64,000 nucleotides of DNA. Source: an uncultured Synergistales bacterium (GTDB taxonomy: Bacteria; Synergistota; Synergistia; Synergistales; Aminobacteriaceae). A program made the translations under genes and the position numbers. How positions within the stretch are numbered: position 1 is the first letter of the stretch; every line of letters begins with the position of its first letter. This document shows positions 1-64,000 of the stretch, piece after piece. The stretch is from positions 1-64,000 of the forward strand of contig CAJOCL010000001.1 of NCBI GenBank assembly GCA_905233565.1. Reading direction: 5' to 3'. The notes beneath the pieces were generated by a model. It was not told where the DNA came from, made no database searches, and was given only the letters and a program-made list of their open reading frames with translations.

Positions 1-1221
1 TGGAAGCGCAAAACATTTATGGATTTTAATATAACGCCGGTACACAACTTCACCGACGGCGCAGACTATTATTTTATTCAGCTGACCGGCGGGAGCGATG
101 CGCAGGAGCAGTACGCACACCCCTCTTATTTAACAAGATATAATCATGAGAAAGGTTACGAAGAAACCATATTGGTTGACGGGAAGTGTGATCCTAAAAC
201 TGGTGAAAAATGGGGAATATTTGTTCAAGATTCTATGTTGGGCTACGACTATATTTTAGGCTACGATGCATACTTCAAATCCGGCAATAATATAGTCGGA
301 AGTGTCGTTAAATCTTCCCCCGCAGGTACCGTTACAGGCAATGCTGCTAATAATCTGACAGCTGCAACTTTCAAAATCGAAGGCAGCTTATTTTCCGGAG
401 GTACCGCTTCAGAAAGCGAAGATAAAGCCGGTGTCCCGCTGAAAATGAAAACCGGCTTTACAACGAACGGCTCTACGAACGGCTTTACATGGAAGGGCGT
501 TGACGGGGAACCCAAGATGATACCCATACGCTTTGACTCCGATATTAAATACTCATACTGGAAGACAAACCATAAGATAATCAATAAGTGCAGCACTCAG
601 AAGGTAGGCTGGCAGTGGGAGTTTCCCAGACCTGCAGACGGCCCGCATAACCTTCAAGCAACGTGGCTTGCAGATCCTGAGACTGCTGTTGTCAGACTCA
701 GAAACGAGTTTGTAATTAAGGTTACAAAAGAAGAGTGGAAAAAATATCCTGCTCTCAAACTGATAGTTGATTTCTACGCAAAAGAGGGCGGAACTGAGGG
801 CGGAGGCAACTTTTTGTGGATGGGCAATGCAGGACGCAGGGAGTACAGTTTCGACTGGAGCAAGAAAGGCAACGAGTGCACGATTCCGCGCCCGCAGCAC
901 ATTGCAGCGGATAAGACGAAGATAAATTTCTATAAATATCAGGGCAATAACGGCATCTTGATTCAATCAGAAGAAGACTGGACTGCAACAGCAAATGCAA
1001 GCTGGATTCACATGAATACGTTGGACAAGGAAGAAAATGCTACTAAGACTACGACAGAGGAAGGCTTTGATATGTTGACCGGAAATCCCGGAAACAGGCA
1101 GACCTATATCAGTCTTACGATTGACGCTGTAACTGACGGAAAGCCCAGAAGCGGAAAGATAACACTCAAGGCAGCTGACGGCGAGGTCTGTATTGTCGAA
1201 ATCACGCAGGAAGGCAATTAA
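1..1221 (+). CDS. Partial surface protein with C-terminal BACON-like domain (5' end outside window)
   Basis: The reading frame is open from base 1, so the ATG at 19 is probably internal and the gene starts outside the window. The visible part is about 406 residues, rich in Gly, Thr, Asn and aromatic residues. It has no membrane segment and reads like an extracellular beta-sandwich protein. The last ~95 residues look like a BACON or Ig-like domain: WTATANASWI, then a strand-forming stretch ending in EITQEGN, which matches the usual WxVxxxxxWI...VTQ(E)G pattern. BACON domains are mostly known from Bacteroidetes surface and glycan-binding proteins. The rest is not recognised. It converges on the channel gene, with a shared hairpin between them. 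Confidence 0.7.
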   Translation, partial: WKRKTFMDFNITPVHNFTDGADYYFIQLTGGSDAQEQYAHPSYLTRYNHEKGYEETILVDGKCDPKTGEKWGIFVQDSMLGYDYILGYDAYFKSGNNIVGSVVKSSPAGTVTGNAANNLTAATFKIEGSLFSGGTASESEDKAGVPLKMKTGFTTNGSTNGFTWKGVDGEPKMIPIRFDSDIKYSYWKTNHKIINKCSTQKVGWQWEFPRPADGPHNLQATWLADPETAVVRLRNEFVIKVTKEEWKKYPALKLIVDFYAKEGGTEGGGNFLWMGNAGRREYSFDWSKKGNECTIPRPQHIAADKTKINFYKYQGNNGILIQSEEDWTATANASWIHMNTLDKEENATKTTTEEGFDMLTGNPGNRQTYISLTIDAVTDGKPRSGKITLKAADGEVCIVEITQEGN

Positions 1222-1251
1222 TTAACAGCTTTATCAAAACTGAGCAGCAAA

Positions 1252-1279
1252 AAACTCCCGCTTCTTTCGGCGGGAGTTT
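1252..1279. terminator. Bidirectional terminator hairpin
   Basis: A perfect 10-bp stem (AAACTCCCGC / GCGGGAGTTT) with an 8-base loop lies between two convergent genes. The minus-strand side runs into six T residues, so it is the stronger terminator for the ion channel operon; the plus side has TTTAATTA. Confidence 0.85.
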
Positions 1280-1302
1280 AATTATGCCTTATAGCAAAGT
1301 GA

Positions 1303-2379
1303 TTAATTTTGCTGATAATTATCTTTAACGATACATACTACCTTCATCGGCAGCGTTATGATCATGCTTTCGGGCGGATTGACATTTGAAATCCATTCAG
1401 AGGCCGGAATATGCCCCTTCATGTCAGGCGGAGTTAATATTCCTACGGGCAATACGCCTTCATTCTTGATATATGCGAACATGTCGCGGATCGTCCTGCC
1501 CCTGTAATCTTCGGGAACGTCGAACGATGCTAAACTGTGTCCGCTGTCAGCCGTTGAAAGTATATCCCTTATGAATGCCGAAATGCCTTGATTCTGCGTA
1601 CACATGGCCGTTATGTTTGCAATCAGGCTGTCAGAATATAAAATGTCATCGACATGAGCGTATTTCGCGTAACGTTCGTTGTCAGGGTCTTTAAGTTCCA
1701 TGACCGTATAAACATCGGGCGCAGTATCTTCAACGGCCAGAGCCGTAAGTATCGAGTGAGAATCATCTTCCCCGAAATTAGGGTCTCCGAGTATTATTGC
1801 GCTGTGTGCTTTCTGAACTCCTCCGCGTATAAGCGTCTCACGGTCTGAAGGGTTGCCCTGAACAAAAAATACATCGCTGCTCAGACCGTCCGGCCTTTCT
1901 TTTGCTATCACTGCCGCCTGATTCCCTGAGGCCGTAAGTTCATGAAGTATATATGAGCCTCTTTCATTCCAACCGCAGATTAAAATATGTCCTTCAAATT
2001 TGCAAGTGTTTATCCCCATCATCTCCCCGATCAGCTGTCTTATACGGCTGTTTATTATTCTCTGGACAACTTCGGCAAAAACTACGCCGAACAATGCAAC
2101 GCCGAATATTGACAAAAGAAATACTATTATTCTCCCCCAGAACGTATGAGGAGATGAAGCAAATTCCCCCTGTCCTATAAGCGTAAACATTACGGTCCAT
2201 AATGAGTCAAAAAATGACCCCGTAAAATTCCTTTCCTGCCACCACACGAAAAGCGCACTGGCACATAAAAGACCAAGCAGGAGCATTAACACCCCTGCAA
2301 GCCTGTAATGATATTTTTTAGCAAGTGATACGCCGATCCGTGTAGTCTTTACGTTATTTACGAAACTTTTTGCTGACAT
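1303..2379 (-). CDS. Two-TM potassium-channel-like protein with RCK (TrkA-N) domain
   Basis: This is an integral membrane ion channel with a cytoplasmic regulatory domain. Two hydrophobic segments (about residues 25-50 and 82-105) flank a pore loop. An RCK/TrkA-N Rossmann domain follows from about residue 128 (HILICGWNERGSYILHEL), as in MthK-type channels. The filter region reads FTLIGQGEFA where K+ channels normally have T-V-G-Y-G-D, so ion selectivity is uncertain. I chose the ATG at 2379, with AGGG about 10 bases upstream. A TTG at 2388 would add three residues but has no properly spaced ribosome site. It starts only a few bases after rpoD, so it is probably co-transcribed with it. Confidence 0.8.
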   Translation of the reverse strand: MSAKSFVNNVKTTRIGVSLAKKYHYRLAGVLMLLLGLLCASALFVWWQERNFTGSFFDSLWTVMFTLIGQGEFASSPHTFWGRIIVFLLSIFGVALFGVVFAEVVQRIINSRIRQLIGEMMGINTCKFEGHILICGWNERGSYILHELTASGNQAAVIAKERPDGLSSDVFFVQGNPSDRETLIRGGVQKAHSAIILGDPNFGEDDSHSILTALAVEDTAPDVYTVMELKDPDNERYAKYAHVDDILYSDSLIANITAMCTQNQGISAFIRDILSTADSGHSLASFDVPEDYRGRTIRDMFAYIKNEGVLPVGILTPPDMKGHIPASEWISNVNPPESMIITLPMKVVCIVKDNYQQN

Positions 2380-2391
2380 TTTCAACAAGCC

Positions 2392-3612
2392 CTAGTCAAG
2401 AAAGTCTTTAAGTTTTTTGCTGGGCTGTCTCAGTTTACGGAGTGCTTTAGCCTCAATCTGTCTTATTCTCTCTCTTGTAACATTAAATTTTTTGCCGACT
2501 TCCTCAAGCGTGTAAGAATGCCCGTCCTCAAGCCCGAACCTGAAGTGAAGCACTTCCCTTTCACGCTCCGTAAGAGTTCCGAGCATCTCTTCAATCTGTT
2601 CATGCAGCAGATGGCCTGCGGCGGCCTCGTCAGGGCTTGGGAGTTCGTGATCTTCAATGAAATCACCGAGCTGTGAATCTTCTTCTTCGCCGATCGGAGT
2701 TTCAAGCGAAACGGGAAGCTGTGAGATTCTCCGTATTTCCTCAACTCTTGCCGGTTCAATGCCCATTTTTGCGGCGATCTCGTCATCTGCCGGCTCCCGT
2801 CCGAGTTCCTGAACGAGAAGACGCGAGACGCGTACCATTTTGTTTATCGTCTCGACCATGTGGACGGGGACTCTTATTGTCCTTGCCTGATCCGCGATTG
2901 CGCGCGTTATTGCCTGCCTTATCCACCAGGTTGCATATGTGCTGAACTTGAAACCGCGCCTGTAATCGAATTTTTCAACGGCACGGATCAAGCCTAAATT
3001 CCCCTCCTGTATAAGGTCAAGAAACAGCATTCCACGCCCTATATATTTTTTTGCTATGCTTACGACAAGGCGCAAATTCGCGTCAATCAGCCTTTTTTTT
3101 GCGTCAGGGTCTCCGGCCTCCATTTTTTTTGCGAGTTCGACTTCCTCCGCTGCCGTCAAAAGTGATACTTTGCCGATTTCACGAAGATACATTCTTACAG
3201 GGTCAGTCAGGGGGATGTCATCAAGTTTTGCCATTTCGCTGTCAATCGTCGGGATAAATTCCTCGCGTGAATCCGCAGGCTGAGGAACTTTCCCTATACT
3301 TGCCTTGTCGACGACATCGATTCCCATTTCCTGTAAATTCGTGAATATCCTGTCAAGCGTATCAGCGTCCCACGTCTCAACAGGTATATGACGCTCTATA
3401 TCGTCATGGGTAACGTAACCCCGTCCACTCCCCTCGTCAATTAGGCTTGAAACTCTGCCTGATGCTGACGCTGCGGAAGTTTTAGCGGTTTCATTTTCTG
3501 TTTTATTTACATTTTCGCTTTTATTCTCTTTCTTGCTGTCCTTCTTATTTTCGCTTTTATTCTCATTTTCTGCAGTTTTAATCTCGTTATCCTTTTCCTT
3601 TTTCGTAGCCAA
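2392..3612 (-). CDS. rpoD: Primary RNA polymerase sigma factor (sigma-70/RpoD)
   Basis: This is the housekeeping sigma factor that directs RNA polymerase to most promoters. After a Lys/Glu/Asn-rich N-terminal ~50 residues comes a region 1.1-like segment. Next are region 1.2 ([17 protein letters not shown]), region 2 with [16 protein letters not shown], region 3, and region 4 ending in the helix-turn-helix [19 protein letters not shown]. At 406 residues it is a short RpoD without the large non-conserved insert of E. coli. The start is TTG (3612), with AGGAGG nine bases upstream. It is normally next to dnaG; here the upstream genes are an unknown ORF and cheV. Start codon and low-complexity N-terminus apart, nothing is odd. 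Confidence 0.97.
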
Positions 3613-3641
3613 GTAAAAATTCCTCCTTTTAGTGCTAGTGC

Positions 3642-4331
3642 TTATTTTACGCTTATGCTGACTGACGCACCCATGAAGGGCGGAAAATCTTCTTTTGACG
3701 AACCGCCGACAATTTCCCTCGTGCTGTCAAACTCAAACTCAGATATAACCTGGCTTGAAGCCATATCATAAGGATTGTCGTTTTCCCAGTCTAAAAAGAA
3801 GCGGTCATATCCGAATTTTTCGGCATAATATGACTGTCCGGGCGTTCCGATGTGTTTTTTTACATCATCCATGACGGCTGACAATATTTTCAGGTATGCC
3901 GTGCAGTCATAGAACGGATCATCACCGGCAACAGCGATAACTTTTGCCGACCCTTCAAAAATCCCCCTGCTCCATATTGAACAGGCTGTTATTCCGGCGT
4001 TTAGTCCGCTTTTTGCTCCCGCGATTCCAAGAGATAAGATTACGGCCTTTTCAGCCTGCTCAGAATATCCCAAAATCAACAAAAAGCCCAGATTAAAAGT
4101 GTTATCGGGCTGATACCTGAAAAAATTTTCGCGGGGAAGATTACCCACGCACCCGGTTAAAGGCGAGGCCATGAAGAAAAATTCACTGTCCAAGTCAATA
4201 CATGACCCTGCTATATTTCTTAGAGTCCTGTCATAGAACCTGTTCACTGAAACCGGCTGATAGTCCTTCCCGAACGGAAACCACGAAGATATTTCAACGT
4301 AAAGCTCAGAGTTCCAGAAAGGTAATATCAA
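3642..4331 (-). CDS. Hypothetical protein between cheV and rpoD
   Basis: I do not recognise this 229-residue protein. It has no clear signal peptide or membrane helix. A central Ala/Gly/Ser-rich stretch ([20 protein letters not shown]) could be a buried strand-helix element. The start is TTG at 4331, two bases after the cheV stop, with GGAAG a short way upstream, so it is probably translationally coupled to cheV. The 30 bases before rpoD hold only the rpoD ribosome site. The operon context (CheV) hints at a link to signalling or motility, but the sequence does not look like CheD, CheX or CheC. Confidence 0.75.
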
Positions 4332-4333
4332 GT

Positions 4334-5269
4334 TTATACTGCTTCCTGCTGAGTTTCGCGTTCCTGCTTTTCACGTATTACCTTGACAACGCACTCAACC
4401 AGCTGAGTTATTTCCGGCTTTGTTACCTGATAATTTGCTCCTACGCTTGCGGCCTTGTTCTTGATGTCATTAGCCATTATTGACGAGAATACTATTATCG
4501 GTATGCTCTTAGTTTCCGGATTTTCTTTTATGCGCCTCGTAAGCGTCAGGCCGTCAAGTCTGGGCATTTCAACATCTGTTATCAACAGGTCGCAGTGTTC
4601 ACCCGCTCCGACTATGGCATCATAAGCTACTTTTCCGTCAGGGCAGATATGTAAATCCGTAAATCCGCTGGCCATAAGCGCATCTTCAACCTGCTTGCGG
4701 ATTAACGGGCTGTCTTCGGCAACGATAATGTGATAATCGCCCGGATGCCCTACGCCTTCCATCATTGCAACGGCTTTTCCGGGATCTCCTGAATGCTGAA
4801 TTACAAGCTGCGGGCTTATTGTCTGCACGATAGCTTCATAGTCAAGCAGCAAAACATTTCTTGAATCTCTCTTGATGACGTAAAGAATCCAGTCTCCTAA
4901 ATATTTTCCCGTCATGCTCGCGTCCAAGTCTTCTGATTTTATCCTGTATATTCTCTCTACGGCATCAACGACAAAGCCGAGTTTTACCTCGTTAAATTCG
5001 GCAATAATAACCTTGCTCTGCTCCATAGGCGTAACGGGAGGGATTCCCAAGAATATTCTTAGATCTACCATCGGAAGGACTTCACCGCGTACTGAAGTTA
5101 TGCCGATTAATGCAACCGGTGCGTCAGGAATTGAACGAACGCCCGGCCAGCGTAAAATTTCACGTGTTTTATCAACGTTGATTGCGAAAGACTGATCCCC
5201 CAGAACAAAAACAACTAACTGCCATTCATTAGTTCCGGCTTCAGTAGTAACTTTTTTAACTTCCTGCAT
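4334..5269 (-). CDS. cheV: Chemotaxis coupling protein CheV (CheW-REC fusion)
   Basis: CheV joins chemoreceptors to the CheA kinase and is itself modulated by phosphorylation. Residues ~15-150 form a CheW-like domain (VFVLGDQSFAINVDKTREIL; VRGEVLPMVDLR). Residues ~178-300 form a response-regulator receiver domain, with the acidic pocket in VAEDSPLIRKQ, the phospho-acceptor Asp in LLITDVEMPRLDG, and the conserved Lys in QVTKPE. The 311-residue length is typical. No other chemotaxis gene is in the window, so the rest of the pathway must lie elsewhere. It is followed by an unknown gene and then rpoD and a channel gene, all on the same strand. Confidence 0.93.
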   Translation of the reverse strand: MQEVKKVTTEAGTNEWQLVVFVLGDQSFAINVDKTREILRWPGVRSIPDAPVALIGITSVRGEVLPMVDLRIFLGIPPVTPMEQSKVIIAEFNEVKLGFVVDAVERIYRIKSEDLDASMTGKYLGDWILYVIKRDSRNVLLLDYEAIVQTISPQLVIQHSGDPGKAVAMMEGVGHPGDYHIIVAEDSPLIRKQVEDALMASGFTDLHICPDGKVAYDAIVGAGEHCDLLITDVEMPRLDGLTLTRRIKENPETKSIPIIVFSSIMANDIKNKAASVGANYQVTKPEITQLVECVVKVIREKQERETQQEAV

Positions 5270-5340
5270 TTTCCTTTAAGGCCTCCGCTTCGGGATAATA
5301 ATACAAAGCTGACATATATGCGCGTATAATCTTATCACAT

Positions 5341-7983
5341 TTACTGCTCTGTTTGTTGCACAATGATATTTTGTTTTACGTAAGTAATTTCGTCCTCAAG
5401 GCTTTTGATCTCTCCGTCAATAACTGCAAGTTTTATTTGTGCCAATGCATCGCCGATCTCTTTGCCTTTTAAGCCCATAGCCTGAAGGTTTTTCCCCGTC
5501 AGCTGCCCTTTGTAAGCGACCCATAATTCAAGATGCTCAACGACAAGCCTTCTTGCCTCGCGTGTTTTCAGGCACGTAAGCCAGTATACTAACTGAACAG
5601 TGCTGTAATCCTTGAAAAATAAATAAGCCTCCGAGTTCTTAACGTTTCTGTAACCTGCGCAGAACTTTTCAACATTAGGCCACTGCGTGAAACATTTTGT
5701 TAATTGTTCCCGTTCATTAGGATTGAGATTCATTCTGTCCATAGCTGAAAATCTCACATCAGGTTTTGAATCGGTGAAAACTACGGCCATTTTTATTAGC
5801 CATTCAAAACCCTTCAGGCTGATTCCGTGAAAGCTCATCTGCTTCATGAAGTGTTCAAGCACACGCAGCCTGTGATAAGTTGACGGCCCTACGTACATTC
5901 CTGTGAAAAGCGAGTCCCATACACCAAGCTCCTGCATTCTCATTACGATTTTTCGGAAACACGCTTCCTTCATGTTAAGTTCAAGTTCAGCGCGTATTCT
6001 TGTTGTTGAAAGCAGTTCAAGCAGCCCGCCTTTTACGGCACTTTTCAGCAGCCTCATTGTGTTGTCTTCAAAACGCATATTCAATCTCTGTTCTAATCTT
6101 ATTCCCCTTAAAACTCTTGAAGGGTCTTCAACAAAACTGAGATTATGAAGTATTTTCAACAGCTTGTCTTTCAGGTCAGCACGTCCGCCGTAATTATCCG
6201 TCAATGTCCCCCAGTCTTCTTCGCTTAGTGAGATTGACATGGCATTAACAGTGAAGTCGCGCCGTCCCAAGTCCTGACGCAGTGAACTGTTCTGAACGGT
6301 AGGCGTTGCGGCGGCGTATTCGTAAAATTCGCGTCTTGCCGTTGCAACGTCAACTTTTTCGCCGTCAGGGAATGTTATTGTGCCTGTATTGTAACGACCG
6401 TGAAGAGTTGCCCTGCAGCCCGGTTCGTCCCAAGACATGACGAGTTTTTCTGCATCGCCCTCAACGGAAATATCTATATCAGTATTCGCCACTCCCATTA
6501 AAATATCGCGGACCGTTCCGCCGACAAGATAAGCCTTCATACCAAGTTCATGAGCCTTTGAACCTACACGGCGCAGGAGCGATAAAGTTTTCAGGCTGAA
6601 AGATTCTTCCATTAAATGGGCTACGTTTTCAACCCACAGAAAGCCCGTTGAATCCCTCGAACTTTCCTCACCTGCAAACTGCCCCGAATGATATAACGCC
6701 TTTAGAAGGTCAGCGCGTGAAAGAGTACCGGCTAATTTCCCGTTCTTGTCAAGAACCGGCATTTTTTCAAAACCGTAAGTGGCCATCATTCTGTGAGCTT
6801 CATCAATTGATGCTTCTGAAGACAGGCTGATTATTCCCTGTGTCATGAAGTCGGAGATTTTTGCGCGGTCAAGGCCGTGAAGGTGTGCTTTATCCAAATC
6901 CTTACGCGTCATAATCCCGACAACTTCACCTTCAGGGCTGATAACGGGCAGTGACTTTACGCCGAAACGCAGCATCGTCCTGTAACCTTCATCAACTCTC
7001 GCTTCAATTCCAACGGCAATAACGGGTGAGGTCATTATGTCAGAAACTTTTACCATCGGAGTAATTGCCCTGTGTAACCTGCGTTCAATTTCATCGAGAA
7101 CTTCTTTAGCGTTCCCGTCATTAAGCGTTGCGCTTCCTGCCTGATAATGTCCGCTGCCTCCGTAAGGTGCAAGAAATTCTTTCACGTTCATAACGCCTTC
7201 AACGCACCGGGCGATTATGTTAATTTTTTTGCCTCCGTTTTTTACGACCGCAATAATTACGTGAGCGTCGCAGAAATCTTTGAGTTTGTTGACAAAGACT
7301 GAAAGCCCCTGAACGTAAATATCCGTTTCAGCCCATGTTAAATAAACTTTTGCGCCGTTTATGTATATTTCTTTTGCGTTTTCTGCAAGATTGTCAAGCA
7401 GCCTCTTATCTTCCGACGACATGCCCGATTCAACCTGAGCCAATACGCCCGAAAGGTCAGCACCAAGCTCGCGGAGATAACTGACTGCGGCGATGTCACG
7501 TTCCGTAGTGCTGTCGTATGTGAATGCGCCCGTATCGTCATAAATCCCGATTGCGAATAACGTTGCTTCATCCGGCGTAATCTCTTTGCGGTTCAGTAAT
7601 AACTGTTCAAGTATCATTGTCGTTGCTGCACCGATAGGCTCATAGATGAATTTTTCGGCCGGTATGTCGTCAGCTGTTTGAGGGTGATGATCATAAACTC
7701 TGACTTCAACGTCCTGTCTTCCAGTGAGTGCCGCAAAAGTGCCTATTCTCGCCCGTGAGCGCGTATCTACAACAATCATTAACGTAACTTCGTCAATCGG
7801 TATTTTCTTTGGCTTTAATATTTTTCCTGCCCATTGTATTCCCTGCCTGGCCATGAAGTCGCGGACTTTCCGTGACATTGAACCGGGCGGACATATGAGA
7901 GCATCAGGATATAATTTCTGAATTGCTATCATACTGGCTAGTGAATCAAAATCTGTATTAAGATGACTGGTTATTAATTGCAT
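5341..7983 (-). CDS. DHH-CBS-poly(A) polymerase fusion (tRNA nucleotidyltransferase family)
   Basis: This 880-residue fusion has three parts. The N-terminal DHH phosphoesterase domain (residues ~1-300) has HLNTDFDSLAS, VVDTRSRARIG and the DHH motif in YDHHPQ, plus a DHHA1-type GGSGHYQAGSA. Two CBS domains follow at ~310-430. The class II poly(A) polymerase/CCA-adding head is at ~485-620, with LVGGTVRDILMG and the metal-binding DIDISVEG, then an RNA-binding part. CBS pairs usually sense adenine nucleotides. The same layout is known from Synergistota, Aquificae and some Deltaproteobacteria, where such enzymes add A or CCA to tRNA 3' ends; both tRNAs in this window already encode CCA. The DHH domain may trim RNA or cleave an oligonucleotide, which is inference. 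Confidence 0.9.
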   Translation of the reverse strand: MQLITSHLNTDFDSLASMIAIQKLYPDALICPPGSMSRKVRDFMARQGIQWAGKILKPKKIPIDEVTLMIVVDTRSRARIGTFAALTGRQDVEVRVYDHHPQTADDIPAEKFIYEPIGAATTMILEQLLLNRKEITPDEATLFAIGIYDDTGAFTYDSTTERDIAAVSYLRELGADLSGVLAQVESGMSSEDKRLLDNLAENAKEIYINGAKVYLTWAETDIYVQGLSVFVNKLKDFCDAHVIIAVVKNGGKKINIIARCVEGVMNVKEFLAPYGGSGHYQAGSATLNDGNAKEVLDEIERRLHRAITPMVKVSDIMTSPVIAVGIEARVDEGYRTMLRFGVKSLPVISPEGEVVGIMTRKDLDKAHLHGLDRAKISDFMTQGIISLSSEASIDEAHRMMATYGFEKMPVLDKNGKLAGTLSRADLLKALYHSGQFAGEESSRDSTGFLWVENVAHLMEESFSLKTLSLLRRVGSKAHELGMKAYLVGGTVRDILMGVANTDIDISVEGDAEKLVMSWDEPGCRATLHGRYNTGTITFPDGEKVDVATARREFYEYAAATPTVQNSSLRQDLGRRDFTVNAMSISLSEEDWGTLTDNYGGRADLKDKLLKILHNLSFVEDPSRVLRGIRLEQRLNMRFEDNTMRLLKSAVKGGLLELLSTTRIRAELELNMKEACFRKIVMRMQELGVWDSLFTGMYVGPSTYHRLRVLEHFMKQMSFHGISLKGFEWLIKMAVVFTDSKPDVRFSAMDRMNLNPNEREQLTKCFTQWPNVEKFCAGYRNVKNSEAYLFFKDYSTVQLVYWLTCLKTREARRLVVEHLELWVAYKGQLTGKNLQAMGLKGKEIGDALAQIKLAVIDGEIKSLEDEITYVKQNIIVQQTEQ

Positions 7984-8077
7984 GATTATATTCTCTATAC
8001 TCTCTATATTATTAAGTTTAGGATTGATTTTTTATTTTAGCATAATTAAATTTTTATCAAACTCATCAATTTTTATC

Positions 8078-8094
8078 ATTGATTATTGCTGACC
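8078..8094 (+). promoter_or_regulatory. Possible CtsR operator (degenerate)
   Basis: ATTGATTATTGCTGACC agrees at 10 of 14 heptamer positions with the reverse complement of the known CtsR direct repeat RGTCAAA-NAN-RGTCAAA. It covers the -35 box of the ctsR promoter, where a repressor would act. It is a weak match on its own; the position is the main argument. Confidence 0.45.
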
Positions 8095-8107
8095 TATAAA
8101 ATATAAT
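8079..8107 (+). promoter_or_regulatory. Sigma-70 promoter of ctsR-clpC
   Basis: The -35 TTGATT (8079-8084) and -10 TATAAT (8102-8107) are separated by exactly 17 bases. The expected start of transcription is near 8114, about 37 bases before the ctsR start codon. Confidence 0.75.
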
Positions 8108-8150
8108 GCAGTTTTGTAAGTAATTAAAAAATCAAGAGGGTGATTAAGCG

Positions 8151-8636
8151 ATGCAGAATTTATCACAAAATTTATCGCACAACATTGAAAAATACATACT
8201 TACTCTGCTTGAAGAGGAACAGCAGGAAAATTTCATAAGCCTGAGACGCAAAGAACTCGCAGAAATGTTTGAATGCGTTCCAAGCCAGATTAATTACGTC
8301 TTACGCAGCAGGTTCACGCCTGAACAGGGCTATTTGATCGAGAGCAGAAGGGGCGAACACGGATATATCAAAATATTCCGCGTAACATACGGAAGCCCTG
8401 ACGAACTCAGCGAACACGTAACAAATCTCATAGGCGGTGAAATATCCCTTTATGAAGCTCACAGATTACTTGAGGTATTGCAGGATCGGGAATTGATAAC
8501 GGGCAGGGAAAGACTTTTAATTGAAATTGCGCTCAGATATATTGCTCCTGACGAAGGGCAGAGCGCAAGAAGCAGAGAACTTTCTGAAATGCTGAAAACC
8601 ATGCTCGGCGGATTAATGACAGATGATAATGATTAA
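8151..8636 (+). CDS. ctsR: Transcriptional repressor CtsR
   Basis: CtsR represses class III heat-shock genes (clp genes) and is released on heat or protein stress. This 161-residue protein shows the family layout. The N-terminal winged helix (LRRKELAEMFECVPSQINYV) is followed by the wing segment (RRGEHGYIKI) and a C-terminal helical dimer domain. The start is ATG, with AGAGGGTG eight bases upstream. It heads a two-gene operon with clpC. The mcsA and mcsB genes that sit between ctsR and clpC in Firmicutes are absent. A putative CtsR box covers its own promoter, so autoregulation is likely. Confidence 0.93.
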   Translation: MQNLSQNLSHNIEKYILTLLEEEQQENFISLRRKELAEMFECVPSQINYVLRSRFTPEQGYLIESRRGEHGYIKIFRVTYGSPDELSEHVTNLIGGEISLYEAHRLLEVLQDRELITGRERLLIEIALRYIAPDEGQSARSRELSEMLKTMLGGLMTDDND

Positions 8637-8666
8637 TTGCAGGGAAAGCGAGGAAATAAATTATAT

Positions 8667-11135
8667 ATGTGGCAGTTCTACACTGAAAGAGGAAAGAGAG
8701 TAATACAATTAGCGCATCAGGAAGCTATTAACATGGGTCATGCAATGGTAGAGCCTGAACATCTTCTTTTAGGACTTCTTGAAGAGGGCGGCGGCGTTGC
8801 CTGTCAGGCACTTTCAGAGCTTGGAGTTGACCCGGAAAATTTAGCGTCCCACGTCCGCGACTTAATCGGAAAATCTCAGGACATAATCGCCAAACCTGTT
8901 GACCTTCCTTTGAGTCCCCGAATGAAACGCGCTATGGATCTTGCTATGGTCGAAGCCCGAAAAATGGGCGTTAATTACGTTGATACTGAGCATATACTGC
9001 TTGGGATTCTTGCAGATGATTCGGGGCTTGCCGTTCAGCAGTTCAGAATGATGGGGCTGACACCTTCAGCCGTTTTGAAACAGGTGAACGAGATTTTAGC
9101 AGGAAGCTCGGGACGGAAAATAGCAGCGTCAAACACTGAAGCAAATTCAAAACGCAAAGTAAAAGTAAAAACGCCTACACTTGATCATTTAGGCACAGAT
9201 CTCACTGAACGTGCAAGGAATGGAGAACTTGACCCGGTAATAGGCCGTGAAAATGAAATAAGGCGGGTAATGCAGGTCTTATGCAGACGGACTAAAAGCA
9301 ATCCCGTTTTAATCGGCGATCCCGGTGTCGGTAAAACGGCAGTTGTCGAGGGGCTGGCAAGACAGATAGCCGCCGGTACAGTTCCCGAGCCTCTGTTAGA
9401 AAAACGCATAGTACAGCTCAATATGGGTACTCTTGTCGCAGGGACGAAATACAGGGGTGAATTTGAAGACAGACTCCGCAGAATCGTCAAGGAATTAACC
9501 GACAGCAAGGGTGATGTAATTCTTTTTGTTGACGAAGTACATACAATAATCGGCGCGGGGAATGCTGAGGGCGCAACCGATGCGGCAAATATACTGAAGC
9601 CAGAATTATCACGCGGAACCTTCCAACTTATCGGCGCGACAACTCAGGACGAATACAGGAAATATATAGAAAGAGATGCGGCACTTGAAAGACGTTTCCA
9701 GCCCGTTCAGGTCGATGAGCCTGCTGTTGATGACGCAGTAAAGATACTGCACGGCCTGAAGGACAGATACGAAAATCATCATCATGTAACATACACTGAA
9801 GAGGCAATAAACGCGGCCGCAAAATTATCTTCAAGATACATACAGGATAGATTCCTCCCTGACAAGGGCATAGATCTTATTGACGAAGCAGGAGCAAGAA
9901 CCCGGCTTCTTGGGCTTGAACCGCCTGAATATATACACGAAATTGAAAAGAGGCTCGAAGACGTTCAACACAAAAAAGAAGAGGCCGTCCTGTCGGAACA
10001 GTATGAACTCGCTACGGAACTCAGGGACAAAGAACGGAAGATTTCAAATGAGCTTGACAACGCAAAAAAAGAATGGCTAAAGAACCGCAAGAATGAAAAA
10101 CATACAATCACCGCTGAAGATATAGCCTCAGTTGTCGCCGAACAGACTGGAATACCCGTGAAGCAGCTTACGGAGGCAGAGACTACAAGGCTGATGAGAA
10201 TGGAAGAGGAAATTTCACGCCGTCTTGTAGGACAAGATGAGGCAGTAAGCGCAGTTTCAAGGGCAATAAGGCGAGCGCGTACAGGTCTCAGGGATCCTAG
10301 AAGACCTATCGGGAGCTTTCTTTTCATGGGGCCTACGGGTGTCGGGAAAACTGAGCTTGCACGGTGCCTAGCGAGATTCATGTTCGGCCGTGAAGATGCA
10401 ATGATAAGAATTGACATGAGCGAATTTATGGAACGTCACGAAGTTTCAAAACTTGTCGGCGCACCTCCCGGATATGTCGGCCATGAAGCAGGCGGAAAAT
10501 TAACCGAAATGGTCAGGCGTAAACCCTACAGCGTTATTTTGTTTGACGAAATCGAGAAGGCTCACCCCGATGTCTTTAATATATTGCTGCAGGTTCTTGA
10601 TGACGGGAAACTGACGGACGGTCAGGGGCGTAAAGTAGATTTCAGAAATACCGTGATAATAATGACAAGCAATGTAGGCGCAAAAGAAGCTCAGAGGGGT
10701 AATTCTCTTGGATTCGGTTCAAGCTCGGAAAGCCAGAGCGAAAGGGATTGGGAACGGACAAAGAGTATTATTCTTGACGAAGCTAACAGGACATTCCGGC
10801 CCGAGTTTCTTAATAGGATTGACGAGACGGCAGTATTCAAACCGTTATCACGCGATAATCTCATGAAAATTATTGATACAATGCTCGATGATTTGTCAGT
10901 GAGGCTTGACACTAAGGGCGTTAAAATAAACGTTACTGAAGACGTAAAAGCAAAAATACTCGAAAAGGGTTACAAGCCTAAATACGGAGCAAGACCGCTC
11001 AGACGTGCGATACAGTCAATGCTTGAAGACAAACTGTCCGATTTCATGCTATCGGGAAGTATCCCTGAAGGAGGCTCGGAAATAAGCGTTAATCTAAACG
11101 GCGAGGAGCTGACATGTGAACTTCAGGAAGCGTAA
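8667..11135 (+). CDS. clpC: ATP-dependent Clp protease ATP-binding subunit ClpC
   Basis: This Hsp100 unfoldase feeds substrates to ClpP and is involved in protein quality control. The N-terminal double Clp repeat (~1-145) is followed by AAA-1 with Walker A GDPGVGKTA. A middle region with a UVR-type coiled coil is typical of ClpC rather than ClpB. AAA-2 has Walker A GPTGVGKTE, and a C-terminal ClpB-D2 domain ends the protein. I chose the ATG at 8667 (protein begins MWQFYTERGKRVIQLA) because it fits the family N-terminus and has GAGGAA upstream. A TTG at 8637, directly after the ctsR stop, would add ten unlikely residues. No clpP is in the window. Confidence 0.96.
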   Translation: MWQFYTERGKRVIQLAHQEAINMGHAMVEPEHLLLGLLEEGGGVACQALSELGVDPENLASHVRDLIGKSQDIIAKPVDLPLSPRMKRAMDLAMVEARKMGVNYVDTEHILLGILADDSGLAVQQFRMMGLTPSAVLKQVNEILAGSSGRKIAASNTEANSKRKVKVKTPTLDHLGTDLTERARNGELDPVIGRENEIRRVMQVLCRRTKSNPVLIGDPGVGKTAVVEGLARQIAAGTVPEPLLEKRIVQLNMGTLVAGTKYRGEFEDRLRRIVKELTDSKGDVILFVDEVHTIIGAGNAEGATDAANILKPELSRGTFQLIGATTQDEYRKYIERDAALERRFQPVQVDEPAVDDAVKILHGLKDRYENHHHVTYTEEAINAAAKLSSRYIQDRFLPDKGIDLIDEAGARTRLLGLEPPEYIHEIEKRLEDVQHKKEEAVLSEQYELATELRDKERKISNELDNAKKEWLKNRKNEKHTITAEDIASVVAEQTGIPVKQLTEAETTRLMRMEEEISRRLVGQDEAVSAVSRAIRRARTGLRDPRRPIGSFLFMGPTGVGKTELARCLARFMFGREDAMIRIDMSEFMERHEVSKLVGAPPGYVGHEAGGKLTEMVRRKPYSVILFDEIEKAHPDVFNILLQVLDDGKLTDGQGRKVDFRNTVIIMTSNVGAKEAQRGNSLGFGSSSESQSERDWERTKSIILDEANRTFRPEFLNRIDETAVFKPLSRDNLMKIIDTMLDDLSVRLDTKGVKINVTEDVKAKILEKGYKPKYGARPLRRAIQSMLEDKLSDFMLSGSIPEGGSEISVNLNGEELTCELQEA

Positions 11136-11138
11136 AAT

Positions 11139-11167
11139 TAAGCCCCCTTGCTGAACAGGGGGGCTTA
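11139..11167 (+). terminator. Rho-independent terminator after clpC
   Basis: Hairpin TAAGCCCCC / GGGGGCTTA with an 11-base loop, starting four bases after the clpC stop and followed by TTATTAA. It closes the ctsR-clpC operon. Confidence 0.85.
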
Positions 11168-11182
11168 TTATTAACACCGCAA

Positions 11183-11191
11183 TGATATAAT
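11183..11191 (+). promoter_or_regulatory. Extended -10 promoter of the MATE gene
   Basis: TGATATAAT is a TGN-TATAAT extended -10 element 38 bases before the start codon of the MATE gene. No good -35 box is seen 16-18 bases upstream, where the clpC terminator lies. Confidence 0.55.
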
Positions 11192-11229
11192 CCTGAAAAT
11201 TCATAAATTCAGGGAGATAATAAAAACTC

Positions 11230-12591
11230 ATGGGAAAATCAGCTTTTCACAGACACAGCAATAATGTTGATATGCTTCACGGGCCATTGCTCAGCAAAAT
11301 ATTAATATTTTCGTTACCTTTAGCAGCAAGCATGATGCTTCAGCAGCTGTTCAACTCTGCAGATGTCGCAGTCGTCGGACGTTTTGACTCACCGCAGGCA
11401 ATGGCGGCAGTCGGCAGCAACGGAGCAGCAATAAATCTCATGGTCAATCTTTTTGTCGGCCTCTCAATCGGTGCCAATGTCGTAGTCGCAAGATGTATAG
11501 GACGGAACGAGACGGATAAAATCCATGACGCTGTACACACTTCCATAATGCTTGCCTTAATCAGCGGAATAATACTTTTGATATGGGGAATAATAGCCGC
11601 AAAACCCTTATTAACCCTTATGAATACGCCTGATGATATTATTGATCTTGCAGTTGTCTATTTCAGGCTTTATTTTCTTGGAACGCCTTTCATTATGCTC
11701 TATAACTTCGGCTCTGCAGTTCTCAGGAGCAAGGGGGACAGCAAGCGCCCTTTATGGAGCTTGGGAATAGGCGGAGTAATAAACGTAATTCTTAACCTGA
11801 TTTTTGTTATAGGCTTCAAATTAAGCGTTGTAGGCGTTGCGCTGGCTACGGTAATATCAAATGTTGTAAGCTCATTTATGATAATGCGTTACCTGATGAC
11901 TGAGGACGAACCTTTCAGATTTAAGTTTACTGAACTGGTAATGAAAAAAGAATATTTCACGCAGATATTAAAGATCGGACTTCCTGCAGGTATTCAAGGC
12001 TCATTGTTTGCTGTCTCAAATGTAACAATACAGACGGCGATTAACAGTTTAGGCTCATATGCGAGCGCGGGGAGTGCGGCGGCGCTGAACTTTGATTTTT
12101 TGACATACTATGTCGTCGCGGCGTTCACGCAGTCAGCAGTAACTTTCACATCCCAGAATTTCGGCGCGGGAGATTATGACAGGTGCAGAAAAGTTTTTGC
12201 CCACACAATGGGAGCAGGTTTATTCTTTACCGGCATTGTCTGCCTTATCTGTGCCGTATGGAAAACCGGCCTGCTGAGTTTTTACACCGTCAACCCTGAA
12301 GTCCTGAATTACGCTGAAGTCAGAATGATTCATGCCGTAGCGTTCCTTTGGATGTGCAATATATACGAAATAAGCGGAGGATGTTTAAGGGGAATGGGAT
12401 ATTCAACACTTCCGGCAGTGATTATACTGCTTGGGTGCTGTGTCCTGAGGATTGTTTGGGTTTACACGGTTTTTGCGTGGCAGAAAGATTTTGCAATGCT
12501 CATGAATGTATATCCTGTTTCATGGGGCATAACGGGAGTGGTTACAATGATTGCATATTACACGATCAGAAAGAAACTTTTTGCAGCCTGA
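11230..12591 (+). CDS. MATE family efflux transporter
   Basis: This is a 12-TM multidrug and toxic compound exporter in the inner membrane, driven by Na+ or H+. The N-terminal half has the family signature region (ILIFSLPLAASMMLQQLF, DVAVVGRF), then alternating hydrophobic segments to the end in the usual two 6-TM bundles. The length of 453 residues is normal. It stands alone between two terminators, with its own extended -10 promoter. The substrate cannot be told from sequence. A second, only distantly similar MATE gene lies at 32592-33920. Confidence 0.92.
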   Translation: MGKSAFHRHSNNVDMLHGPLLSKILIFSLPLAASMMLQQLFNSADVAVVGRFDSPQAMAAVGSNGAAINLMVNLFVGLSIGANVVVARCIGRNETDKIHDAVHTSIMLALISGIILLIWGIIAAKPLLTLMNTPDDIIDLAVVYFRLYFLGTPFIMLYNFGSAVLRSKGDSKRPLWSLGIGGVINVILNLIFVIGFKLSVVGVALATVISNVVSSFMIMRYLMTEDEPFRFKFTELVMKKEYFTQILKIGLPAGIQGSLFAVSNVTIQTAINSLGSYASAGSAAALNFDFLTYYVVAAFTQSAVTFTSQNFGAGDYDRCRKVFAHTMGAGLFFTGIVCLICAVWKTGLLSFYTVNPEVLNYAEVRMIHAVAFLWMCNIYEISGGCLRGMGYSTLPAVIILLGCCVLRIVWVYTVFAWQKDFAMLMNVYPVSWGITGVVTMIAYYTIRKKLFAA

Positions 12592-12599
12592 AAAACAAA

Positions 12600-12628
12600 A
12601 ATCCCCCTGACATTACATAGGGGGGATT
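12600..12628. terminator. Bidirectional terminator between convergent genes
   Basis: Hairpin AATCCCCC / GGGGGATT with a 13-base loop, between the MATE gene and the converging amino acid binding protein gene. On the minus strand it runs into TTTTTG and more T residues; on the plus strand into AATTTATTT. Confidence 0.8.
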
Positions 12629-12653
12629 AATTTATTTCCTGATAATTTAATAC

Positions 12654-13454
12654 TTACTCAGCCTTGTAATCTTTTGTCAAAACAACTGCAACCTGTTTCG
12701 CGTCCTCGTAAGGCTCCGAAAAATCCGTGAACATCTTGCGCTCTTCATTTACCGTTATACCTGCGCAGATCATGTCAACTTTTCCTGAATTAACGGCCAT
12801 GAAAAGCGAGTCAAACGGGTAAGCGATAATAACAAGTTCCCTCTCTAACTTACCTGCAATAAGCGCGCACATCTCGATATCTATACCCGTGTAGCCGTCG
12901 CCGACCTTAATATCATAAGGAGGGAAACCCGATTCTGTTCCGAGATAGAGTTTTCCGTTCTTTGCGCCTACATGAAGATCAATATCTTCAGGCTTTGCCG
13001 CCGTAGGATCTTCCTTGTACTTCAGCATTATCGCTTCAAGTGAACCGTCTGCCTTGATTTCTGCTAATGCATTGTTTACGGCCTCAAGCAGTTCTTTGTT
13101 GCCCTGTTTGAAACCTATTGCGTACTGTTCAACCGTCAGGGCTTCAGGGAGAATTTTCAGCTGTTCAGGAGCATTCTTAACGAACTGGAGCGCGGGGGCT
13201 TCGTCCATTATTGCACCCTGAATCTTGCCGACTTTCAGAGCCTGTATAACGTCTGTTGCCTTCTCGTAAGTAATGAGCTGATCTTTTGCTTTATCGCCGA
13301 GCATTTTTTTTGCGATACCTTCGGCGATTGTTCCGCGCTGAGTGCCTATCTTGAGATTGATAAAATCATCAGGCTTTGAGATGTTCAATCCGTCAGCGAA
13401 GCACATTCCTGCCGTCAGTGCCAAGAGCATAAGCGTAACTACAAATTTTTTCAT
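12654..13454 (-). CDS. Amino acid ABC transporter substrate-binding protein (SBP family 3)
   Basis: This is a periplasmic solute-binding protein for a polar amino acid type ABC importer. A signal peptide (FVVTLMLLALTAGMCFADG) is followed by a ~245-residue type II binding fold. Family 3 signatures are seen in YLGTESGFPPYDIKVGDGY and GIDIEMCALIAGKL. The two lobes appear in swapped order: the segment usually at the N-terminus (GTESGFPPY...) sits at about residue 170, after a lobe usually found later (TQRGTIAE, QALKVGKIQGAIMDEAPA). This suggests a circular permutation or a fused partial duplicate. No permease or ATPase is nearby. The start is ATG with GGAGG upstream. Confidence 0.88.
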   Translation of the reverse strand: MKKFVVTLMLLALTAGMCFADGLNISKPDDFINLKIGTQRGTIAEGIAKKMLGDKAKDQLITYEKATDVIQALKVGKIQGAIMDEAPALQFVKNAPEQLKILPEALTVEQYAIGFKQGNKELLEAVNNALAEIKADGSLEAIMLKYKEDPTAAKPEDIDLHVGAKNGKLYLGTESGFPPYDIKVGDGYTGIDIEMCALIAGKLERELVIIAYPFDSLFMAVNSGKVDMICAGITVNEERKMFTDFSEPYEDAKQVAVVLTKDYKAE

Positions 13455-13555
13455 AATTCCATTTCCTCCGATTTCAAAATATAGCAGATATTATACACGA
13501 AAATTTTAGCATGTAAATATAAATTTAATTTCATAACTAAAAACTAAACTTTTGT

Positions 13556-14737
13556 TTATTTTTCTGCGCTTAAAATCATTACCGGGTTATTAGCTTTCAT
13601 GAGCGTTAATTCAGTATTAAGGGGCTTTGATAATACTGCTGAAATCTGAACGGCCTCGAAATTTTCCCAGTTACGCATAATTTCATATGCCTCTGTGAAC
13701 GTCTCAAGGGTTACGCAGGCAATCACTAAACGTACAGCGTTATTCATCAGTGAGATTCTCTCAAGTATTCCTGATAATTCGCCGTTTGTCCCGCCTATGA
13801 ATATTCTTGAGGGCTTGGGGAGAGTGTCAATAATTTCAAGTGTCCGGGCATTGTGAATATTTATATTGTGAAGGTGAAATTTTGAGGCGTTACGTGAAAT
13901 TAAATCGGCTGCTTTGGGATTGCATTCTGTTGCGTGGATTTCAGAATATGGGAACTGATTGGCAATACTGACGCTTATACTTCCTGAACCTGCCCCGATG
14001 TCCCATATAATACAGTCGTTATTAATTTCAAGGCGCGACAATATCACGGATCTTACGGCCTCATTCGTCATTACTATGTCATTTTCACGTATAAAATCTT
14101 TGTCCCTCAAGTTTAATCTTTCAGGTTTATATACACTGTTATTTCTGATTAAGATTATTGACGGCTCAGGAAATTCACGGTTTGAAAAATCTTCAGGCTT
14201 TCCGCTGAATATAATTTCGTTATCACTTCCCAAGCATGAGCCTATGAATATATCTATATCATCAATTATTCTTGAATTTTTACAGGCCCATGAAGGGGAA
14301 ATATTTTTATCGCAGAACAATACCGTTATTCTGTTCCGTTCTATCATGTTCAGGAATTTACCCACGCTTAAAGAACGGCCATGTCCTGAAAGTATAGCCG
14401 CGTCGTTCCATGTCTCTTTTGCTTTTGAACAGATAACCTGTAATGAGCTTATTCCAGGAAGTACTTCAATATCTTCATCGGGATAACGTTTTTTTATTAC
14501 GCTCATAAGGCTGAATATTCCCGGATCTCCTGAGACTAAGATTAATATTTTTCCCGTAAAAATTTCAAGCTCAGAATAATTCTTTATGTCAATAACTCTC
14601 TTATATTCAGGAATTAACGCGTTAAATCTCTTGTCTGAAAATATAATATCAGCGTCATCAATCAAATTTTTAACTTCAGGCGTTAATTGAAAAACTGAAC
14701 CCGTACCGGCTCCGGCGATTATGATTTTACGATTCAT
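13556..14737 (-). CDS. cbiET: Cobalt-precorrin-7 C5-methyltransferase / C15-methyltransferase (decarboxylating), CbiET
   Basis: This fused enzyme of the anaerobic cobalamin pathway methylates the corrin ring at C5 (CbiE part) and at C15 with loss of the C12 acetate carboxyl (CbiT part). Residues 1-~190 are a tetrapyrrole methylase (AGAGTGSVFQLTPEV; LVSGDPGIFSLM). Residues ~205-390 are a class I SAM methyltransferase (IIWDIGAGSGSISVSIA; FIGGTNGELSGIL). The start codon lies inside the end of cbiD (11-base overlap), so the two are translated together. The other cobalamin genes are not in the window. Length fits the fused CobL/CbiET family. Confidence 0.93.
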   Translation of the reverse strand: MNRKIIIAGAGTGSVFQLTPEVKNLIDDADIIFSDKRFNALIPEYKRVIDIKNYSELEIFTGKILILVSGDPGIFSLMSVIKKRYPDEDIEVLPGISSLQVICSKAKETWNDAAILSGHGRSLSVGKFLNMIERNRITVLFCDKNISPSWACKNSRIIDDIDIFIGSCLGSDNEIIFSGKPEDFSNREFPEPSIILIRNNSVYKPERLNLRDKDFIRENDIVMTNEAVRSVILSRLEINNDCIIWDIGAGSGSISVSIANQFPYSEIHATECNPKAADLISRNASKFHLHNINIHNARTLEIIDTLPKPSRIFIGGTNGELSGILERISLMNNAVRLVIACVTLETFTEAYEIMRNWENFEAVQISAVLSKPLNTELTLMKANNPVMILSAEK

Positions 14738-15767
14738 GATAAACCCCTAAAATTCCGCCCGAACCGTCAATAATCACAGTATCAACTTTCATAACATAAT
14801 GCGTCCTTTCTTTGCATTTCCTCGAAACAGTTTCAGCTATATTATTCCATACCCTGAAAAAGCCCTCTGATTTCACGATTTCGATCGCTTCATTAACCGT
14901 ATTGCTGTGATATATCCGTCTTATGATGTCGGAATTTGCACCTTCAAGCGCGAGATGTGTACAGAGAGATTCAAGTCTTCCGTCTGAAATTCTGCTGTGA
15001 GTGTTGAAATTACCTGACGAAACTTTGAGAATCTTCCCTGCATGTCCGCATATTATGACGTTCTCAAAGCCCAATTTTTCAGCGTTATCAAGGACATGGC
15101 CGATGTAATTTCCGCATTGTATTACGTTACGTCCGTTAATGTTAAAGATTTTGCGCGTGAAATTTTCACCGGTACCGGCAAAAGTGATATAAAGTTCACG
15201 AAATCCCAGAGAATATATCATGTTAAGTTCAAGGCTCAGCGATGACAACAAAGCCTCTTCATTCATCGGCTTAACTGTTCCCGTAGTCCCTAAAACTGAA
15301 AGCCCCCCTTTAATTCCCAGTCTTGGGTTAAATGTACGTTTTGCGATTTTTTCACCGTCAGGAATTGAGATAGTTATACGCAGTTTTTTACGGGGTATGA
15401 TTTCACGGACTGAACGTTTTATCATTTCACGGGGGACGGGATTTATTGCAGGTTCGCCGACAGGGAGTTTAAGGCCGGGCAGCGTTATTATTCCGACACC
15501 TTCACCGGCAGTGAAAATTAAATCGTCCTCTCCGTCAAGAATTTCAACACGCGCCAAGACCTTCACGCCGTCCGTAACGTCAGTACTTTCATATGAATGT
15601 TTGACAACGCCGAAATACTCGCTTTCTTTGAAGACTTCGAGAATAAATTCATGTCCCTGAAGATTTTTGACTGTAACAGTTTCAGGACATTCGCCGGAAA
15701 TTAAATATATTGCGCTTGCTTTTGATGCTGCTGCGGCGCATGTGCCTGTTGTTACTGAGATTTGCAT
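14727..15767 (-). CDS. cbiD: Cobalt-precorrin-5B (C1)-methyltransferase CbiD
   Basis: CbiD adds the C1 methyl group during anaerobic cobalamin synthesis, after ring contraction. The N-terminus ISVTTGTCAAAASKASA is the family hallmark. IINPVPREM-like (PAINPVPREMI), LGIKGGLSVLGTTGTVKPM and a central GTGENF are also present. The length of 346 residues is normal. It is the first gene of a two-gene unit with cbiET. It is divergent from the gene at 15861, and the intergenic region has TATAAT on the minus strand about 40 bases upstream of the start. Confidence 0.94.
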   Translation of the reverse strand: MQISVTTGTCAAAASKASAIYLISGECPETVTVKNLQGHEFILEVFKESEYFGVVKHSYESTDVTDGVKVLARVEILDGEDDLIFTAGEGVGIITLPGLKLPVGEPAINPVPREMIKRSVREIIPRKKLRITISIPDGEKIAKRTFNPRLGIKGGLSVLGTTGTVKPMNEEALLSSLSLELNMIYSLGFRELYITFAGTGENFTRKIFNINGRNVIQCGNYIGHVLDNAEKLGFENVIICGHAGKILKVSSGNFNTHSRISDGRLESLCTHLALEGANSDIIRRIYHSNTVNEAIEIVKSEGFFRVWNNIAETVSRKCKERTHYVMKVDTVIIDGSGGILGVYHES

Positions 15768-15860
15768 TTTATTTTTTGATTCTTTCCGTATCTGTTTATG
15801 TTATTATTATACGCTAGTCATTTATTCTGGCCGATTAGGAATCTTCAGAGGTGGTATTAA

Positions 15861-16475
15861 TTGGAACACAAAAAAATTCTCGGCTACTTCACTATTAACG
15901 GCACTCCGGGCGGCAATCAGGACTGGCTGACTGAATGGGATATGAATATGGGAGGCTGTGCGGCCGTTACCGCCTGCGATACGTGCATATTTCTTTCAAT
16001 GCGCGACGAATACAGAAATTTATACCCGTTCAATCCTGAAAAATTATCCCGTGCTGATTTTGTCAGGTTCGCCGCAATAATGAAGCCTTATCTTTCACCG
16101 CGCTATCATGGTATTGATTTCTTAGAGACTTACATATGCGGATTTTATGATTATATGAAAAAAACAGGGAATAACAGTTTAATTCTTGAGGGACTTTCAG
16201 GAAATGCAAATTATGATTTATTTTCTGAGGCTGTAATCAGCCAGATTGACAGAAATTTACCCGTTCCGTTTCTTTTGCTGAATCATAAAGATAAAAGGCT
16301 TGACGATTTTGAATGGCACTGGTTCAATCTCACGGGCTATGAAAAATCTGATGATGATATTAAAATCCTGACCGTAACTTACGGCGAGTATCAATGGTTC
16401 AGCTTAAAACTGATTTATTCAACAGGCTACGAACGCAAAGGCGGAATTATACGGATATTTGAACGGGCATTGTGA
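15861..16475 (+). CDS. Putative C39-like cysteine peptidase domain protein
   Basis: I cannot name this 204-residue protein. It has a plausible papain-like triad: NQDW at about residue 19 (possible oxyanion Gln), GGCAAVTACDT at about 31 (a Cys at the start of a helix) and HWFNLTGY at about 150 (possible catalytic His). This order, with short spacing from Gln to Cys and about 120 residues to His, is that of C39 or bacteriocin-processing-like peptidases. No signal peptide is seen. The start is TTG at 15861, with AGAGGTGG six bases upstream. It lies just before the PBP1A gene, so a link to the cell envelope is possible but not shown. Confidence 0.7.
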   Translation: MEHKKILGYFTINGTPGGNQDWLTEWDMNMGGCAAVTACDTCIFLSMRDEYRNLYPFNPEKLSRADFVRFAAIMKPYLSPRYHGIDFLETYICGFYDYMKKTGNNSLILEGLSGNANYDLFSEAVISQIDRNLPVPFLLLNHKDKRLDDFEWHWFNLTGYEKSDDDIKILTVTYGEYQWFSLKLIYSTGYERKGGIIRIFERAL

Positions 16476-16492
16476 TATTATTGACAATAATA
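16476..16492. repeat. Perfect 17-bp inverted repeat before the PBP gene
   Basis: TATTATTG-A-CAATAATA is a perfect palindrome with a one-base centre, directly after the stop codon at 16475 and just upstream of the PBP ribosome site. It lacks a T-run, so it may be an operator for a dimeric regulator rather than a terminator. Confidence 0.5.
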
Positions 16493-16513
16493 AATTAAAA
16501 GGGGCATTTAAGC

Positions 16514-18949
16514 ATGAATGAAAGGAACAATCCACGAAATCCGCACGGAAATAATAATAATGTGAACTACAGAATCAATATTGATGATATACGCTCAAGA
16601 ACCCGGCATATGCAGCAATACCGGCTGCATGAACAAGATACACAGTATTCAAGGCAGCCGCTTAAACCTCAAAAACCGAAAAGACGTAAGCACGTTTCAA
16701 TCATGAAAATCATGCTCATGACACTTCTGTTAGTTGTCATGCTTGCGACAGGGGCATTAAGTGCCGGTGTAGCCTGGTATGTCGTGAAATTATCCGAAGA
16801 CCTCCCGAGCATGGTAGAACTTGCAAACCCTAAAAGCAGCCTGCCTTCAATCATGTATGACAGGAACGGCGAAGTTATTGCCCGCTTGTTCATTGAGAAC
16901 AGAACACCCCTTGAACTTCATGAAATGTCGCCGAACATAATCAGGGCTGTTCTTGCTGCTGAAGACTCTGCATTTTATCAGCACGGCGGTATACGTCTGG
17001 GCTCAATAATGAGGGCATTATGGACAGATATTGTTGAAGGCGGGAAAATTCAGGGCGCAAGTACAATAACTCAGCAGCTGGCAAGAAATTTATTCCTTAC
17101 CCACGAAAAAAGCATAACGCGTAAGGCAAAAGAAATAATAATAGCAATGAGGCTCGAAAAGTTATTCCCGAAAGATAAAATACTTGAGCTTTATCTGAAT
17201 ACGATAAATTTTGGGCGCGGTGCTTGGGGTGTTGAGACGGCAGCACACACGTATTTCGATAAGTCAGCAAAAGATTTAGACCTCGCACAGTCGGCAATAC
17301 TCGCCGGATTAATCGCAAATCCGGGACGCTATAACCCTCAAAGCAGTATCAGCAACGCTAAGGCACGTCAGAATTACGTTTTGGGAAGAATGGAGACTTT
17401 AGGCTGGATTACCCCCCAGCAGAGGCAGGACGCTTACAACGAAGAATTAGAGTTCAGGAGCAGATCTAACAGAATCGAAGAGTATAACAGAGCCCCTTAT
17501 TTTGTATCTCACCTTTTATTTAATGACCTGCTGCCGAAGTACGGAAAAGACGAAGTTTACAGCGGAGGAATGCAGATATACACAACTCTTGATATAAACC
17601 TTCAGGACAAAGCACGGGAAGCAATTCAGGGTCTCAACAAAAATGTAATGGGCGCGCTTGTCTGTCTTGAATCTGAGACGGGGGAAGTATTGGCACTCGT
17701 CGGAGGAAAAGACTTCAAAGAAAGCAAGTTCAACCGTGCAACTCAGGCGGTCAGGCAGCCGGGTTCAAGTTTCAAACCCATAGTTTACGCTGCTGCAATG
17801 GAAGAGGATGTTATGCCGAGCGATCACTTCCTTGATGCTCCGATAACCTTCAAGCAGAAAGGAGGCAAGGGAAAAGGCTGGTCACCCCATAACTCAGGAG
17901 GAGGATACTCGGGCGAAGTTACGCTTCAGAGAGCCTTGACAAGTTCATATAACACCGTAGCCGTAAGGGTAGCGGCCTATATAGGCACTGACTCAATCGT
18001 AAAAATGGCAAGGAATATGGGAATTGAAACGAAATATCTTCCGAATGACCTTTCAATAGCTTTAGGGTCAGCAAGTTTAACGCCCCTTGAAATGGCCGTA
18101 GCCTTCAACTGTTTCAACAACGGCGGAAAGAGAATAATCCCTGCAATGATCCGTGAAATTAAGGATAGGGACGGAAATGTAATCGAACACAGAGAAACGG
18201 CAGTAAGTCAGGCAATGAGGCCGGAAACAGCCTACGCAATACGCTCAATGCTTCAGGATGCCGTAAGGGCAGGAACAGGGAAACCGGCAGCAATTCCGAA
18301 TATTAACACCTTCGGGAAAACAGGAACTTCAAATGATTTCATTGATGCCTGGTTCTGCGGAGGAGTTCCCGGACTTACTACGGTTGTTTATGTTGGCCGT
18401 GACGATCATAAAACTATGGGCAAGCGTGCATTCGGCGGAACTATGGCGGCTCCCGTCTGGAAAAAATTCATGACTTTTGCAACTAAGGAACAGAATACGC
18501 CTGCAAATTTCGAGGCTCCTCCTTCATGGGTTGAAGTCGACAAAGTATCAATATGCAGAAATACCGGTTATTTAGCAAGGCCGGGCTGTCCTTCAGTGCC
18601 GTTATATTTCCCAAAAGGCAGATCGCCCACTGCATCATGCCCGGTTCACGGCGGAAGCTACAAGGCTGCGGACAATGACCCGAGAGGCCCGCGACTGTTT
18701 TTAGTTGAACAGGACGATACATATTTGGCCAGACGCTACGACAGGGACGATGACAATTCATCAGGCAGCAAGAGATCTTCATCGAGTAATCAAGACTCAA
18801 CGCCCTCTCCGTCTCAGCAGGTTTCAGCCCCTTCATCAAGGGCAGCAGTTCCGAAGCCTTCAAATTCTGCGCCTAAGAGGCAGGAGCCTCAGTTAAGCGA
18901 AGTTGAACAGCGTTACAGGCAGCTGCTTAAACAGTACGGTTTAGACTAA
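16514..18949 (+). CDS. Penicillin-binding protein 1A (bifunctional transglycosylase/transpeptidase)
   Basis: This class A PBP polymerises and cross-links peptidoglycan in the periplasm. It has a cytoplasmic N-terminus of ~60 residues rich in Asn, Arg and Gln, then one TM helix (~62-90). The GT51 domain has the catalytic Glu in AAEDSAFYQHGG, QGASTITQQLARNLFLT and LNTINFGRGAWGVETAA. The transpeptidase has SxxK in RQPGSSFKPIVYAAA, SxN in SSYNTVAVR, and KTGTSNDF. A Ser/Pro/Gln-rich tail of ~80 residues follows, probably disordered and periplasmic. The start is ATG with AAGGGG upstream. It is followed closely by chromate transporter genes. Confidence 0.96.
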   Translation: MNERNNPRNPHGNNNNVNYRINIDDIRSRTRHMQQYRLHEQDTQYSRQPLKPQKPKRRKHVSIMKIMLMTLLLVVMLATGALSAGVAWYVVKLSEDLPSMVELANPKSSLPSIMYDRNGEVIARLFIENRTPLELHEMSPNIIRAVLAAEDSAFYQHGGIRLGSIMRALWTDIVEGGKIQGASTITQQLARNLFLTHEKSITRKAKEIIIAMRLEKLFPKDKILELYLNTINFGRGAWGVETAAHTYFDKSAKDLDLAQSAILAGLIANPGRYNPQSSISNAKARQNYVLGRMETLGWITPQQRQDAYNEELEFRSRSNRIEEYNRAPYFVSHLLFNDLLPKYGKDEVYSGGMQIYTTLDINLQDKAREAIQGLNKNVMGALVCLESETGEVLALVGGKDFKESKFNRATQAVRQPGSSFKPIVYAAAMEEDVMPSDHFLDAPITFKQKGGKGKGWSPHNSGGGYSGEVTLQRALTSSYNTVAVRVAAYIGTDSIVKMARNMGIETKYLPNDLSIALGSASLTPLEMAVAFNCFNNGGKRIIPAMIREIKDRDGNVIEHRETAVSQAMRPETAYAIRSMLQDAVRAGTGKPAAIPNINTFGKTGTSNDFIDAWFCGGVPGLTTVVYVGRDDHKTMGKRAFGGTMAAPVWKKFMTFATKEQNTPANFEAPPSWVEVDKVSICRNTGYLARPGCPSVPLYFPKGRSPTASCPVHGGSYKAADNDPRGPRLFLVEQDDTYLARRYDRDDDNSSGSKRSSSSNQDSTPSPSQQVSAPSSRAAVPKPSNSAPKRQEPQLSEVEQRYRQLLKQYGLD

Positions 18950-18961
18950 GGGTAAATTATC

Positions 18962-19516
18962 ATGCTTGCTAAATTGTATATGCAGTTTTTGACGTTCGGG
19001 GCTTTCACGTTCGGAGGGGGCTGGAGCATTGTCGCACAAATGAAAGCATTATACGTAGACCGCGAAAAATCCCTGACTGATGAAGAACTGCTTGACATTA
19101 CAAGTATAGGCAGAAGCCTTCCCGGAACGATGATAGGAAATATCGCAATGTTTTACGGCCACAGGGTTGCGGGATTCTGGGGCGGTGTTGCCTGCATGTT
19201 CGGAATGATAACGGTACCGATGATAATATTGATAATTATCACGAGTTTTTACACGGCCTTTCAACATAATATCTGGGTTGCGTCAGCAATGCGCGGCGTA
19301 AGGACTGCCGTAGCTCCCGTAATACTCAGTGCATTAATGGGAATGATTAAAAGCGCGTTCAAATTTCCGCCCTGTTACGTAATCGCTCTGGCAATGTTCG
19401 GGCTTTACTTTTTCATGAGGGTTAATCCTATATGGCTTGTCGTTATAGGCGCGGTGTTAGGGCTGATTGTCTGTGAATATTACGAGAGAAGGAGCCTTAA
19501 TAATGCTTCTGCTTGA
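18962..19516 (+). CDS. Chromate transporter family protein, first half (ChrA N-type)
   Basis: This is a ~184-residue inner membrane protein of the CHR family, in the split form where two short proteins together equal one full ChrA. The N-terminal motif FGAFTFGGGWSIVAQM and the conserved GRSLPGTMIGNIAMF region are family features, and about six hydrophobic segments follow. Chromate export is known for some full-length ChrA; for paired short CHR proteins the natural substrate is often unclear. The stop codon overlaps the next gene by 14 bases. Confidence 0.88.
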   Translation: MLAKLYMQFLTFGAFTFGGGWSIVAQMKALYVDREKSLTDEELLDITSIGRSLPGTMIGNIAMFYGHRVAGFWGGVACMFGMITVPMIILIIITSFYTAFQHNIWVASAMRGVRTAVAPVILSALMGMIKSAFKFPPCYVIALAMFGLYFFMRVNPIWLVVIGAVLGLIVCEYYERRSLNNASA

Positions 19517-20048
19517 ATTGTTCTGGAGTTTCGTAAAAATAGGTTTTACAAGTTTCGGTGGGCTGTCAATGATTCCGCTGATTTCTGCTGAAATGATTTC
19601 GCACGGCTGGATGACGGCTTCCGAAGTTTCAGACATTGTAGCAATCGCCGAGATGACTCCCGGCCCTCTCGGCCTTAACTGCGCGACATTTGCAGGAATG
19701 AGGGCAGCAGGATTGGCAGGGGCATTCATCGCAAACATGGGCGCACTTGCTCCGACTTTCACGCTTTGTGCAGTAGCAGCCGTTTTCTTTGACCACTTCA
19801 GGGATAATAAATACCTGAGCCGTATTATGACGGGTGTACGCCCTGCATGTGTGGGAATGGTTGCAGGTGTCGTTGTCGATCTTGTAATCGTGAATTATGC
19901 TGACATGGCCGGGAAAATCAATATCCCTTCGGCAGTTTTAGGAGTTGTTGATTTAATTTTGCTGCTGAAGTTCAAGATGTCAATTCCAAAGGTCTTAATC
20001 CTGAGTGCGCTTGCAGGAATAGTATTATTCGGTGTAATCGGCTTATAA
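19503..20048 (+). CDS. Chromate transporter family protein, second half (ChrA C-type)
   Basis: This is the partner of the previous gene: a ~181-residue membrane protein with KIGFTSFGGLSMIPLISAEM at the N-terminus and EMTPGPLGLNCATFAGM, both CHR family motifs. The two halves are inserted in opposite orientation in studied pairs. I chose the ATG at 19503 because AAGGAG lies eight bases upstream. An in-frame ATG at 19467 would overlap the first gene by 50 bases and has no ribosome site. A terminator follows at 20070. Confidence 0.88.
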   Translation: MLLLELFWSFVKIGFTSFGGLSMIPLISAEMISHGWMTASEVSDIVAIAEMTPGPLGLNCATFAGMRAAGLAGAFIANMGALAPTFTLCAVAAVFFDHFRDNKYLSRIMTGVRPACVGMVAGVVVDLVIVNYADMAGKINIPSAVLGVVDLILLLKFKMSIPKVLILSALAGIVLFGVIGL

Positions 20049-20069
20049 TTGGTAAGAGAAGAAATAATG

Positions 20070-20108
20070 CACTTCTCAGGGGGTAAAATAATGGGAAGTG
20101 TTTTTTTT
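20070..20108 (+). terminator. Rho-independent terminator after the chromate transporter pair
   Basis: Nine-bp stem CACTTCTCA / TGGGAAGTG (one G-T pair) followed directly by eight T residues. Confidence 0.85.
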
Positions 20109-20185
20109 GCGCGAATACAAAGACTTAGTTATAATGTGAAAAAATTAGGCATAATATAAAAGATACGTTCAGAGGTGAAAAAATT

Positions 20186-21046
20186 TTGTCCCCCGAAAAA
20201 CTAAAATCAGCCGTAATTATTTCAGCGTTATCTTTATCTCTAATGGCAAATACTGAAGTCTCACATGCCGTTGAACGTCTCTCGGTAACGCCCGGCGGAG
20301 TAATTCTTAACGGTTCGAGGACATATTCAGGCGTGGTAATCGGTGCTTATCAGAAACCATACGCAATGAATTTTGAAATCTGGAAACCTTCAGACCTGCC
20401 CGCAGGCTGGTACGCAACTTTTGACGGCTTCCCCGTTGCACAGATTGCGGAAAACAGATGGGTATACGGTCAAATGGGAATCGACGGCGCAATAATGCCG
20501 ACTAATGTACTTGTAGGCTCCGTAGTCCCTGACAGGGTTCCCGGACTTGCCCGGATTGCGTCCGTATGGTCTTGGGGAAAACATTTCAACAGCCCCGAAT
20601 TTCTTAAAATCCGTGATTACATGTGCAACCGTATGGGCTGGTTTCATGATTTCTATATCAATACGATAATCGCATGGAACACAAACAGGCCGGGTTTATG
20701 GATATGGCTCGGCAACAGGTGGAAGAGATTAACACCCAGATCGGGCGAATATACGTGGCAGATGATGCAGCGTTTAGCCCCTTGGATTGCTGAACAGTTA
20801 AGAAAAAATAATGTCTGGTACACCGGTGGAGAACCTTTAGAGGCTGCGGATCTTGCGCGTCAGTGGGGCTTAATCTGGGGCGGGCGCGTTATCGCTTCAA
20901 GCCTCAAAACATACGGCCATGACGGAGGCGGCGGAGATTCTACGCAGACAACATCAATGCGCGACAGTTCAGGCAGCACCCAAAGCGAGACGACACCGCA
21001 GGAACCTACGAATAATAATAATCAGGGACAATGGGACGTTGATTAG
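20186..21046 (+). CDS. Exported Trp-rich protein of unknown function
   Basis: I do not recognise this 286-residue protein. It begins with a likely signal peptide (AVIISALSLSLMANTEVSHA). Then comes a Trp- and Gly-rich body with repeated WxxG/GxW patterns (YGQMGIDGAIMPTNVLVG; WIWLGNRWKRLTP), probably beta-structured. The last ~50 residues are low complexity (Asp, Ser, Thr, Gln, Asn). The start is TTG at 20186, with AGAGGTG eight bases upstream. The region from 20125 to 20160 has TATAAT-like elements that may be its promoter. It is followed 11 bases later by a TPR-like gene, so the two are probably one operon. Confidence 0.75.
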   Translation: MSPEKLKSAVIISALSLSLMANTEVSHAVERLSVTPGGVILNGSRTYSGVVIGAYQKPYAMNFEIWKPSDLPAGWYATFDGFPVAQIAENRWVYGQMGIDGAIMPTNVLVGSVVPDRVPGLARIASVWSWGKHFNSPEFLKIRDYMCNRMGWFHDFYINTIIAWNTNRPGLWIWLGNRWKRLTPRSGEYTWQMMQRLAPWIAEQLRKNNVWYTGGEPLEAADLARQWGLIWGGRVIASSLKTYGHDGGGGDSTQTTSMRDSSGSTQSETTPQEPTNNNNQGQWDVD

Positions 21047-21057
21047 CGAGGCAGATT

Positions 21058-21960
21058 ATGGCAGGAAAAAATAATAATGCTTCACGCGTTGAACAGCTTC
21101 TTAATATGGCCTGGAACAGCACAAACGACAAGCATACTGTATCGCTGGCCCGTCAGGTTCTGGAAATTTCGCCCGATAATACGGATGCTCTTTTACTCAT
21201 TGCCGACAACACGGAGAATCATGAAGAACGCATAAAAATAATTAAACATGCTATTGATACTCTCAATAAAAATGAAAAGTACGATGATGACGAAAAATTA
21301 TTATTCCTTCTGACGCTGAATTACAGGCTTTCATATACATATTTTGCCGAAAAAAAATTGGACGAGGCTTTATTTTACAGTGAAGAGTCCCTGAAAATTA
21401 TTGCTGACAGCGATGATTCTGACGTTCTGGAAAATTACGAGGATGTAAAAGCGCTGTATTACAGAATATTAATCGAGCGCAAAGAATGGAAAAGAATTTT
21501 AGCTGATACAATGAAAGATGAGATTCACGGCCTTTCTTGGGCATATGCAAGGCTTATAGCGGCATGGTTCACGGCTCCGGGCATGAGTAAATCAGTATGT
21601 TCAAATATGTTCTGGGACGCTCTTATATTGTCGCCTGATGTTCCGTTTTATATGCTCGGTTATCTTGAGGAACCTGACGGAGACGCAGACGAAAGTACTC
21701 AGGAAGATTTTGACTTTGCACTGATGTATTATGATGCCTTGTCAATTTCTGAAGACTTTATGAATTGGTTTACACGCGGCGTAATATTATTCGGGCTTCT
21801 TACAGGCCGTTTTGATGAGCGCGAGAGGGAATACGTTCTTGACGTTATCGACACGCTGGGCGGTTATGAGGAATACGAGAAGATGAGCAGTATACTTGTT
21901 GAAGGTGATGACAGGGCAGTGATTGAGATGCTTGCCGCTAACAAGTGCCTTTCAAAATGA
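21058..21960 (+). CDS. Tetratricopeptide-like helical protein
   Basis: This is a 300-residue soluble protein made of helix pairs. The N-terminal part reads like TPR units (VSLARQVLEISPDNTDALLLIAD; LNYRLSYTYFAEKKLDEALFY), a scaffold for protein-protein contacts. The C-terminal half is acidic and has no recognisable motif. No enzyme signature is seen. It starts 11 bases after the upstream exported protein gene. The downstream gene begins 40 bases after its stop with its own ribosome site. Function unknown. Confidence 0.75.
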   Translation: MAGKNNNASRVEQLLNMAWNSTNDKHTVSLARQVLEISPDNTDALLLIADNTENHEERIKIIKHAIDTLNKNEKYDDDEKLLFLLTLNYRLSYTYFAEKKLDEALFYSEESLKIIADSDDSDVLENYEDVKALYYRILIERKEWKRILADTMKDEIHGLSWAYARLIAAWFTAPGMSKSVCSNMFWDALILSPDVPFYMLGYLEEPDGDADESTQEDFDFALMYYDALSISEDFMNWFTRGVILFGLLTGRFDEREREYVLDVIDTLGGYEEYEKMSSILVEGDDRAVIEMLAANKCLSK

Positions 21961-21999
21961 ATATGATAATAAAGATAAAAATAACAGGAGAATAAAATA

Positions 22000-24474
22000 T
22001 TGACCGTAAATACAAAATATAAATTGACACCTGACAAGCTCAGGAAGATTAAACCGGCTGAAAGCTGGAAATTAAGCACGACAGATGATATTGTTCTGCC
22101 TAAATCAAGAAAGCCCGAACCCTTAATCGGTCAGCAGAGAGCCGTTGAATCCCTTGAATTTGGATTAGCTGTTGACGGAAGGGGCTATAACATTTTCGTT
22201 GTCGGACAGCCCGGAAGCGGAAGGACAAGTTATATTCTCGAACGCCTCCGAAGCATGGCCGCAGCTCTCCCCGCTCCTGATGACTGCTTATATCTGTATA
22301 ATTTTTCAAAACCAGGTGAACCCCTTGCCGTTTCAGTTCCTGCAGGAAAGGGGAAAAAACTTTCAGACGAACTTGACGAACTTTTGAAGGATCTGAAGTC
22401 AGTTATCAGCCGGGCTTTTGAACAGAGCCAGTACGAAGACGCAAAGGCCGCGCATGTCAAAGAATTTCAGGAAAAAGCAGGGGCAATTATGGACAAATTG
22501 AAAGCTAAGGCAGCCCGTGAGCATTTTTCCCTGAAAAGAACTCCGCAGGGTTTTATAAACGTTCCTTTAATCAAAGACAAAGACGAGGAAGGCAAGGAAA
22601 TTATAAGGGAGCTTAAACCGGAAGAGTATGAAGCTCTTGACGAAAAGAAACAGAAAAAATATCAGGCAGTAAGCGAGAGGATTTCACAGCGTACACTTCT
22701 TGGAATGCGCGAGATAAGGGACATGGAAAAAGCCCTTAAAGAAAAATTAAACAAACTTGAAGCTGAAATCTGCCGGTCAGCAATTGCCCCCTGTATGGAC
22801 GAACTAAGAAGCAAATATAAAGATAATGAGACATTACAGAAATGGTTTGACGCTATGACCGATGACATTATCGAAAATTTCGGGGCATTCGTTACGGCAG
22901 CACGCGAAGAGAACGCAGAAGTTGACTTCACGCGCTATCAGGCAAATTTATTCGTCAGCAACGACCCTCAGAAGGGCGCACCCGTAATCTGGGAGACTAA
23001 TCCGACATATTACAATCTTTCAGGAAGAGTTGAATATGAAAGCCATCAGGGATATTTGTATACTGATTTCAGGAGGATACTGTCAGGAGCGTTTCACAAG
23101 GCGAACGGAGGATTTTTAGTTCTTGACGCTGAAAAAGTTTTAATGAATTTCATGGCTTGGGAATCAATTAAACGCATTCTGAGAACCGGCGAGGCTTCAA
23201 TCGAAAATTTAGGCGAACAGTACGGCGCATTGCCCGTTGCCTCTCTCAGGCCTGCACCTATAAAAATGAACCTGAAAATAATAATGACCGGGACTCCGTA
23301 TATTTATGAAATGCTGCAGTATTATGATGCTGAGTTCGGGAAAATCTTCAAGATTAAGGCCAGCTTTGATTACGACATGCCAAGAACGGCAGGCAATGAA
23401 CGGAAAATGGCGCGTTACATCGCTGAGTACGTGAAAAACAGAAATCTTAAACCTTTTGAAGCTCCTGCACTGTCTGAGATAATCGAATGGTCAGGGCGTG
23501 AGGCTGAAGATCAGAATTTGCTTTCTGTTGAAACGGGAAGGCTCAGGGAATTATTAACCGAAGCAAACGCCTGGTCAAACGGAAATACCGTAACACGCGA
23601 AAACGTAATAAAGGCAATCGAACACAGAAATTACAGATTAGGGCTTTACAGGGAAAAATTAACACGGGCATTCAAAGACGGCGTTATACGTGTTGACACT
23701 TCAGGCGGTGAAATCGGACAGATTAACGGATTGAGCGTTATTGACCTTAACGAATACAGATTCGGGCATCCGTCAAGAATTACCGCTAACGTCTTCATGG
23801 GTCAGGAAGGTGTCGTTAATATCGAACGCGAAGTGAAAATGACCGGCCCCATTCACAACAAGGGTTTAATGATACTCTCAAGCTACTTGGGACGGAAATA
23901 CGCTCAGGATATGCCGCTGAGTTTGTCTGCACACATAACTTTTGAACAGAATTATTCAGGAATTGAGGGGGACAGCGCAAGCTCGACCGAATTGTACTGC
24001 ATACTCTCGGCACTTTCAGGGCTTCCGTTAAATCAGGGGATAGCCGTAACGGGGTCTGTTGACCAGTTCGGGAACGTTCAGCCTATCGGGGGCGTTAATG
24101 AAAAAATTGAAGGGTTCTACGAATACTGCAAGATAGCAGGCCTTACGGGAGAACAGGGGGTTATGATACCTCAGACGAATATACGGCACTTAATGCTTAA
24201 TCCTGAAGTTATAGATGCCGTCAAAAACGGCAGATTTTCAGTCTGGGCTGTCAAAGATATTGATGAAGGCCTTGAAATTCTGACGGGAATAACCGCCGGG
24301 AAAGTTCATAAAGACGGCTCATACAGCGATAAAACAGTTCACGGAATGGTCAAGGCAAGGTTAAAGAAAATGCTTTCTGACGGTATGAGATTGGAAAAGA
24401 AATTTTCACGCTCGCCCAGAAAATCTAAAAAGTCAGCAAAAAATAAAGATGCCGCCACATCAGAAAATGTATAA
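22000..24474 (+). CDS. Lon-like ATP-dependent protease (AAA_32/LonB type)
   Basis: This is an 824-residue AAA+ protease of the Lon family without the N-terminal LAN domain. Residues ~40-60 carry a Walker A-like GQPGSGRTS in a RadA/Sms-like first segment. A long charged helical insertion follows (~110-290), then the second part of the ATPase module (GGFLVLDAEKVLMN as Walker B-like). The C-terminal Lon proteolytic domain has the Ser in GDSASSTELY and the Lys in NEKIEGFYEYC, the usual Ser-Lys dyad. The start is TTG at 22000, with CAGGAG nine bases upstream. It probably degrades damaged or regulatory proteins. It overlaps nth. Confidence 0.92.
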   Translation: MTVNTKYKLTPDKLRKIKPAESWKLSTTDDIVLPKSRKPEPLIGQQRAVESLEFGLAVDGRGYNIFVVGQPGSGRTSYILERLRSMAAALPAPDDCLYLYNFSKPGEPLAVSVPAGKGKKLSDELDELLKDLKSVISRAFEQSQYEDAKAAHVKEFQEKAGAIMDKLKAKAAREHFSLKRTPQGFINVPLIKDKDEEGKEIIRELKPEEYEALDEKKQKKYQAVSERISQRTLLGMREIRDMEKALKEKLNKLEAEICRSAIAPCMDELRSKYKDNETLQKWFDAMTDDIIENFGAFVTAAREENAEVDFTRYQANLFVSNDPQKGAPVIWETNPTYYNLSGRVEYESHQGYLYTDFRRILSGAFHKANGGFLVLDAEKVLMNFMAWESIKRILRTGEASIENLGEQYGALPVASLRPAPIKMNLKIIMTGTPYIYEMLQYYDAEFGKIFKIKASFDYDMPRTAGNERKMARYIAEYVKNRNLKPFEAPALSEIIEWSGREAEDQNLLSVETGRLRELLTEANAWSNGNTVTRENVIKAIEHRNYRLGLYREKLTRAFKDGVIRVDTSGGEIGQINGLSVIDLNEYRFGHPSRITANVFMGQEGVVNIEREVKMTGPIHNKGLMILSSYLGRKYAQDMPLSLSAHITFEQNYSGIEGDSASSTELYCILSALSGLPLNQGIAVTGSVDQFGNVQPIGGVNEKIEGFYEYCKIAGLTGEQGVMIPQTNIRHLMLNPEVIDAVKNGRFSVWAVKDIDEGLEILTGITAGKVHKDGSYSDKTVHGMVKARLKKMLSDGMRLEKKFSRSPRKSKKSAKNKDAATSENV

Positions 24475-25135
24475 CAGGGAAAAAATCATCTCAGTTCTTG
24501 ACGCTCTCGAAACTCAATACCACAACGAATCAAGCCCGCCTGAACTCGGCCATTATGAGCCTCTTGACGGGCTTATTCTGACAATATTGTCGCAGAATAC
24601 GAATGACATTAACCGCGACAGGGCATATGAAAAAATGAAGTCGGATTTTCCCGAATGGAAGGACGTTGTCAGCGCGGGAGCATCGAGGCTTGAGGATTCA
24701 ATAAAAACGGCAGGGCTGGCACATACGAAATCAGCAAGAATTATCACTGTACTTAAACAGGTATATTGTGATTTCGGAGATTACTCGATTCGTGGTCTTG
24801 AAAAGTATTCACCTGAATATATACGGAAATATCTGCGCGCGCTGCCCGGTGTCGGGGCTAAAACTGTTGCATGCACGATGCTGTTTGATTTCAAGATTAA
24901 GGCGTTCCCCGTTGATACGCATATAACGCGCATATCTCAAAGGACAGGAATAGCCCCCGTTAAGGCAAAACCTGAAGAGATTTCAGAAATGCTTGAAAAT
25001 ATTGTCCCCGCTTCAAGGTGTCTGGGGGGACATGTAAACATGATTGCTCACGGAAGGGCTGTTTGTCATTCCCGGAAACCTGAATGCAATTCCTGCATCA
25101 TAGCAAGCCTGTGTAATAAAAATTTATCTGAATAG
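24449..25135 (+). CDS. nth: Endonuclease III-like DNA glycosylase/AP lyase
   Basis: This is a base-excision repair enzyme that removes oxidised pyrimidines and nicks at abasic sites. It has a helix-hairpin-helix motif LPGVGAKTVA with the catalytic Lys, the catalytic Asp in FPVDTHITR, and a [4Fe-4S] loop with Cys spacing C-x6-C-x2-C-x5-C near the C-terminus (CHSRKPECNSCIIASLC). The length of 228 residues is slightly over the usual ~210. The start is uncertain: ATG at 24449 overlaps the Lon-like gene by 26 bases and ATG at 24467 by 8. Neither has a good ribosome site, which suggests translational coupling. Confidence 0.93.
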   Translation: MPPHQKMYNREKIISVLDALETQYHNESSPPELGHYEPLDGLILTILSQNTNDINRDRAYEKMKSDFPEWKDVVSAGASRLEDSIKTAGLAHTKSARIITVLKQVYCDFGDYSIRGLEKYSPEYIRKYLRALPGVGAKTVACTMLFDFKIKAFPVDTHITRISQRTGIAPVKAKPEEISEMLENIVPASRCLGGHVNMIAHGRAVCHSRKPECNSCIIASLCNKNLSE

Positions 25136-25208
25136 TGAGCCTCTCACAGCTTAAGTCGCTAGTGTTCACGCTGGAGGTCTTAAAGTACTCGATTATATTT
25201 TTAATAAC

Positions 25209-25242
25209 TTGACCGATAGTTACAACCTGTTGTTATACTCGG
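25209..25242 (+). promoter_or_regulatory. MerR-type promoter/operator 1 (19-bp spacer)
   Basis: The -35 TTGACC (25209-25214) and -10 TATACT (25234-25239) are separated by 19 bases, the long spacer typical of MerR-activated promoters. The spacer holds a dyad, ACAAC-CT-GTTGT (25222-25233), with outer arms CCGA (25213) and TCGG (25239), centred at 25227.5. Its sequence is shared with the promoter at 27707. It should drive the hydrolase and CMD genes that follow. Confidence 0.8.
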
Positions 25243-25292
25243 AAAAATTTTTAATACGGAGGTTATCAACCTTAAGAATTATAATATTTACA

Positions 25293-26366
25293 ATGGTTAT
25301 GCTGCTTTTGCTACTGGGGACGGCGTTTGCGGACATGAAGCCCGTGAAAAGTTTTGAGGAGAGAAAGCCGACACCTTATAACGGTAATCAGTTCGGTTTT
25401 GTTTACGGCGGTGCTCTGAAGGAAAACGTCAAAGGCAAAGTCAACGTTCACCCGATAAGTTACGAACTTAACGGAATCAAAATCGCGGCGAATGTTTATA
25501 CTCCTGCCGATTACGATCTGTCAAAAAAATATCCTGCTGTTACAGTTGCTCACCCGAACGGCGGAGTTAAAGAACAGGTTTCGGGACTTTTTGCTCAAAG
25601 GCTCGCCGAACTCGGTTATATAACTGTTGCGGCTGATGCAGCCTATCAGGGCGAGAGCGGCGGAAATCCCAGACACACTGATATTCCATTCTTCAGAACA
25701 GAAGATATTCACGGCATGGTTGACTTATTAACGATTTATCCGGGAGTTGACGTTAATCGAATCGGTATGTTGGGAATCTGCGGCGGGGGCGGTTACACTT
25801 TGAACGCTGCAAAATCTGAAAAACGCGTCAAAGCTGTTGCAACTTTGAGCATGTTCAATTCAGGCCGTGTTCGCCGTGAAGGTTACATGAGTTCTCAAAT
25901 CGGAGATATTCAGGCAAGATTAAAGCAGGCCAATGACGCGAGGAACGCAATAATTGAGAATGATAACGTTATCGCTGCCGGAGGAACTTTAGATCTTGAC
26001 CAGCTCACCGACGAATATATTGCTTCAATAAAAAATGACCTGTACCGCGAAGGGCTTTTATATTACGGAAAAACTCACAGGCACCCTAACTCAACATTTG
26101 AATATACTCAGGCAAGTTTGATTGAGTTAATGTCTTGGGACGCAGCCGACAACATTAAGTTAATTAACGTGCCTTTGCTGATGATGGCAGGAAGTATCGC
26201 GGATTCTCTTTATATGTCCGAAGACGCTATCGAGAAAGCAGCGGGAACTAACGACAAAGAATTATTCTTAATTCCGGGCGCAATGCACATTCAGACTTAT
26301 TGGAAGCCGGAATTTGTCGAGCAGGAAGTCAACAAGCTCAAAGAATTTTTCGGGAGGACGCTTTAA
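25293..26366 (+). CDS. Exported dienelactone-hydrolase-like alpha/beta hydrolase
   Basis: This is an alpha/beta hydrolase with a Cys in the nucleophile elbow (GMLGICGGGGYTL), as in dienelactone hydrolases; the likely His is near the C-terminus in PGAMHIQTYW. It has a hydrophobic leader ending LLGTAFA, so it is probably exported. The start is a problem. A strong GGAGG sits at 25258-25262, but the codon at the ideal place (25272) is TTA; the first ATG in frame is at 25293, 30 bases away. An upstream TTG at 25209 is the -35 box and cannot be the start. It is first in the MerR-controlled unit with the CMD gene, four bases later. Confidence 0.82.
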   Translation: MVMLLLLLGTAFADMKPVKSFEERKPTPYNGNQFGFVYGGALKENVKGKVNVHPISYELNGIKIAANVYTPADYDLSKKYPAVTVAHPNGGVKEQVSGLFAQRLAELGYITVAADAAYQGESGGNPRHTDIPFFRTEDIHGMVDLLTIYPGVDVNRIGMLGICGGGGYTLNAAKSEKRVKAVATLSMFNSGRVRREGYMSSQIGDIQARLKQANDARNAIIENDNVIAAGGTLDLDQLTDEYIASIKNDLYREGLLYYGKTHRHPNSTFEYTQASLIELMSWDAADNIKLINVPLLMMAGSIADSLYMSEDAIEKAAGTNDKELFLIPGAMHIQTYWKPEFVEQEVNKLKEFFGRTL

Positions 26367-26369
26367 TTC

Positions 26370-27206
26370 ATGAAGAGCGTAATAATTTTTGCGTTGAGTG
26401 CAGTATTTTTTGCGCTGCCGGCTTTTGTGGGTACTCTTGACGGTTACGACCGCGCAAAAGTCGCAGACGAGAATTATACGAAAATGCACGGAAATCAAAT
26501 CACTGATGCTGAAAAGGAAGACCCGGAATTATTCGCAGTTATGAAAAAATATATTTACGGCGATTTATCCCGGCAAATAAAACTCACTGACACCGAACGA
26601 CAATTAATTACAATCGTAGTGCTTACGACTAACCAGAATTATAAATTTCTGAAAAGTACTGTCGAAGGCTCGCTCGCTCTGAACGTCAAGCCTATTGAAA
26701 TTCGAGAGGCGTTATATCATGTTGCACCTTATATCGGATTTCCGAAAGTTTTTGATGCTCTTGACGTAGTAAATGAAGTTTTCAAGGACAAAGGAATAAA
26801 ACTTCCGCTTGAAAATCAAGGCACAACGACTGATGCAGACCGTTTTGAAAAGGGATTAGAGTTTCAAGTCAACGCTTACGGCGACCGCATTAATAAAATG
26901 AGAGACTCAACCCCCGATTATCAGAAACATTTGCAGGATAATTTATCGGCATTTTGCTTCGGTGACACATACACTCGCGGAACTCTTAATTATAAAATGC
27001 GTGAAATGCTGACAATGGCAGTAATCGGAACACTTGGAACGGCAGAAGCTCAGTATAAATCGCATGTAATCGGAACTCTTGACGCAGGTGCAACAAATGA
27101 AGAAGTCATCGGGGTAATAACTACAATGAATCCTTATATCGGATTTCCAAGAACGTTGAACGCTTTGAGGATTGCCAACGAAGTTTTCAACGAGCGCAAG
27201 AAATAA
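26370..27206 (+). CDS. Exported carboxymuconolactone-decarboxylase-like protein (two CMD domains)
   Basis: This is a 278-residue protein with a signal peptide (SVIIFALSAVFFALPAFVG) and two CMD-family repeats. The first is around residues 60-130 (LTDTERQLITIVVLTT; APYIGFPKVFDALDVV). The second is around 195-275 (NYKMREMLTMAVIGTLG; NPYIGFPRTLNALRIANEVF). There is no AhpD-type CxxC, so peroxidase-linked activity is unlikely; lactone decarboxylase activity is possible but unproven. The start is ATG with GGGAGG upstream. Together with the Cys-nucleophile hydrolase it recalls ring-cleavage pathways, but both are exported here, which is unusual. Confidence 0.87.
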   Translation: MKSVIIFALSAVFFALPAFVGTLDGYDRAKVADENYTKMHGNQITDAEKEDPELFAVMKKYIYGDLSRQIKLTDTERQLITIVVLTTNQNYKFLKSTVEGSLALNVKPIEIREALYHVAPYIGFPKVFDALDVVNEVFKDKGIKLPLENQGTTTDADRFEKGLEFQVNAYGDRINKMRDSTPDYQKHLQDNLSAFCFGDTYTRGTLNYKMREMLTMAVIGTLGTAEAQYKSHVIGTLDAGATNEEVIGVITTMNPYIGFPRTLNALRIANEVFNERKK

Positions 27207-27259
27207 TTCTGAAATTTTTTAGGGCAGCCTCTGAATTTATCAGGGGCTGTTGTTTATTT

Positions 27260-27667
27260 TTAATTTTGACATGAACAAGGAATTAAATTGCTGAAATATT
27301 CGCGTTTACCCGAAAGGACTTCATCATAAAATTTTTGTTTGTTTTCAATATATTCTACTGAAGCAGTCAATGCTTCAATATTTTCCTGAAGCTGTAATTT
27401 TTTCTGCGCTAAAATTTTTTGTCTCTCTGGAATCGTTGACGCTCCTTCAAGACATAATTTAGTGTATTCTTTCATTTCCTGAATGCTCATTCCGCAATTT
27501 TTGAGACAAGATAAACTTTTAATCCATGCAATATCCCGCTCATCAAAAATTCTTCTGTTAACATTATCTCGTTTAACGTTCGGGATTAATCCCTCGTTGC
27601 AGTAAAATTTCAGCCCCTGATAAGTCATTCCTGTTTCTTTGCAGGCCTGCATCATTGTATAAATCAT
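27260..27667 (-). CDS. MerR-family transcriptional regulator (AdhR/NmlR-like)
   Basis: This is a 135-residue MerR regulator. The N-terminal helix-turn-helix and wing (MMQACKETGMTYQGLKFYC; NRRIFDERDIAWIKSL) are followed by a long dimer helix (~80-115). The Cys in SLSCLKNCGMS (residue 54) sits where AdhR-like regulators have their reactive Cys, and a CSC lies at the C-terminus, so it may sense electrophiles or aldehydes. It is divergent from the cupin-esterase operon. Two 19-bp-spacer promoters with a common operator flank it (25209 and 27707), and its own promoter overlaps the second, so it very likely controls both operons and itself. Confidence 0.9.
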   Translation of the reverse strand: MIYTMMQACKETGMTYQGLKFYCNEGLIPNVKRDNVNRRIFDERDIAWIKSLSCLKNCGMSIQEMKEYTKLCLEGASTIPERQKILAQKKLQLQENIEALTASVEYIENKQKFYDEVLSGKREYFSNLIPCSCQN

Positions 27668-27706
27668 AAAAAATTCCTCTCTAAATTCGTTTTGATAAAA
27701 TTACGC

Positions 27707-27737
27707 TTGACCGATAGTATAAACCGCTTGTTATCAT
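27707..27737 (+). promoter_or_regulatory. MerR-type promoter/operator 2 (19-bp spacer)
   Basis: The -35 TTGACC (27707-27712), a 19-base spacer and the -10 TATCAT (27732-27737). The stretch shares CCGATAGT, AAC-C and TTGTTAT, in register, with the promoter at 25209. It should drive the cupin and esterase operon. Confidence 0.8.
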
Positions 27738-27745
27738 CATGTCAA
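27716..27745 (-). promoter_or_regulatory. Promoter of the MerR gene, overlapping operator 2
   Basis: On the minus strand, TTGACA (27745-27740), an 18-base spacer and TATACT (27721-27716). It lies face to face with promoter 2, so one bound dimer could repress the regulator gene while activating the operon. Confidence 0.7.
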
Positions 27746-27767
27746 AATTTTTCAGGAGGTTATATTA

Positions 27768-28247
27768 ATGATTAAAAAAATGTTGCCGCTCTTATTAATC
27801 ACAACGCTTCTGACGAGAATAGCTTACGCCGAAGCAATGCCGGATTATTTAAGCAAAATTATTCCCGTAGGAAATTCCAACACGATTGCTGGCGAACATT
27901 TCACGGGGAAAAGTTTCCTTTACCCTCTTTCAACTAAGCAGGTCGGTATCTTCAACGTAACATTTGAACCGGGATGTTATAACGAATGGCACATACACCA
28001 CGCTTCAAAAGGCGGCGGACAGATTTTAATCGCAATTTCGGGACGAGGATGGTATCAGGAAGACGGCAAAGACGCTCAGGAATTAAAGCCCTGTGATGTC
28101 ATAAATATTCCCGCAAACGTAAAGCACTGGCACGGGGCAGCAAAAGATTCATGGTTTCAGCATATTGCCCTCGAAGTTCCCGGCGAAGACACCAAAACGA
28201 CATGGCACGGATTTTTACCGGCTGAAGAGTACGCGAAATTAAAATAG
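27768..28247 (+). CDS. Exported cupin-domain protein
   Basis: This is a 159-residue protein with a signal peptide (LLPLLLITTLLTRIAYA) and one small cupin barrel. Metal-binding residues are visible in cupin motif 1 (EWHIHH, then a Glu/Gln position further on) and in motif 2 (NVKHWHG). It is probably a periplasmic metal-dependent enzyme or sensor; such cupins often sit with CMD proteins, as here. The start is ATG with CAGGAGG upstream. It is the first gene of a unit of four that read through with 3- to 13-base gaps. Confidence 0.88.
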   Translation: MIKKMLPLLLITTLLTRIAYAEAMPDYLSKIIPVGNSNTIAGEHFTGKSFLYPLSTKQVGIFNVTFEPGCYNEWHIHHASKGGGQILIAISGRGWYQEDGKDAQELKPCDVINIPANVKHWHGAAKDSWFQHIALEVPGEDTKTTWHGFLPAEEYAKLK

Positions 28248-28260
28248 GAGGCAATTTTTC

Positions 28261-29310
28261 ATGAAAAAATTTTTAATCGCAGCAGTATTATTGTTATTCG
28301 CTATGAGTGTCTCAGTGTTTGCAGGTGAACTCCTTGCGATTCGTGAACAAGGAGTTTTTTCAGCAGGCGGAACAGTAACCGAACCCCTGCCCGGTGAGTT
28401 TAACGTGTCAGAGAACTGGCAGGATTTTTCACGGGCAGGAAACACGGCGCATGTTGACCACGCAAATGTCTTTTATCAGATTCCAGACGGCGAAAATAAA
28501 ACTCCGATAGTTTATCTTCACGGTTACGGGCAGACACGGACAGGCTGGCAGAGTACTCCTGACAGGCGCGAAGGCTGGAGCGATATTTTTCTTAGAAAAG
28601 GCCGTGCAGCATTCCTTGTCGATCAGCCCAGAAGAGGCGCAGCAGGTTCAACAGTCAAAATCGTAAACGGCGACATGGATACTAGAGCAAACGGGACAGA
28701 ATTTAACCCGGGCGATCAGGCATGGTACACGCATTTCAGAATCGGACGAGGGACTCCCAACCGTTACGAAGGAAGCCAATTCCCCGCAGGTGAAGCGGCA
28801 TTAAATCAATTCTTGCGCCAAATGACCCCTAATACCGGAAATTATGACGTAGAAATTTTCGGTAAGGCGTTAAGCGCAGTGTTATCGGAAGTTCATTCAA
28901 TGACGGGCAAAAAAGCTGTTTATTTAACTCATTCACAGGGCGGGCGCGTAGGCTGGCAGACGGACACTGAGAACATGGCCGCAATCGTAGCCATTGAGCC
29001 GGGATTCGCTCCTGAAGTCGGCAGCGAAACATACAAAAAATTTGTAGCCGCTAAAATTCCGATGATTTTCTATTTCGGTGATTACATTGAAAATGGCCCG
29101 GACGATATAAAGAGTACTGCATTCTGGAAAAGCGTTCTTGATCAGTGCCGGGACTTTGCAAAACATTACAACGAAGACGGCGGAGATGCTACAGTCGTAT
29201 ACCTTCCTGACGAGGGCATAACGGGCAACAGTCATTTTATGTTTCAGGAATTGAATAACAAAGAAATCGCCGATCACATAGAAAAATGGCTTGAGTCAAA
29301 GGGATTATAA
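28261..29310 (+). CDS. Exported alpha/beta hydrolase (esterase/lipase-like)
   Basis: This is a 349-residue protein with a signal peptide (LIAAVLLLFAMSVSVFAG). The oxyanion region is YLHGYGQTRTGW and the nucleophile elbow is THSQGGRVGW (Ser); the acid and His lie towards the C-terminus (GITGNSHFMFQ). It belongs with secreted bacterial esterases of the HGxGQ type. The substrate is not known. The start is ATG with AGGAGG upstream. It is the second gene of the MerR-linked operon; the next gene starts three bases after its stop. Confidence 0.85.
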   Translation: MKKFLIAAVLLLFAMSVSVFAGELLAIREQGVFSAGGTVTEPLPGEFNVSENWQDFSRAGNTAHVDHANVFYQIPDGENKTPIVYLHGYGQTRTGWQSTPDRREGWSDIFLRKGRAAFLVDQPRRGAAGSTVKIVNGDMDTRANGTEFNPGDQAWYTHFRIGRGTPNRYEGSQFPAGEAALNQFLRQMTPNTGNYDVEIFGKALSAVLSEVHSMTGKKAVYLTHSQGGRVGWQTDTENMAAIVAIEPGFAPEVGSETYKKFVAAKIPMIFYFGDYIENGPDDIKSTAFWKSVLDQCRDFAKHYNEDGGDATVVYLPDEGITGNSHFMFQELNNKEIADHIEKWLESKGL

Positions 29311-29313
29311 ATC

Positions 29314-30924
29314 ATGAAGAAAAAAATTTTTGCGTGTGCTTTAGTCATTGCGTTTGCTTTTATCGGCGTGTCGTCCGCTGAAATTATTTCAGGTCCGGGC
29401 GTTGCAGTTGTTGAAGTTGAGGGCGGAAAAATTCAAGGTTATATCCGCGACGGAATTTTCACTTATCATGGAGTGCCTTACGCTGAAGCAGAAATTTTTA
29501 TGCCTCCTGCAAAATTAAAATCATGGGACGGAATAAAGCTCGCATTCAACTACGGCCCGATGTCCCCGCAAGATATTAATCCAGAAAGCGACATGTTTCC
29601 ATTCCATTATTATTGGCCTCTGTGGGAAGGCAGAAATTACGCGCAAAGCAACAACTGTCAAAATCTTAACATCTGGACACCCGGACTTGATGATAAAAAA
29701 CGCCCCGTAATGGTATGGCTTCACGGAGGCGGCTTTGAGGCCGGAAATTCTGCGGCTGAAGACGTTTATGACGGAGAAAATCTTTCACGCAAAGGCGATG
29801 TTGTTGTCGTAAGCATTAATCATAGGCTTAACGTTTTAGGCTTTCTTGATTTATCGGCTTATGGTGATGAATACAAATATTCCGGCAATCTTGGAATGCT
29901 TGATATAATTGCGGCTCTTGAATGGATTAGAGACAATATCGCAAAATTCGGCGGCGATTCAAATAATATTACTTTATTCGGGCAATCCGGAGGCGGTGCA
30001 AAAATTCTTGCACTAATGGCAATGCCGAAGGCTGCGGGACTTTTTCATAAAGGGATCGAACAAAGCGGAGCTGTTGACCTTATGGGAATAACTTTCCCTG
30101 AACAGAAAGCAGCACGCAGAGTAGCCGAACTTACGCTTAAAAATTTGAATATATCTCCCGAAAAAATTTCAGAGCTTAAAAATATTCCCTACTCAAAATT
30201 AAGCGAAGCAGCTAATAAGGCAATGGCTCAGGCAATCAAAGAGGGTGAAAAAATTTATTCGTGGTCTCCTGTCAAAGACGGCGATTTGATTCCTTACGAT
30301 ATAGGTACAGACGGATTTATGGAACAGGTGAAAAATATTCCGCTTATTGTAGGTTCGACACTCAACGAATGGGAGACTGTCCCCCTGCTCGTGAACATGG
30401 ACAAGAATCAAAACGATAACAAAAATTTCTGGGATGATTCACAAGTTGATGAGAAATTACGCGAAAAATACGGCGAAAAATCAGACGCGTTAGTCTCAGC
30501 GTTCCTAAAGGCCTATCCTCACAAAAAGAAAGCTGATTCGCTGTACGTTGAATTTTGGCTCAGAGGGGGCGCGCTAAGGATTCTTAACGCTAAAGCAGCG
30601 CAGAAGGGTGCGCCTGTTTATTCGTACGTTTTCTCTTGGGAAACTCCTGTCATGGGAGGTTACGCAATGTCCTATCACTGCTCCGAACTTCCGTTTGTGT
30701 TCAACAATATTGCTTTGAGCGAAAAAGCTACCGGCGGCGGAAAAAGGGCGCAGGCTCTTGCTGATAAAATAAGTCAGGCATGGATTGATTTTGCCCGTAC
30801 TGGTAACCCGGGCTGGGAGGCCTACACACCGGACAAAGGCGCAACGATGATTTTTGACGATGAGCCTTCAATAATGTATAACCATGATCAAGAATTATTG
30901 AGGTTGTTAATGACGCAAAAATAA
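29314..30924 (+). CDS. Exported type B carboxylesterase (COesterase family)
   Basis: This is a 536-residue carboxylesterase with a signal peptide (ACALVIAFAFIGVSSA). Family motifs are visible: GVPYAEA near the N-terminus; NLNIWTP and VMVWLHGGGFEAGN (oxyanion hole); the nucleophile Ser in LFGQSGGGAKI; and the catalytic His in SYHCSELPFVF. The length is normal. It probably hydrolyses esters of aromatic or fatty acids in the periplasm or outside the cell. It is followed three bases later by another hydrolase of the same operon. Confidence 0.92.
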   Translation: MKKKIFACALVIAFAFIGVSSAEIISGPGVAVVEVEGGKIQGYIRDGIFTYHGVPYAEAEIFMPPAKLKSWDGIKLAFNYGPMSPQDINPESDMFPFHYYWPLWEGRNYAQSNNCQNLNIWTPGLDDKKRPVMVWLHGGGFEAGNSAAEDVYDGENLSRKGDVVVVSINHRLNVLGFLDLSAYGDEYKYSGNLGMLDIIAALEWIRDNIAKFGGDSNNITLFGQSGGGAKILALMAMPKAAGLFHKGIEQSGAVDLMGITFPEQKAARRVAELTLKNLNISPEKISELKNIPYSKLSEAANKAMAQAIKEGEKIYSWSPVKDGDLIPYDIGTDGFMEQVKNIPLIVGSTLNEWETVPLLVNMDKNQNDNKNFWDDSQVDEKLREKYGEKSDALVSAFLKAYPHKKKADSLYVEFWLRGGALRILNAKAAQKGAPVYSYVFSWETPVMGGYAMSYHCSELPFVFNNIALSEKATGGGKRAQALADKISQAWIDFARTGNPGWEAYTPDKGATMIFDDEPSIMYNHDQELLRLLMTQK

Positions 30925-30927
30925 ATT

Positions 30928-31860
30928 ATGAAAAATTTTTCTATTATTTGTTTGCTGTTATTTTTTCTTTTAATCAATTTGAAAGAAGTAAAAGCAGGAA
31001 CTCAAAATAAAGTTAATGAGAACACAAGAATTTTTGACGTGATTAATAATCCATTATTCAGAGATTACGGAAGATTAATTTTCCCGTTAAATTCAAGTTA
31101 TTACGGCGGTGATACTCTAGAAAATTTGAGCCTGACATGGTACAGCAACATAAAACCGGCTCGAACTGTTGAAATTGTAAATTATATGCTGTCTCAAGTT
31201 CAACGGGGCAGCAAAATTTTTTACAGGATTTACCCTGAAAATGATTCGCGCCGTGAGGACACAGGATTATTTTTCTTCAGAGGGGATAAAGGCGCAAAAT
31301 TTGCAATCTGCAACGCCGGCGGGGGGTTTGTCTATGTAGGAGCAATGCACGACAGTTTCCCTCATGCTCTGGAACTCTCGAAAAGGGGCTATAACGCTTT
31401 TGCTTTAATTTATCGTACCGGTTCTGATACAGCGTGTGAAGACTTAGCGCGTGCAATAGCATTTATTCATGAACACGCAGAAGAGTTACAGGTCGACATA
31501 AAAAATTATTCTCTCTGGGGAGGCTCGGCAGGTGCGAGAATGGCGGCATGGCTCGGAAATTACGGAACTGAATCATTCGGCGAAAAAGTTTATCCCCGTC
31601 CTTCAGCAGTAATAATGCAATACACCGGCCTGTCCGAAGTAACGGGAAATGAACCGCCGACTTATAACTGTGTCGGAACTCTTGACGGGATTGCAAATTA
31701 TCGAACAATGCAGAAGCGCATAAACAGAATCAAAGCTAACGGTACAAATGCAGAAATTGAAATTTTCAATGGATTGTCGCATGGTTTCGGACTCGGTGAA
31801 GGAACTGTTGCGGAAGGCTGGCTTGATAGAGCAGTAAATTTTTGGGAGCTGCAAAATTAA
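30928..31860 (+). CDS. Exported alpha/beta hydrolase (esterase, GGSAG type)
   Basis: This is a 310-residue protein with a hydrophobic leader (SIICLLLFFLLINLKEVKA). The alpha/beta hydrolase core has the nucleophile elbow SLWGGSAGARMA and a likely catalytic His in NGLSHGFGLGEG. It resembles the acetyl-esterase (BD-FAE/Aes) type of enzyme that removes acetyl groups from sugars or small esters. It is the last gene of the MerR-linked operon. A terminator follows about 50 bases after the stop. Confidence 0.84.
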   Translation: MKNFSIICLLLFFLLINLKEVKAGTQNKVNENTRIFDVINNPLFRDYGRLIFPLNSSYYGGDTLENLSLTWYSNIKPARTVEIVNYMLSQVQRGSKIFYRIYPENDSRREDTGLFFFRGDKGAKFAICNAGGGFVYVGAMHDSFPHALELSKRGYNAFALIYRTGSDTACEDLARAIAFIHEHAEELQVDIKNYSLWGGSAGARMAAWLGNYGTESFGEKVYPRPSAVIMQYTGLSEVTGNEPPTYNCVGTLDGIANYRTMQKRINRIKANGTNAEIEIFNGLSHGFGLGEGTVAEGWLDRAVNFWELQN

Positions 31861-31910
31861 TTTTCCCGGAGACTTGCGGCTTTAGAATGGGGTAGTTCAC
31901 ATAAAAATTT

Positions 31911-31945
31911 AGCCTTTCGAGCAAAATTTACCCGGAAGGCTTTTA
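31911..31945 (+). terminator. Rho-independent terminator of the hydrolase operon
   Basis: Nine-bp stem AGCCTTTCG / CGGAAGGCT (one G-T pair) with a 13-base loop, followed by TTTTAT. The rest of the 160-base gap to hpt shows nothing further. Confidence 0.75.
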
Positions 31946-32020
31946 TCTCAACGTTATATTATTTCTTGTCAGGGATATATCGGAGCATACTATTTCATGA
32001 TAGCTGATAGCCCCTAACTT

Positions 32021-32557
32021 TTATTCTTCAATTACACCTTTTATGTCTTTCAAGTGCCGCCACATACCTGCGCAGTCAAGCCCGTAACCAACTACGAACT
32101 CATCGGGAATGCTGAAGCCGCAGTAATCCACTTTAACTTCGGTCTTCCGCCTTTCTTTCTTATCAAGAAGAACGCAGACTTTCAGGCTGGCCGGATTCCT
32201 GTTCTTCAGGAGGTCAAGAAGGTGTGATAACGTTAATCCCGTGTCGACAATATCTTCAACGACAACTACATTTTTCCCCTCAATGCTTGATTTCAGGTCG
32301 TGGAATATCCTTACAATACCGCTGCTTGTTGTGCTGTCGCCGTATGACGCTACCGACATGAAGTCAACGCGGATATCCATATCTTCGGGCATTTCACGGA
32401 CTAAATCAGTGAGGAAAAACGCCGCTCCCGTCAGAATCCCGACAACAACGAGGCTTTTATCTTTGCCGTTGTCTTTTGCGATTTGTTCAGCAATTTCCTT
32501 AACCCTGCGCGATATTGCTTCACGCGACAGTATTACATCTCCGAGTTTATACGACAT
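32021..32557 (-). CDS. hpt: Hypoxanthine-guanine phosphoribosyltransferase
   Basis: This is a purine salvage enzyme that joins hypoxanthine or guanine to PRPP. The PRPP-binding motif VVVVEDIVDTGLTLSHLL is clear, as is the flexible-loop region (VDFMSVASYGDSTTSSG) and the C-terminal FVVGYGLDCAG. The length of 178 residues is normal. It is the last gene of a run manB-trmB-rsmD-MATE-hpt on the minus strand and starts 34 bases after the MATE stop. Its start is ATG with AAGGAG upstream. Confidence 0.95.
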   Translation of the reverse strand: MSYKLGDVILSREAISRRVKEIAEQIAKDNGKDKSLVVVGILTGAAFFLTDLVREMPEDMDIRVDFMSVASYGDSTTSSGIVRIFHDLKSSIEGKNVVVVEDIVDTGLTLSHLLDLLKNRNPASLKVCVLLDKKERRKTEVKVDYCGFSIPDEFVVGYGLDCAGMWRHLKDIKGVIEE

Positions 32558-32591
32558 TATTTTTTTGCTCCTTTTTTTATTTTCTTTTCTA

Positions 32592-33920
32592 TCATTCTGA
32601 ATATATTAATATTCTTGGTGAAAATATAATTCTCCCGTAAATTATAACCGTCTGTAAAAGCGATAACAATTCCGCAGCCGGCAAAGCCCAGACAATTCCG
32701 TATTCACCTGCAAAATAATTAAGCACGAACATTAACGGGACATAAAGCGCGCACTGTCTGCAGACGCTGAGAATAAACGATGCTTTAGCCGCCCCCATTG
32801 CCTGAAGTGCATTGACAAATATGAAAAATACTGCGAATAATACGCTGCTTGATAATTTTATTCGCAGGAATTTAACGCCGTAGCTGTATGCTTCAGGTTC
32901 GTTAAGGAACGCTGAGACTATATTTTCTGCGAACGTGAAACATGTTGCGATAATTGCGAGGCTCAATGCTATTGTTAATTTAAGCGAGAATTTCAGGATT
33001 TCGCGGTACTTCTCCCAGTTCTCGGAACCTACGCAGAACCCTAAAAGCGGCTGTACTCCCTGACCTGCTCCCATTCCGACAAGACATGCGATCTGCTCGA
33101 TTTTCATTGCAACTCCCGCAGCGGCTACGGCCATATCACCGTAAGCAGACATCAGAGAGTTCATTATCATCTGTGAAATGCTCATCAGCCAAGGATCAAG
33201 GCAGGCAGGTATCCCGATCGCTAAAATTCCGAGCGCAACGCCGTTATTAATCCTGAAATTCTTTATATGTATGCTCATTGAAGATTTTCCGGACAAGAAA
33301 TAGCCTAGATAAAACAATGCTCCTGCAATTGTTCCGATTATTGTCGCTATTGCCGCGCCCGTAATCCCCCAGTCAAGCCAGTTAATCATTACGGGATCAA
33401 GAATTATGTTTATTACGTTGCCGATTATCTGTCCCGTCATTGCGCCCGAAGCACGTTTTTCAGCCCTCATTATTCCCGAACATGCCATACTGAACATGAT
33501 AAAAGGAGCTGAAGATATTATTATTGATAAATATTTATAAGCTAAGTTAAAAGTGTCAGGGCTTGCACCGATTGCACGCAGAATAAAATCAATGAAAAAC
33601 ATGAATATTACGGCCATAACTGCACCGACAAAAAGACCTGCCCAAATGCAGAATGAAGCGAGGCTGTCGGCCCTGCTTTTATTGCCTGCACCCAAAGCGC
33701 GTGAAATGCAGGACATACCGCCGGCCATGAAAATTATTCCGATTGCTATTAAGACCATGAAGACGGGAAAAGCCAGAGATACCGCCGCAATCTGGAAAGG
33801 GTCATCAGTCTGAGCAATGAAAAAAGTATCAGCAAGATTATAAATGAGTATCATTAACTCAACTATAATTGCAGGAATGACATTTGAAATTACTTCTCTG
33901 TGAACTGACTTTGAAGCCAT
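32592..33920 (-). CDS. MATE family efflux transporter
   Basis: This is a second 12-TM MATE exporter, 442 residues, in the inner membrane. The N-terminal part has the family pattern (VIPAIIVELMILIYNLADTFFIAQ, FPVFMVLIAIGIIFMAGG). The mid-protein loop and second bundle are as in the NorM/DinF families. It resembles MepA-like Na+-driven drug exporters (GxGxQPLLGFCVGS). The ligand is unknown. It lies between rsmD and hpt, with short gaps and no terminator. Confidence 0.92.
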   Translation of the reverse strand: MASKSVHREVISNVIPAIIVELMILIYNLADTFFIAQTDDPFQIAAVSLAFPVFMVLIAIGIIFMAGGMSCISRALGAGNKSRADSLASFCIWAGLFVGAVMAVIFMFFIDFILRAIGASPDTFNLAYKYLSIIISSAPFIMFSMACSGIMRAEKRASGAMTGQIIGNVINIILDPVMINWLDWGITGAAIATIIGTIAGALFYLGYFLSGKSSMSIHIKNFRINNGVALGILAIGIPACLDPWLMSISQMIMNSLMSAYGDMAVAAAGVAMKIEQIACLVGMGAGQGVQPLLGFCVGSENWEKYREILKFSLKLTIALSLAIIATCFTFAENIVSAFLNEPEAYSYGVKFLRIKLSSSVLFAVFFIFVNALQAMGAAKASFILSVCRQCALYVPLMFVLNYFAGEYGIVWALPAAELLSLLQTVIIYGRIIFSPRILIYSE

Positions 33921-33953
33921 GAAATATAATTTTTCCTTTCAGTTTTCAGTTTT

Positions 33954-34445
33954 CTAGTTTCTTCTAAGGAATGTCAGGCAGGTTTCGCCGTATTCCCTTG
34001 AAGATATGATTTCAAGATTATAAGGGTTATTTTCAAGAATGAAATTTTCACGGATTGAGTGTTCAACAATAAACAAAGAATCATCGTTAAATAAAGCGTC
34101 AAGATTTTGCAGTGAAGCTAATACTTCGCACCAGCCCGAATTATACGGGGGATCAGAAAAAATAATGTCGAATTTCATTCCGCGTTTAACAAGCCACGAA
34201 ACCGCACGCCTTACCTCAAGCGAAAGAATTAACGAATTAACGCCCGAAATTTTCCGTATATCATCAGCCCTGTTTTTCACGCTTTCAACAAAAACAGCCC
34301 TTTTTGCCCCCCGTTTCAATGCCTCAAGACCAACGCGCCCGGTTCCGGCGAAAAGGTCAAGAAATTCACAGCCTTCTACCTTATTTCCCAATATGCTGAA
34401 AAGTGCAGAGATTACCCGCCCTGAAGTCGGCCTGACATCTTTCAT
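33954..34445 (-). CDS. rsmD: 16S rRNA (guanine(966)-N(2))-methyltransferase RsmD
   Basis: This class I SAM methyltransferase modifies G966 of 16S rRNA in the small subunit. RPTSGRVISALFSIL is followed by the SAM loop FLDLFAGTGRVGLEALKRG, and FSDPPYNSG is the catalytic DPPY motif. At 163 residues it is short: the usual ~20-residue N-terminal strand (MRIIGGxxxGRKL type) is missing. In-frame codons upstream soon hit a stop, so no longer start exists. There is no clear ribosome site. Translation may depend on trmB, which ends 26 bases upstream. Confidence 0.88.
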   Translation of the reverse strand: MKDVRPTSGRVISALFSILGNKVEGCEFLDLFAGTGRVGLEALKRGAKRAVFVESVKNRADDIRKISGVNSLILSLEVRRAVSWLVKRGMKFDIIFSDPPYNSGWCEVLASLQNLDALFNDDSLFIVEHSIRENFILENNPYNLEIISSREYGETCLTFLRRN

Positions 34446-34471
34446 AATTTTAAGATTTAAGATTTTAACTT

Positions 34472-35398
34472 TTAAGCGTTAAGCAGTCTTCCCGCAGCGT
34501 CTTCAAGTGCAGAACGTACCGCAGGAGTTAAAAAAGCATCAGCGGTCTTATCCGGCCTGATGATATAACCTTCATCTTTGGGCGATATGCTGATGTAGAA
34601 TTTCTGTTCAAATTCGTCATCACTCGTCAAAGTTTCAAGAAGGTATATTTTCCCGTCAGTGAAAGAACGCCCGAACTTCCAGAATGATTTACTGCCCTTC
34701 CCCGTAATATTCCTCAGTCCTTCTATATCCTGAGCCGTTATATTGTGCTTGATCTTTATGTGCATTTCCTGTGATGTCCTCCGTTTTACCGTGAAAGATT
34801 TAATTTTCCTGAATGTTAATCTGTATATATTCCTGCCTTCCTCAAGCCATTTGCGTTCGTATTTTGTTGTTATTTCACGCTTCGGGTTAATCTCGAAATC
34901 TTCCGCCCTTAATGCCTCATGACTTCCCAAGACATTTTTTACTTCATGGGCGTATTTTTCATCGTCCGTAATCATCTCAAAAATTCCGTCAATCTTCAGG
35001 ACAGCCGCCAAGCCGTCAGAAAAATCTTTTGCCGTTACTCTTCTGTGAGCGTCTGCATTTTTTGACCAAGGACAGGGGAACTGCATTATTATTTTCTGCA
35101 ACGTCTCATCGCTGAATAATTCCCGCAACATGTATCTTGCGTCAGCGTTTATTATGCGCAGATTTTTGAGACCTTCAGCGCGTCTTGCACATCTGAGGAC
35201 ACAGGCTTGTGAAATTTCAACGCCGTAAACGAGAATTTCAGGATTCATTTTTGCATACTGCACCGTAAATTCGCCGTTGCCGAATCCGATTTCAAGTTCA
35301 GTTTTTGATGTTACGGGAAGCGTAAAGCCGCTTTCGGGATATATTATTACCCCGTATTGCGGCCTTGCCTGTATATTTGAATTTTTCAGAATGTCCAT
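34472..35398 (-). CDS. trmB: tRNA (guanine(46)-N(7))-methyltransferase TrmB with C-terminal extension
   Basis: TrmB methylates G46 in the tRNA variable loop. Residues ~1-200 are the methyltransferase: ELEIGFGNGEFTVQYA (SAM loop), YGVEISQ, INADARYMLREL, and FPCPWSKNADAHRRV in place of the common FPDPWPKxRHxKRR. The last ~100 residues (from HIKIKHNITAQDIEGL on) are an extra domain also seen in Thermotogales and Aquificales relatives. The start overlaps the end of the upstream mutase gene by 13 bases. The FPCPW variant is a change of a normally conserved Asp, so activity should be checked. Confidence 0.9.
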   Translation of the reverse strand: MDILKNSNIQARPQYGVIIYPESGFTLPVTSKTELEIGFGNGEFTVQYAKMNPEILVYGVEISQACVLRCARRAEGLKNLRIINADARYMLRELFSDETLQKIIMQFPCPWSKNADAHRRVTAKDFSDGLAAVLKIDGIFEMITDDEKYAHEVKNVLGSHEALRAEDFEINPKREITTKYERKWLEEGRNIYRLTFRKIKSFTVKRRTSQEMHIKIKHNITAQDIEGLRNITGKGSKSFWKFGRSFTDGKIYLLETLTSDDEFEQKFYISISPKDEGYIIRPDKTADAFLTPAVRSALEDAAGRLLNA

Positions 35399-36774
35399 GT
35401 GAAATCAGGCAGCCCCTCAGCAAGTACACGCGCTTTAACGTCCTTCATTATCTCTTCAAGTGCTTCTTTTGTCCTTCCCTCACAGCGTACCACCATAACC
35501 GGCTGAGTGTTCGAGGCACGTATCAGCCCCCAGCCGTCAGGGTAAATTATTCTCACTCCGTCAATTACGCTGCATTTGTATTTTTCCATAGCCTTATTAC
35601 TTATGCGTTCGGTAATCTGAAATTTAATATCATCATCACAAGGGATTCTGATTTCTTCCGTTGACGGGTAAACGGGTATTGACATCATGAGGCGTGAAAG
35701 AGATTCCCTTCTCTCTGACATTATGCGCAATAATCTTCCGGCAGCGTAAAAAGCGTCATCATGGCCGAAAAACTCATCAGCAAAAAACATGTGTCCTGAA
35801 TATTCGCCTGCAAACAGCGCGCCGAGTTCACGCATTTTAGCTTTTATGAGTGAATGTCCTGATTTCCAGTATAACGGCCTGCCCCCGAGTTTTTCCGCAA
35901 GTTCGGGAAGCACCATGCTGCATTTCGGTTCGACTATGACATCAGCCCCCTTGTGAGTGCCGAGAATTTCCTTCCAGTAAAGAGTCATTAACCTGTCGCC
36001 GAAAATGACATTTCCTTTGTCGTCAACAACCCCTATTCTGTCAGCGTCACCGTCAAAAGCGATTCCAACGTCAGCATTTTCATTTTTGACGCGTGAAACT
36101 AAATCCTGCAAATTTTCGCGCTTCTGAGGGTCGGGGTGATGATTCGGGAAATTTCCGTCAGGCTCATCATATAGTGATATGCACTCACAGCCGAGCATTT
36201 CAAAATATTTTCCTGCCGTCAAACCTGCTGCGCCGTTTCCTGAATCACAAACTACCTTGAATTTTTTTGTGAAAGGCAGCGTAAACTTTGACACTAACAT
36301 TTTAAGATATTCATCATTAATATTTGAGCTGGTTAATTTTCCGTGTCCCGTCTCAAAATTTCCTGATTCTGCGATCGTATGGATATTTTTGACCTCGCTG
36401 CCCCATAACGTGCCGCGTTCAAAACATAATTTCAGCCCGTTCATTTCAGGCGGATTGTGTGAACCCGTAACCATTACGCCGCCGTCAAAATTAAAGCGTA
36501 TAAGGCTCCAATAAAGCATAGGAGTTGTAACAAGTCCTACATCAACTACATCAAGCCCGCAGGATAATATCCCGTCAATTACGGCCGATTTTATGCGCGG
36601 AGTTGATAATCTTGCGTCCCCCCCGACAGTTACGCCCGAAGTTACTCCGGCACGGATCAGCCACGTAGCGTAAGCACGGCCTATTAAATTTGCCGTCTCG
36701 TCAGTCAAATCTTTGTCAGCATTGCCGCGTATGTCATACTCGCGGAATATATTAAACGGTATTTTTGTTTTCAT
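35386..36774 (-). CDS. Phosphomannomutase/phosphoglucomutase
   Basis: This enzyme of the alpha-D-phosphohexomutase family interconverts mannose (or glucose) 6- and 1-phosphates for sugar nucleotide synthesis. It is 462 residues in four domains: the phosphoserine loop MVTGSHNPPEMNG, the metal loop FDGDADRIG, the sugar-binding GEYSGHMFF, and the C-terminal phosphate-binding RASNTQPVMVVRCEG. The pattern is that of ManB/AlgC-type enzymes. It heads the trmB-rsmD-MATE-hpt run. A terminator for the upstream gntP lies 10 bases in front of its start. Confidence 0.93.
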   Translation of the reverse strand: MKTKIPFNIFREYDIRGNADKDLTDETANLIGRAYATWLIRAGVTSGVTVGGDARLSTPRIKSAVIDGILSCGLDVVDVGLVTTPMLYWSLIRFNFDGGVMVTGSHNPPEMNGLKLCFERGTLWGSEVKNIHTIAESGNFETGHGKLTSSNINDEYLKMLVSKFTLPFTKKFKVVCDSGNGAAGLTAGKYFEMLGCECISLYDEPDGNFPNHHPDPQKRENLQDLVSRVKNENADVGIAFDGDADRIGVVDDKGNVIFGDRLMTLYWKEILGTHKGADVIVEPKCSMVLPELAEKLGGRPLYWKSGHSLIKAKMRELGALFAGEYSGHMFFADEFFGHDDAFYAAGRLLRIMSERRESLSRLMMSIPVYPSTEEIRIPCDDDIKFQITERISNKAMEKYKCSVIDGVRIIYPDGWGLIRASNTQPVMVVRCEGRTKEALEEIMKDVKARVLAEGLPDFTWTF

Positions 36775-36783
36775 GAAAGTATC

Positions 36784-36817
36784 AAAAAAGAGGGCATGAA
36801 GAAATTCAACGCCCTCT
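36784..36817 (-). terminator. Rho-independent terminator after gntP
   Basis: On the minus strand, stem AGAGGGC / GCCCTCT with a 15-base loop, followed by six T residues, just past the gntP stop codon. Confidence 0.85.
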
Positions 36818-36837
36818 CTGTCCTCCTGTAAAAAAGA

Positions 36838-38202
36838 TTAAAGCATGTACAATGAAATTCCATAGATTGCAAGAACTGCAACTACACCCTGAATTAACGT
36901 AGCCATTGTCTGAGCCTTGTATGCAGTGTTCAGATCCATATCTGAGAACTGGGATACAACCCAGAAATAAGAGTCATTGGCATGTGATACGACCATAGCA
37001 CCGCTGCCGATCGCAAGAGTTGCGAGAACCGACCCCATAGCACTGTCAAGCCCGAGAGAACCAAGCATCGGAGCGATAATCTGTGCCGTTGTTACAATTG
37101 CAACTGTTGACGAACCCTGAGCAGTTTTCAGAGCAGCAGCAATGATAAACGGAAGGAATATCCCGAAGTTATACGATGATAAAGCATTGCCGATGTAATG
37201 TCCTACACCGCTTGCAGCTATTACCGCCCCAAGTCCTCCGCCTGCTGCCGTAATCATGATTATATTAGCTCCGTCCTTAACTCCTGCACCGATCCAGCCG
37301 TTTGTTACTTCCTCAGTGAACGGCGCAAGGAAGAAGCAGAGTATAACGCCGATCGAGAGAGCTATAACTGGATTTCCCAAGAATGATGAGACAATAAAGA
37401 GCGTTGTTTCTTTTCCGCCTATTTTTGCAAGCGTTGAAGGGTAGCTTATGAATGAGCTGAAAGCAATCAGAATTAACGGTATGAGAATCGGTGCAAATGA
37501 TTTGAACGCTGAGGGCAGTTTTCCGTATTTCGCCTTTAACTCTTCATATGATTCGCCTGTCGCCTGATTTTCATCAAACGGAACAGGGAGCTTCGGCCCT
37601 GCAATGAGAGCATAGACATAACCTGCAATAACTGAGATGATAGAAACGACGATTCCCCACATTATGACCATTCCGAGATCCGCGCCGAGTTCGTTCGCAG
37701 CGGCTATAGGGCCGGGAGTCGGGGGGACAAGCGTATGAGTGGCGTAAAGTCCTGTCGATAAAGCTATGGCCATGACGGAGAGCCTTACTCCGCTGCGTCT
37801 TGCCAATGACTTATTCAGCGATGAGAGGATAACGAAACCTGAGTCGCAGAAAACAGGAATTGAGACTACCCAGCCTATAAGCCCCATTGCGAGGGCGGGA
37901 CGCTTCTCGCCGACAACGCGGAGAACTGAGTCGGCCATCGTGAAAGCCGCGCCGGATTTCTCAAGCATTGCGCCGATTATCGTACCCAACAAAATCACTA
38001 TTCCGATTCCCCTGCATGTTCCGCCGAAACCGTTCAATATAGTGTCGAGAACTTTTGCGGGCGGCATGCCTACAGCCAGACCCATAGCGAGTGCGACAGC
38101 GAAAAGCGCAACGAACGGGTGAAACTTCATCTTTGAGATTAATAAAACCATCAAGATGATTGCAATGACTAAAATTACTACTAACATAGAACCTTGAACC
38201 AT
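36838..38202 (-). CDS. GntP family gluconate/organic acid:H+ symporter
   Basis: This inner membrane carrier of the GntP family has about 12 membrane segments and 454 residues. Family features include FHPFVALFAVALAMGLAVGM, GFGGTCRGIGIVILLGTIIG, VSIPVFCDSGFVIL and the TPGPIAAANELGAD motif. The substrate may be gluconate, or another hydroxy acid such as glycerate or lactate. I chose the ATG at 38202 (MVQGSML...), with AAGGGG upstream; a TTG 39 bases earlier lacks a ribosome site. It is a single-gene unit, divergent from the acetyltransferase gene. The 108 bases between them should hold both promoters. Confidence 0.92.
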   Translation of the reverse strand: MVQGSMLVVILVIAIILMVLLISKMKFHPFVALFAVALAMGLAVGMPPAKVLDTILNGFGGTCRGIGIVILLGTIIGAMLEKSGAAFTMADSVLRVVGEKRPALAMGLIGWVVSIPVFCDSGFVILSSLNKSLARRSGVRLSVMAIALSTGLYATHTLVPPTPGPIAAANELGADLGMVIMWGIVVSIISVIAGYVYALIAGPKLPVPFDENQATGESYEELKAKYGKLPSAFKSFAPILIPLILIAFSSFISYPSTLAKIGGKETTLFIVSSFLGNPVIALSIGVILCFFLAPFTEEVTNGWIGAGVKDGANIIMITAAGGGLGAVIAASGVGHYIGNALSSYNFGIFLPFIIAAALKTAQGSSTVAIVTTAQIIAPMLGSLGLDSAMGSVLATLAIGSGAMVVSHANDSYFWVVSQFSDMDLNTAYKAQTMATLIQGVVAVLAIYGISLYML

Positions 38203-38310
38203 TGAGAAATTTTCCCCTTTCTGATTTAATTTTAATATCAAAATACCTTGTGAACAGAATTGTATCTGTGTAGAATTATAGCAGTTTAATTGAAAGGTGA
38301 TAGCATTTTT

Positions 38311-38895
38311 ATGAACGAACGAAGGAAAATGATTTCTGGAGAATTATACAATCCGGCAGATGAGGAGCTTTACACGCTCAGGACAAAGGCGCATAGGTTA
38401 TGTATACTGTATAACCGCCTTTTTGACACGGACGAAGAAGAACGCTACAAGATTCTTTATGAGCTTTTGCCTTACTCATCGCGCGATATATATTTTCAGG
38501 GGCCTATATATATTGACTACGGAATCAATACATTCATAGGCAGAAATTTCTACGCAAACTTCAACACTACTATACTTGATGTCTGCCCGGTACATATAGG
38601 CGACAATGTTATGTTCGGGACAAACGTATCACTTCTGACACCCATGCACTCTTTGAGGTGGCAGGAAAGAAATCCGAAACTCGATGACGATGACAACATG
38701 ATACAGCTTGAATACGGCAAGCCCATAACGATCGGCGATAACTGCTGGCTGGCTTCAAACGTAACAGTAAACGGAGGGGTAAAAATAGGTTCCGGCAGCG
38801 TTATCGGCGCAGGCAGTGTTGTAACCCGTGATATTCCGCGCGATGTATTCGCCGCCGGTGTCCCGTGCAGGGTGATTAAGCCCGTTCAATCTTAA
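38311..38895 (+). CDS. Maltose/galactoside-type O-acetyltransferase (hexapeptide repeat)
   Basis: This acetyl-CoA dependent sugar O-acetyltransferase of the LacA/Maa/NodL group has 194 residues. The N-terminal Mac domain (KMISGELYNPADEELYTLR) is followed by a left-handed beta-helix of hexapeptide repeats (YIDYGINTFIGRNFYANFN; VTVNGGVKIGSGSVIGAGS). The active-site His lies in LLTPMHSL. The start is ATG at 38311, with AAAGGTGAT upstream; a TTG 21 bases earlier is less likely. It ends three bases before the stop of converging ispG with no visible terminator. Confidence 0.92.
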   Translation: MNERRKMISGELYNPADEELYTLRTKAHRLCILYNRLFDTDEEERYKILYELLPYSSRDIYFQGPIYIDYGINTFIGRNFYANFNTTILDVCPVHIGDNVMFGTNVSLLTPMHSLRWQERNPKLDDDDNMIQLEYGKPITIGDNCWLASNVTVNGGVKIGSGSVIGAGSVVTRDIPRDVFAAGVPCRVIKPVQS

Positions 38896-38898
38896 AAC

Positions 38899-39939
38899 TT
38901 AAATCCTGAAAAATTCAGGCAGTACAGCTTCAAGCTCGCTGAACGGGTATTCACCGAATGATTTGCCTTCACGGAAGAGGACAGCCCCGCCGGGAGTTCC
39001 TGCAATTCCGAATTGTGCGTGTCTGGCCTCTTTCGGGCCGTTTACCTCGCAGCCCATTACGGCCACTGATGTACCGTCAGGAAGATTTCCGAGCATAGGC
39101 TCAACGATCTTCACGAGGCGCATAACGTCAGCGCGTCTTCTTCCGCAGGTCGGGCATGAGATGAGATTAACGCCTCTTGTCCTTAGCTCTAAAGCCTTCA
39201 AAATTTCATAGCCTACACGTACTTCGCGCTCTGGCTCATCGGTCAGGGATACCCTGAGAGTGTCGCCGATTCCGCGCATTAAAAGTGCTGAAATACACGC
39301 CGAGCCTTTGACGATTCCGCCGTCTCCCGGTCCTGCCTCCGTCAATCCTATGTGCATAGGGAAATCGGGATAATTTTCGGAGATCATGACATTAGCCCTC
39401 ACACATTCAGGGACGCTTGAAGATTTTGCGGATAGTATTATGTTATTGAAGCCGTTTTGCAATAATAATTCAGCCTGTTCACGGACAGCGATAAATAATG
39501 CCTTTGCCCTGTCTCCCTCAGCCTCGTTTAACTGTGCCTGAGAGATTGAGCCGCCGTTTGCGCCGATACGGATAACAACGCCGTTAGATTTTGCACAGGA
39601 TATTACATCGTTTAATCTGTTCAACGGCATATTGCCCGGATTGATTCTTATTGCACGGCAGCCCGATTCAATTGCAAGAATTGCCAATGCCGGATCAAAA
39701 TGAATATCAGCCATAATAACAAGTTCCGTGTTTTCAACAAGTGATTTAAGATCCAGTGCAAACTTTGCCTCAGGAAACGCAGCCCGTGCCATTTCACAGC
39801 CTGAATTTATGAGCCTCTGACATTGTGAAAGGCATTCCCCGCGCTTGTCGAGCGAAATTTTAAGCATACTTTCAACGCGTACGGGGGAATTTCCGCCTAT
39901 TGTTAATTTATTTATTGTTACCTGCCTTTTGCTGTTCAT
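38899..39939 (-). CDS. ispG: 4-hydroxy-3-methylbut-2-enyl diphosphate synthase (IspG/GcpE)
   Basis: This [4Fe-4S] enzyme of the MEP isoprenoid pathway turns MEcPP into HMBPP. The TIM-barrel part covers the first ~250 residues (MADIHFDPALAILAI; RINPGNM). The C-terminal iron-sulphur domain has Cys in SCPTCGRRRAD and GCEVNGPKEARHAQFG. Two MEP enzymes in the same operon (IspDF and IspG) support the pathway. The usual CxVNGPGEA is CEVNGPKEA here. It is the last gene of the ybaB-to-ispG operon, 19 bases after rseP. Confidence 0.94.
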   Translation of the reverse strand: MNSKRQVTINKLTIGGNSPVRVESMLKISLDKRGECLSQCQRLINSGCEMARAAFPEAKFALDLKSLVENTELVIMADIHFDPALAILAIESGCRAIRINPGNMPLNRLNDVISCAKSNGVVIRIGANGGSISQAQLNEAEGDRAKALFIAVREQAELLLQNGFNNIILSAKSSSVPECVRANVMISENYPDFPMHIGLTEAGPGDGGIVKGSACISALLMRGIGDTLRVSLTDEPEREVRVGYEILKALELRTRGVNLISCPTCGRRRADVMRLVKIVEPMLGNLPDGTSVAVMGCEVNGPKEARHAQFGIAGTPGGAVLFREGKSFGEYPFSELEAVLPEFFRI

Positions 39940-39958
39940 TATGTGCCGTCCTTAATGC

Positions 39959-41011
39959 TTAATGAGTAAAGAAAATGTTATAAACGTCTTTGCAGGTTAT
40001 TAAAATCATGAGAGAGATTAATATTACGAAACCTGCAGTATGTATCCAGTTTTCGACTTTTTCGGGCAGCCTTCTGCGGACGATCATTTCAAGAATTACG
40101 AATAACAATCTTCCGCCGTCAAGTGCAGGAATTGGGAAAAGATTCAGAATGCCCAAGTTAAGGGCGATTACGGCAATAAACGAAATAAAGCCCCATAATC
40201 CCGAACGCATGGCCTGACCCGACATTGAGGCGATTCCTACAGGGCCGGTAACGTCAGCCTCCTGATAGCCTAGAATTAACTCAGCCAGCCCGTGAAGCAT
40301 CATAACCGTCATTCTGTAAATATAACCTGCTGAGTTCCTGAAAGCCTGAAAAATTCCGTAACGCATTAATGACGGTGATACGCCGAGCATAGGCCGGCCA
40401 TATTCTTTGTTGTCAGGGATATTAAGGGTCAGAGTCAATATCTCGTCTCCGCGTTTGACTTCAAGGGTTACGGCTTCATTAACTGCAGCGTCAGTGCGTA
40501 TTCTTTCTGACATTTCGCGCCATTTGCTTACGGTGTTTTTGTTGACTTTGAGAATCTCATCGCCGATTTGAAGTCCTGCATGTTCAGCAGGGAAACCGGG
40601 CATAATCTCGCCGATTTTCGTACTGTCCATGTCAAGAACGCCATGACCGCAGAGATAAACGGCCATTAAAAGCACTGCCAACAGAATATTAAACGCTGAA
40701 CCGTTCAGGAGGATTAAAAATCTCTTCCATGAAGGCTGCTCATTAAATCCTTTTCCTGCAATAACCGTCTCGCCCTCGTCTTCCTCGTTCATTCCTGCAA
40801 GACGGCAGAATCCACCTATCGGCAATAATCTCCAAGACCAGAGCATGTTATCTTTCCCCCTGTGCTGAAGGATTACCGGCCCCATTCCGAAAGCAAATTC
40901 ATGTACCTGTACCCCAAGAATTTTAGCCGTTATATAATGGCCGTATTCATGAACGATAACGCAAACGGCGATGACGATAACAAATGCAATAATGCTTAAT
41001 AACAAATTCAT
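39959..41011 (-). CDS. rseP: Site-2 intramembrane metalloprotease RseP
   Basis: RseP cleaves anti-sigma factors and signal peptide remnants inside the inner membrane. The zinc site HExxH is HEYGH in the first TM segment (VIVHEYGHYITAK); the second metal motif is in FPIPALDGGRLLF. A PDZ domain lies between (~110-200, GFPAEHAGLQIGDEILKVN). It has about four TM segments and 350 residues, as usual. It lies between malY and ispG. The association with isoprenoid genes (ispG, dxr, uppS) is common in bacteria. Confidence 0.94.
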   Translation of the reverse strand: MNLLLSIIAFVIVIAVCVIVHEYGHYITAKILGVQVHEFAFGMGPVILQHRGKDNMLWSWRLLPIGGFCRLAGMNEEDEGETVIAGKGFNEQPSWKRFLILLNGSAFNILLAVLLMAVYLCGHGVLDMDSTKIGEIMPGFPAEHAGLQIGDEILKVNKNTVSKWREMSERIRTDAAVNEAVTLEVKRGDEILTLTLNIPDNKEYGRPMLGVSPSLMRYGIFQAFRNSAGYIYRMTVMMLHGLAELILGYQEADVTGPVGIASMSGQAMRSGLWGFISFIAVIALNLGILNLFPIPALDGGRLLFVILEMIVRRRLPEKVENWIHTAGFVILISLMILITCKDVYNIFFTH

Positions 41012-41020
41012 TCCTCCTAA

Positions 41021-42202
41021 TTATTTTTTATATACAGCTTTCATCCGTTCAAGAGCTTCATTGACATATCTTGTCGGACACGCGATATTCCAGCGTTCGT
41101 AACCTTCACCCTGTCTGCCGAAGATATATCCCTCGTCAAAAAATAATCTTGCTTCCTCGCGGTTAATGCGCTCAAGCTCCTTATAGTCAATCCCGAAGCT
41201 GTTGAAATCAAGCCATAACAAATACGTCCCTTCAAGGTCATAGACATTGACGTTCGGAAATTCACGGCTCATGAAGTCAGTGATAACTTTTCTGTTTTCG
41301 TCAATCACTGAAAGACATTCATTGAGCCATTCGCTGCAATGTTTATAGGCCGCCTCGCTTGCCCTGTAACCCATAATATTGCACTTAGGGTTAGGACTGT
41401 GAGTCTGAAGGGAGGCGAGATATTTTTCACGCAGTTCCTGATTAGGGATAAATATATTTGATGTCTGGAGGCCGGCAATATTGAAAGTTTTGCTCGGTGC
41501 CGTCAGAACAAGGCAGTTATTCGCGGCCTCATCGCTCACTGAAGCATATACCGTGTGAGTATGTCCGGGAAGGATCAAATCGAAGTGAATTTCATCAGAA
41601 ACGACAAGTACATTATTTTTCAGGCATATACTGCTGATGTGTTCAAGCGTTTTCCTGCTCCATACGCGCCCGACAGGATTATGAGGGCTGCAGAGTATTA
41701 ACATTTTTGTGTCAGGGTCAGCGGCTTTCTTTTCCAGGTCATCGAAATCAATCTCATAGCGTTTTCCCTTGTTGATTAAAGGATTTTCGACAAGCCTGCG
41801 ATTTAATGAGTTTACGGCCATGTACATTGGATAATACACGGGTGTCATTAAAATTACTCCGTCGCCCTCGTTCGTAAAAGCCCTGACAGCCTCGAAAAAC
41901 GCGTCAACAATTCCGTGCGTGTTCACTATCCATTCAGGCTTTGCGTCCCAGTTATGGCGGGTCTTCATCCATTTGCAGACCGTATCGAAATATTCACTTG
42001 TAGGATTCGCATAGCCCATTATTGAAGTGTCAAGCTCGCGCTTTATTGCCCCGACAATCTCAGGAGCCGTAACGAACTCCATATCAGCAACCGAAAACGG
42101 TATAATGTCCTCAGTTTCTTTAACTCCATACTTTGCTAAATCGTTCCATTTTGAAGAACCCATGTTAAATCGTTTGTGTACTGTTTCAAAATCATATTTC
42201 AT
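41021..42202 (-). CDS. MalY/PatB-type PLP-dependent C-S beta-lyase
   Basis: This fold type I PLP enzyme of the MalY/PatB group cleaves cystathionine or Cys conjugates to pyruvate, ammonia and a thiol, or acts as an aminotransferase. Family features are IPFSVADMEFVTAPEI at the N-terminus, CSPHNPVGRVW, VVSDEIHFDLILPGHTHT, and the PLP Lys in TAPSKTFNIAGLQTS. It has 393 residues, as normal. The start is ATG with AAAGGAGG upstream. It is in the middle of the housekeeping operon, 39 bases after tsaD, with a possible extra promoter in that AT-rich gap. Confidence 0.93.
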   Translation of the reverse strand: MKYDFETVHKRFNMGSSKWNDLAKYGVKETEDIIPFSVADMEFVTAPEIVGAIKRELDTSIMGYANPTSEYFDTVCKWMKTRHNWDAKPEWIVNTHGIVDAFFEAVRAFTNEGDGVILMTPVYYPMYMAVNSLNRRLVENPLINKGKRYEIDFDDLEKKAADPDTKMLILCSPHNPVGRVWSRKTLEHISSICLKNNVLVVSDEIHFDLILPGHTHTVYASVSDEAANNCLVLTAPSKTFNIAGLQTSNIFIPNQELREKYLASLQTHSPNPKCNIMGYRASEAAYKHCSEWLNECLSVIDENRKVITDFMSREFPNVNVYDLEGTYLLWLDFNSFGIDYKELERINREEARLFFDEGYIFGRQGEGYERWNIACPTRYVNEALERMKAVYKK

Positions 42203-42241
42203 GCCTAAATTCCTCCTTTTTCATTAAAAAGTCATTAAAAA

Positions 42242-43240
42242 TTAAAAATCATGAAGAGACGGATCAGGTACTATATCACAGCAATAATCCCTGCTGCCCC
42301 TCAACCATGAATTACGGCCGGCCATGGCAATCATTACCGCGTTATCCGTACACCTGTTCAATGACGGAAGCCAGACCCTGAAATGTTTATCATTTTCAAG
42401 TGCTGCCCTTAATGTGCTGTTTGCTGAAACTCCGCCGGAAGCCGAGACCTTTTTTATTCCCGTAATTTTTACTGCGAGATTTATTTTTGATATTAAGGCC
42501 TCAACTGCCGAACGCTGAAACGATGCACATAAATCATTAACAGGGATTACAGCCCCTTCATCATTCAGCTTTTTGACCTGCCATAATAACGCCGTCTTCA
42601 AACCGCTGAAACTGAACTCTATTTTATCCGTATTTTTTAACGGTACGGGGAAGTTAAAGGCTTTTGAATTTCCGTTTTTTGCGAGCCTGTCAATCTCAGG
42701 GCCTCCGGGATATTTCAAGCCTAAAATCCTTGCTGCCTTGTCGTAGGCTTCACCGGCTGCGTCGTCCCTTGTCTGTCCCAAAAGCTCATATTTTCCGAAA
42801 TCGTCAACCCTTATTATTTCCGTGTGTCCTCCTGAGACTATCAGCGACAAAAACGGCGGTTTCAGGTCTTCAGCGTCAACAAGGGGCGCGAACAAATGGC
42901 CTTCAAGATGATTTACGCCAATTAAAGGCACTCCCCAAGACTGGGACAAAGCACGGGCTGTCATTACCCCGACAATTAAAGAACCCATTAAACCGGGCCC
43001 GCGAGTTACGGCGATTAAGTCTAAATCTTTTCCGTTTATGCTGCATTCCTTGAGGGCAGTATCAACTAAGGGGAGCAGATTTTCTAAGTGCTTACGCGCG
43101 GCAAATTCAGGGATAACCCCGCCGAATCTTGAATGATCCTTTATCTGGCTCGATAACAACTCGCAAAGTACCTCGCGTTCATTGCGGATAACTGCCACGC
43201 CCGTATCGTCACAGCTTGTTTCAATTCCTAATGTAAGCAT
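42242..43240 (-). CDS. tsaD: tRNA threonylcarbamoyladenosine transferase TsaD
   Basis: TsaD transfers threonylcarbamoyl to A37 of ANN-decoding tRNAs, with TsaB, TsaE and TsaC. The ASKHA fold is plain: TLGIETSCDDTGVAV at the N-terminus, metal-binding HxxxH in VNHLEGHLFAPL, LIVSGGHTEI, and GGVSANSTLR. The length of 332 residues is normal. It follows the small 60-residue ORF by six bases. The partner genes are not in the window. Confidence 0.95.
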   Translation of the reverse strand: MLTLGIETSCDDTGVAVIRNEREVLCELLSSQIKDHSRFGGVIPEFAARKHLENLLPLVDTALKECSINGKDLDLIAVTRGPGLMGSLIVGVMTARALSQSWGVPLIGVNHLEGHLFAPLVDAEDLKPPFLSLIVSGGHTEIIRVDDFGKYELLGQTRDDAAGEAYDKAARILGLKYPGGPEIDRLAKNGNSKAFNFPVPLKNTDKIEFSFSGLKTALLWQVKKLNDEGAVIPVNDLCASFQRSAVEALISKINLAVKITGIKKVSASGGVSANSTLRAALENDKHFRVWLPSLNRCTDNAVMIAMAGRNSWLRGSRDYCCDIVPDPSLHDF

Positions 43241-43246
43241 GATTTT

Positions 43247-43429
43247 CTACATGAACGAATTATCTTCGACAAATTCGGGCCATGCGTGGTCGACAAAATC
43301 ATCGTAGGCATCGAACAGCGTAGGCATCATTATTTCATCGTTGAATATAAACTGTTCAAAACCGTTTAATGCAAGCTCGCCGAACCATAATTTAGAATCG
43401 CATTCCCTGTTGTGCTTGAAAGCAAGCAT
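43247..43429 (-). CDS. Small acidic protein of unknown function between ispDF and tsaD
   Basis: This is a 60-residue acidic, aromatic-rich protein (MLAFKHNREC at the start, HAWPEFVEDNSFM at the end). It is not recognised. The ATG at 43429 overlaps the ispDF stop as TAATG, with AAGGTGAT seven bases upstream; this is the layout of a translated, coupled gene. An upstream ATG at 43477 would overlap ispDF by 49 bases. The position between two essential genes suggests it is real and expressed at their level. Confidence 0.65.
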   Translation of the reverse strand: MLAFKHNRECDSKLWFGELALNGFEQFIFNDEIMMPTLFDAYDDFVDHAWPEFVEDNSFM

Positions 43430-44550
43430 TAAAACATCACCTTCTCTAACGTTGCAACGGCTCTGCAGGTCATACACAAGCCCCTTCCTGAATCATCGAG
43501 ATCTTCAGCGGACTTGAATTTCAGGTTGAACGCGAAAAATCTGGTCATGTTCCCGATTATCTCGTCACGGTATTTATTCAGTCTGGGAACCTGCGCGGTT
43601 AAAACTGCGTCAACAAAATCAACATTCCAGCCCTCAGAATTAACGAGCCTTAAAACTTCCTTCAAAAGTTCAATGCTGTCTGCACCCTTATATTTCCCCG
43701 TACTTGCAGGGAATATATTTCCTATATCTGGAAGTCCGGCAGCTCCCAATATTGCGTCCATGACTGCATGGGTTAAGACATCAGCATCTGAATTTCCGAG
43801 CAGCCCCAAAGGCGAATCGATTTTCAGGCCTCCGAGTATCAATTTTCTTTCAGGGACAAGCCTGTGAATGTCCCAGCCTATTCCTGTACGTATAATTTTA
43901 TTTTCAGTTAATGCTCTTGCTATAGTCATATCATCTTTAACCGTAACTTTGAAGTTCATTCTTTCGCCGTCAACATGCTTCAATTCATGGCCGGCATTTT
44001 TCCATGCTTCGGCCTCGTCTTTAGCTTCCGGGTAATTTTTAAGGGCTTCAATAAGCATTAATCTTGGGAATACCTGCGGTGTCTGCGTGATATAAAGTTC
44101 ATCACGTTCAACACATGATATATTGCCGTCCCTGTCAATATGTTTAAGGGCATCGCTTACTGGCAGAACCGGGACAACTCCTGAATTTTCAGTAACGGAA
44201 TCAATTAACCTTCTGAAAAGTTCAGGCGTTGAAAAAGGCCGGGCAGCATCATGAACAAGAACGTAATCATATTTTGCCGAGTTTAAGCCGTTCAGGACAG
44301 ACAAGGCACGTTCGGAGCCTCCGTGCGTTATTCTGAGCGGTACATTATCGTTATGCCAGTCTGTATTTATGTCATCGCCCTCAGGTATGACGAGAATAAT
44401 TTCACGTATTCCGTAATCGTATAATTCAGCGGCATTATCTGCACTCCAACGCCATAATTCACGCCCTGAAAGAGTCATGAACTGTTTTTTACCCCCGCCC
44501 ATTCTCTGGCCTTTTCCGCCGGCGGCTATTATGAAAGTGAACTCCCTCAT
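43429..44550 (-). CDS. ispDF: Bifunctional IspD/IspF enzyme
   Basis: This is a fused MEP pathway enzyme. Residues 1-~218 are 2-C-methyl-D-erythritol 4-phosphate cytidylyltransferase (FIIAAGGKGQRMGGGKKQF; VLVHDAARPF). Residues ~220-373 are 2-C-methyl-D-erythritol 2,4-cyclodiphosphate synthase (TGIGWDIHRLVPERKLILGG, the zinc DxHx; NSDADVLTHAVMDAILGAAG; DIGNIFP). Fused IspDF is known in alpha- and epsilonproteobacteria and other lineages. It is followed by the coupled 60-residue ORF and tsaD. The upstream gene recR ends three bases before its start. Confidence 0.95.
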   Translation of the reverse strand: MREFTFIIAAGGKGQRMGGGKKQFMTLSGRELWRWSADNAAELYDYGIREIILVIPEGDDINTDWHNDNVPLRITHGGSERALSVLNGLNSAKYDYVLVHDAARPFSTPELFRRLIDSVTENSGVVPVLPVSDALKHIDRDGNISCVERDELYITQTPQVFPRLMLIEALKNYPEAKDEAEAWKNAGHELKHVDGERMNFKVTVKDDMTIARALTENKIIRTGIGWDIHRLVPERKLILGGLKIDSPLGLLGNSDADVLTHAVMDAILGAAGLPDIGNIFPASTGKYKGADSIELLKEVLRLVNSEGWNVDFVDAVLTAQVPRLNKYRDEIIGNMTRFFAFNLKFKSAEDLDDSGRGLCMTCRAVATLEKVMF

Positions 44551-44553
44551 TAT

Positions 44554-45147
44554 TTATAACACCTGCCTCCTTGCCTCTAAAGCTGTATGAAGCGTCATTC
44601 TGTCAGCAAATTCAATACTTCCTCCCAAAGGAAGGCCGTACGCAAGCCGTGAAACTTTCTTGACTTTCGCGCCCCTGAGAACGTCAAGAATAGTGTAATA
44701 AGTCATGTCGCCTTCAAGTCTTGGATTTGTAGCTATTATTACCTCCTCAGCCTTGATTTTTTTTATGTGCCTGAGAAGAAAATTTATAGCCTCATCGTCC
44801 AGATATTCGCCGTTCATCGGGTCATTATGACCGCCGAGAACGTGATAAAGGCCGTTATAGATTCCTGAATGTTCAAAGACGGAAAGTGCCTCTATATCTT
44901 CAACGATACATAAAGTCTTTCTGTCCCTGAGAGTATCAGTACATATATTGCAGGGGTCCTGAGATGAGATATTGCCGCATAACGAACAGGACACAAGCCC
45001 TTTTTTGAGGCTTGAAATCATCGCGCCTATACGTTCAAGCTCTGAGTTATCCTGCTTAATCAAAAAGAAGGCTATACGTCTTGCACTTTTCAGGCCGATA
45101 CCCGGAAATTTTTTGAGTGTATTCACCAGGTCATTGATTAAGTCCAT
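44554..45147 (-). CDS. recR: Recombination protein RecR
   Basis: RecR loads RecA at gaps together with RecO (and RecF). It has an N-terminal HhH (LKKFPGIGLKSARRIAFFL), a four-Cys zinc finger (SCSLCGNISSQDPCNIC), a TOPRIM domain (LCIVEDIEALSVFE) and a C-terminal Walker-B-like region (SRLAYGLPLGGSIEFADRMT). The length of 197 residues is normal. Its usual partner ybaB lies 9 bases upstream, but dnaX, the common third member, is missing here. Confidence 0.95.
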   Translation of the reverse strand: MDLINDLVNTLKKFPGIGLKSARRIAFFLIKQDNSELERIGAMISSLKKGLVSCSLCGNISSQDPCNICTDTLRDRKTLCIVEDIEALSVFEHSGIYNGLYHVLGGHNDPMNGEYLDDEAINFLLRHIKKIKAEEVIIATNPRLEGDMTYYTILDVLRGAKVKKVSRLAYGLPLGGSIEFADRMTLHTALEARRQVL

Positions 45148-45156
45148 AATTATTGA

Positions 45157-45468
45157 TTAAAAACCCATTCCCATAGCACCGAGCGCGCCGGTTATGCCGC
45201 CCATTTTTTCACTCATTAATTCGCGGCTTTTTTTCAGTCCTTCATTAACTGCTGACATAACGAGGTCTTCAAGCATGTCTTTATCTTCGGGATTAATGAC
45301 TTCAGGATCGATTTTTATTCCGGCCATGTCGCCCTGACCCGTGAAAGTTGCCGTAACCATTCCGCCCCCGACGCTTGCTTCAACTGTTTCATGTGCTAAA
45401 TTTTCCTGTATCTGCATCATCTGGGACTGCATCTGTCTGGCCTGTTTCATTATGTTATTGAGTTTCAT
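45157..45468 (-). CDS. YbaB/EbfC family nucleoid-associated protein
   Basis: This is a 103-residue dimeric DNA-binding protein that coats the nucleoid. It has the family pattern: an N-terminal helix with MKQARQMQSQMMQIQENL, then VEASVGGGMVTATFTGQG and VINPEDKDMLEDLVMSAVN, and a Met/Gly-rich tail. I chose the ATG at 45468, with AGGGAG upstream, because it gives the family length. A longer open frame to 45594 encodes unlikely residues over the terminator of the upstream gene. It heads the operon with recR. Confidence 0.93.
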   Translation of the reverse strand: MKLNNIMKQARQMQSQMMQIQENLAHETVEASVGGGMVTATFTGQGDMAGIKIDPEVINPEDKDMLEDLVMSAVNEGLKKSRELMSEKMGGITGALGAMGMGF

Positions 45469-45558
45469 GTTGCGAATTATTCTCCCTGTTTCAAATTTAT
45501 ATTTTTCTGCGTCAATTCTATCACGCAATATGCAGCGCGAATCAATCACCCCAAAGAT

Positions 45559-45589
45559 AAAAAAAAGACCCCTGCCTTTAGACAAGGGT
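45559..45589 (-). terminator. Rho-independent terminator after the Sel1/SH3b gene
   Basis: On the minus strand, stem ACCCTTG / CAGGGGT (one G-T pair) with an 8-base loop, followed by C and eight T residues. It separates the large gene from ybaB. Confidence 0.8.
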
Positions 45590-45612
45590 AGCATTTCAAT
45601 AACGCTGCAATT

Positions 45613-48600
45613 CTAGTCCCTAAGTTTTATGTATTTCCCTGAAACCCAGCCTACATCGCCGTAAGCAGTCCTTATCCTGTACCAGTCAATAGTATCGCCT
45701 GCAAAAACTTCATACGCCTTGAAGTCTGTACCGCCGTACAGCTTCTCAACAACCTGCGAGCCTTTCACTGCCGGTATATTTCTGAGGTTTAGGTTATCCT
45801 CTTGAGTTGCAACATATCCATCTGCGGGAAGATTAATCTTTCTGTTTCTGACTTCTTCATAAGATAAATCCCTGTCAATCAGCTTTACGTACCCGGCAAG
45901 CACCCAGCCTTCAGTTCCGCTTGCTGTCTTAACTAAAAACCAATAATCGTTATCGCTCTCACTAGTCCTCGAAATACTTACCGGGTGTCCCGTCTTCAGA
46001 GTTTTAATGCGCGTTGAGTTCGTATTGGGATACTCTCTTACACTTAGTGTCTCAGCAAAAATAGTTCCCGGTATCGGAAAACCTGTTCCATTTCTGATAG
46101 AGGCAATCTTCGCTTTGTTGTCTTTTAATAGCTGTATGGAGTTTATGCGCCTTTGAGCAACTTCGCTGCCCTGATTAGCAGCTTTGCCGTACCATTCGAG
46201 GGAAGTATCATAATTCTGCGGAACTCCCCAGCCGCGATAGTACATAAGCCCCATGCTTGCCATAGCTTCAGTGTTTCCCTGTTCGGCAGCTTTGCGGAAC
46301 CAAGATACCGCCTGAGTGTAACTCTGCTCAACACCCCAGCCGTTCTGGTACATCCATGCTAATTTGTCCTGAGCAGGGGCGTAACCGTCATTCGCTAAAC
46401 TTCTGAATATTTCAAAGGCCCGTGAATAATTTTTTTCGTTGAGATATTTTTCAGCGTCAGCATAAGAGCTTATTGCTGCTGCTTCAGATTTTTGTTTATC
46501 CTCTATGGCTTTAATACGTTTTTGAGCCTCAGAGTGTCCAAGTTCTAAAGCACGGCGATACTGCGCTAAAGCTGTTTCAAAATTTCCCTTAGCTTCGCTG
46601 GCTTGGGCTTCATTATAGGCTTTTTCTGCTTCTTGGGCTTTTTGTCTTTCCCTGAATAACCGCAGTTTATTTTGAGCCTCTGCGTTACCGCTGTCAGCGA
46701 GTTTCTGATACCATTCTGATGCTTGGGCTTTATAATTCATTACCTCACAGATTGAAGCCATAGCGATCATGGAATATATATCACCCTGTTCAGCCGGAAG
46801 TTTGAAGTATTTAAGAGCATTATTCGGGCTCTTATTTACTCCCCAGCCGTTCCAGTAAACATCGCCGAGAAATTTATTTGCTGAAACAGAATTTGGATAT
46901 TTATTCGCAAGTTCTATTGCTTCCTCATAATTCTTTTTTGAAGAAGCCGGCCATTTTTTCCTCATATCTTCTGCTTGTGCGGTGAGCTTTTCATAATCCT
47001 TTCCAGATCTTTCATAATCAATATGAGCAAGCATATTAATTATTGCAGGATTATCATAATGATTATCAGCTGAAGTTATATAATCATATCTGCCCTCAAA
47101 AAAAGCAGTCATAACTTTTTCATAGCGTATACGGGTTTCTTCTGCTTCTTTTGTAAGCCGCTTTATAGCTTCACTTGCGTCTTTATATCCTACAACTTTT
47201 TGATACCACTTGATAGCTTCATTGATATTTCTTTCAACACCTTTTCCCTCTTCGTACATTTCAGCGACTCTATATTGTGCGTCAGTATCTCCCCGCTCGG
47301 CAACTTTCTTGAACCACTCAAATGCCTTTGAGTAATCCTGCTCCAACACTTTGCCCTCTTCGTACATTTCAGCGACTCTATATCGTGCGTAAGTATTTCC
47401 TTGCTCGGCAGCTTTCTTGAACCACTCAAATGCCTTTGAGTAATCCTGCTCCACTCCGCGAGCATGATAATATGCCAAACCTAAGTATTCTTGAGCCGTA
47501 TCGTTTCCTCGTTTAGCATCGATGTTTAGAAGTGCGACATAGGCTTTTCCTCTATATGATTGTGAATTATTTTCTACGCCCCACTTAAAAGACCAATACC
47601 GACCGTAATCATCCTCCGCACCTCCGGCCGACAAATACCATTCGCGCGCTTTATCAAGTTCTGCATTATCTTCGTACATCTTTCCAATTTGATAGCAAAC
47701 AAACGGTTTAGCCATGATTGCTGCAATAAACAACGCCACAACAAGCAAAATTCCTAAAAATAATTTTCTATTCTCACGTTTATGAACCTGCTCGAAAGTT
47801 TCGTTAGCCTCCTTCAGCAATTCTTTAGTATCCTTGTAGCCTTTCAGTGCTGAAAGATGTGTGATGACACTTGACCAATCTTTAGATTTTTTAGCGTTCC
47901 GTTTTTCGTCGAGGACATCTTGATATTGCTGCTCAGTTTCGCGGGCTTGCTTTACTTCATCGCAAATCGTTTCAATATCTTTATATCCCCTAACAGTTGA
48001 GGCAAGTTCAAGAATTTTATTAAAATCCGAACGCGTAGAGGCCTTTTTTTTCAACGCAAGAATTTCCTGATACGTTTTTTCTATTCTGGCTTCTTTTGCT
48101 AAACGTTTCTGTTCGAGTTTATCCCTGCTCGCCTGTGCTAAATCTTCAAGCTGTTTCTTGTAATCATCATCAGCAAACCTCAAAGCACGCTGGAATAATT
48201 TTTCTTCCTCGATTGGTTTTGAGAGTTTATCAATCAATTCTGAAGTGCTATGAGCTTCGTATGCGAGCATAAGCTGACCAAGATAGACACGGGCATTTTC
48301 AGCGTCCTGATTTAGGGTCTGATTCAGATAATGCCCTGCATTCTCAAACTCTCCGTCTTCAAGGAACAAGAACGCCCGCTTGAGAAGTGCTTCGGTCTCA
48401 AGACCGATTATAGGTTCATAAGTCTTTATCGTGCTGTCTGACTGAGCATTAACTGTTTGGGAAGTTTTTTTATCTGAAAAATGGAAGCCTAAAGATTTAT
48501 ACTCGCTTGATGTTCTTGATGTTGATGAATTTGGACTGTTATTCTGTACTTCGGTGCTATTGCTTCCACTGACAGCAAAGAACGCGGCAACAGCATAAAG

Positions 48601-48912
48601 AACGCCATAGACAACAGCATCTCCGAAGCCGGCCAAGAATGCTAAACCGCACATCGCAGCACTTACAAACAGACAGATACTAGCAGATTTTTTTCTTGCC
48701 AGTGCCAGACTTCCCCCGACTACGCCGACAAGCGAGGCGAGCATTACGAGAAGACCGGCAACGCCGAGAGCCGCAAACTCTCTTGAGGCACGATGATCAC
48801 CCAAAGATCCGGCTAAGCCGCCTGCCAGCCCTAAAACTGCAGTGCCGCAGCCTCCTTGAAGGAAAGACAGTAAAGCGGTGAACAACGAAATAACGAACGA
48901 CGCAATATTCAT
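45613..48912 (-). CDS. Large membrane protein with Sel1-like repeats and two C-terminal SH3b domains
   Basis: This 1099-residue protein has four hydrophobic segments in the first ~120 residues, then a charged coiled-coil region with repeated K-A-x-T-x-x-D units. One TM helix follows at about 390 (LFLGILLVVALFIAAIMAKP). Then come many Sel1/TPR-like repeats of ~36 residues (AYYHARGVEQDYSKAFEWF type) and two bacterial SH3 domains at the C-terminus (SVREYPNTNSTRIKTL; NLRNIPAVKGSQVVEK). Sel1 repeats scaffold proteins; SH3b domains bind cell wall peptides. The likely role is at the cell envelope. The ATG at 48912 has AGAAGG upstream. A CIRCE-like site lies in its leader, so heat-shock control is possible. 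Confidence 0.85.
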   Translation of the reverse strand: MNIASFVISLFTALLSFLQGGCGTAVLGLAGGLAGSLGDHRASREFAALGVAGLLVMLASLVGVVGGSLALARKKSASICLFVSAAMCGLAFLAGFGDAVVYGVLYAVAAFFAVSGSNSTEVQNNSPNSSTSRTSSEYKSLGFHFSDKKTSQTVNAQSDSTIKTYEPIIGLETEALLKRAFLFLEDGEFENAGHYLNQTLNQDAENARVYLGQLMLAYEAHSTSELIDKLSKPIEEEKLFQRALRFADDDYKKQLEDLAQASRDKLEQKRLAKEARIEKTYQEILALKKKASTRSDFNKILELASTVRGYKDIETICDEVKQARETEQQYQDVLDEKRNAKKSKDWSSVITHLSALKGYKDTKELLKEANETFEQVHKRENRKLFLGILLVVALFIAAIMAKPFVCYQIGKMYEDNAELDKAREWYLSAGGAEDDYGRYWSFKWGVENNSQSYRGKAYVALLNIDAKRGNDTAQEYLGLAYYHARGVEQDYSKAFEWFKKAAEQGNTYARYRVAEMYEEGKVLEQDYSKAFEWFKKVAERGDTDAQYRVAEMYEEGKGVERNINEAIKWYQKVVGYKDASEAIKRLTKEAEETRIRYEKVMTAFFEGRYDYITSADNHYDNPAIINMLAHIDYERSGKDYEKLTAQAEDMRKKWPASSKKNYEEAIELANKYPNSVSANKFLGDVYWNGWGVNKSPNNALKYFKLPAEQGDIYSMIAMASICEVMNYKAQASEWYQKLADSGNAEAQNKLRLFRERQKAQEAEKAYNEAQASEAKGNFETALAQYRRALELGHSEAQKRIKAIEDKQKSEAAAISSYADAEKYLNEKNYSRAFEIFRSLANDGYAPAQDKLAWMYQNGWGVEQSYTQAVSWFRKAAEQGNTEAMASMGLMYYRGWGVPQNYDTSLEWYGKAANQGSEVAQRRINSIQLLKDNKAKIASIRNGTGFPIPGTIFAETLSVREYPNTNSTRIKTLKTGHPVSISRTSESDNDYWFLVKTASGTEGWVLAGYVKLIDRDLSYEEVRNRKINLPADGYVATQEDNLNLRNIPAVKGSQVVEKLYGGTDFKAYEVFAGDTIDWYRIRTAYGDVGWVSGKYIKLRD

Positions 48913-49013
48913 TGAGCAACCTTCTCTCAAAAAAAATTTGCACTCAACTATTTATTCAATCTTTCTACATAATAACAATGTTATAATTATATATAGGGTA
49001 AGATACGATAATC

Positions 49014-49040
49014 GGAACACTCCGAATAGTCGAGTGCTAA
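49014..49040 (-). promoter_or_regulatory. CIRCE-like element (HrcA operator)
   Basis: GGAACACTC, a 9-base spacer and GAGTGCTAA fit the CIRCE consensus TTAGCACTC-N9-GAGTGCTAA at 15 of 18 arm positions, with exact spacing; the right arm is perfect. It lies in the leader, 20 bases downstream of a TGCTATAAT promoter, the usual place for HrcA sites. The regulated gene is the Sel1/SH3b protein. Confidence 0.75.
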
Positions 49041-49060
49041 TAAGTTTGATTTCAAGTTAT

Positions 49061-49069
49061 ATTATAGCA
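49061..49069 (-). promoter_or_regulatory. Extended -10 promoter of the Sel1/SH3b gene
   Basis: On the minus strand, TGCTATAAT is a TGN-TATAAT extended -10 box. A weak TTGGGT lies 15 bases upstream. The predicted start is near 49054, placing the CIRCE-like site in the 5' leader. Confidence 0.6.
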
Positions 49070-49136
49070 TAAAAAACACTTACCCAAGTTTTTATTTGTC
49101 ATTTTATTTTACGTGTCTGCAACATTGCTTTTAATC

Positions 49137-49174
49137 ATAAAAAAAATACCCCCCTGCCTATGCAAGGAGGTATT
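49137..49174 (-). terminator. Rho-independent terminator of the liv operon
   Basis: On the minus strand, a 13-bp stem AATACCTCCTTGC / GCAGGGGGGTATT with two G-T pairs and a 4-base loop, followed by about eight T residues, right after the livF stop. Confidence 0.9.
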
Positions 49175-49189
49175 AATTTGTTAATTACT

Positions 49190-49900
49190 CTATCCGCCCA
49201 AGTAAGCCTTTCTGACTTCTTCAGATGCCAATAATTCCTGACCTGTCCCGGTTGTCGTAATCTTTCCTGTTTCCATGACATAGCCTCTGTTAGCTATGCT
49301 CAGAGCCATTTGTGCGTTCTGTTCAACAAGCAGGATCGTTGCGCCCGTCCTGTGAAGGTCAGCGATAATATCGAATATCTGTTCAACTAAAATCGGCGCA
49401 AGTCCCATTGACGGCTCATCAAGCATGAGCAGTTTCGGCCTGCTCATTAAAGCCCTTCCCATTGCGAGCATCTGCTGTTCACCGCCTGAAAGAGTCCCTG
49501 CAGTCTGACGCATTCTTTCTTTAAGTCTTGGGAAAAGCGAATATACTTTTTCCAAGTCTTCATTAATTCCGCTGTTCTGTGTATAAGCTCCCATTTCGAG
49601 ATTTTCCTGAACTGTCATCTGTGCGAAAACCCTCCGGCCTTCGGGAACCTGAGCTAATCCCTTCTCAACGATTTTATGGGGCTGTACCTTTGCGAGGCTT
49701 TCACCTAAAAATGAAATACTGCCTGTTGACGGGTGCAGCAGTCCTGAAATCGTGTTAAGGGTTGTTGATTTTCCTGCACCGTTCGCGCCGATTAAAGTTA
49801 CTATTTCGCCCTCGTAAACTTCAAATGAAATCCCTTTAATTGCGTGAATACTGCCGTAATAAACGTTGATATTCTCAACTTTCAATACAGATTCAGACAT
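49190..49900 (-). CDS. livF: Branched-chain amino acid ABC transporter ATP-binding protein LivF
   Basis: This is the second ATPase of the LIV importer. Residues ~35-42 are Walker A (GANGAGKST), the signature is LSGGEQQML and Walker B is [10 protein letters not shown]; the C-terminus VRKAYLGG is typical of LivF. It is 236 residues from the ATG at 49900, which has AAGGAGGC eight bases upstream. A frame start at 49939 overlaps livG and lacks a ribosome site. It is the last gene of livKHMGF. Confidence 0.95.
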
Positions 49901-49904
49901 GTAA

Positions 49905-50744
49905 TTACGCCTCCTTCTTTCTGCCGAGATATGCTTCAATTACAGCCGGGTTGCTCTGTATTTCGTCAGGCGTACCCTTTGCGATTATATGGCCGAAATT
50001 TAAGACGCATATCCCCTCGCATATATTCATAACGAGGCTCATATCATGTTCGATTAATATTATTGCAATCTGGAACATCTCATGAACTTTCCTTATACTG
50101 TCCATTAAATCAGCCGTTTCTGAAGGATTCATTCCCGCAGCCGGTTCATCAAGCAGCAGCAATGACGGATTAGTCGCCAGAGCCCTCACGATTTCGAGCC
50201 TTCTCTGCGCACCGTAAGGCAGCGACCCCGCCGGAACATCGGCCATGTTCTGCATGTCGAAAATTGAAAGCAGCTTCAAAGCCCTCCTGTGTGCCGCGAT
50301 TTCCTCACGCCTGTAGTTCGGCAGCCTTAATATTGCGCTTAACATGTTATAGTGCATCTCGTTATTCATGGCCGTTTTAACGTTGTCGATTACGCTCATG
50401 TTTCTGAACAGGCGTATATTCTGGAACGTTCTGGCAATTCCGGCCTTGTTGACCTGCATTGTGTTCATTCCGTGAGTATCTTTGCCGTTAAGCAGAATAG
50501 TGCCGGTTGTAGGCTGATAAACTTTCGTCAAAAGATTGAAGACCGTTGTTTTTCCGGCACCGTTAGGGCCGATTAAGCCGACAATTTCAGTACGCCCGAT
50601 AGTCAGGTTAAAATCCTCAACGGCTTTAATTCCTCCAAGCGTAATGCCGAGCTTTACACATTCAAGGACTGGGGCTCTTTCTGCGTCTCGTTCAGGGAGA
50701 ATTGATCTTGAAGGTACGGGGACGTATTTAGTTTTTTCCTTCAT
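49905..50744 (-). CDS. livG: Branched-chain amino acid ABC transporter ATP-binding protein LivG
   Basis: This is the first ATPase of the LIV importer. Walker A is GPNGAGKTT, the region [19 protein letters not shown] is typical of LivG, and Walker B is [11 protein letters not shown]; the C-terminus ([14 protein letters not shown]) is that of the family. The canonical signature LSGGQQ is replaced by [11 protein letters not shown], which is common in LivG. It has 279 residues with an N-terminal extension of ~25 polar residues. It starts with ATG and GGAGG upstream, immediately after livM. Confidence 0.95.
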
Positions 50745-50746
50745 GA

Positions 50747-51805
50747 TTATTCAGCCTCCTTTTTCTTAAACGGGTTAAGGCGTGAAAGGAAATATTTTAT
50801 CTCTGCATTATTCGTCGCAAGCATCATGACGATTAATATAATTGCGTAGAGAAGCATTCTGTATTCTGAAAACTCGCGGAGTTTTTCGGGCAGTATTGTC
50901 AGGACGGCCGCCGCTATAATTCCGCCGAGCATATTGCCCTGACCGCCGAGAACTACGAATACAAGTATTAATATTGACGTGTTGAAATCAAATTTATTTG
51001 CCACTATCGTTGAATAGTTCATTGCAAATAACGCCCCTGCTGCTCCCGCCAGTGCTGCGGACGTTACGAACGCCATCATTTTATATTTTGTTATGTCAAG
51101 CCCTATGCTTTCTGAAGCTATCCTGTCATCGCGTATGGCCATGAATGCACGTCCCGGACGCGAAATGACGAGGTGAAATACTATAATCAGCGAGAGCATT
51201 ACGAGTATAAAACCGGCCGGAAATGTTGAGATTTTCTGTATTCCGCTTATACCCATAGGACCGCGTATTATTAACTTTCCGCCTTCAAGCAGCCTTGTAG
51301 TGTCCCTTAACATGCTGAAGTGAAGACCCTGAGAGTCAAAGCCTAAATAAAAATTATTGAGAATGCTCTTTATTATTTCGCCGAAAGCAAGAGTAACTAT
51401 AGCCAGATAATCGCCCTTCAATCTCAAAACGGGTATTCCGATAAGAAATCCCGCAGCAGCCGCGAAAATTGCAGCCACTATCATTGCAAGTGCAAGCCTG
51501 ACGGGCGCAAACGGTATAACATTCTGCATGAGAATTGCAGCAGCAACCCCAGAAAATGCACCGACAGACATAAAACCGGCATGGCCGAGCGATAATTCTC
51601 CTAAAATTCCTACAACAAGATTTAACGATACGGCCATGACCATATATGCACAAATCGGGACTAGCATTCCGCGCATTGATGAGCTTAATATATTTGTGCT
51701 GCTCATTACGGTACAGATTATATAAGCTGCGATTACTACGGCATAAGTCAGGTAAATTCTGCGTGCCTGAACACGTTTCAAGTTTATCAGTCTTCGCATG
51801 GTCAT
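50747..51805 (-). CDS. livM: Branched-chain amino acid ABC transporter permease LivM
   Basis: This is an inner membrane permease of the LIV importer, 352 residues with about 9 hydrophobic segments. The family motif VVGILGELSLGHAGFMSVGA and LRLKGDYLAIVTLAFGEI are clear, as are GRAFMAIRDDRIASESIGL and GGQGNMLGGIIAA near the C-terminus. The start is ATG, with AGAAGGTG upstream that overlaps the end of livH. It pairs with LivH to form the channel. Confidence 0.95.
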   Translation of the reverse strand: MTMRRLINLKRVQARRIYLTYAVVIAAYIICTVMSSTNILSSSMRGMLVPICAYMVMAVSLNLVVGILGELSLGHAGFMSVGAFSGVAAAILMQNVIPFAPVRLALAMIVAAIFAAAAGFLIGIPVLRLKGDYLAIVTLAFGEIIKSILNNFYLGFDSQGLHFSMLRDTTRLLEGGKLIIRGPMGISGIQKISTFPAGFILVMLSLIIVFHLVISRPGRAFMAIRDDRIASESIGLDITKYKMMAFVTSAALAGAAGALFAMNYSTIVANKFDFNTSILILVFVVLGGQGNMLGGIIAAAVLTILPEKLREFSEYRMLLYAIILIVMMLATNNAEIKYFLSRLNPFKKKEAE

Positions 51806-51808
51806 AAA

Positions 51809-52690
51809 TTACACCTTCTCCTGAGTCATTTTCCCGAGCAGTCCGGCAGGTTTTACAAGCAGCACTATGATTAACACCCCGAAGACTACGGCGTCTGATA
51901 ACTGGCTTGAAATATAAGCCTTTGCAAAAATTTCAATAACTCCCAGCATAAGCCCTCCCAAGAATGCGCCGGGTATTGAGCCTATTCCCCCGAAGACTGC
52001 TGCAGTGAAAGCCTTAATTCCCGGAAGAGCGCCCGTTGTCGGCATAAGCGTGGGATATGCTGAACACAGCAAAGCCCCTGCAACTGCCGCGAGCCCTGAA
52101 CCGATAGCGAAAGTCATCGAGATTGTAGCGTTTACATTAATTCCCATTAACTGTGCTGCTCCCTTGTCCTCTGAACATGCCCGCATAGCCTTGCCCATTT
52201 TAGTTTTGCTTATGAAAAGCGATAACACTATCATTATTACGAGACACACGCCGATTGTAAGCGCCGTTATGTGCGAAACTGATAAAGCGCCGTCAAAGAG
52301 CCTGAATGATCCTCTGCCTATTATTGACGGGAAGACTTTAGGATTTGACGACCACATTAAAAGAGCCGTATTCTGTAAAAAGTAGCTCATTCCTATAGCC
52401 GTTATTAATACGGCGAGTGAGGGTGCCTGACGCAGGGGCTTATATGCCAGACGTTCGACAATAATACCTAAAAGGGTACAGATTAACATGGCGGCAGCAA
52501 CGCCTAAAAAAGGGTTAAGATGATAACGCGCAAAGGCATAAAAACAGACATAAGCACCGATCATGATAACATCGCCGTGAGCAAAGTTAAGCATTTTCGC
52601 TATGCCGTAAACCATCGTATAACCCAGAGCAATGATCGCGTATATACTGCCCAGACTTATACCGCTGATAAAGAAATTCAAAAATATCAT
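51809..52690 (-). CDS. livH: Branched-chain amino acid ABC transporter permease LivH
   Basis: This is the first permease of the LIV importer, 293 residues and about 8 membrane segments. Family features include GISLGSIYAIIALGYTMVYG, MLNFAHGDVIMIGAY, MRACSEDKGAAQLMGINV and FGGIGSIPGAFLGGLMLG. The start is ATG with AAGGAG upstream. A hairpin with a T-run lies between livK and this gene, so its level is probably lower than that of livK. Confidence 0.95.
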   Translation of the reverse strand: MIFLNFFISGISLGSIYAIIALGYTMVYGIAKMLNFAHGDVIMIGAYVCFYAFARYHLNPFLGVAAAMLICTLLGIIVERLAYKPLRQAPSLAVLITAIGMSYFLQNTALLMWSSNPKVFPSIIGRGSFRLFDGALSVSHITALTIGVCLVIMIVLSLFISKTKMGKAMRACSEDKGAAQLMGINVNATISMTFAIGSGLAAVAGALLCSAYPTLMPTTGALPGIKAFTAAVFGGIGSIPGAFLGGLMLGVIEIFAKAYISSQLSDAVVFGVLIIVLLVKPAGLLGKMTQEKV

Positions 52691-52720
52691 AAAAAATTTA
52701 TAACTCCTTTAATAACTTTA

Positions 52721-52778
52721 ATAAAAAGAGCAGCCGGAGTTTTCTTTTTTACTACATGGCCGATTTTCCCGACTGCCC
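52721..52778 (-). terminator. Partial terminator/attenuator between livK and livH
   Basis: On the minus strand, a 10-bp stem GGGCAGTCGG / CCGGCTGCTC (two G-T pairs) with a long AT-rich loop, followed by TTTTTAT. Inside the operon it would let some transcripts end after livK, giving more binding protein than permease. Confidence 0.6.
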
Positions 52779-52826
52779 TTAACATTTCAGATTTTTATAG
52801 CTTCCGCTGATGAATATGAATATTGA

Positions 52827-53948
52827 TTAGTCAAGTCCGACATATGCACCGTTCTTGATTACCATACCTTTGGGATCTTTGGTAACTTCGCCGTTCTTTG
52901 ACCACTTTACGTTCTCGCCCGTTACTCCGTTGAAGGTCATTGTCGTGAACTGCTCGATCATCTTTCCGCAGAGCGTCTTGGCGTCCATGTCAGGCGTTGC
53001 CTTTGCCTGAGTTAATGCCTGACAATAAGCGTAAACGCAGTCGTAACCGTCAGCGGCAAACTGATTGGGGATTTCGCCGAATTTTGCCTGATATTTCTTT
53101 ACAAAATTCTGTGTCCTCTCGTCCTTTGCGTCAGCGTTGAACGGTGTCAAGAGAATTACGCCCTCAGCCAGAGACTTGTCGAAGCCTTCCATTGTCAAAA
53201 TCCCGTCCATTCCGTCAACTCCGAACCATTTCGGAGCATAGCCCATAGCCTGAGCCTGTGCAAGTATCAAACTTGCGGGCTGGTAATACATCGGGAGGAA
53301 TACGAGTTCCGCGCCGTTGGTCTGTGCTTCGGTGAGCTGAACGGAGAAATCGTTGTCGTTGCCGTCAGCAAAAGTTGTCTCGCTTACGATCTCAAGGCCG
53401 AGTGAAGGGGCTTTTTCAACGAACGTGTCGCGGATGCCTTTTGAATAGACATCGTCATTTTTCCAGATTATGGCGATTTTCTTTGCTAATTTCTTTTCGG
53501 CGATGTACTGTGCGCTTGCGCTTCCCTGATTGGGGTCAACAAAGCACATCTGGAACACGTTATCTTTTCCCTCAGTTACAGCTGCTGATGATGCTGAGGG
53601 AGTGAGGGCGAAAATCCTGTCCGCGAAATTTTCTGCTGAAGTAGCCTCTGCAGGTTTTGAAGTTACTGAACTGAGCGAGATCTGCATTCCCCAGTCTTTG
53701 AGTGCGTTATAGGCGTTGACGGCCTTTTCTGCGTCGTGGGTATCGTCCTCGTAACGCAGCTCGAATTTAACATCTCCGCCCATTGCGTTAATCTCTTCGA
53801 CGGCGATTTCAGCACCGTTTTTAGCTGCATTTCCGTAAATTGCCGCTCCGCCCGTGAGGGGGCCTGTTCCGCCGATCTTGAACGCTGCACCGAATGCGCT
53901 TGCTGACATTGCCAGAACGAGTAACGCGCAGATTAATACTTTTTTCAT
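52827..53948 (-). CDS. livK: Branched-chain amino acid ABC transporter substrate-binding protein LivK
   Basis: This is a periplasmic binding protein of type I fold for Leu/Ile/Val or related amino acids or amides. It has a signal peptide (VLICALLVLAMSASAFG). IGGTGPLTGGAAIYGNAAKNG, FELRYEDDTHDAEKAVNAYN and DGYDCVYAYCQALTQA are typical. It has 373 residues from the ATG at 53948, with AAGGAGAG upstream; a frame open to 54011 has no support. It is the first gene of livKHMGF. Its 5' leader holds a perfect 12-bp inverted repeat. A fermenter of amino acids is expected to express it highly. Confidence 0.94.
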   Translation of the reverse strand: MKKVLICALLVLAMSASAFGAAFKIGGTGPLTGGAAIYGNAAKNGAEIAVEEINAMGGDVKFELRYEDDTHDAEKAVNAYNALKDWGMQISLSSVTSKPAEATSAENFADRIFALTPSASSAAVTEGKDNVFQMCFVDPNQGSASAQYIAEKKLAKKIAIIWKNDDVYSKGIRDTFVEKAPSLGLEIVSETTFADGNDNDFSVQLTEAQTNGAELVFLPMYYQPASLILAQAQAMGYAPKWFGVDGMDGILTMEGFDKSLAEGVILLTPFNADAKDERTQNFVKKYQAKFGEIPNQFAADGYDCVYAYCQALTQAKATPDMDAKTLCGKMIEQFTTMTFNGVTGENVKWSKNGEVTKDPKGMVIKNGAYVGLD

Positions 53949-53987
53949 TGTGTTAAATCTCTCCTTGCCTGTAAAATTTATGCTTAA

Positions 53988-54028
53988 CCTGAAAATTTCT
54001 TTTACGGCCATTCTCTGAAATTTTCAGG
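53988..54028 (-). promoter_or_regulatory. Perfect 12-bp inverted repeat in the livK leader
   Basis: CCTGAAAATTTC and GAAATTTTCAGG are perfect complements with a 17-base loop. It ends about 40 bases before the livK start and has no T-run. It could be an mRNA-stabilising stem or an operator. Confidence 0.5.
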
Positions 54029-54045
54029 GTTAAAGCCGAAATATG

Positions 54046-54083
54046 CAAAAAAAGCGGCTTGCAGGTAATAACTCAGCAACCGC
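54046..54083 (-). terminator. Rho-independent terminator of the tRNA pair
   Basis: On the minus strand, stem GCGGTTGC / GCAAGCCGC (one bulged G) followed by seven T residues. It ends the tRNA-Ser/tRNA-Arg transcript. Confidence 0.75.
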
Positions 54084-54101
54084 CTCTATTGTTTCCGATA
54101 T

Positions 54102-54178
54102 TGGCGCGGCAGGCAGGATTCGAACCCACGACCTAAGGCTCCGTAGGCCTTCGCTCTATCCAGCTGAGCTACTGCCGC
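54102..54178 (-). tRNA. tRNA-Arg (anticodon ACG)
   Basis: This is 77 bases with an encoded CCA. The acceptor stem GCGGCAG / CTGCCGC is perfect. The D arm is GCTCAGCTGGATAGAGC, the anticodon stem-loop AAGGC-CTACGGA-GCCTT gives ACG (read as ICG), and the T arm has TTCGAAT. It reads the CGN codons, mainly CGU and CGC. Confidence 0.95.
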
Positions 54179-54195
54179 AGTAGTTATGTCATTAA

Positions 54196-54290
54196 TGGCG
54201 GTGGGTGTGAGATTCGAACTCACGATAGAGGTTTTAGCCCCTATACTCACTTAGCAGGCGAGCGCCTTCGACCTACTCGGCCAACCCAGT
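54196..54290 (-). tRNA. tRNA-Ser (anticodon GCT)
   Basis: This is 95 bases with an encoded CCA and a long variable arm, as for class II tRNAs. The anticodon stem-loop CTCGC-CTGCTAA-GTGAG gives GCT (AGC/AGU codons). The T arm is GTGAG-TTCGAAT-CTCAC. The acceptor stem is odd: the 3' strand ACCCACC would need GGTGGGT, but the 5' strand reads ACTGGGT, so pairs 1-72 and 2-71 are mismatched (A-C and C-C). Confidence 0.88.
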
Positions 54291-54338
54291 CAAAAACTTG
54301 TCAAATCAAAATTTGAATCCTGCCGTAAAATTTACGCG

Positions 54339-55727
54339 CTAAACCTTGAAAGATGCCGTAATATTCGTACCTTCTCCATGCTTTGACGTTATTTTAAGAG
54401 TTCCGCCGATTAAGCTCATTCTCTCCGTCATGCTTGCAAGCCCCCTGTGTCCTTCAACCCTCAAAGTCTCATGATTTATATTTTCAGCGTCAAATCCGTT
54501 CCCGTTATCCGAAATTTCAAGAGTTAAAGTGTTATTCTCTATTGAAAGCTGTATATTGACTTCAGATGCCCCGCCGTGCCTGACTGCATTAGAGACGGCC
54601 TCCTGAATTATTCTCAGAAGGGATAATATTTTATCGTTCTCAATTTTCGGCTCGTCAGTACCCTCGTCATAATCGGTCATAATTTTAATGTCATAAGCCT
54701 GTGATAATCTTTCGGCGAGTTCCGTAACAGCCTCGTTAAGCCCAAGATCCATCCAAGGGGGTGCAAGTTCGTCACAAAATGCCCTGAGTTCACGGACGAC
54801 AGTTTTTGCGATAATTTCCGAACGCTTTAACCTTGATGTCCTGTTTTCGTCATCAGCTATCATGTGAATCTGCTGTAAAAGTGCCGTAACATCCTGTAAT
54901 GCCCCGTCGTGAATCTCTCTGGCCATGTCCATACGTTCCTGTTCCTGAGCCTGAACAACATCACGTACGTATCTGTTTCGCAAATTATCACGTTCAACGG
55001 CTGCCTGTGCGTAACGCTGGAGGGCATTATGGACGCTTTCAATTTCCTGTATTGTCCCTTCCGGGAGTTTTTCGGGAACGTCCTTTCCAAGCGTCATGCT
55101 GTCAATTTCAGACGCAAGCGAGCGCAGGGGCGTTACAACCCTGCTCCATAAAAGCCGTATTGCAACGAAACTAAGCAGTGCCATGACAACGATTAAGGCC
55201 GGCCATATTCTGACTACGCCTACTAATCCGCCTAGTAACTGAGTCCATGAAACGGCAGCGACAACATAGCCTCCGCTCGGACGCTTTATCGGGTAAACCG
55301 CTAGAGTATACTGTGCGCCTTCCCTGTCCTCTATTCTTATTGCCTTGCCTATGGGCAGATCATTGCGCCATATTGATATTATTACGTTCATTGAGCCGGG
55401 CGAAGCGATGATTACTTTTCCGTCCTGCCCGATTAATGCAAGCCAGCCGGGAATTGACGGCCCCCACGAAAAAAACGGGAATCTCGTAAAATCACTTAAC
55501 ATCGAAAATGTCCAGGTGTCAGAATCAGAACTCAAATGATAACTCATGCTCTCGGCCAAATCCTGAACGTATGAACTGACGGCGGCTTCCATAGCGCGTT
55601 CCTGACTGACCATCCCTGAGACTGCAACGAGAACAACGGCTATTGACGGCAGTATTAAAGCACAAAGCAAAAAGGCCAGGAAATGCGAACCTGACCTCGC
55701 AAATTTCTTCCGAAAAAATGAAAGCAT
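54339..55727 (-). CDS. Sensor histidine kinase (NarL-type, HisKA_3)
   Basis: This is a membrane sensor kinase of a two-component system, 462 residues. TM1 is at ~17-42, an extracytoplasmic sensor of ~120 residues with no known signature follows, TM2 is at ~165-190, then HAMP. Next are HisKA_3 with the phospho-acceptor His in MAREIHDGALQDV and an HATPase_c domain (N box EAVSNAVRHGG, G box DNGNGFD). It is paired with the response regulator directly upstream; their stop and start are eight bases apart. The stimulus is unknown. Confidence 0.93.
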   Translation of the reverse strand: MLSFFRKKFARSGSHFLAFLLCALILPSIAVVLVAVSGMVSQERAMEAAVSSYVQDLAESMSYHLSSDSDTWTFSMLSDFTRFPFFSWGPSIPGWLALIGQDGKVIIASPGSMNVIISIWRNDLPIGKAIRIEDREGAQYTLAVYPIKRPSGGYVVAAVSWTQLLGGLVGVVRIWPALIVVMALLSFVAIRLLWSRVVTPLRSLASEIDSMTLGKDVPEKLPEGTIQEIESVHNALQRYAQAAVERDNLRNRYVRDVVQAQEQERMDMAREIHDGALQDVTALLQQIHMIADDENRTSRLKRSEIIAKTVVRELRAFCDELAPPWMDLGLNEAVTELAERLSQAYDIKIMTDYDEGTDEPKIENDKILSLLRIIQEAVSNAVRHGGASEVNIQLSIENNTLTLEISDNGNGFDAENINHETLRVEGHRGLASMTERMSLIGGTLKITSKHGEGTNITASFKV

Positions 55728-55734
55728 TTAGCGA

Positions 55735-56376
55735 TTATTCGTCCTCTAATAATTCCTCAAGCGTAACAACTCCGTATTTCAGGGCAAGAAGTAACGCTTC
55801 AGTTTTGTTGCGTGAACCCAGTTTGTCATATATTGACGCTAAATGAGTCTGTACCGTCCGTTCACTGATAAATAATTTCCGTGCCACTTCTTTGCTTGAG
55901 AGTCCTTTTGCTGCCAGCAACAAGACTTCACGTTCCCTGACTGAAAGCTGCTCAGGTATGAAATCCTGTTCACCCATGACTGAAGCAACTTCAGGATCAA
56001 GATATAAGCCGCCCTTAGCAACCGTGTTAATCGCCGTAGTTAATTCTTTGGGGCTTACCGTCTTGAGGACGAAACCCCGCGCACCCGCCCTCAATGAGGC
56101 TATGACATACTGCTGTGCATCATAAGACGTAAGCATAACTATTGCCGTATTCATGCCTTCATTTTTGACTTTCTGCGCGACCGTAACGCCGTCATAACCG
56201 GGCATACGTATATCAAGGAGTGCGACATCAGGTTTTAACTCCTTGATAAGTTCCCAAGCCCTCGTCCCGTCTTCAGCTTCCGCGACAAGTTCAAACGTCT
56301 CTTCACGCCTGACAAATTCGGCTATTCCCGAACGTGTTAAAGGGTGATCATCTGCAAGTAAGATTCTTACAGCCAT
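55735..56376 (-). CDS. NarL/LuxR-type response regulator
   Basis: This is a 213-residue DNA-binding response regulator. The receiver domain has LLADDHPLTRSG (acidic pocket), the phospho-acceptor Asp in PDVALLDIRMPGYDG, the Thr/Ser in VMLTS and the Lys in GFVLKT. A C-terminal LuxR HTH follows (LSVREREVLLLAAKGLSSKE; FISERTVQTHLASIYDKL). It should act with the kinase encoded next. No palindromic site in the window stands out as its target. Confidence 0.95.
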   Translation of the reverse strand: MAVRILLADDHPLTRSGIAEFVRREETFELVAEAEDGTRAWELIKELKPDVALLDIRMPGYDGVTVAQKVKNEGMNTAIVMLTSYDAQQYVIASLRAGARGFVLKTVSPKELTTAINTVAKGGLYLDPEVASVMGEQDFIPEQLSVREREVLLLAAKGLSSKEVARKLFISERTVQTHLASIYDKLGSRNKTEALLLALKYGVVTLEELLEDE

Positions 56377-56402
56377 AAATTACATCATCTCCAGTTAATA
56401 TT

Positions 56403-56969
56403 TTACATCCCGATTGATTTTTCAACAGGTCTTAATGCTATTATTGTCTCATTGATTACGTCATCAAGCGGCATATTCATTTTTTCCGCGCCCTGCTTTA
56501 TGATTTCCCTGTTTACGCCGCGTGCGAATGCCTTATCCTTCCATTTCTTTTTTACTGATTTAAGCTCAAGGTCAGACAGAGATTTTGACGGCCTGACTAA
56601 TCCTGCAGTTATGATTAAGCCGGTTAATTCGTCAATCGTGAAGAGGGTTTTTTCGAGATTATTTGACGGTTCAATATCCGTGCATATTCCGTAGCCGTGA
56701 GACTGAACGGAATGTATTAAAGTCTCGTCAACACCTGCATTCCTGAGCATTTCGGGGGCAACATGGCAGTGTTTTTCAGGCGTTTGGGCAGTCTGTTCCC
56801 AGTCAATGTCGTGAAGTATCCCGGCAACTCCCCATAAATCGGGGTCTTCGTTGTAAAGTTCCGCGAAGTGCCGCATTGCAGCTTCAACGGCGAGAGCGTG
56901 ATGAATATGCGATTCCTCTTTGTTGTATTGCTTCAAGAGATTCAGTGCCTGTTCTCTTGTCGGTATCAT
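56403..56969 (-). CDS. HD-domain phosphohydrolase-like protein
   Basis: This is a 188-residue protein with an HD metal site: His in SHIHHALAVEAAM, then VAGILHDIDWEQ (the HD pair) and further His/Asp in EKHCHVAPEML and VQSHGYGI. It is of the HDIG/HDOD-less small type seen in many anaerobes; the substrate may be a nucleotide or phosphorylated small molecule. It is upstream of the two-component genes (26 bases), so probably one operon. The start is ATG with AAGGGG upstream. It is divergent from the glycosyltransferase. Confidence 0.88.
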   Translation of the reverse strand: MIPTREQALNLLKQYNKEESHIHHALAVEAAMRHFAELYNEDPDLWGVAGILHDIDWEQTAQTPEKHCHVAPEMLRNAGVDETLIHSVQSHGYGICTDIEPSNNLEKTLFTIDELTGLIITAGLVRPSKSLSDLELKSVKKKWKDKAFARGVNREIIKQGAEKMNMPLDDVINETIIALRPVEKSIGM

Positions 56970-57038
56970 GAAATTTATCCCCTTCTGAATTAAATAATCT
57001 TAAATAATCAGTGCATAATAATAACATGACATCATCAT

Positions 57039-57047
57039 GATATAATC
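57039..57047 (+). promoter_or_regulatory. Extended -10 promoter of the GT11 gene
   Basis: TGATATAAT, a TGN-TATAAT element 38 bases before the start codon. No -35 box of quality is seen. Confidence 0.5.
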
Positions 57048-57084
57048 GCCGTAATTAATTAACAGGACAGGTTGAAAAAATAAA

Positions 57085-58059
57085 ATGCGGTCAGGCGTTA
57101 TTCATTCCATAATGTTCGGAAGGCTGGGAAATCAGTTATTCAAATATGCTTTTGCCAGAGCGTTGCAGCTCAAGTTTTACCCGGATTATCACATAAATAT
57201 AAATTTCTATCATTACATTAATTACAGTGAGCAGGAAAAACGGCAGGGGTTTATAAATTCCCTGAAAGATTTCAAAATAAGCAGTGATGTAACATATAAT
57301 TGTGATAACACAAAGAAAATCAGGACACCTTTACAATTTATATTCGCTGCTTTGCGTTTATTTCTCGAAAAAATTTTATCTTCAGGAATGATTAACCGTT
57401 TAGACACGAAACTGTTTCAGCCGTTATTCAACAAAGCAGGACTGTATAACCCTCTCAATGATGCCTCATACGTCCGCCCCCTCCCTTCACGGTCAAAAAT
57501 TATAATATGCGCTTCAAATTTTGAGGCATATAAATATTTTGATGATATAAGGGATATTTTGCTCGATGAGTTCACGCCCATACATGATGTTTTGCCCCAT
57601 AACAAAGCCCTTCTTGAAGAAATAAAAAAATCAGAGTCAGTATGCGTAACGATAAGGCGCGGTGATTTCCTGTCAGAAAAATATATCTCTGAACTTAACG
57701 TCTGCAGCTCAGAATATTTCAATCAGGCCATGAAAGAAATACAAAAAGAAATCCCAAACTGCAAATTTTTTATATTCTCAGATGACATTGAAGACGTTAA
57801 AAAGACGATGAATTTTCCAGATGACGCAGTATACGAATCAGGCGATGACCCTGTATGGGAAAAATTGCGCCTGATGTACAGCTGCAAGCACTTTATAATC
57901 AGCAACTCAACATTCAGCTGGTGGGCTCAATATCTGAGCAGGAACGAAAATAAAATCGTTTACGCTCCGTCCCCCTGGCACTGGGGCAGTAAAGATTACT
58001 CAGGAATATACACGCCGAATATGAGGACTATAAAATGCCGCTGCTTTCATGGGATATAA
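57085..58059 (+). CDS. Glycosyltransferase family 11 (alpha-1,2-fucosyltransferase-like)
   Basis: This is a 324-residue GT11 enzyme that transfers fucose from GDP-fucose to a galactose residue, probably for a surface glycan. The family motifs are visible: MFGRLGNQLFKYAFARAL at the N-terminus, VTIRRGDF (motif I, GDP-fucose binding), KFFIFSDDIEDVKK and ISNSTFSWWAQYLS. It is an isolated gene with no other glycan genes around, though a phosphomannomutase family gene at 35.4 kb could supply GDP-sugars. It is AT-richer than its neighbours to the left. Acquisition by transfer is possible. Confidence 0.9.
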   Translation: MRSGVIHSIMFGRLGNQLFKYAFARALQLKFYPDYHININFYHYINYSEQEKRQGFINSLKDFKISSDVTYNCDNTKKIRTPLQFIFAALRLFLEKILSSGMINRLDTKLFQPLFNKAGLYNPLNDASYVRPLPSRSKIIICASNFEAYKYFDDIRDILLDEFTPIHDVLPHNKALLEEIKKSESVCVTIRRGDFLSEKYISELNVCSSEYFNQAMKEIQKEIPNCKFFIFSDDIEDVKKTMNFPDDAVYESGDDPVWEKLRLMYSCKHFIISNSTFSWWAQYLSRNENKIVYAPSPWHWGSKDYSGIYTPNMRTIKCRCFHGI

Positions 58060-58080
58060 AATTTTTTTATATATGTCGAA

Positions 58081-59052
58081 TTAATATTTGCTTAAAATTT
58101 CCTCCGCAAAACTTTTCACAATTTTTTTGAGTTCTTCAGGCTCTATAACTTCAATATGAGGTGCGCCCGACATAACCCATCTTGCAACTTCATACAAATT
58201 TGGAACTTCAGCAGTTAAAATGATTCCTCCTTCTTTGCTGTTTTCAATTTTTTGAGTGGGATGCCATTTAATTTCACGCAATGATTCCGCTAAAGGTTCT
58301 GTGATATGAACTTTGATTAAAAATTTTTCAAAGCCCGGTATTACGTGCCATGCCGATAAAACATAATCTTCCGTAAATCCTGCTTCTTCAGGCAAAATAT
58401 ATTTTTCATCTGAAATTGACGCATTTATTATTCTGCTAATCCTGTGAATACCCAAATTTTCAAATTTATGATTATATGAAACCATATACCAGGCATTACC
58501 TCTGAAATAAAAATCATAAGGCGATAAAATCCATTGTTTAGGCATTTTTTCAGGAGCTGAATACAAAATATTTAAGGCTCTTTTTGAGTGTTTAGCTTCA
58601 ATTAACGTGTTAAAAATTTCTGCGTCGATTTCGGCAATAGGCAGACTCATCATTGTTGTTCGGACTATTTCTGAACCATGTGAGATAATTTTTTCGGGAA
58701 TATAATTTCTCAACTTATCCCATAAAGAATCAGAGGATTTTTTCAAATGAGGCAGGAAATGAGCAGCCATACTTAAACCGGCTGTTAATGCTTCGATTTC
58801 ATGTTTTGTAATCTTGAGATTTAATTGAAAAGTTCCCGCACTCTCCATTACATATAATTTTTTGTGAGAATTGTATTTTATATCAGCACCGTAAACACCG
58901 CGCAAATAATATAAATCATTTTGAAAAGTGCGGTTACTTGTATATTCTCCCACTGAATATATTTCACTATGAGACGCTTTTACTTTTGACTGCAAAAACG
59001 CCATAACCTTTGAAAGCCTGTCATGCCTTATTGATGTCATATCTTTTGGCAT
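58081..59052 (-). CDS. WYL-domain transcriptional regulator
   Basis: This is a 323-residue regulator with an N-terminal winged helix (RLSKVMAFLQSKVKASHSEI; SNRTFQNDLYYLRGVYG) and a central WYL domain, where the motif reads WYMVSYN with IHRISRI after it. A C-terminal WCX-like domain follows (VARWVMSGAPHIEVIEPEEL). WYL proteins often control defence loci such as BREX and CBASS by sensing a nucleic-acid or nucleotide ligand. I chose the ATG at 59052, with AAGGAG upstream. A terminator separates it from the nuclease gene, so it is probably a separate unit that regulates the island. Confidence 0.9.
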   Translation of the reverse strand: MPKDMTSIRHDRLSKVMAFLQSKVKASHSEIYSVGEYTSNRTFQNDLYYLRGVYGADIKYNSHKKLYVMESAGTFQLNLKITKHEIEALTAGLSMAAHFLPHLKKSSDSLWDKLRNYIPEKIISHGSEIVRTTMMSLPIAEIDAEIFNTLIEAKHSKRALNILYSAPEKMPKQWILSPYDFYFRGNAWYMVSYNHKFENLGIHRISRIINASISDEKYILPEEAGFTEDYVLSAWHVIPGFEKFLIKVHITEPLAESLREIKWHPTQKIENSKEGGIILTAEVPNLYEVARWVMSGAPHIEVIEPEELKKIVKSFAEEILSKY

Positions 59053-59112
59053 TATTACCACTCCTTTATTTTTTATATATAATAGAGTGATACTGCGCAA
59101 AAATAAAGTGCA

Positions 59113-59157
59113 GAGAAAAAGAAGAGGCTTTCACGAAAAAAGTTAGACGTAAAAGCC
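59113..59157 (-). terminator. Terminator of the AAA/FtsZ-like/nuclease operon
   Basis: On the minus strand, stem GGCTTTTACG / CGTGAAAGCC (one G-T pair), followed by TCTTCTTTTTC. It ends the four-gene unit before the WYL gene. Confidence 0.75.
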
Positions 59158-59166
59158 CGTTAGTTT

Positions 59167-60276
59167 TTAAGCATTTTGCTGAGAAGAATTTATATTTTCG
59201 AGATATTCCTTGATTTTTTCAGCACAGTTTCCCGCAAACTTTTTCATGTTTTCTTCATCACAAAGCTCACATAAGTGAGCTACATTCTTGAAATTCACAC
59301 AATAACCATTCATGCCGCCTTTTTCAAAGTCACCCCATTTGCGGCCATGTAGCGTAAAATATCCGATGAATGCAGAAGTATAGCCATACCATTCTTCAAC
59401 ATCAAAGAACACGCCGGGTTTTGTGTTATCATGTTCGCAGTTGTGGTAAAAAAGGCCACGTACTGCCTTAGATTGATTTTTATAATAAAAATCATTATTT
59501 TCCGGCTTATATTCTTTTTCCAGCATTTTTTCAACAGTCTCAAACAATTTTGTCTGTAGAACAGTTCCTATAGCTGACAAAATACTTTTTGCGGCTCTCT
59601 GATTTTCGGGAGACTCTCTAATTAATTTGGCAATTTCCATTTTTAATTTTTCCTCCTTAGTCTGTTGTTCAGTAAATTTTTTCACTGCCTCAGCAAATTG
59701 CAGCAGTACTTCTCGAAGCGGTGCATTTCTTATTACTTCCGGCTGACCTATGCAATATGAAATCCAATCGTATATGTCATTTTTGAACGATATACATTTC
59801 ATATCTTCTGCAGGCACTCCGTACGAGCTTTCAGGGCTTGGCGCATGGCCGTCGGGGGTGAGGTAAAAAATCTTTGCATCATCGTCATATTTTTTTGCTT
59901 CCTCGTAATAGTCTTTGCATTGCTCGTTGAGATCCCATGCCCATATTTTTACTTCAATCGGAATAAAAAGCTTTTTGCTTCTGATTACAATATCAATTTT
60001 GCGCCCGTTTTGAGTGTAATATTCTATGTAAACTTCCGCTTGTTCAAGTTTGTAGTCAGGAATATCTAACTCAAGTACTTTTCTTACAAATAACTTGAGA
60101 AAAAATTCCCTCTCTAGGATTTTACACAAAAAACGGCATATCTTCCTTTCGTCTGCCTCAACGCCTAAAGCCTCAAAAACGTTGAAGCGTTCTGTAACTC
60201 TTTTATTTTCGTGTACAGCGTCAAATTCTTTCAACTGTCTTGAAACTTCTTTTAACAGATGTTCAACTTCCTGCAT
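59167..60276 (-). CDS. PD-(D/E)XK nuclease family protein
   Basis: This is a 369-residue protein of the PD-(D/E)XK superfamily (similar to the PDDEXK_4 type). The N-terminal VFEALGVEADERKICRFLC is followed by the catalytic core: the Asp in GRKIDIVIRSKK and the ExK in FIPIEVKIWAWD. Then comes an alpha-helix with a Gln, as expected for the family (NEQCKDYYEEAKKY). The C-terminal half is not recognised. The start is ATG at 60276, with AAAGGAG seven bases upstream; the frame start at 60306 lies inside the FtsZ-like gene. It follows that gene by 16 bases. It is a DNase by family, but the specificity is unknown. Confidence 0.88.
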   Translation of the reverse strand: MQEVEHLLKEVSRQLKEFDAVHENKRVTERFNVFEALGVEADERKICRFLCKILEREFFLKLFVRKVLELDIPDYKLEQAEVYIEYYTQNGRKIDIVIRSKKLFIPIEVKIWAWDLNEQCKDYYEEAKKYDDDAKIFYLTPDGHAPSPESSYGVPAEDMKCISFKNDIYDWISYCIGQPEVIRNAPLREVLLQFAEAVKKFTEQQTKEEKLKMEIAKLIRESPENQRAAKSILSAIGTVLQTKLFETVEKMLEKEYKPENNDFYYKNQSKAVRGLFYHNCEHDNTKPGVFFDVEEWYGYTSAFIGYFTLHGRKWGDFEKGGMNGYCVNFKNVAHLCELCDEENMKKFAGNCAEKIKEYLENINSSQQNA

Positions 60277-60292
60277 GGAAAAACTCCTTTCT

Positions 60293-61078
60293 TTATTTTT
60301 TATCATTCATTCCTGCGATGAAAGCAACCTGCAAAACATCGCCCATTTCATCGTCAATTATATGTCCCCATATAATTTGAGCATCAGAGGCAGTATTTTC
60401 TTCAAAAATCTCTGCAGCGTCTGACATTTCGCTTAATGAAACTGCACCGCCTGTTGTTATGTTCAGAAGAACCCGTTTAGCCTGTTTGATTTCTCCGCAC
60501 ATATTCATGGCTTGCAATGCGGCTATTTTTGCTCTGTTATCTCCTTCAGCGTGGCCTGCTCCATAAAATGCCGTGCCAGTATCTTGAAGAATAGCTTTAA
60601 TGTCTTCAAAATCAAGATTTACAAATCCCGATTTCGTGATTAGGTTTGCAATGCTTTCAACAACATTTTGTGAAGATTTTATCTGTTCGTCAAAAGATTT
60701 TTCTTCATCAAATGAAATTAAAGCATCGGAGGCTTCTTTGAATTTTGCTTTTAATTCCTCATTATTACTGAGAAAAATTCCGATAGTTAATTTGTCTGCT
60801 TCCTTAGAGGCTTTTGCCATATTCGGAGTAAGGGGGCTGTCTCCGATAACAAAAATTACGTCCGAATCCATAAAATTTTTGTCAATAATTTCTTTGCATT
60901 CGTCAGAATTATTAACCTTGAATTTCAACGGAGTTTTGAATAAATCCAAAATCTCATCGCTTGCCTGAAATCTTACGTCAGCAAATTCAACGCCCTCAAT
61001 TTTTCCGAGCATTTGTTCAACAACCTGACAACCTTTTCTGCCTACACCTAATGCGACAATTTTTTCATTCGTCTGCAT
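60293..61078 (-). CDS. Short divergent FtsZ/tubulin-like protein
   Basis: This 261-residue protein aligns with FtsZ over most of its length but is much shorter. The N-terminus IVALGVGRKGCQVVEQML replaces the T1 GGGGN loop. Residues 71-103 take the place of the tubulin signature strand, but the GGGTGTG motif is lost (GDSPLTPNMAKA). The T7 loop GFVNLDFEDI keeps Asn154, Asp156 and Asp159. GAGHAEGDNRAKIAALQAM and the strands VLLNITTGGAVSLSEM and VAFIAGM follow the FtsZ core. GTP binding is doubtful; polymer contact through T7 may remain. It may be close to the FtsZ-like families described for membrane remodelling. It is the third gene of the island operon. Confidence 0.85.
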   Translation of the reverse strand: MQTNEKIVALGVGRKGCQVVEQMLGKIEGVEFADVRFQASDEILDLFKTPLKFKVNNSDECKEIIDKNFMDSDVIFVIGDSPLTPNMAKASKEADKLTIGIFLSNNEELKAKFKEASDALISFDEEKSFDEQIKSSQNVVESIANLITKSGFVNLDFEDIKAILQDTGTAFYGAGHAEGDNRAKIAALQAMNMCGEIKQAKRVLLNITTGGAVSLSEMSDAAEIFEENTASDAQIIWGHIIDDEMGDVLQVAFIAGMNDKK

Positions 61079-61081
61079 TCT

Positions 61082-61270
61082 CTATTCTCCTTCCTTAATT
61101 GCATTATGCTTAAAATTGTTCTTAGTTATACCATAAATATTTCTTTGTTTACGTGTCAATTTTTCTTTTGAGGCTCTTTCAGCTTGCAATGCTGACATTT
61201 CAAAATTATTAACTGTTAAAAAATTTCTCATAGTTTTAGAGGGAATACATGCTATTACTTTTTCATTCAT
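61082..61270 (-). CDS. 62-residue protein of the AAA/FtsZ-like operon
   Basis: This small basic protein begins MNEKVIACIPSKTMRNFL and has a charged, helical middle (SALQAERASKEKLTRKQRN). It is not recognised. The start codon overlaps the AAA gene stop (ATGA), and the stop lies three bases before the FtsZ-like gene start, so it is translated as part of the operon. Its constant position between an ATPase and an FtsZ-like protein suggests an adaptor or inhibitor; this is inference. Confidence 0.8.
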   Translation of the reverse strand: MNEKVIACIPSKTMRNFLTVNNFEMSALQAERASKEKLTRKQRNIYGITKNNFKHNAIKEGE

Positions 61271-63477
61271 GATAGAAAACCTGCCTTAATTTTTTCGTGC
61301 TTCATTGACATTTCACGCCTTAAAGCATCGATTAAAATTTCATGCGTTGTCGTTCTTTCATTCGATAATAACGAACTGTATTGCGAACGTACTGAATGAA
61401 AATCTCCCGGAGTAAGCCTTGTAAAAGTTTTTAATTCTCGTATAAGCTCTGAGGGAAGTTCATTTTTGCACAGAGGTTTTAATAACGAATTATAAAGTGC
61501 TAAGACTTGTGAAGTTCCTGAATAATCGAATTTGATTTTATAAGAGAAACGTCTTACTGAGGCCGGATCAAGTTCGTTAATTCTGTTTGTTGTGCAGATA
61601 CAAAAACATTTACATTCTTCAAGATTGACGAGAAACTCATTAACGAAACTGACTTCCCAAGAATGCACAGCCATATCACGGGAATATAAAAATGTATCAG
61701 CCTCATCAATTACAAGCACTGCACCTTCATTTTCAGCGTTGCGGAAAGCTCTTGCAATCCTTTTTTCAGTTTCGCCCACAAAACAGTCTTGCAAATCGCT
61801 TGCTCTCTGAATAAAACATTCTCTGTCAAGTTCGTGAGCTATATGTTTTGCCAATGCAGTCTTGCCAGTACCGGGAGGCCCGTAAAATAACATTGTTGCA
61901 CAGCCTCCTTCAATTTTAGATTTTGCGCTTTTCATAAATTTGTCAGCCCTCAAACATCTTTGCATTAAATCAGAAATTAACGCCCCGTCAAGAGTAAGTC
62001 CGTCAAGCGTAAAATCTTTTACTTCATCCCCGACTCTGCGAATTATTTTCTCACCTCCTCTCAAAAATGTTGTGTATGCTTTCATTGAACATTCAACAGC
62101 CGGCACAAATTCATCACCGCGATATTCGAGAGTTTCAGCCCTATCTATAGAACTTTCAATAACTGCTGCAGGAACTTCATAATTTTTTGCGAGTGATTTT
62201 ATTTGAGGGACTGTGAAATATTTTTCAACTTTATGACGCTTGATTATGTCATTAAATAATTTTTCACGTTCGTTTCTTCCGGGAGCTTCAAAGAATACAC
62301 TGAATAAAAATCTTCTCATGATTGACGGGTGAATATGATCAACGTGATTCGTTATCCAAATAACATGATTTTTAGGCCTCTCAAGCAGAGTAGTGAGCCA
62401 TAATTTATCTTTGCCGTTTTCCTGTTGAGAATCTCTAAGGCTTGTATCTAAAATTTTTTCAGCCTCATCGACAACAACAAAACTTCCCGGATGTTTTGAA
62501 GCTATATTCAAACATGCTATTACTGATGTAGCCGAAGCAAATACTTCATAGTCTCGTACATTTATTGTAAATGCTTTAATGCCAAGAGCTTTTGAAAGGC
62601 TGCGGGCGAAAGTTGTTTTGCCTGTACCCGGAAGGCCGTACAGCATTATATGGACAGGAGCAGAACTTTTTGACTTCAAAAGACGGACAATATAATTTAA
62701 TTCATCTTTTTTGATACTAAAATTTTCAAGCGGTAAAGTTTCACCTTTCATTTGAATGCAGAATAAATTTTGCGGATCAATTTCAGGTTGCTCAAAAATC
62801 TTTATTATTGTGTCATCAAAACGAACTCCCTTGTCATTAAAACGAACTCCATTTCCGCCTTGTATTCCTGTGAAGACTTGTAAAATTTTACAAGTCTCAA
62901 GTTCATTTATGGCATTGTCAAGTCTGAAGATATTCATGTTTAGAATGCACGCAAGAATTTTTTTGTTTCGTGGTCTCCATACATCAATAACATTACCAAA
63001 CCAATTGTCAGTATATAAATTTGTCTCGTATATATACGCAAACTCCAAAAAATCCAAAGCGTCATTACTTAAACCGAAAAATTTTTCAAATTTTTTCCGA
63101 ATAACCTCATAATTTTTAGCATCAGAAGTTTTGTATTTTGAAATTTCTTCGCAGATTTTCAATGCCTGTGTCATGATAAAACTTCTAACATAGGGGCATT
63201 CATCAGCAGCTTCAGATAATTCTCTGCTTAGCGCATCATGGTGGCGGTATCCTTGAACTTGATAAAGCAGCTTAAGAGCTTCTTGTTTTTCCGGAATATC
63301 ACGTTCACCTTTTACATTGTTAATTACATTACGCAACAAGTGTCTTAAATTTCCGCCCATATTATCAAGATATTCAAAAAAACGACTACCGACCTCGTCA
63401 GCCGTAAAATATTTTGCCCTTAACAATCTTGCCATATATAAAGCCGCTTTAGCATCTTCATATAAAATCTCACTCAT
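61267..63477 (-). CDS. Tandem AAA+ ATPase
   Basis: This 736-residue protein has an N-terminal helical domain (~1-250) of unknown role and two AAA+ modules. Module 1 has Walker A GLPGTGKT (~281) and Walker B FVVVDEAEKIL (~333). Module 2 has Walker A GPPGTGKT (~533), Walker B AVLVIDEADTF (~587) and arginine finger residues in ASVRRFSYKI. The layout recalls p97/ClpB-type remodellers but there is no protease or substrate domain. A seven-residue in-frame duplication (VRFNDKG / VRFDD) lies at ~211-221. The start is ATG at 63477, with AAGGAAATA upstream; a longer open frame to 63561 has no ribosome site. It is first in the island operon. Confidence 0.87.
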   Translation of the reverse strand: MSEILYEDAKAALYMARLLRAKYFTADEVGSRFFEYLDNMGGNLRHLLRNVINNVKGERDIPEKQEALKLLYQVQGYRHHDALSRELSEAADECPYVRSFIMTQALKICEEISKYKTSDAKNYEVIRKKFEKFFGLSNDALDFLEFAYIYETNLYTDNWFGNVIDVWRPRNKKILACILNMNIFRLDNAINELETCKILQVFTGIQGGNGVRFNDKGVRFDDTIIKIFEQPEIDPQNLFCIQMKGETLPLENFSIKKDELNYIVRLLKSKSSAPVHIMLYGLPGTGKTTFARSLSKALGIKAFTINVRDYEVFASATSVIACLNIASKHPGSFVVVDEAEKILDTSLRDSQQENGKDKLWLTTLLERPKNHVIWITNHVDHIHPSIMRRFLFSVFFEAPGRNEREKLFNDIIKRHKVEKYFTVPQIKSLAKNYEVPAAVIESSIDRAETLEYRGDEFVPAVECSMKAYTTFLRGGEKIIRRVGDEVKDFTLDGLTLDGALISDLMQRCLRADKFMKSAKSKIEGGCATMLFYGPPGTGKTALAKHIAHELDRECFIQRASDLQDCFVGETEKRIARAFRNAENEGAVLVIDEADTFLYSRDMAVHSWEVSFVNEFLVNLEECKCFCICTTNRINELDPASVRRFSYKIKFDYSGTSQVLALYNSLLKPLCKNELPSELIRELKTFTRLTPGDFHSVRSQYSSLLSNERTTTHEILIDALRREMSMKHEKIKAGFLS
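62811..62850. repeat. Direct repeat within the AAA gene (19-base units, 21-base period)
   Basis: TGTCATCAAAACGAACTCC (62811-62829) and TGTCATTAAAACGAACTCC (62832-62850) differ at one base. They keep the frame and give a seven-residue duplication in the N-terminal domain of the AAA protein. It is probably a slippage duplication. Confidence 0.7.
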
Positions 63478-63582
63478 TATTTCCTTATCCCCATCAATTT
63501 TTTTATTGAGTTTTATTTTACGGAAATAATACGCAAGTATAAGGTGTAGAGTTTTTTTCAATAAACTTCACGGCACTACGCT

Positions 63583-64000
63583 TTAATACGGATTATTCTC
63601 GGCCTCCTGCCTGTAACGCCTGTATATATCTTTTATCGTCTCCATAGGATTCCCTGTTCTTGAATTATTTATAACGGGGTCATGTCCTGCCTTCATTCTC
63701 AATAAAACGTAACAAAATTCGGGGTCGCTGTCATCGTTCCTCGTATCCCTCTGCATGAACTCAAGGTAATAATCAACGGGCTGACTTGTTAATTTTATTG
63801 TCTGTGATTTCTTTTCCGGATTCTCTTCTGAGTCAACCTCAATAACTTCTCCTTTTGAGTCAAATATTCTCACTGAATAAACATGATCTCCGCCCCAGTC
63901 CGATATTGTTACGATATTTTCTTTTGCCGTTATTTCCACCGGGTCTTGAGGATTAAGCAGGGCAATTTCACGTGTCGGGATACTTCCGCGCTTTACGGGT
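63583..64000 (-). CDS. Partial protein of unknown function (C-terminal part, start outside window)
   Basis: The minus-strand frame is open from the right edge of the window to a stop at 63583, so this is the C-terminal ~138 residues of a longer gene. A GTG at 63939 is only an internal codon. It has beta-rich Asp/Glu/Ser stretches (VTISDWGGDHVYSVRIFD) and a charged helical tail (IKDIYRRYRQEAENNPY). I do not recognise it. The gene ends 105 bases before the AAA gene start, in the same direction, and may belong to the same locus. Confidence 0.7.
   Translation of the reverse strand, partial: PVKRGSIPTREIALLNPQDPVEITAKENIVTISDWGGDHVYSVRIFDSKGEVIEVDSEENPEKKSQTIKLTSQPVDYYLEFMQRDTRNDDSDPEFCYVLLRMKAGHDPVINNSRTGNPMETIKDIYRRYRQEAENNPY

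Follow-up and report, generated by a model that had tools for sequence, protein, structure and literature searches.

GTPase-dead FtsZ paralogues in modular WYL- and nuclease-linked cassettes of a gut and rumen Synergistaceae genus: a candidate stress or defence regulon

Genes and features of the locus

Five ORFs, all on the minus strand, are situated at positions 58081–63477 of the window, i.e. the whole 64-kb stretch of DNA that was analysed. Ribosome-binding sites and conserved relatives support the ORF starts; the start position of the WYL gene is conserved among its relatives. The Pfam domains encoded are AAA (twice), FtsZ_C, PDDEXK_4 and WYL with WCX. The G+C content over 58–64 kb is 35–36 %, as against 40–47 % across nearly all of the remaining window (35 % for the locus itself and approximately 44 % for its surroundings). 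The features are as follows.

58081–59052, minus strand: WYL-WCX transcription regulator, 323 aa (Pfam WYL, E=4.5e-9; WCX, E=2e-14)
59079–59110, minus strand: promoter box 2, CACTTTATTTTTGCG-N11-TATTAT, preceding the WYL gene (matches the shared box at 19/19)
59126–59157, minus strand: hairpin GGCTTTTACG-12-CGTGAAAGCC, then a T-rich tract; possible terminator in the nuclease/WYL interval (from the sequence and the inverted-repeat listing)
59167–60276, minus strand: PD-(D/E)XK nuclease, 369 aa (PDDEXK_4, E=9e-25; PADLOC PDC-S26, E=3e-58)
60293–61078, minus strand: pseudo-FtsZ, 261 aa (FtsZ_C, E=9.5e-16; motif table, AF2 model and fold match)
61082–61270, minus strand: small ORF, 62 aa (ATGA overlap with the AAA+ gene; alignment to the L024 proteins)
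61267–63477, minus strand: tandem AAA+ ATPase, 736 aa, ATG start (Pfam AAA, E=8e-46, in two stretches)
63515–63546, minus strand: promoter box 1, CACCTTATACTTGCG-N11-TAAAAT, preceding the AAA+ gene (matches the shared box at 17/19)

The coordinates bear out an earlier, sequence-only reading of this DNA, in which four genes on one strand were joined by an ATGA overlap and by gaps of 3 bases (small ORF to pseudo-FtsZ) and 16 bases (pseudo-FtsZ to nuclease). A terminator had also been placed before the WYL gene. A hairpin (9/10 pairs, 12-base loop) is indeed present at 59126–59157, but it is weak, and the terminator scan made no call there because the loop exceeds the scan's loop length. Three features were passed over in that reading: the missing GTP site of the FtsZ-like protein, the remnant nature of the small ORF, and the two copies of the shared promoter box.

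The alignments of the AAA+ protein reveal two classic AAA domains with Walker A and B motifs, Walker A being present twice; the D2 motif reads C-[FY]-[VI]-G. Its PDB matches, both by profile and by fold, are Cdc48, p97 and Rix7, and on this basis the protein is identified as a Cdc48/p97-like unfoldase. The best named match for its domains in PADLOC and NCBIfam is IetA, an antiphage ATPase with which it shares the classic AAA+ domain; the NCBIfam score of 122.8 bits is below the cut-off of 510. The locus differs from IetAS in that the AAA+ protein is tandem and that the cassette genes include no IetS-like protease gene. Among viruses, a single weak match to the AAA+ protein was obtained.

The small ORF matches the N-terminal 43 and the C-terminal approximately 50 residues of the 209- and 207-aa L024 proteins, and is best described from these alignments as what an internal deletion has left of a 209-aa protein specific to the genus. 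Its proposed place in a conserved trio with the AAA+ and FtsZ-like proteins was therefore abandoned; the full-length family, moreover, is mostly chromosomal, beside infC/rplT. In the nuclease, the translation contains an intact K-I-D ... I-E-V-K motif (KIDIVI...IEVK), including ExK, and PADLOC assigns the protein to the candidate defence protein PDC-S26.

Sequence, fold and origin of the pseudo-FtsZ

A Pfam search of the pseudo-FtsZ returned FtsZ_C only; the Tubulin GTPase domain was not found. It is apparent from the motif table that the GTP loops T1–T6 have been lost (T1 GGGN to RKGQ, T3 and T5 deleted, T4 cut down to DSP, T6 N to E), that GTP-binding motifs including GGGTGTG are absent, and that the T7 loop (GFVNLDFED) and the C-terminal domain have been retained. 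The nucleotide site is gone in every cassette-type copy. As judged from these motifs, the pseudo-FtsZ cannot bind GTP through any known FtsZ motif, which makes unlikely the earlier suggestion that the AAA+ protein loads or remodels an FtsZ-like filament and that the nuclease provides the output. That model is in keeping with the operon order and the class of the AAA+ protein; given the uniform loss of the nucleotide site in cassette-type copies, and a trio that is not conserved beyond the genus, it is scarcely credible.

The T7 catalytic loop, N-x-D-x-x-D, is intact in 21 of the 23 pseudo-FtsZ copies. Its residues are N154, D156 and D159 in the 261-aa window protein; the true FtsZ of this genome is encoded at L052:6208–7512. 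Mean identity at N207/D209/D212 is 0.94, compared with 0.48 for other columns, and none of 87 shifts is equally good. The two-domain FtsZ fold is present in the AF2 model (pLDDT 95.3, pTM 0.92), which matches FtsZ over 257 residues (Z 33.9, rmsd 1.9 Å). The protein stops 5 residues past FtsZ_C. It resembles cell division FtsZ, accordingly, in fold (Z 34), T7 loop, C-terminal domain and ancestry within the genus, and differs in having neither loops T1–T6 nor the C-terminal linker and conserved tail peptide.

Phylogenetic analysis placed the pseudo-FtsZs in one clade (97/96) nested in the genus's own FtsZ (99/100), and its basal member (G061) lies in tandem with the true ftsZ, immediately upstream of it. 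The tree thus argues that the GTPase-dead paralogues are of single origin, from the ftsZ of the genus. For the pair from the window and G009, dN/dS is 0.19, from which purifying selection on the pseudo-FtsZ is indicated. A second pseudo-FtsZ clade consists of solitary genes of approximately 140–220 aa that adjoin cstA, ilvC or rlmN and have neither box nor nuclease.

A phage origin was considered and rejected, as viral_contigs gave no encoded relative. Phage and plasmid records gave matches of 24–40 % identity, and those that are annotated are ordinary ftsZ; they were therefore read as host ftsZ. The family's other genera yielded no second FtsZ_C copy, each genome that matched giving one match, and paralogues of the pseudo-FtsZ kind were found in one genus only. 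In another family of the order two FtsZs occur, full-length where the frame was listed. Divergent FtsZ superfamily members with conserved neighbours, FtsZl1 and FtsZl2, were reportedly described by Makarova and Koonin in 2010 as widespread families tied to membrane remodelling. The pseudo-FtsZ, in contrast, is young, genus-restricted, GTPase-dead and linked to WYL and nuclease genes, and is set apart by its tree position inside the genus FtsZ. A literature search for a GTPase-dead FtsZ family or for FtsZ decoys found no paper.

Cassettes and the shared promoter box

The window genome was placed in a gut/rumen genus of the Synergistaceae, from which 43 genomes were sampled. GTPase-dead FtsZ paralogues are present in about half of these, alone, fused to ankyrin repeats, or in cassettes with WYL and interchangeable PD-(D/E)XK or Mrr nucleases. 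Some cassettes include the Cdc48-like tandem AAA+ gene and most do not; ankyrin and WYL loci without FtsZ also occur. Sequence comparison indicates, then, that the AAA+, small, FtsZ-like and nuclease genes are not a fixed four-gene system. The trio of AAA+, small ORF and FtsZ-like genes, expected earlier to recur in distant taxa, was absent outside the genus, to which the paralogues are confined: no FtsZ-like gene adjoins the AAA+ homologues of Desulfovibrio, Oscillospiraceae and sister Synergistota.

These data bear on two further explanations. The pseudo-FtsZ might act as an adaptor or scaffold at FtsZ filament ends, recruiting the AAA+, ankyrin or nuclease protein to FtsZ or midcell, e.g. 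for FtsZ unfolding. No AAA+ copy in the genus is more than approximately 4 kb from a WYL or FtsZ-like gene, pseudo-FtsZ is fused directly to ankyrin arrays, and the AAA+ fold is Cdc48-like, all of which suit such a role. However, the AAA+ gene is missing from most FtsZ-like cassettes, and FtsZ is not the general substrate of the AAA+ homologues in sister genera and Desulfovibrio, since no FtsZ-like gene adjoins them; the adaptor role is considered improbable. Alternatively, the FtsZ part could be a recycled domain no longer tied to FtsZ, the working unit being WYL plus ankyrin or AAA+ plus nuclease. Consistent with this, AAA+ genes without FtsZ in Desulfovibrio and other Synergistota are often beside a WYL gene (in Desulfovibrio as AAA+/WYL pairs), ankyrin and WYL loci in the genus can do without FtsZ, and at L044 the FtsZ part is broken, with most of its C-terminal domain lost and the WYL-nuclease core retained. 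Purifying selection, the strict retention of T7 and the fact that this one domain was re-used repeatedly argue against it, and it is regarded as very unlikely.

WYL copies 71–80 % identical to that of the window are found in other genomes, either accompanying FtsZ-like/ankyrin cassettes or situated at the edge of a contig. All WYL genes that are at least 70 % identical and have an intact upstream region lie downstream of FtsZ-like/ankyrin genes, beside a nuclease or DUF gene. A palindromic WYL operator was sought, but no inverted repeat common to the sites was found, and the conserved element is instead a promoter-like box. This 32-bp box (consensus CACYTTATnTTTGCG) was identified in 14 promoters, with 16–19 of 19 positions matching and a fixed 11-bp spacing to the −10 element; it precedes AAA+, FtsZ-like and WYL genes, also at cassettes of other genomes. 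In the 64-kb window, only boxes 1 and 2 match at 16/19 or better, and the exact sequence CACYTTNNNNTTGCG occurs four times in the 2.02-Mb genome, once in box 1. A separate Mrr-nuclease operon elsewhere in this genome carries the box, and in G010 genes of that operon adjoin WYL. Repeated linkage in other genomes, the common promoter box and the fusions support the earlier proposal of a functional link between the FtsZ-like, nuclease, WYL and AAA+ modules.

Possible roles of the cassettes

The data directly support which genes are present and in what order, a GTP site lost while T7 was kept, a single in-genus origin, repeated linkage and a common box. Taken with published analogies, these findings suggest that the cassettes probably form an inducible device, either for arresting division or for sensing viruses. 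Our preferred explanation, put forward tentatively, is a stress or defence regulon, modular and under WYL control, in which pseudo-FtsZ docks on FtsZ as a division inhibitor and is coupled to nucleases. DNA damage or phage attack would produce a ligand, by analogy single-stranded DNA; the ligand-activated WYL protein would act at the shared box, and the operon would be made. The intact T7 face of pseudo-FtsZ could then dock onto the GTP face of true FtsZ and, because pseudo-FtsZ presents no GTP face, cap or poison the filaments, so that division stops. The PD-(D/E)XK nuclease would be the executing or defensive arm, cutting DNA, and the AAA+ protein may drive the state, or reset it, by unfolding FtsZ, pseudo-FtsZ or some target. 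MciZ is a known end-capper of FtsZ (PMC8456036).

By analogy, the regulon is best read as DriD-like and LexA-independent. In Caulobacter crescentus, DriD is a WYL activator, itself activated by ssDNA; from sites whose spacing to the −10 is constant, it drives the division inhibitor didA, the endonuclease bapE and recJ (PMC12340889, PMC11804915, PMC4211646). Common to both are a WYL-WCX regulator, independence of LexA/SOS, a conserved site at a fixed −10 distance, and nucleases and a division inhibitor (here a candidate) in one regulon. The division-directed protein here is an FtsZ paralogue, whereas DidA is a small membrane peptide; AAA+ and ankyrin parts are additional; and the box differs from the DriD site, ATACGAC-N7-GTCGTAT, the WYL role here being predicted. 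Division arrest is favoured by the strictly kept T7, purifying selection, the box with its fixed −10 spacing, WYL linkage, and the finding that none of the 43 genomes encodes a LexA DNA-binding domain. Against it, the nearest solved structure to the WYL protein is CapW, a repressor; Pfam called no helix-turn-helix in the window WYL protein (one is weakly called in Desulfovibrio relatives); and the lone pseudo-FtsZ genes lack box and nuclease, so FtsZ docking may serve other ends.

The chief rival of division arrest is an integrated FtsZ decoy: a phage FtsZ-attacking protein would bind the copied T7/C-terminal surface and thereby free or activate a nuclease, ankyrin or AAA+ partner, for abortive or direct defence. 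This is possible, if on balance unlikely. T7 Gp0.4 bound to FtsZ activates CapRel-Ebc, and HDX maps Gp0.4 to FtsZ residues 199–206, 262–270 and 292–303 (PMC13423816). The contacted half is the half that pseudo-FtsZs retain, and conservation of those segments is 0.63 vs 0.45 elsewhere in pseudo-FtsZs (5 of 87 shifts equally good); these better-retained segments, however, belong to the structural core too. Fusion to ankyrin repeats, or cassettes with them and PDC-S26 or Mrr nucleases, would also suit a decoy, as would the WYL regulators that defence loci commonly carry (PMC9122601). The retention of T7 fits a decoy as well as it fits division arrest, but the catalytic residues are retained as strictly as the bait surface. 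These residues are required for action on FtsZ's GTP. Solitary pseudo-FtsZ genes without an adjacent effector, and cassettes such as L044 that keep the WYL-nuclease core though the FtsZ part is broken, also speak against a decoy. In its fullest form, which seems doubtful, the bacterium would have copied its own cytoskeletal protein, deleted the enzyme site, kept the virus-attacked face and wired the decoy to a set of exchangeable effectors (ankyrin, AAA+ and nuclease), as a counterpart of plant NLR integrated decoys.

In CapRel-Ebc, too, the FtsZ synergy loop/C-terminal surface is a possible immune trigger. CapRel-Ebc, however, is a tRNA-pyrophosphorylating fused toxin-antitoxin that senses via the host's real FtsZ and includes no FtsZ copy. 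With PDC-S26 the likeness is the nuclease itself (E=3e-58). PDC-S26 is, in PADLOC naming, a single-gene candidate, whereas here the nuclease is one exchangeable regulon part. Within the papers searched, the earlier statement that no system with this gene set has been described holds and, if the present interpretation is true, this would be the first description of an FtsZ gene that has lost its GTPase and been put to new use as one module of stress or defence cassettes. The pseudo-FtsZ would offer a natural, genetically encoded FtsZ docking module, and the regulon would give a LexA-independent coupling of division to nuclease action; the cassettes also allow a direct test of whether bacteria sense phages through decoy copies of host proteins.

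The cassette has a patchy distribution in the genus, which is unlike that of a housekeeping checkpoint. Recombinase/antirestriction-like genes adjoin the AAA+/FtsZ operon of both G009 and G064, neighbours that suit mobile defence better than a checkpoint.

Composition and gene orders of the cassettes

The five genes described in the sequence-only reading are present on the minus strand, their starts being fixed by ribosome-binding sites and by relatives at 63477, 61270, 61078, 60276 and 59052. In the text below, G numbers denote genomes of the 43-genome genus set (G000, the window genome), L numbers sequence loci and C numbers contigs.

63515-63546, minus strand, promoter box before the AAA+ gene
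61267-63477, minus strand, tandem AAA+ ATPase, 736 aa
61082-61270, minus strand, small ORF, 62 aa
60293-61078, minus strand, FtsZ-like protein (pseudo-FtsZ), 261 aa
59167-60276, minus strand, PD-(D/E)XK (S26) nuclease, 369 aa
59126-59157, weak hairpin
59079-59110, minus strand, promoter box before the WYL gene
58081-59052, minus strand, WYL-WCX regulator, 323 aa

Domain searches returned AAA twice, WYL-WCX for the regulator, PDDEXK_4/PDC-S26 for the nuclease and, for the FtsZ-like protein, FtsZ_C but no tubulin GTPase domain. The G+C content of the locus is 35-36%, versus approximately 44% in its surroundings. A hairpin does lie where a terminator had been proposed, but it is weak and was not called by a terminator scan. 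The small ORF matches 43 residues at the start and ~50 at the end of a 209-aa protein family, the remaining members of which are mostly chromosomal, adjoining infC-rplT in several genomes.

The window genome is the sole one in which this exact five-gene order was seen; other layouts are listed in the table. Most of the genomes are draft MAGs: contig ends cut some neighbourhoods, and assembly error may account for some of the frameshifts.

Cassette layouts in the genus. The G009 operon is read as one across two contigs, as inferred from overlapping contig ends.
Window: AAA+, small ORF, pseudo-FtsZ, nuclease, WYL
G009 (L083+L024): AAA+, two 209/207-aa proteins, pseudo-FtsZ
G064 (L195): AAA+, microbial PARG, pseudo-FtsZ
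G035 (L025): pseudo-FtsZ-ankyrin fusion, WYL, PDDEXK_4 nuclease; AAA+ convergent
G062 (L197): pseudo-FtsZ-ankyrin fusion, WYL, PDDEXK_4 nuclease; without AAA+
G010 (L026): pseudo-FtsZ, ankyrin-zinc-ribbon protein, S26 nuclease, WYL, Mrr
G030 (two copies): similar to G010, with Mrr as sole nuclease
G004 (L030): pseudo-FtsZ-ankyrin, S26 nuclease, WYL
G034 (L044): pseudo-FtsZ N-part fused to nuclease, then WYL, Mrr

The two FtsZ-ankyrin-WYL cassettes of G030 (L027 and L028) lie on separate contigs (C2 and C10) and have identical match scores. Where the contig extends far enough, WYL proteins sharing 70% or more identity with that of the window are always encoded 3′ of FtsZ-like or ankyrin genes. 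Nearly all are flanked, on one side or the other, by a nuclease or a 458-467-aa protein. The latter family, directly behind WYL in three genomes (L080, L081, L082) and without a Pfam or PADLOC match, is a possible further effector. Related WYL genes (44-50% identity; L086, L087, L088, L090) adjoin large ankyrin-repeat genes that lack an FtsZ part, a WYL-ankyrin arrangement taken to be older.

A relic in the window genome (G000:C6, ~71189-71418; L046:9192-9418) consists of a pseudo-FtsZ gene piece (94% DNA identity) fused to a nuclease gene piece (90%). As the remains of a second cassette, it argues that the pair moved and decayed earlier.

A shared promoter box

Side-by-side comparison of upstream regions revealed, in 10 genomes, a box, CACYTTATnTTTGCG-N11-TATnAT, 58-85 bp ahead of AAA+, pseudo-FtsZ and WYL starts. 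These promoters match it at 16-19 of 19 positions and shuffled sequences at no more than 15, the consensus having been derived from these same sequences. Within the 64-kb window, only the two promoters of the locus match at 16 or more positions.

Exact genome-wide and genus-wide searches served as independent tests. The box core occurs four times in the 2.02-Mb genome: at the two locus promoters, ahead of an operon encoding a 156-aa protein and an Mrr_cat nuclease (L244:2391-4012, G000:C5), and as a bare relic nearly identical to the G009 AAA+ promoter (L245:644-658, G000:C26). Relatives of the Mrr_cat operon are situated directly behind WYL in G010, with 86-91% identity over long pieces. The relic box has no downstream gene of its own; a PIN-like toxin gene pair is adjacent on the opposite strand. 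Genus-wide, 16 matches were obtained, a number not above the reversed control; 10 are cassette promoters or relics, including all 7 with the TAT core, and the other six fall within or next to unrelated genes, for the most part in coding frames. The placement of the box argues that the genes for AAA+, pseudo-FtsZ, nuclease and WYL belong to a single regulon, whether or not they are adjacent. The WYL protein presumably binds the box.

Origin of the FtsZ-like and AAA+ proteins

The pseudo-FtsZ of the window matches FtsZ structurally over its whole length (AF2 pLDDT 95.3; Z 33.9; rmsd 1.9 Å over 257 residues). Its GTP site is gone: T1 reads RKGQ instead of GGGN, T6 has E for N, T4 (GGGTGTG) survives in reduced form, and T3 and T5 have been deleted. 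The T7 loop is intact; in FtsZ, this loop sets off hydrolysis of the GTP bound by the neighbouring subunit. N207, D209 and D212 (E. coli numbering) are kept in 21 of 23 paralogs, with a mean identity of 0.94 versus 0.48 at other well-conserved columns, a value equalled by none of 87 circular shifts. The dN/dS for the window/G009 pair is 0.19, and for true FtsZ 0.036.

All 25 pseudo-FtsZ rows form one clade (97/96) nested in the genus's own FtsZ (99/100), some long branches making the order within the clade unsure. The basal row is a 297-aa copy in G061 with an intermediate motif, GGSTGSG; it has degenerate GTP loops, lies directly upstream of true ftsZ (L192:3018-5219) and looks like the birth stage of pseudo-FtsZ. 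Extra FtsZ_C copies occur in about half of the 43 genomes. No second FtsZ_C domain was found in other genera of the family, with one per genome among genomes with a match. Most genomes of another family of the order (f4) have two FtsZ genes, full-length wherever the frame is listed.

The AAA+ protein is a tandem classic AAA+ ATPase, its nearest solved structures being Cdc48/p97, Rix7 and Afg2; by analogy, the motif C-[FY]-[VI]-G in D2 would be the substrate-threading pore loop. The protein occurs in 7 of the 43 genomes, always with an FtsZ-like or WYL gene at most ~4 kb away. The expectation that the AAA+, small ORF and FtsZ-like trio recurs in distant taxa was not borne out: out-of-genus AAA+ homologs (34-50% identity) have no FtsZ-like neighbour. 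They often adjoin a WYL-WCX gene, which argues that AAA+ and WYL are the older pair and that FtsZ joined within the genus. In Desulfovibrio (L095, L099, L102, L103), this two-gene unit matched no known system here.

Candidate functions and lone FtsZ_C genes

In Caulobacter, the WYL protein DriD is activated by ssDNA and drives didA (a division inhibitor), bapE (an endonuclease) and recJ; its sites keep a constant spacing from the -10 element (PMC12340889, PMC11804915, PMC4211646). The cassettes resemble this regulon in gene logic, combining WYL, a candidate division inhibitor, nucleases and a box at a fixed distance from the -10 element. A search for the LexA DNA-binding domain (PF01726), positive in 10 of 14 controls, found it in none of the 43 genomes; classical LexA-controlled SOS may be missing from the genus. 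Pseudo-FtsZ, which has a T7 face but lacks a GTP face, would be expected to cap FtsZ filaments at their GTP end; MciZ is also an FtsZ capper, albeit through another contact (PMC8456036). Given the DriD-like logic, the lack of a LexA domain and the retained T7 face, an inducible division-arrest and nuclease regulon is the reading tentatively favoured.

The main rival is that pseudo-FtsZ acts as a decoy of FtsZ. The trigger of CapRel-Ebc is Gp0.4 of phage T7 in complex with FtsZ, where it contacts the C-terminal domain and the synergy loop (PMC13423816). The half of FtsZ so bound is exactly that retained in pseudo-FtsZ, and identity is 0.63 in the bound segments versus 0.45 elsewhere. Division arrest and a decoy need the same FtsZ face, so sequence alone fits both.

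A second pseudo-FtsZ sub-clade comprises lone FtsZ_C genes (~140-225 aa) adjoining cstA (L033-L036, L038), ilvC (L039, L041, L042) or rlmN (L040, L043). The promoter box was not found ahead of these genes, which occupy several conserved chromosomal positions and have no nuclease beside them. Two of them, in G021 and G005, have an adjacent AAA+ gene.

Follow-up and report, generated by a model that had tools for sequence, protein, structure and literature searches.

The window, a stretch of 64,000 nucleotides, codes for an FtsZ-like protein with altered GTP-binding loops whose gene lies beside that of a nuclease, and the question raised by this locus is what such a protein does in a genome that codes for a normal ftsZ as well. 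The preliminary description had placed this gene, hereafter called FZL, at 60293-61078 with a product of 261 residues; the position and length stand, and the strand is corrected to minus. The features of the locus are as follows.

58081..59052, minus strand: WYL-WCX transcriptional regulator, from profile matches
59167..60276, minus strand: PD-(D/E)XK nuclease (PDDEXK_4 in Pfam, 9e-25; PADLOC candidate PDC-S26, 3e-58)
60293..61078, minus strand: FtsZ-like pseudo-subunit gene (FZL), ATG at 61078, 261 aa
60314..60577, minus strand: FtsZ C-terminal domain (PF12327) of FZL, from Pfam
60602..60628, minus strand: retained T7 (synergy) loop of FZL, GFVNLDFED, residues 151-159, from conservation among paralogues
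60809..60844, minus strand: replaced T4 nucleotide signature of FZL, residues 79-90, from alignment with the genome's own FtsZ
61082..61270, minus strand: 62-aa open reading frame, related to a 207-209 aa family but with an internal deletion
61267..63477, minus strand: tandem AAA ATPase (Pfam AAA, 8.2e-46); the open reading frame extends to 63561 and the ribosome site favours the start at 63477

With their starts placed by ribosome sites, the genes form a closely packed operon in the order AAA ATPase, 62-aa open reading frame, FZL, nuclease and WYL regulator. The first two overlap by 4 bp, a gap of 3 bp separates the 62-aa frame from FZL, and 16 bp separate FZL from the nuclease gene. A strong ribosome site, AAGGAAGGAG, is found 5' of FZL. 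The open reading frame of the nuclease extends to 60306, and a ribosome site (AAAGGAG) favours the start at 60276; its PDDEXK_4 match scores 88.1 bits against a cut-off of 22.3, and the D...ExK motif is intact (KIDIVI...IEVK). The AAA ATPase resembles IetA in its ATPase domain only. In genome G009, members of the 207-209 aa family to which the 62-aa frame is related are encoded between the AAA gene and the FZL orthologue. Scans for promoters and terminators gave results at chance level. Relatives have a conserved left flank (54.3-57.0 kb in the window), and a family 11 glycosyltransferase gene (57085-58059, plus strand) lies between it and the module. In none of five relatives checked does the right flank adjoin the left, and so no clean insertion site is shown for the window locus.

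The nucleotide loops of FZL were compared with those of the genome's own FtsZ (G000:C14, 434 aa). As the preliminary description had held, the GGGTGTG signature is lost: T4 of FZL is GDSPLTPNMAKA (reading GDSPLTP) where the host FtsZ carries GMGGGTGTGAAP. The T1 Gly loop, also reported there as altered, is GVGRKGCQ against GVGGGGGN in the host protein. In the same alignment the T2 loop is changed, a deletion has removed T3, about 20 aa long, and T5/H6 is shorter; neither the tubulin signature GGGTG(T/S)G nor the other nucleotide loops are recognisable in FZL. The N-terminal half had no family match by sequence, and the Pfam Tubulin GTPase domain gave no hit. Farther along the chain, Pfam FtsZ_C matches residues 168-255 (E 9.5e-16), and the FtsZ equivalog TIGR00065 matches residues 137-256 with 84.1 bits, far below its curated cut-off of 295.2. 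The T7 residues Asn154, Asp156 and Asp159, described earlier as intact, are so: they align with N207, D209 and D212 of E. coli FtsZ, and the catalytic Asp residues of the loop are in place. The T7 loop is retained in most paralogues; among 20 of them D159 never varies, and conservation of G151, F152, N154 and D156 is 90% or higher. The accompanying statement that the FtsZ core following T7 is intact holds for the C-terminal domain and fails for the C-terminal tail, as FZL stops just past that domain and the conserved tail, which binds FtsA/SepF in FtsZ, is missing. FZL is a one-faced FtsZ pseudo-subunit: it has kept the T7/polymerisation face, its GTP loops can no longer be recognised, and it lacks the membrane-tether tail.

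The structure of FZL was predicted with AlphaFold2 from an alignment made up of the window protein and FtsZ proteins from viral and genome contigs, close paralogues being left aside. The model has a pLDDT of 91.2 and a pTM of 0.90, and its best matches with Foldseek and VIA are all FtsZ, with 8h1o at Z 34.0 and rmsd 1.9 over 257 residues and E. coli FtsZ similar. An FtsZ/tubulin fold is thus predicted along the whole chain. The match of the model to FtsZ implies that the fold was retained through the N-terminal half, although profiles find no family there by sequence; since the rows of the alignment were all FtsZ proteins, the predicted fold of this half carries some bias. The preliminary description had proposed two structural checks, and both came out as it had anticipated, the fold being tubulin/FtsZ-like by model and structural matches and the nucleotide pocket bearing the loop replacements and losses given above.

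A profile search found at least one FtsZ-like paralogue in 20 of the 43 genomes of the genus; the distribution is patchy, with none in the other 23. The 58 genomes from other genera and families of the order gave essentially only full-length FtsZ-type matches. The family takes several forms, namely FtsZ-like proteins of 207-342 aa, FtsZ-like/ankyrin fusions (about 780-970 aa), short proteins that consist of the C-terminal domain only (about 140-180 aa), and one FtsZ-like protein fused to a PD-(D/E)XK nuclease domain (L056), in which the Glu of the ExK motif is lost, so that this fusion may be dead. A tree built on the C-terminal domain places 24 of the 25 paralogues in one clade (99/99) that branches off the genus's own FtsZ lineage, and independent origins for them were rejected; FZL belongs to this genus-restricted radiation. 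The N-terminal half is strongly divergent between paralogues. The exception is a tandem ftsZ duplicate of 297 aa directly upstream of ftsZ in genome G039 (L045 3018-3911), in which GGSTGSG replaces GGGTGTG and T3 is lost, an independent start on the same path. An origin from phage or plasmid was rejected: the family profile found no relative in IMG/VR, and the matches listed among phage and plasmid sequences resembled ordinary FtsZ and were less than 41% identical. The FtsZ-like/ankyrin modules of five genomes (L040, L041, L043, L044, L046) adjoin a flagellin gene. The ankyrin part of one of these, L046, matches the PADLOC candidate PDC-M72A (5e-39), a match that may reflect the repeat alone. 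Four C-terminal-domain-only proteins of 139-144 aa (L047, L049, L050, L053) adjoin the carbon-starvation gene cstA, and a tandem AAA gene or AAA remnant is nearby in three of these four loci.

Conservation on the retained face was measured on the longitudinal face of the C-terminal domain, defined by segments named in PMC9765660, PMC5414002 and PMC11938149: in E. coli numbering, residues 199-215 (T7 loop), 268-277 (start of H10) and 292-299 (end of S9). At host-conserved columns the paralogues share the residue of host FtsZ in 76% of cases within this face and in 45% outside it (Mann-Whitney p 4e-4), and 11 of 35 face columns are at least 85% conserved among paralogues against 3 of 82 others (Fisher p 9e-5); columns and paralogues are not independent, and these p-values therefore serve as guides. 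When the mask was shifted circularly, the observed difference was reached in 3 of 116 shifts; when only the C-terminal-domain-only forms were considered, 12 of 115 shifts reached it. Host FtsZ has no such bias in conservation (p 0.88). The retention of the T7/polymerisation face is borne out by this selective conservation, and the pattern, as read from the sequences, is that of a subunit with one face kept and the other lost.

The neighbours of the FtsZ-like genes recur across genomes. WYL orthologues, grouped at 70% identity or more and counted where the contig permits a check, share a gene cluster with an FtsZ-like gene in 9 of 9 loci (G000, G004, G010, G030 twice, G034 twice, G035 and G037); distant WYL homologues (54% identity or less) were not clustered with one in the loci examined. 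Four of these distant regulators (L139, L141, L142, L144) adjoin ankyrin-repeat proteins without an FtsZ domain. AAA orthologues accompany an FtsZ-like gene in all 7 of the loci that could be checked, a count that includes G009, joined across a contig gap, and G026, where the AAA gene is a remnant. The nuclease partner is of the PDDEXK_4 type in G000, G004, G010, G028, G034, G035 and G037, and of the Mrr_cat type after WYL in G030 and G034 and also beside a short form in G002. A gene for a microbial PARG (ADP-ribose glycohydrolase) lies between the AAA and FtsZ-like genes in G038 (L054 2171-3019).

Selection on FZL was estimated against its 70%-identical orthologue (L037, genome G009), which shows the same lesions. 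The overall dN/dS is about 0.2 (0.20/1.0), with 0.14 for the N-terminal and 0.23 for the C-terminal half, and these ratios indicate that purifying selection acts on both halves. The window genome also holds the wreck of a second copy (G000:C6:71189-71420; L005 7190-7420), located between genes for an aspartokinase and a metallo-hydrolase-like protein, in which 125 bp of the FtsZ-like gene (94% identical) are joined to 103 bp of the nuclease gene (90%).

The explanation placed first, which could well be right while falling short of probable, is that a defence-like module uses FZL as its bait or sensor. Such a role would suit a protein that retains mainly the T7/polymerisation face, lacks its GTP loops and is encoded alongside nucleases, and both the operon with its nuclease, AAA and WYL genes and the genus-wide family point in this direction. 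The FtsZ inhibitors SulA, MciZ and MinC all bind the C-terminal polymerisation face (PMC11938149), and Gp0.4 of phage T7 has been modelled on the same synergy-loop surface (PMC13423816). The face retained by FZL is the one at which FtsZ inhibitors, phage ones included, bind FtsZ, and a phage inhibitor aimed at FtsZ would bind the bait. The resulting change would be passed to the partner proteins, the nuclease, the AAA ATPase and, in fused forms, the ankyrin domain, which would attack nucleic acid or stop the cell; the WYL regulator would set the expression of the module, and a bait that no longer binds GTP would be excluded from the division ring. By analogy, a direct precedent is provided by the defence protein CapRelEbc, which is switched on by the Gp0.4-FtsZ complex (PMC13423816), and indirect signs of defence are the nuclease family, the WYL regulator, the patchy distribution and the decayed copy. 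Several points weigh against this role. PADLOC lists the nuclease and ankyrin families as no more than computational defence candidates, the AAA protein is like IetA only in its ATPase domain, the one nuclease fusion may be dead, and folding may be the reason why the T7-loop residues persist. The neighbour of the C-terminal-domain-only forms is cstA and not a nuclease gene, so that an earlier role of a different kind may lie behind the family. The more specific proposal, that a mutilated, GTP-less FtsZ encoded with nucleases is a decoy immune sensor for phage anti-division proteins, is offered as a tentative possibility.

Another explanation, somewhat unlikely on the present evidence, is that FZL caps or regulates the filaments of host FtsZ. 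Its T7 face would dock on an exposed GTP face and complete the catalytic site there, either triggering hydrolysis or capping the minus end, and the nuclease and AAA genes would act alongside in a cell-cycle or abortive response. The selective retention of the T7 catalytic residues and the polymerisation face is what such a protein would call for, C-terminal-domain-only forms could do little besides dock or cap, and the AAA gene that adjoins the FtsZ-like gene at every checkable locus belongs to a class of proteins that can remodel filaments. The polarity of the filament (PMC11938149) speaks against it, however: a subunit that has the T7 face alone would attach to the GTP face exposed at the minus end, and binding at this N-terminal face is expected to nucleate or stabilise filaments, not to inhibit them. 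A filament regulator also leaves the dedicated restriction-type nucleases unexplained, and the absence of the FtsZ-like gene from more than half of the genomes of the genus means that it is dispensable for division.

It is more doubtful that FZL acts as a folded scaffold, or in the manner of an antitoxin, and simply keeps the nuclease, or the ankyrin protein, inactive, its FtsZ ancestry being incidental. The conserved face would then bind that partner and neither FtsZ nor FtsZ inhibitors. The very tight gene order, with the nuclease 16 bp away, the loss of the FtsZ-like gene and nuclease as a pair in the decayed copy and an N-terminal half that differs strongly from one paralogue to the next would all agree with this arrangement, but the face is kept alike beside PDDEXK_4, beside Mrr and where there is no nuclease neighbour, and in C-terminal-domain-only forms as well, which makes one shared nuclease partner unlikely. 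That FZL is a functionless, decaying ftsZ duplicate is very improbable and was dismissed, for against the decayed second copy and the internally deleted 62-aa neighbour stand the low dN/dS between orthologues, a single old clade, a confident fold, intact reading frames and good ribosome sites.

Whatever its role, the family amounts to a natural experiment: across a genus, a single FtsZ duplicate has diversified while keeping mainly the binding face of well-studied inhibitors. If FZL is a decoy, bacterial immunity would guard the division machinery with a dedicated bait, a bacterial counterpart of the integrated decoys in plant immune receptors, and known FtsZ inhibitors would allow the trigger to be probed directly. 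As a cap, FZL would be a rare genetically encoded minus-end partner of FtsZ. In either case an essential GTPase has been turned into a partner of restriction-type nucleases.

Among known proteins, FtsZ itself shares with FZL the whole fold (predicted, Z 34 to 8h1o), the T7 loop and the C-terminal domain; it differs in its GGGTGTG signature, intact T1-T5 loops and C-terminal tail, whereas FZL has 261 aa and sits with a nuclease, an AAA ATPase and a WYL regulator. In the PADLOC library, where PDC-S26 and PDC-M72A are listed as candidates only, no FtsZ-like family matched FZL. Paralogues in the FtsZ superfamily and FtsZ as a co-trigger of defence are already known. As far as the literature was searched, a GTP-less FtsZ clade tied to nucleases apparently is not: no published description of a GTP-less FtsZ paralogue family was found, subscription journals lying mostly outside the search. 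CapRelEbc offers the same principle, attributed to FZL by inference, that the T7-loop face of FtsZ is seized by a phage inhibitor and a defence protein is triggered (PMC13423816); there the real host FtsZ is co-trigger of a fused toxin-antitoxin effector, while here a GTP-less paralogue lies inside a candidate module. FtsZl1 and FtsZl2 (PMC2875224) are likewise additional FtsZ-like genes beside a normal FtsZ, in operons with other proteins, but they are broad bacterial and archaeal families defined on the nucleotide-binding domain, and FtsZl1, for which a membrane role is predicted, is partnered by vWA, kinase and GTPase proteins. Those partners are absent around FZL, whose nucleotide loops are gone and whose partners are nuclease, AAA and WYL proteins.
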